From Thalassiosira profunda (taxonomy: Eukaryota; Bacillariophyta; Thalassiosirophyceae; Thalassiosirales; Thalassiosiraceae), in contig JALLAP010000448.1 of assembly GCA_036939355.1 (NCBI GenBank), forward strand, positions 1 to 12,897: 12,897 nucleotides of DNA. The letters run 5' to 3'. The notes beneath the pieces were generated by a model. It did not search any database and was not told the origin of the DNA. It saw nothing but the letters and a program-made list of their open reading frames with translations. Positions 1 through 12,897 of this stretch are shown one piece after another (positions within the stretch are counted from its first letter, which is position 1; every line of letters begins with the position of its first letter). A program made the translations under genes and the position numbers.

Positions 1-412
1 TTCCTCTTTCCGCGGCGGTCGTTCGAGCCGATTTCGATATCATGTGGCGGTGAGAGTCCCTGAGCAAGCCAGTCTCTGCACTCGACCCGTTGGAACCTTT
101 CCTGGCGAACCCTGGGCCTCGATGATTGCTCGACGACATCTGGCTCAGGCGGCTCTTGTAGCAGGAAACCTCCTCGCCATCCATCAAGTCTTGGTCGTAG
201 AGGAAGTCGCGATAGCTGTTGAGGATCTGGGACGTCCGCTTGGCGAGGAGGGCATCCTTCTGCAACGCGTCCTTGCTCTTGGAAGGCTTCCTGTCGCCGG
301 CGTCCTCATTTGGAGATTCGTCGACGATGGCCAAGCTATCGCTGATTTCGCCGCCACCGTATGTCAGCGTGGCGTCCAACGTTTCGATGGGGGTAGGCGG
401 AGGGTGGTTCAT
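1..412 (-). CDS. Unrecognised protein, 5' part only (runs off left edge)
   Basis: Reading the minus strand from an ATG at 412-410, the frame stays open through 137 codons to the window edge, so the C-terminal part is missing. The protein starts MNHPPPTPIETLDATLTYGG, followed by an acidic, serine-rich stretch and a lysine-rich segment (about residues 40-58). Next comes a more hydrophilic-aromatic stretch containing the string LNSYRDFLYDQDLMDGEE (about residues 63-80), then a Ser/Gly/Arg-rich low-complexity tail. I see no signal peptide, membrane segment or recognisable domain, and I do not recognise the family. Support comes from the absence of stops in a GC-rich region, GC-rich third codon positions and a sensible start. 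A G-box (CACGTG, 454-459) lies about 40 bp upstream. An intron further on is possible but not visible here. Plus-strand ORFs over the same bases look like antisense shadows. Confidence 0.55.
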   Translation of the reverse strand, partial: MNHPPPTPIETLDATLTYGGGEISDSLAIVDESPNEDAGDRKPSKSKDALQKDALLAKRTSQILNSYRDFLYDQDLMDGEEVSCYKSRLSQMSSSNHRGPGFARKGSNGSSAETGLLRDSHRHMISKSARTTAAERG

Positions 413-1020
413 CTTGGTGTGCGCCTATGCGGGGGTTGAAGCAGATGAGCACGCACGTGATATGTGCACGCTTCGATCGACGTCCGATGGAGCGGGGGCT
501 TCAATTTATGGAGTGGCATCTAGCTTGTTTGAAAGCCGACGATGAAGGGAAGCCTTGGGCGCAGTGCCAACGGCGGGCGCCGCCGCCGGCGGAGAGAAGC
601 CCCCCCCTCTCGGGCGGGACGGAGAAAGGCTTCTCTGTAAAAAATAACGTAGGAATTAGTATTCCGGTATCTTGCCGCTCTCCTCCTTCCGCCTCTCACC
701 CCCCCGCTGGTCGAGCTACGATGCTGATGATGGAGACCATCTAGCTGTCCAGACCCACCAGCTCCAAGTATGTTCAGTACTTGCTCGTTCGACAGTCGTC
801 TTTTCGACACGCAGTTGGTGGAAGTTTTGCTGGTATCCTGAATTTACTTTAGCCGCTGCGGTATCCTTGAAGATCTCTCTTCTGCCTTTCCACTCCCTTC
901 TAACTCTTGCAAATCGCGCTGCATTGGTGCCGTATGATGACTCAACTATTATCGTTAGCAACAAGTCTCAAAATTGTGCAGCCGCAAGCAATACCGCCGC
1001 AAGTCTGTCGCCGCCGAAGC
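413..1020. other. Intergenic: 3' flank of HSF-like gene and upstream region of left-edge gene
   Basis: No convincing gene lies here; short ORFs on both strands have no coding character. Both flanking genes point left, so this stretch should hold the 3' UTR of the HSF-like gene and the promoter of the left-edge gene. Visible motifs are CACGTG (454-459), GTGCAC (464-469) and GACGTC (479-484). All three are palindromes, and the first and third have the ACGT core bound by bZIP or bHLH factors. A 9-bp inverted repeat (593-601 with 628-636) flanks a C/G-rich loop. Any regulatory role is inference. Confidence 0.4.
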
Positions 1021-2520
1021 TCAAACCGCAGCATTTCTTCGCTCCGCCAGCATTGCCAGCGACTGCCGATCGATTGTGTCCGACAGACCGCGCATCTCCG
1101 CGGAAGGCGGACCACTCGGGCCCAACCCCACGGGGCGCGAGCGTATTTGGCGCATCCGACTCTGTTCCAAGAACAGGGCTGTCATAGCGTCCAGGGAGCT
1201 GGACGGAGGAGGCACCGCCACCGCCGGGGCCGGGGGATAGCGAAAGGCGGGGCGTGGCGGTCCTGCCATCTCCGGCGCTGTGTTGTGGGGTTGCAACGCC
1301 GCCACAGCAGCAGAGACGACGTCGTTGGTGGCGCGCCGGACTGCGGCGTCAGAGGGCGCCTGCGGCAGGGCCCTCGCCGCAGCTGCAAAAGAGGAAGCAA
1401 CGGCCGGCGGAAGCATTGCCAGCGGAGGCAGATAAGTTGAACCCATCGACAGGGCGTGCAGCTCCGGAAAGGTGGGCAGGCCGCCAAGGCTGTTGCCCAG
1501 AGGGTTGCCCGGGTGATTGCCAAGTAAGCTCATTGGATTGTGGGCGAAGCTGGGCGTCCCAAACCCCGAAAGACCTTGCCTCGTCCGGGCCGTCGCGGCA
1601 ATCATCTGCTCCAGCGCCTGCGATTGCAAGAGGAGCTGAGAGATGGCGGCGTTTTGGAATTGGCGCGGCGCATTCCCCGGGAGCAGAGATTGGAGCTCGG
1701 GGGGCGTCACGGGCCGGGCCTTTGCGTTGCGTCCCCGGGCCTTTCCGGCATTGGCATTCTTAGACTTGGCCTTGGGTTTGTTCCATTGAGGCTGCGGGGC
1801 GTTGGCACTATCGACAAGAGAGCTGTCCTTCCCGGGCTCGTCCTCGTCGTTAGACTTGGCACCCTCCTCCCCGGTTGCCTCGGCGTCGGGCAGCTTCATT
1901 TGGAGGCACGCCTCCCAATCTCCCTTCCGGAACATGGGATGGCGATACACGTTGACCTCGGGATACTTCGGGTCGTTGGTCGATTCGAAGCCCCTGCAAC
2001 GAAAAGGAATCAAATGGCACAGGTGAACGTTAGCCGCATAATGTTTGATGTTAAGAGAGGACAAAAGTTCATGTCACGGGTCCACTCACCACTTCGCCAG
2101 CAGCCCCGCGAACTCCGCAAACTCCACCGTCTCCCCCACGCCCTTCCCGAACGCCTCGGCGTGCATTGGCAGCACGTTGCGCGCCAGCATGTCCGGGTTG
2201 ACCACTACAAACGAGCACCCGTCGGAGAGGAATGTGATGGCATCCTCGTTGTGCGGGGCACTCATGACGCCGAGCAAGATGGCCGGGAAGGAGGCGTGGT
2301 CGCGGGGCGAAGACTTGCTGGAGCGCCGTTTGGAGACGCGGCGGGGTTTCTTCTTGGGCCGGGGCGCGGCGGCGGCGGCCGGGGCGGGCCGCTTCGTCGG
2401 AGGGCGGAGGGCGCTCGCCTCGCTGGATGCGGAGGCGGACGAGGGCCACCGCTCGGAGGACGCCTCGGCCTCGGCGGCGAGGGTGGCGATGCTCGCGAGG
2501 GCGGCGAGGGGGCACGCCAT
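1021..2520 (-). CDS. HSF-type (heat shock factor-like) DNA-binding transcription factor, two exons
   Basis: Exon 1 runs 2520-2090 and exon 2 runs 1993-1021. They join in frame to give 467 residues and a TGA stop. The splice restores ...LLAKW-GFES..., the site matching the HSF recognition helix and following aromatic-Gly-Phe. The N-terminus is low-complexity (Ala/Ser), followed by a basic nuclear-localisation-like cluster at about residues 54-68 (PRPKKKPRRVSKRR). The HSF-like winged-helix domain covers about residues 78-178. It starts FPAILLGVM, has an FLSDG...F strand-helix, the helix region EFAEFAGLLAKWGF, and ends at the wing YRHPMFRKGDWEACL, which matches the HSF (Y/F)xHPxFxRG pattern. The rest is Pro/Ala/Gln/Leu-rich with only a short possible coiled segment (SQLLLQSQALEQMIA), so a standard HR-A/B trimerisation coil is not obvious. 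It probably acts in the nucleus as a transcriptional regulator. The domain is divergent, so heat-shock function should not be assumed. Confidence 0.8.
1994..2089 (-). other. Spliceosomal intron in the HSF-like gene
   Basis: This 96-nt minus-strand intron has donor GTGAGT (from 2089) and acceptor TTGCAG (ending 1994). Exon 1 ends with TG and exon 2 starts with G, together forming the Trp codon before GFES. Unspliced reading meets TGA directly after the Trp codon. Splicing gives a continuous HSF domain, which is strong internal support for both splice sites. Confidence 0.85.
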
Positions 2521-3213
2521 GGTAGATTGTTAACGGGGCAGGGGCCGGCTGGCCTGGACGGTGGATGTGCCGTCGATGTCGCGAGTTCGGCAGACGCCGC
2601 AACCTCGCTGACACAGAGTCGGGTTTACGGCGAGGCGGATGGAATGGGCCTTGATGGTGATCGTAACACTTGCAATGGGCTTGACGGCGAGGCCGTCGCC
2701 GTTGTGTGTGGGCTGTTTGATCCTCGCTCTGCGTTAGGCCTTGATTTGTTTGCTCTTTTCGCCTCGCTTTGCCGTGCAAAAATTGCGACGAAAAAGGGCA
2801 GTTCCCAAAAAGTGAGAGTCATCCTGGCGGTCATGCGACCCTTTGAGTGTCCGTGTCCATTTCGGGGTTTCGGTGAGACACTACTTGATCAGCCTCTTTG
2901 AGCTTCATGCGAACATTGCTTTACAAATCTCCTCCTGCATTATTTCTTCCGAAATCTAGAATCTGGTAAGATATAATATTATTTTTGACAAAGCTTGGAG
3001 CTCGATTGTCGTTCTGCAGACAATTGTCCAACCATTAGATGTCTGCGGTACACAGACCGGCACTGGACCGATTTTCGCTCGCCGCGAAGAAGCTAGCAAA
3101 TTTGGGTAATTTGCGACAAAGTCCTGTCCGATTCCTTTCCCGAGCGTCTCATTCGGTTTCCTTTTTTTGCAACTTTCGCAACGCGACACCTCAGCTGGCG
3201 ACACTTCAACGCT
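2521..3213. other. Intergenic: upstream region of the HSF-like gene
   Basis: I see no gene that I can support. On the minus strand this is the 5' UTR and promoter of the HSF-like gene. The GC-rich part (about 2521-2720) passes into a mixed and then AT-rich stretch around 2935-2995, including a tataatattattttt run. No clear TATA box or canonical heat-shock element array was found. A 124-codon minus-strand ORF crosses from here into the adjacent foldback element and is not coding-like. Confidence 0.4.
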
Positions 3214-3484
3214 TAGGCTTGGGCGGATAGGGGGGAAGCCGCGAGGATTCCGGGGGGGATACACCCATTTTTGCACCCCGAAAATACGGGGGGACCTACG
3301 TAGGAACTCGTAGGATACATACCATGTCAAAGGGTTAACCCTAGCCCATTTGGGACAATTGGGACTCCATGGCCCGTTTGGGACCCAAATGGGCCCAAAT
3401 GACCCGATTTCGGCCCAAAACAGAGCCCCCCGGCGCCCAATTTTCCGGGGGGGCGCACCCGGCCCCCCTATCCGCCCAAGCCTA
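3214..3484. mobile_element. MITE-like foldback element with 20-bp perfect TIRs and TA flanks
   Basis: GGCTTGGGCGGATAGGGGGG (3216-3235) is the exact reverse complement of the sequence at 3463-3482. TA sits immediately outside each copy (3214-3215 and 3483-3484), as expected for a TA target-site duplication. The interior (about 227 bp) is non-coding and rich in G/C homopolymers. It holds a secondary inverted repeat (3344-3354 with 3384-3394, core CCCATTTGGG), a direct repeat TTCCGGGGGGG (3248-3258 and 3443-3453), and the palindrome CCTACGTAGG (3295-3304). No transposase is encoded, so it would depend on one supplied elsewhere. The class is unassigned; TA duplication is compatible with Tc1/mariner-like and several other groups. 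TA is itself palindromic, so it could simply be part of the inverted repeat. Confidence 0.65.
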
Positions 3485-3487
3485 CTC

Positions 3488-3520
3488 GTGGGACCTCCAA
3501 TTTATTGGCAAAGCGCGGGC
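3488..3520 (+). repeat. Candidate left terminal inverted repeat
   Basis: GTGGGACCTC (3488-3497), a 12-nt spacer, then AAAGCGCGGGC (3510-3520). The same two words in the same order, with a 13-nt spacer, occur on the opposite strand at 9163-9130. Two colinear 10- and 11-bp matches with near-equal spacing are unlikely by chance. The spacer is not conserved, so the repeat is diverged, or it could be a shared promoter motif instead. Confidence 0.5.
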
Positions 3521-4167
3521 CCGCCCACGAAAAATCACAACTCCAACCCACCAAAAAAGCCGCCCGCTCCCCAATCACCAGAATCATGGCGGTGCTATCT
3601 CCCCCATTCCTCCGGCGCCGCCGCCGATACAGCCATGCCCAGCACATCGCCGTGGAGCCCTCTCTCCCCGCCATCGTCTGGCGCCCCCGATTCCGCCGGC
3701 CCTGCGAGCGCGTGGCTAAAATCCGCCCCTGAGTTTGCTATCATGCGACGCCCCCGCTGCCGCCGACGACGATGCTAATGAGGTAAATAATAATGCTGAT
3801 GCTCTTCATAATCGTACCTGCCATCACATCACATCTAATTCATTATGCTGATAATATTTATCGAAGTTCTCGGCCAGGGCGTTGGCGCTCCGCATTCATT
3901 TATGTTGCAAAATGGGCGCGGCTCGTTTTGCAAAGAGAGCAAACTCACGTGCCGCGTTGATGGCGAGGCTCTCGACGGCGCGTCTCATCTATTCGCCGGG
4001 GCGGTGCTACTGGGTGGCAAACCGTGTCACCACAACCGAAATTCCTCCCTCTACTCCTCCGTTACTTCGAATTGCGTCCGGGAAGCGCGCGGGCCGGGCG
4101 TGTGGGGGATTGATTTGCAGCGGGGGGCGTGCGGGGGATACGTTGCGGGGGATACGTTCGGCGCCGT
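3521..4167. other. Stretch without a supportable gene
   Basis: Several short ORFs overlap on both strands, but none has a domain or consistent coding character. The best plus-strand candidate starts with ATG at 3586 and encodes only a 48-residue Arg/Pro-rich peptide. Composition shifts sharply to AT-rich at about 3775-3860, where ATGCTGAT occurs twice (in AATAATGCTGATG and CATTATGCTGATA contexts). It then returns to GC-rich sequence. An AG|GTAAAT donor-like site occurs near 3781 on the plus strand, but no matching exon frame is open across it. Confidence 0.35.
4131..4158. repeat. Perfect tandem repeat, 2 x 14 bp
   Basis: GCGGGGGATACGTT is repeated twice without a spacer (4131-4144 and 4145-4158). 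It lies about 10 bp beyond the stop codon of the minus-strand coding-like stretch ending at 4168. No function is apparent. Confidence 0.8.
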
Positions 4168-4360
4168 TCAGGAGTAGAAGGTGATGGACATCCTCACCGT
4201 GCTGTACTTGGCGGGGGAGGTGGGGTAGTTGACGATGCACTTGGCGGGAGGGTGCGTGGACTGCAGATGTTGCCCGTGGAGGATTCGTCCGCTGCTGCCC
4301 ACCGTCGCAAAACGATGCGTCACCGCCGAGGAACAAATGAAGAGGTGAGTCAGTCCTCGT
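4168..4360 (-). CDS. Possible orphan 3'-terminal exon (minus strand), origin unclear
   Basis: A minus-strand frame ending in TGA at 4170-4168 encodes a C-terminus reading ...CIVNYPTSPAKYSTVRMSITFYS. The last roughly 25 codons almost all end in C or G, a strong coding signature, and the residue mix looks like folded protein rather than GC-driven low complexity. Upstream the frame is closed by a TAA at about 4363-4361, just past the transposase stop, and there is no start codon near. It may be the last exon of a host gene split by the transposon, cargo inside the transposon, or an alternative last exon of the transposase transcript. No acceptor site is convincing. The protein family is not recognised. 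Confidence 0.35.
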
Positions 4361-4364
4361 TATT

Positions 4365-7300
4365 TTACAGAACCGGCTTGTACATGAAATTTGCCTGGAA
4401 GGCCCACGTCTTCCAGGCATAGTTGAACCGCTTTGCCGACATGCCCGTCTTGAAACCCGTTTGCATTAACCCTGATCTTTTGGACACGTTCACTCCCCTC
4501 TCATTTCCAGATCTATCACTCGAGACGCAGCCGGCAAATATGGTTTGAACCCCGGTGAAGCGCTTGTCGCTTTTTGCTGCTGGCGGCTGGAGAGCCATTT
4601 GGCGGCCCTTTTGCCACGCGGCCAACTTTCCGCGGTAGCCACGATCAAGGATATTGGTGAAGGCGACCACTTTTCCGTCGACACGGTCTTCCTCCTGGAA
4701 CTGCTTTTGCTCCTGCAAATACCCTGCGCGATCGTGATAGTCGGTATCCGAGCAACCGTCTCCCCACAAATCCTCAACGCCCAACCAGCCACACAGCTGC
4801 CCAAATACGCCGCCTTTGAAGCAGTTCTCGCCATAGTACTCGCTGTAAGTGGCCCGTTGCAAGCTTGCATCGCTGAATGCAACGGCTGATATGTTTGTCA
4901 TGTCCCACATGATCGCTCGATAACCATCGTATCTTCGCCACTTTTCTTTCTTCCGGCAGGCCATGTCCTCTTCGTACGATGCAAACCTCGGCCAGCTCAT
5001 CAAAGCCGCCATGTCCAGCGCCGCCTTGCTGTCCTTCACGCGGTTGATGTGGCGCTTATCGATGCCCCACGCCTTCTCCATGTCCTGTTGGCGACAGTTG
5101 GTTTTGCCGTGCTTCCACTCAAAATAAAGGACCCACTCCTCGAATGGCGTCAACGAGGTGACTCTGCTCCGAATTCGGCTGAAATCTCCATTGCAAACGA
5201 CGATGATGTAAGCGAACATGGTGGCCATATCGCGGAAGACAGTCCTTCTCTTCACATCTTTGCCTTTCATGGTGCTGGGCGTTACTGTTGGTGGTCTCTT
5301 GGCGCTGAGCTTCTCTTGGTCCAGAGGAGGCTCGAGCTGCTCCTTTCCTTTGGCTGGTTTCTTTCCTTTGGGCGGTTTCTTTTTGGATGGCGATGTGGCA
5401 TGCAATGGCACAGCTTTGAACACAGCTTCGCGCCTAGACGAATGCGTGTTGGAAGGGACGAGCCCAGCGGCGTTCGAAACGGCAGGGCACATTGGCACCA
5501 ATGCAGTCTGGGCGTCCGTCGAATCATTCTCAGCAAGCTGCTGCGCCAACATCATTGCGGCAGCAGCCTCTCCTTCTGCGACAAGGGTTGCCTGCTCTGC
5601 TGCGACCTTTAGCCTCTTCGCCGTCTGGAGCTCAGTCTCGTCGTCCACCGGCGCACTAGGAACGGTCAGGGGCGAGGATCCTTTAGCGATGGCTTCATTG
5701 AGTGCATTCAGTTGAGTCTGCCGGTATCGGTCGTGGCCCACACCCTTCGAAGAATCGGATGGCAATTGCGACGATTTTGGCCCAGCGCCGGCGATCAGAG
5801 TGAGCTCGTACTTTCTCTTGTGCGTTTTCCCTTCGTGTTGCACGCTGAACGTGTATTCCTTCTTCTCCACAGGATGGCAGCTACAAACCCTTAAACCCTC
5901 CTGCCTGTCATCTCGTTTCCCTCTGATACGATCCATCATCTCGCGTCGAAGCTCCTTCTTTGCTTTGTATGTGAAGAGCTTATTCAGGGACGCGTCCGCA
6001 GGCGGCTCTTTGGGGTACGGTGGGACCCGACGAAACGACAGACCGGGAATGTCAGAGCAGGAAGTGATGCAGCAGCCATTCTTCGCGCAGCTGTTGTTTG
6101 GAGCAGGACCGCTTCTCCACCCACCGTCCCGGGCCTTCTTTGGCGGAGAGGGCGCATCGTCAAGCACGGATTGGGAGCGGTCTTTCCTTTTCGCCGGTGA
6201 TGGAGTGACGGGGTGCTGAGCAGGAGTGTTGGCCGGTTGGTTGATGTTGGCAAGCTGCGTTGCTGTCTGGCGCATTGAGCGTTTCTCGCAACTATCAAGG
6301 AACGACGTCCATTCTTTTTGGGCAAGCGACAGCTTCTCTGCGTAGTCGTTCAGATCGATCGACTGCTCCTTCCGGCGATGTTCGAACAGCCTGAACCCAG
6401 CAAACTCGTATGTGGACGGGTTGATTCCAGCCGCATTCATAACAATCCCAGCCTGGTGATAGTTGGGCACGAATTTGACGATCTCCTCTTGCGGGTCCAA
6501 GTTCGCTTTGGGGTTTGCCCGGCGAAGGAGAACCTTTGCTTTGTGCTCCGGCGAATCGAATATGACGTTGGCGATGCAGCCAATCTCGTCGCCCTCGGGG
6601 GGTTTGTGAACCCGGCCCCACTCCTTCCTCCGCTGGGTCCCGGTGCGGTAGGACTGCAGCATCTGATAGAGGGTCGAGCGGTCGGCGACCTCCTCTGCAA
6701 TGGATACGTCGCCGCAACCGTTCATGAGGGTCAAAACGCTGCGCTTGATTGACTGAATGGCGTCGCTATCCCATGTATCCTTCTCAACGTTGGCCGAGGT
6801 CACCATCGACGAAAGCTCCAGCAGCATGTGCTCTCCGAGGTCCTCCGCGATGAGGAGCACGAGCAGGAACGCCCGCGCGAGAGTGTGCACGCACGCTGAT
6901 CTCCCGTTTTCTTTGGAGCCACTCTTGCAATCGCAATCGCTACACAACAACTCATCTTTGGTCAGCACGGTGTCGCCGGCGTACACTGCCTTCTTCATCG
7001 AGGCGGGAATGGGCGTTGAAATGTGGATGCCGACCTTGCCTTCGTACAGAATGAGCTTCGCCGTTTTGTTGTCCAGAGATTCTGTTCTGCTGTCGAGAGC
7101 GTGGCGCAGGCAGCGGCGCAGGAGGCGGTACCCAATGTCGACCCGGCACTGCTTTGCAAAGTCAATGAACATTTTTGGCATTGCAGAATAGACCGCGCCG
7201 TCCTTCTCCCAGTCCGTGTGCTTCTTCTTCCCGTCGCCAAATTCGATGAATGAGGCAAACAGCTCCAAGATGGCTGGAAGGTGCTTCTCGTCGATCTCGC

Positions 7301-8945
7301 TATTCAACAGGAAGGATCCGCCAAACCGGAAATCGATCTCTGCTAGCACATCCCACAATTCGCCCGATTTGATGGCCGACGTTGGATGCACCGGGAAGCG
7401 GACGGATCCTGCCACTTTTTCCAAAGATCGATGGAGAGCATGCCCAGCCCACGCATCTTCGACCTCGTCAATGGATAGCTTCTCCACATTTTCGAACTTG
7501 TACTTGTTCTTCAGCTCGTCTCGCATCTCCGCGATGGGCATCAGGTCGTCCACGTCAATGTCCGGCAAGACGGACTCGACGAGGTAGCACGATAGGCAAA
7601 ACTGATCTTTGCCAATGCTATCGGCGCACAGCCCACAAACTGTCTCTTTGCATCTCGAGCATGTGTGGTGGTCCTCGGCCGCGAGGAACTTGTGGCGGCC
7701 GCTGTCGTCGCCGAGAGGTCCTTTGCATTCCAGAACGGGCGGGCCGTCGACGATTGATGTGTCTCGCGCGCCGAACTCCTCGAGGTACTTTGGTAGTTCT
7801 ACCGGCTCCTCGCCAACGTATGTGTGCCGATCCGCGCCCTCTGCGTTGGTAGGCTCGTACAAAACCGCATCAACCAAGGTGTTGATCACTTCTCTGTTGT
7901 ATTTTGGCGGCACACCCCCCTTCGGCCTCGATGCCTCCACGGCGAAATCGACCATCTTGTCGTAGATCGACTCCTCGCTCGCCGGGCCCTCTTCCCTCAG
8001 CCGTTTCAGCTGCTCTTGCAACTTTTGCGGCCCGATACCCTTCACCCCTCCCGGAGAAACATCGCACCCGATAATGACGCCGTTCAGGGCGCGGAGCGAC
8101 GGATCTGCAATCCCCTCAAAGATAGGACATTCCGCATCCACCAACTTTACTTTTGATTTGGACTCCGGCGGTAGGAAGGATATCAGTTCTTCCATCGTCG
8201 CTTTGGACGTGCTCTGCATCGATACCTTGCGCCCAGTGAATTCATAAATCGTGATGCAGTCGTCACCTCCCTCTCCGGACATGTCACCATCTGTAGACAT
8301 CAGCAGTTGGGCCAATCCAGATTTGTATCGCCCGATCATCAACTTGTCGGCTTGCATTTCTGCAATCTTTGGTTTTGCTACACGTCCCCCCGCAGCGTTG
8401 CAATTATGAGCGGATATGCGGACGAGCGCCTTCCACAATCGATCCGGCAGATCTTTTGGCACCACATTCGTCGCCCGTGTCTCCGCCGTCTTGACCCTCC
8501 TCTCCAGCGACGTGCGCATCTTCATCAGTTTGCCTCGCTCTCCAGCACTTTGATAGTTGCCGTCGTTGAGTTTCTTGCCGACATCTCGGAGCTCCTGACG
8601 CGCAAGCAACGCCTTGATCTTATTCTTTTGCATCGTGGCGCGGTGCTGGTTCGTGGCCTGCTTTGCAATCGGCCTCGTGTCGCCGTCACAGACCGGCGTC
8701 ACAACGAACCCATATTGCGACCAATCCTTCAGATGATTTGCAACCGCATCGACTGGATCGCCGGCCGCAGAGCGCCCTACGATGTGAATGAGATTGTTGA
8801 TATCGACGTCCACGGCCGGGCGGGCGGCATTACTAGGCGGGGAGGGCTGCTGCTGAAGCTTCTTTTGCCCGACGGTGGCGGCGTCGACGCGCGTCAGCCC
8901 CTCCAGGCGATACATCACCTTCTTGCCATTGCTGCCGTACCCCAT
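4365..8945 (-). CDS. Multidomain transposase: FEN1/XPG-like nuclease + SWIM + THAP-like + DDE_Tnp_4
   Basis: ATG at 8945-8943, TAA at 4367-4365, 1526 residues, intronless. (a) Residues 46-310: FEN1/XPG-like nuclease. D48 is in VDVDINN, D87 in VCDGD, then QAD (198-200), D219/D221 in STDGDM, and a helix-three-turn-helix IIGCDVSPGGVKGIGPQK (291-308). (b) Residues 429-453: three CxxC pairs (treble-clef-like). (c) Residues 671-687: CDC...CVH, a SWIM-type CxCx11CxH finger. (d) Residues 916-937: Lys/Arg-rich NLS-like. (e) Residues 953-1024: THAP-like C2CH ending RVCSCH. (f) Residues 1105-1140: Ala/Glu helix. (g) Residues 1187-1201: lysine-rich. (h) Residues 1266-1311: HTH-like. (i) Residues 1345-1526: DDE_Tnp_4-like domain with D1348 (WDMTN), QRATYSEY, D1434 (LDRGY) and E1482 (GNERG). 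Expected role: binds element ends through the fingers, then cuts and joins DNA in the nucleus. The FEN1-like part may trim flaps. The uninterrupted frame suggests recent activity or domestication. Confidence 0.85.
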   Translation of the reverse strand: MGYGSNGKKVMYRLEGLTRVDAATVGQKKLQQQPSPPSNAARPAVDVDINNLIHIVGRSAAGDPVDAVANHLKDWSQYGFVVTPVCDGDTRPIAKQATNQHRATMQKNKIKALLARQELRDVGKKLNDGNYQSAGERGKLMKMRTSLERRVKTAETRATNVVPKDLPDRLWKALVRISAHNCNAAGGRVAKPKIAEMQADKLMIGRYKSGLAQLLMSTDGDMSGEGGDDCITIYEFTGRKVSMQSTSKATMEELISFLPPESKSKVKLVDAECPIFEGIADPSLRALNGVIIGCDVSPGGVKGIGPQKLQEQLKRLREEGPASEESIYDKMVDFAVEASRPKGGVPPKYNREVINTLVDAVLYEPTNAEGADRHTYVGEEPVELPKYLEEFGARDTSIVDGPPVLECKGPLGDDSGRHKFLAAEDHHTCSRCKETVCGLCADSIGKDQFCLSCYLVESVLPDIDVDDLMPIAEMRDELKNKYKFENVEKLSIDEVEDAWAGHALHRSLEKVAGSVRFPVHPTSAIKSGELWDVLAEIDFRFGGSFLLNSEIDEKHLPAILELFASFIEFGDGKKKHTDWEKDGAVYSAMPKMFIDFAKQCRVDIGYRLLRRCLRHALDSRTESLDNKTAKLILYEGKVGIHISTPIPASMKKAVYAGDTVLTKDELLCSDCDCKSGSKENGRSACVHTLARAFLLVLLIAEDLGEHMLLELSSMVTSANVEKDTWDSDAIQSIKRSVLTLMNGCGDVSIAEEVADRSTLYQMLQSYRTGTQRRKEWGRVHKPPEGDEIGCIANVIFDSPEHKAKVLLRRANPKANLDPQEEIVKFVPNYHQAGIVMNAAGINPSTYEFAGFRLFEHRRKEQSIDLNDYAEKLSLAQKEWTSFLDSCEKRSMRQTATQLANINQPANTPAQHPVTPSPAKRKDRSQSVLDDAPSPPKKARDGGWRSGPAPNNSCAKNGCCITSCSDIPGLSFRRVPPYPKEPPADASLNKLFTYKAKKELRREMMDRIRGKRDDRQEGLRVCSCHPVEKKEYTFSVQHEGKTHKRKYELTLIAGAGPKSSQLPSDSSKGVGHDRYRQTQLNALNEAIAKGSSPLTVPSAPVDDETELQTAKRLKVAAEQATLVAEGEAAAAMMLAQQLAENDSTDAQTALVPMCPAVSNAAGLVPSNTHSSRREAVFKAVPLHATSPSKKKPPKGKKPAKGKEQLEPPLDQEKLSAKRPPTVTPSTMKGKDVKRRTVFRDMATMFAYIIVVCNGDFSRIRSRVTSLTPFEEWVLYFEWKHGKTNCRQQDMEKAWGIDKRHINRVKDSKAALDMAALMSWPRFASYEEDMACRKKEKWRRYDGYRAIMWDMTNISAVAFSDASLQRATYSEYYGENCFKGGVFGQLCGWLGVEDLWGDGCSDTDYHDRAGYLQEQKQFQEEDRVDGKVVAFTNILDRGYRGKLAAWQKGRQMALQPPAAKSDKRFTGVQTIFAGCVSSDRSGNERGVNVSKRSGLMQTGFKTGMSAKRFNYAWKTWAFQANFMYKPVL

Positions 8946-9469
8946 GATTGCTGGCGGCGGCGATTGGCGGCAGTGTGATATGAGAGTGCTAAGGACGATC
9001 TAGGTGTGTGTGGCCGCGTTTATGTTGGGCTACTAGGGCGGCGACGACCATGGTTGTGGCGTCGGGGGCTGATTTGCCGAGTTCTTTGTGGGACCGCGCG
9101 CCAAAAAAAAAGTGGAAGTGTGGGGGGCAGCCCGCGCTTTCCCGGCAGCCAGAGAGGTCCCACAGCCCATTGCAGTGTGGCGGCGCGGATTTTTGTGGCG
9201 GGAGGGAGCGACGGAAGACCAAAGTGCCGGCGGCCTTAGTTCAACTTGCGCAAGCCGGCGGCAAAGATGATGTTCCCTCCGCCGCCTGCTTCAACAACAG
9301 CTGCGTGGCTCCTGGCGGCGGCCAACCCTGCCAATCAAATAGGTAAATCACCTTCCCATTCATTTCGGTCGACGATATAATCGCAACTCGAGCGCTGCCC
9401 AACGACGAAGATACCTCGTGGCGACGGCGCCGGCCGCTTGGGCATCTCGTGTTCCTCGCCCGAGCTGCA
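8946..9469. promoter_or_regulatory. Divergent intergenic region between transposase and transporter
   Basis: The region separates two divergently transcribed genes, so both promoters should lie here. The candidate right repeat of the transposon (9130-9163) divides it into an element-internal part (8946-9129) and host sequence (9164-9469). GTGGGACC occurs at 9088-9095 and its complement at 9157-9163/9156, making a local foldback. An A9 run follows at about 9102-9111. A TATA-like ATATAAT lies at about 9374, roughly 95 bp before the transporter ATG. A donor-like AG|GTAAAT near 9341 could mark a 5'-UTR intron, but no acceptor is clear. Promoter positions are inference. Confidence 0.4.
9130..9163 (-). 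repeat. Candidate right terminal inverted repeat
   Basis: Read on the minus strand from 9163: GTGGGACCTC, 13 nt, AAAGCGCGGGC (ending 9130). It mirrors 3488-3520. The outer flanks (CTACTC left, AGCCCA right) show no target-site duplication. Both copies are followed inward by C-rich sequence and, at about 98-112 bp, by an ATG, so a shared promoter origin cannot be excluded. Confidence 0.5.
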
Positions 9470-10840
9470 ATGATCTCATTGGCATTCCTGGTCCTCGGCC
9501 TGCTCGCAGGGGGCCACGGCTTCGCCTCGCCAGCTCGAGGAACATCGGCATCAATATCATCAAAGTGGTCGATCGGCGGCGGCTCCTCTATCCTCCGTGT
9601 GGTCACCGATCCCTCGACGGACACCTCCGCAACCACCACGCAAGACGAGTCGGTATCGGACCCGGCCTCGCTGCTGTACTACGACGACTTCCTCGATCCG
9701 GACAACCCGCTGGGCGTCGTTTGCGCGCGGGGAGTGTGTGTGCTACCAGATGACGACGATTATGACTTCTCGGCGCCGCCCGGCTCTCTCGACGGTGCAC
9801 CAATGGAGCAGAAGAAACAATCGTTAGTGGACGCAGTGCTCGGCTCGTACCTCGGCCCGCGGCTGTTGCTGGCATTCGCGTCAGTGCTTTACGGGACCAA
9901 CTTCCCTCTCGGGGCGATGATGAACGACTCTCTCCCTCCATCCGCGGCCACCTCGGCGAGGATGCTGTTGGCAAGTGTCGCGTTGTCGCCGTTCCTCTTC
10001 AAGTTGGAGGGCAAGCTGGCGCCCAGCGCCCTGCTATGCGGGTGCTTCACTGCCATGGGGTATATCACTCAATCGCTTAGCCTTGTCGATACGAGTCCGG
10101 CCAAGGTGGCCTTTTTGGGAGCGGCCACCGTCATCGTCTGCCCGGCACTGGAGGTGTTGGTCAACAAGAAAGACATGTCGCCGGCAAACCAACCGCAAGT
10201 TTGGCTCGCGGCAACTCTCTGCATTCTCGGCGTGGGAATCTTGGAGCTGTACGATCCTACGGGCGCCACGGCGCTGAGCGAAAGCTTTTCTCAAATAGGA
10301 GCGGGCGACGGGCTGGCTATTCTGCAAGCGGTGGGATTTGGTACCTCGTTCTTTCTCACCGAACGGATGATGACGCAGGTGCCAGGGCAAGCTTTGCCAA
10401 TCACGGCGGTACAGGTGTCGGTGACGGCTTTTCTGTGCATGATTTGGTCTTTTATGGATGGGTGGGTCGGGTCCCAAGGCGCGGCATCGTACGGAGTCCC
10501 GGCCATGTTCTTCGATCCGACATTGCAAACGGCTGCGTTGGCCGTAGCGTGGACCGGAATAATAACCACCGCGCTGAATCGGTTCATCGAAACGACCGCA
10601 CTGGGGAAGATGAAGAGCGCCGAGGCCTCGGTGATATTGGCCACGGAGCCGCTGTGGGCCAGCCTCTTTGCGGCGCTGTGGCTGCGAGAGGACTTTGGGG
10701 CCAACGATTATATCGGCGGGGCGTTGATTGTGGGCGCTTGTTTGGCGACGGCGCTGAAGAAGGACGATTTTAGAGGCTTTGGGGACTTTTTCGGTGGTGG
10801 CAGCGGCAGTGCAAAGAGGGCAGAGGGCTCGTTCGAGTGA
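9470..10840 (+). CDS. EamA/DMT-superfamily transporter, probably plastid-targeted
   Basis: The ATG at 9470 gives 456 residues. The N-terminus MISLAFLVLGLLAGGHGFAS is a hydrophobic signal peptide. It is followed by FASPARGTSASISSK, a Ser/Ala/basic stretch with Phe at the probable cleavage point, resembling the ASAFAP-type bipartite leader of diatom plastid proteins. An acidic linker (about residues 48-100) precedes the membrane part. Two EamA-like repeats follow, about residues 131-262 and 281-430, with roughly ten hydrophobic helices. The hallmark near the end of repeat 2 is AEASVILATEPLWASLFAAL, then LRE and YIGGALIVGACLA. Members of this superfamily exchange small metabolites across membranes. 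The substrate cannot be read from sequence, and phosphate-translocator identity is not indicated. The gene is single-exon, divergent from the transposase, and followed by the GST-oxygenase gene on the same strand. Confidence 0.85.
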   Translation: MISLAFLVLGLLAGGHGFASPARGTSASISSKWSIGGGSSILRVVTDPSTDTSATTTQDESVSDPASLLYYDDFLDPDNPLGVVCARGVCVLPDDDDYDFSAPPGSLDGAPMEQKKQSLVDAVLGSYLGPRLLLAFASVLYGTNFPLGAMMNDSLPPSAATSARMLLASVALSPFLFKLEGKLAPSALLCGCFTAMGYITQSLSLVDTSPAKVAFLGAATVIVCPALEVLVNKKDMSPANQPQVWLAATLCILGVGILELYDPTGATALSESFSQIGAGDGLAILQAVGFGTSFFLTERMMTQVPGQALPITAVQVSVTAFLCMIWSFMDGWVGSQGAASYGVPAMFFDPTLQTAALAVAWTGIITTALNRFIETTALGKMKSAEASVILATEPLWASLFAALWLREDFGANDYIGGALIVGACLATALKKDDFRGFGDFFGGGSGSAKRAEGSFE

Positions 10841-11184
10841 TGAATGCAACTTCAACTGTCCCGGTGCCCGGCCTCGTCGGTGTCTGTGTGTGTATGATAG
10901 AAAGAGTGAAAGTAGAGGAGTTTCTAACTCCCGAAGTTCGCTTGCTGACGAGGATCTCTCCTCGACAGCGGTAGCTGTGCGTCTCCCTGTGCTGTGTAGC
11001 TCTGCAGTTTTTGGCGCCTCCTGGGACAAGGGACAACAGTTCCTACGTAGGATGAAAGTACCTACTTTGCTTTTTGCTTGCATCTTGCATCAACTCACTT
11101 CTGTGCTTCTGCGAGGCGATGTATGGGTCGGCGATGGTGTTAGCAGCCATGCCTCCTATTCTTCCCAGCACTAGCATCGTAGCG
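10841..11184. other. Intergenic between transporter and GST-oxygenase genes
   Basis: This is the 3' flank of the transporter and 5' flank of the next gene. It has a GT-rich run (TGTCTGTGTGTGTATG) near 10880 and the perfect 12-bp palindrome TCCTACGTAGGA at 11041-11052. The 14-mer AGTTCCTACGTAGG (11038-11051) also occurs on the minus strand inside the foldback element (3308-3295). In-frame ATGs at 11119, 11134 and 11149 could extend the downstream protein. No RNA gene or other ORF is supported. Confidence 0.4.
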
Positions 11185-12897
11185 ATGCACAGGCTGCTGC
11201 GCGCGGCGTCGTCGCAATCGTCGCATTCGCTCCGACCTGCCTTCGGCATCCTCTCCTCTCGGTGCATCGGAATCCGAACCCATGCGACGGAGGGGCGGCC
11301 GGTCTTCTTCGACATGGTCCACTCCAACAACGCCGCCCGCGTCCGGCTCTGGGTGCAGATGAAGAAGCCCGGCGGCGCGATGCGCGACGAGATCGAGACG
11401 CGCACGATCGCGTATCCCGACCTGCAGACTCAGGAGTTCGCCCGGGCGAATCCGCTGCGGAAGGTGCCCGCGCTGATCCGCCCCGACGGCGAGGCGATCT
11501 TCGAGAGCCACGTGATTCTCTCATATCTGGAGGACAAATACAAGAGAGCGGGGCCGCCGTTCGAGCCGCCGACCCCCGAGGGGCGGCAAGCGATGCAGCT
11601 TCTCTGCCGCCTCCACGACCTGTACGTCGCGTCGCCCAATTGCACGGCCCCGGGGTTCAGCCACTCCCAGGGAGCGATGTACCTGTCGACTGAGTGGCAC
11701 GGGAGGGCGCGCGGAATGGATTCGGCGGCGAGGGCGGCCAAGCTGGGCGAGCTGTGGCGGCAGCTCTGCTGGCTCGAGGCGGAGGTCGGAAAGACGAAGA
11801 AGAAGAAGACTGGTGGAACGACGTGTCACCTCCTCGGGGAGCAGCTCACCCTGGCCGACTTTACCTGGTTCCCGACGTGCGTCTTCATGGAGTACATTCT
11901 GCCGAGGGTCTTCGGCTGGCCGCACCTGTTCGATCCCGACGCCAGGCATCCCGCGNTTCATGGAGTACATTCTGCCGAGGGTCTTCGGCTGGCCGCACCT
12001 GTTCGATCCCGACGCCAGGCATCCCGCGCCCACTCCGTTTCCGAACCTCGCCGAGTGGTACAACGCGATGCAGCGAGCGTACCCGGAGTTCGTCAAGGTG
12101 CGCGACGATATTTGGGGCTATTGGGTGAAGATGGACGGGGCGGGTCAATTCCAGCCCATCGTTACCGAGATCAGTCCTCCCAACGTCGACCCGACGCTCA
12201 AGTTCCAATATGGGGTTCCGTCGAAGGTGATGCTGAACTACCAGGAGCCGCCGCCGGCGGGGAAGGCGACGGGCCGGTACATCGACCAGCCGGACCGCGG
12301 CGACGTTGTAGACGAACACGTGAAACGGCCGGTGATGATGCGGGACGGACGAGAACTAGTCCCACCTGCCACCCTCGATACCTACGGATTTGCTCTCCGC
12401 CACTGGCCAACCGAAGTATGCAACTTTCGAGACGACGACGACGTTGTCAAGGTGTACTACGAGGAGATGGAGCGATTGGTGAAGGATGCGAGCGGAGCAT
12501 GCAGCGTTCACATCTTCGATCACACCGTTCGCAAGAGCGGTAAGACGAATCTGAATGCTGATGCAGGGGCAGGGTCTGCAGCGGCCCCGGTGCCCCGTGT
12601 TCACTGCGACTATACTCACGATGGGGCTCCACGGCGTTTGCTCCAGCTTGGCAAGGATGGCATGTACTCGAAGTCGAAACAAAGAATACTCACGGAGGAT
12701 GAGGTTGCTCAGCTTGCAAGCAATAGGTTTGCATTTATCAATGTTTGGCGGTCCATCGACGACGAGGCCCCGTGCGTCCTGCGAGAGCCTCTCGCTGTGT
12801 GCGACGAGAGGTCTGTATCCAAGGAGGACCGGTTCATTTACGAGCTGCGTTTCCCAAATCGGACCGGCGAGAATTACTCGCTCCGACACTCAGATCT
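11185..12897 (+). CDS. GST fused to CmcJ/NvfI-type iron oxygenase-like domain (3' partial, assembly-broken)
   Basis: From ATG 11185, residues 1-34 (MHRLLRAASSQSSHSLRPAF...) are Arg/Ser-rich and lack acids, like a mitochondrial presequence. Residues 39-117 form a GST thioredoxin-like domain: HSNNAARVR (Ser a candidate catalytic residue), NPLRKVPAL (glutathione-site cis-Pro motif) and ESHVILSYL. Residues 130-285 are the GST helical domain with GEQLTLADF. The frame then meets an N inside a 72-bp duplication. Removing one copy plus N (73 nt) puts the downstream frame directly in register (...ARHPA-PTPFPNLAEWYNAM...), open from 11957 side to the window end. From about 12160 it matches the CmcJ/NvfI/GA4-desaturase-like family: LDTYGFALRHW, VHIFDHTVR, VHCDYTHDGAPRRL (HxD iron site, His codon 12602-12604), FAFINVWRSI and PLAVCDERSV. 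The distal His and C-terminus lie beyond the window. Upstream ATGs at 11119-11149 are alternative starts. Confidence 0.75.
11884..12028 (+). repeat. 72-bp perfect direct duplication around a single N (assembly artefact)
   Basis: Bases 11884-11955 and 11957-12028 are identical, separated by N at 11956. This is the typical trace of two contig ends that overlap but were joined with a placeholder gap. Collapsing one copy restores the GST reading frame and a normal GST C-terminal domain. A true biological duplication would give a frameshift in mid-domain. Confidence 0.92.

What the first reader, a model, noticed from the sequence alone, without database searches (positions are those of the whole stretch)
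4365..8945. A single transposon protein fusing a FEN1/XPG-like flap nuclease to a THAP-DDE transposase
The sequence shows FEN1-like motifs at residues 46-310, CxxC and SWIM fingers in the middle, and a THAP-like finger, HTH and DDE_Tnp_4-like catalytic core at the C-terminus, all in one 1526-codon frame. From established knowledge, ISL2EU/IS4EU elements of eukaryotes encode a THAP + DDE_Tnp_4 transposase and a separate YqaJ-type nuclease, often with a SWIM finger. My inference is that this is a fused form in which YqaJ is replaced by a FEN1-like nuclease. A transposase carrying its own flap endonuclease could process excision or gap-repair intermediates itself. I know of no described family with this order.
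Basis: partly seen in the sequence, partly recalled or inferred. Interest (0 to 1): 0.92.

Follow-up and report, generated by a model that had tools for sequence, protein, structure and literature searches.

The report
Diatom transposase fused to DNA-resecting nuclease
A jumping gene in a diatom makes one giant protein that joins the enzyme that moves the DNA to a second enzyme of the kind cells use to trim DNA ends during repair, and diverse relatives in public sequence collections keep the same layout.

The parts
4365..8945 (-). Single 1526-codon frame of the nuclease-transposase fusion (ATG at 8945, stop at 4365-4367)
7761..8945 (-). Residues 1-395: Rad2/XPG-family (EXO1/FEN1-like) nuclease; acidic residues D48, D87, D200, D219, D221, D295; Q198 where host FEN1 has E
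7587..7661 (-). Residues 429-453: six-cysteine zinc-finger-like segment, weak FYVE/piccolo-finger resemblance
6885..6935 (-). Residues 671-687: SWIM-pattern finger CxCx11CxH
   Evidence: invariant columns C671, C673, C685, H687; no Pfam SWIM match
5874..6089 (-). Residues 953-1024: THAP-like C2CH finger
   Evidence: (THAP E 0.088 in P0002)
4368..5213 (-). Residues 1245-1526: helical region (possible HTH) and DDE_Tnp_4-like RNase H catalytic core (D1348, D1434, E1482)
9120..9163 (-). Candidate 5' terminal inverted repeat, starts GTGGGACCTC
   Evidence: not significant by itself (66 of 500 shuffles reach the score)
3488..3528 (-). Candidate 3' terminal inverted repeat, ends GAGGTCCCAC; DNA similarity to the C1178 copy runs past the stop to about 3582

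Best explanation
This is an autonomous (or once autonomous) DNA transposon of diatoms whose protein carries its own DNA-end-processing enzyme. Shown: one frame; an N-terminal EXO1/FEN1/XPG-fold nuclease with six of seven acidic positions kept; two Cys/His fingers; a THAP-like finger; a DDE_Tnp_4-like core; the same order in many relatives; purifying selection on the middle and DDE parts of a sister pair. Inferred: the THAP-like finger and the helical (HTH) region bind the transposon ends, the DDE core cuts and joins them, and the tethered nuclease works 5'-3' on the breaks or gaps made by excision or insertion, trimming flaps or resecting donor-site ends so that repair goes by gap repair or homologous copying, which would favour regain of the element at the donor site. 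It would play the part that the separate YqaJ exonuclease protein plays in ISL2EU elements. Likelihood: architecture and transposon origin about 0.9; active nuclease about 0.6; the specific role in donor-site or gap processing about 0.4.
Confidence: 0.72

Rival explanations
1. The nuclease domain is catalytically dead or nearly so and serves as a structure-specific DNA-binding module that holds branched or gapped DNA for the transposase.
For: Gln at position 198 in 20 of 22 rows where host FEN1 has Glu.
Against: The other six acidic positions are kept in every row with a letter, D200, D219, D221 and D295 in 22 of 22, across proteins only 32-52% identical to the window protein.
Confidence: 0.2
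2. The window copy is a domesticated host gene derived from such a transposon and no longer mobile.
For: No near-identical copy in the genome; terminal repeats not significant alone; intact frame.
Against: DNA similarity to the C1178 copy runs about 780 bp past the stop codon, close to the predicted end, as expected for two transposon copies; the candidate repeats of C1178 (8 of 500 shuffles) and of the window both carry GGGACC; the database relatives are diverse rather than one orthologous gene.
Confidence: 0.15
3. The fusion is an assembly or gene-model artefact joining unrelated genes.
For: The assembly does contain artefactual joins: duplications of about 72 bp around a single N on this and other contigs.
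Against: No N lies inside 4365-8945; 12 of 18 database relatives from several sources have the same full order; C474 is open throughout and has no N.
Confidence: 0.02
4. It is a plain ISL2EU (PHIS) element whose exonuclease is simply a diverged YqaJ.
For: THAP-like finger and DDE_Tnp_4-like core; AT next to sister-subfamily ends; ISL2EU is described with AT duplications and a YqaJ frame.
Against: The nuclease fold is Rad2/XPG, not the restriction-endonuclease-like fold of YqaJ (recalled); one frame rather than two; no YqaJ match in 19 members.
Confidence: 0.05

Closest known systems
ISL2EU group of the PHIS superfamily (Han et al. 2015, PMC4482050; abstract, section 5 and passages seen)
   Same: DDE transposase with THAP and HTH; an element-encoded nuclease; similar size (about 4.8 kb there, about 5.7 kb here by candidate ends); AT at the ends of a sister subfamily, whose 5' end after AT begins GG
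   Different: ISL2EU mostly has two frames, one with YqaJ; here one frame with an EXO1/FEN1-type nuclease. ISL2EU was reported there from 14 species, all animals; here a diatom. The extended A|AT|T target is not seen
KolobokP and KolobokD (Kojima and Bao 2022, PMC9587614; abstract, section 11 and passages seen)
   Same: DDE transposons that acquired an accessory nuclease (His-Me finger; DEDDh exonuclease)
   Different: Another transposase superfamily with TTAA duplications, and other nuclease classes
EXO1 / FEN1 / XPG (Rad2) nucleases
   Same: Fold over residues 2-395, MG start in 17 of 19 rows, six of seven acidic positions, GVKGIGP motif
   Different: Fused to a transposase; Gln for one Glu in 20 of 22 rows; about 15% identity in structural alignment
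DDE_Tnp_4 (PF13359) transposases
   Same: Catalytic core matched in 7 of 19 members at E<=1, above cut-off in P0002
   Different: Divergent: the window sequence itself has no match, and profile comparison with two ordinary DDE_Tnp_4 proteins of the same genome found nothing
SETMAR/Metnase (search listing with start of abstract only, PMC4593633)
   Same: A DDE transposase joined to another domain, with DNA-repair roles
   Different: A SET domain rather than a nuclease; a domesticated gene (recalled), not a transposon

Membership tests
ISL2EU (PHIS) | DDE + HTH + THAP transposase | tested here: inconclusive
   DDE_Tnp_4 above cut-off in P0002, THAP only E 0.088; C2CH residues conserved; HTH only from helices in a model
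ISL2EU (PHIS) | Second frame with a YqaJ exonuclease | tested here: not met
   No YqaJ match in 19 members; a Rad2/XPG-fold domain in the same frame instead
ISL2EU (PHIS) | 5'-AT-3' target-site duplication | tested here: inconclusive
   AT borders 5 of 5 ends of the C1268 subfamily on C1268 (both ends), C338, C44 and C82, but it could be part of the repeat; no empty site; not directly at the candidate ends of the window or C1178
ISL2EU (PHIS) | Terminal repeats starting with GG | tested here: inconclusive
   After AT, the 5' ends read GGAG and the 3' ends GCGA
ISL2EU (PHIS) | Transposase groups with ISL2EU references in a tree | not tested
Kolobok | TTAA target-site duplication | tested here: not met
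   No TTAA at either C1268 end, nor at the C338, C44 or C82 ends
Rad2/XPG (FEN1/EXO1) nucleases | Rad2/XPG fold | tested here: met
Rad2/XPG (FEN1/EXO1) nucleases | Seven acidic metal ligands (recalled) | tested here: inconclusive
   Six of seven kept in all rows with a letter; the seventh is Gln in 20 of 22. D48 did not line up with the host FEN1 Asp in that alignment, whose frame may hold an unspliced intron there
Rad2/XPG (FEN1/EXO1) nucleases | Metal-dependent 5' nuclease activity | not testable with these tools
   needs biochemistry
DDE_Tnp_4 (PF13359) | Match above the curated cut-off | tested here: met
   P0002 29.4 bits against 24.8; the window sequence itself did not match, and P0015 and P0013 were below cut-off
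SWIM finger | CxCxnCxH (recalled) | tested here: met
   C671, C673, C685, H687 invariant; Pfam SWIM not matched at E<=1

The most novel reading that the evidence does not exclude
A cut-and-paste transposase lineage has permanently built in an EXO1-type resecting nuclease, so that the protein that makes the break also resects it and chooses its repair route, for example steering the donor gap into homologous copying that restores the element and raises copy number.
Probability: 0.4. Interest if true: 0.87.

Novelty: new variant of a known kind. Interest (0 to 1): 0.75.

Why it matters
Why some DDE transposons carry a second nuclease (YqaJ in ISL2EU, DEDDh in KolobokD) is unsettled; Han et al. 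write that the functions of the additional frames are still unknown (PMC4482050). Here the nuclease is tied to the transposase in cis and belongs to a well-understood enzyme class with known dead mutants (recalled), so its role can be tested directly. An unrelated nuclease in the place of YqaJ would suggest that the demand is for end processing rather than for a given fold. It also places an ISL2EU-like element in a diatom.

Tried and rejected
Single-sequence searches of Pfam and PDB gave no significant result; a whole-length profile against PDB sequences gave only two matches, best E 0.23, neither a nuclease nor a transposase; profile-profile comparison with host FEN1 caught only the GCD...GIGP segment (E 0.00027, 29 columns), and comparisons with two ordinary DDE_Tnp_4 proteins caught nothing. 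A scan of IMG/VR with one pattern gave 60 stretches, none confirmed. NCBIfam gave nothing above cut-off for 4 proteins. A protein search with the whole alignment returned fewer proteins than the single sequence (7 against 18). XPG_I and DDE_Tnp_4 run over the own genome did not list this family.

I asked whether the THAP-DDE half occurs without the nuclease (29 proteins at E<=0.001, of which 28 are new beside). All 29 align to the later part of the same family, from about residue 610 or beyond. For 27 of 29 the longest contig is at most 5.6 kb, so truncation cannot be told from a true two-frame form. P0041 (756 aa, on a 35-kb contig) and P0047 (519 aa, starts at the finger) remain undecided.

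The window terminal repeats looked promising with a chosen 3' piece (1 of 300 shuffles) but failed unbiased tests (169 of 300 with lax gaps; 66 of 500 with strict gaps). I keep them as candidates only. The 27-bp inverted repeat 3209-3235 / 3463-3489 was considered as the element's end: it belongs to a separate miniature element with copies elsewhere. Kolobok was set aside (no TTAA). Foldseek with the C half gave no hit at E<=0.001.

Literature: 10 searches, nine for combinations of ISL2EU, YqaJ, THAP, SWIM, FEN1, XPG, EXO1-like, DDE, piggyBac and diatom and one for the T. profunda genome. No title or abstract start listed describes this fusion; I did not open most of the listed papers. The library lacks most subscription papers, and Repbase and Dfam could not be searched.

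Full report
What is there. The frame runs on the minus strand from 8945 to 4365, 1526 codons without a stop. The genome it lies in (21.8 Mb, 1366 contigs, unnamed) is that of a diatom at or very near Thalassiosira profunda: database protein P0003, which NCBI names ACHAXT_012880 of T. profunda, matches the C1178 copy at 95.5% over 852 columns (22 of them gaps), 93.8% over 434 and 99.7% over 299. P0003's gene model lacks a short stretch that C1178 has open, so the frame is probably continuous there too.

Relatives. The first protein search gave 18 proteins at E<=0.001 among 7985 scored candidates; 12 of the 18 cover 99-100% of the query at 32-52% identity, the other 6 cover 60-82%. In the own genome a protein search found the window plus four contigs: C474 (one frame of 1691 codons), C1178, C1268 and C1007, the last three interrupted. 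C1268 lacks the part between residues about 818 and 1383. The contigs C1178, C1268 and C1007 carry single N's with duplications of about 72 bp around them inside the frames, which are assembly joins and not mutations.

Fingers. Six cysteines, 429-453, are invariant, with weak FYVE_2 and zf-piccolo matches (3 and 2 of 19 members, best E 0.0086 and 0.0039). C671-x-C673-x11-C685-x-H687 is a SWIM pattern without a Pfam match. C953-x4-C958-x62-C1021-x2-H1024 is THAP-like; C958 is conserved in at least 90% and the others in all of the rows; Pfam THAP reaches only 0.088 in one member. C474 and C1007 carry a further Cys/His-rich stretch between SWIM and THAP.

One old fusion. Trees of 13 full-length proteins for nuclease (1-400), middle (420-940) and DDE (1245-1526) each recover the window with P0001-P0006 (support 100/100, 100/100, 100/99) and P0012+P0013+P0017 (100/100, 100/100, 100/99); P0011, P0014 and P0015 group in the middle and DDE trees (94/95, 88/87) and do not form a group in the nuclease tree, where their fork is weak (82/86, drawn open). 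Between C1268 and C1007 dN/dS is 0.153 (532 codons, from near the end of the nuclease through the middle part) and 0.093 (144 codons of DDE). The catalytic residues of the nuclease are not covered by this test; their conservation across rows is the only evidence of selection there.

Mobility. The C1268 copy has ends AT-GGAGGGTCCTGC ... GCAGGACCTCGC-AT. The same 3' end stands on C338 and C44, and the 5' end with one base changed on C82, with different flanks in each. A pattern made from the repeat hits the genome 5 times on 4 contigs, its reversed control 0 times; the pattern was drawn from these sequences, so this shows specificity and not independent discovery. The repeats of C1268 are reached by 9, of C1178 by 8 and of the window by 66 of 500 shuffles. 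Thus mobility is well supported for the C1268 subfamily, moderately for C1178, and for the window copy only by kinship and by similarity to C1178 that runs about 780 bp past the stop. The element would span about 3488-9163; a miniature element sits at its 3' side.

Comparison. ISL2EU elements have AT duplications, repeats usually starting GG, a THAP-HTH-DDE frame and mostly a second frame with YqaJ, and were found in 14 animal species; the authors say that the functions of the extra frames are still unknown (PMC4482050). The present family looks like that group with YqaJ exchanged for an EXO1-type nuclease and the two frames made one. That YqaJ and EXO1 are both 5'-3' exonucleases is recalled. 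KolobokD and KolobokP show that other DDE lineages took up nucleases too (PMC9587614). The same genome holds another frame (L055, C628) with DDE_Tnp_1_7 and YqaJ, both above cut-off, a second nuclease-transposase pairing. I do not file the window element as ISL2EU: the YqaJ frame was tested and not met.

How it likely works. Inferred: end recognition by the THAP-like finger and helical region, cutting and joining by DDE, then 5' processing of flanking or donor ends by the tethered nuclease, which removes flaps in gap repair or starts resection. Which of these it does cannot be told from sequence. Six of seven acidic positions speak for activity, the Gln at 198 against full activity.

Noticed in passing
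L055 (G000:C628), 145-3327 +: One frame with a DDE_Tnp_1_7 (Transposase IS4) domain (E 6.9e-6) followed by a YqaJ exonuclease domain (E 6.9e-6), both above cut-off: another transposase-exonuclease fusion in the same diatom. A search for piggyBac, YqaJ and transposase listed 3 papers, none by title about such an element.
   Followed up: partly
window 11884-12028; also L010, L011, L012: Direct duplications of about 72 bp separated by one N (window N at 11956): assembly joins with unmerged overlaps, which falsely break frames.
   Followed up: partly
window 3209-3489: A miniature inverted-repeat element of about 271 bp with 22-27-bp repeats, flanked by TA by my reading; 8 further hits in the genome at 80-88% identity, some partial.
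   Followed up: partly
window 2858-3212: Second repeated stretch next to it, 80% identical to a stretch on C735.
   Followed up: no
L024 (C338) and L025 (C44), first about 240 bases: The same terminal repeat as the C1268 element but a different interior shared by these two contigs: another element moved by the same ends, or a non-autonomous relative.
   Followed up: no
L009 and L012 (C474, C1007): An extra PHD-like Cys/His-rich insertion between the SWIM and THAP parts, absent from the window protein.
   Followed up: no
window 9449-10840 +: EamA-type transporter gene (PF00892, E 3.7e-22) beside the element's 5' side, on the opposite strand; its frame is open, so the insertion does not seem to disturb it.
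   Followed up: no
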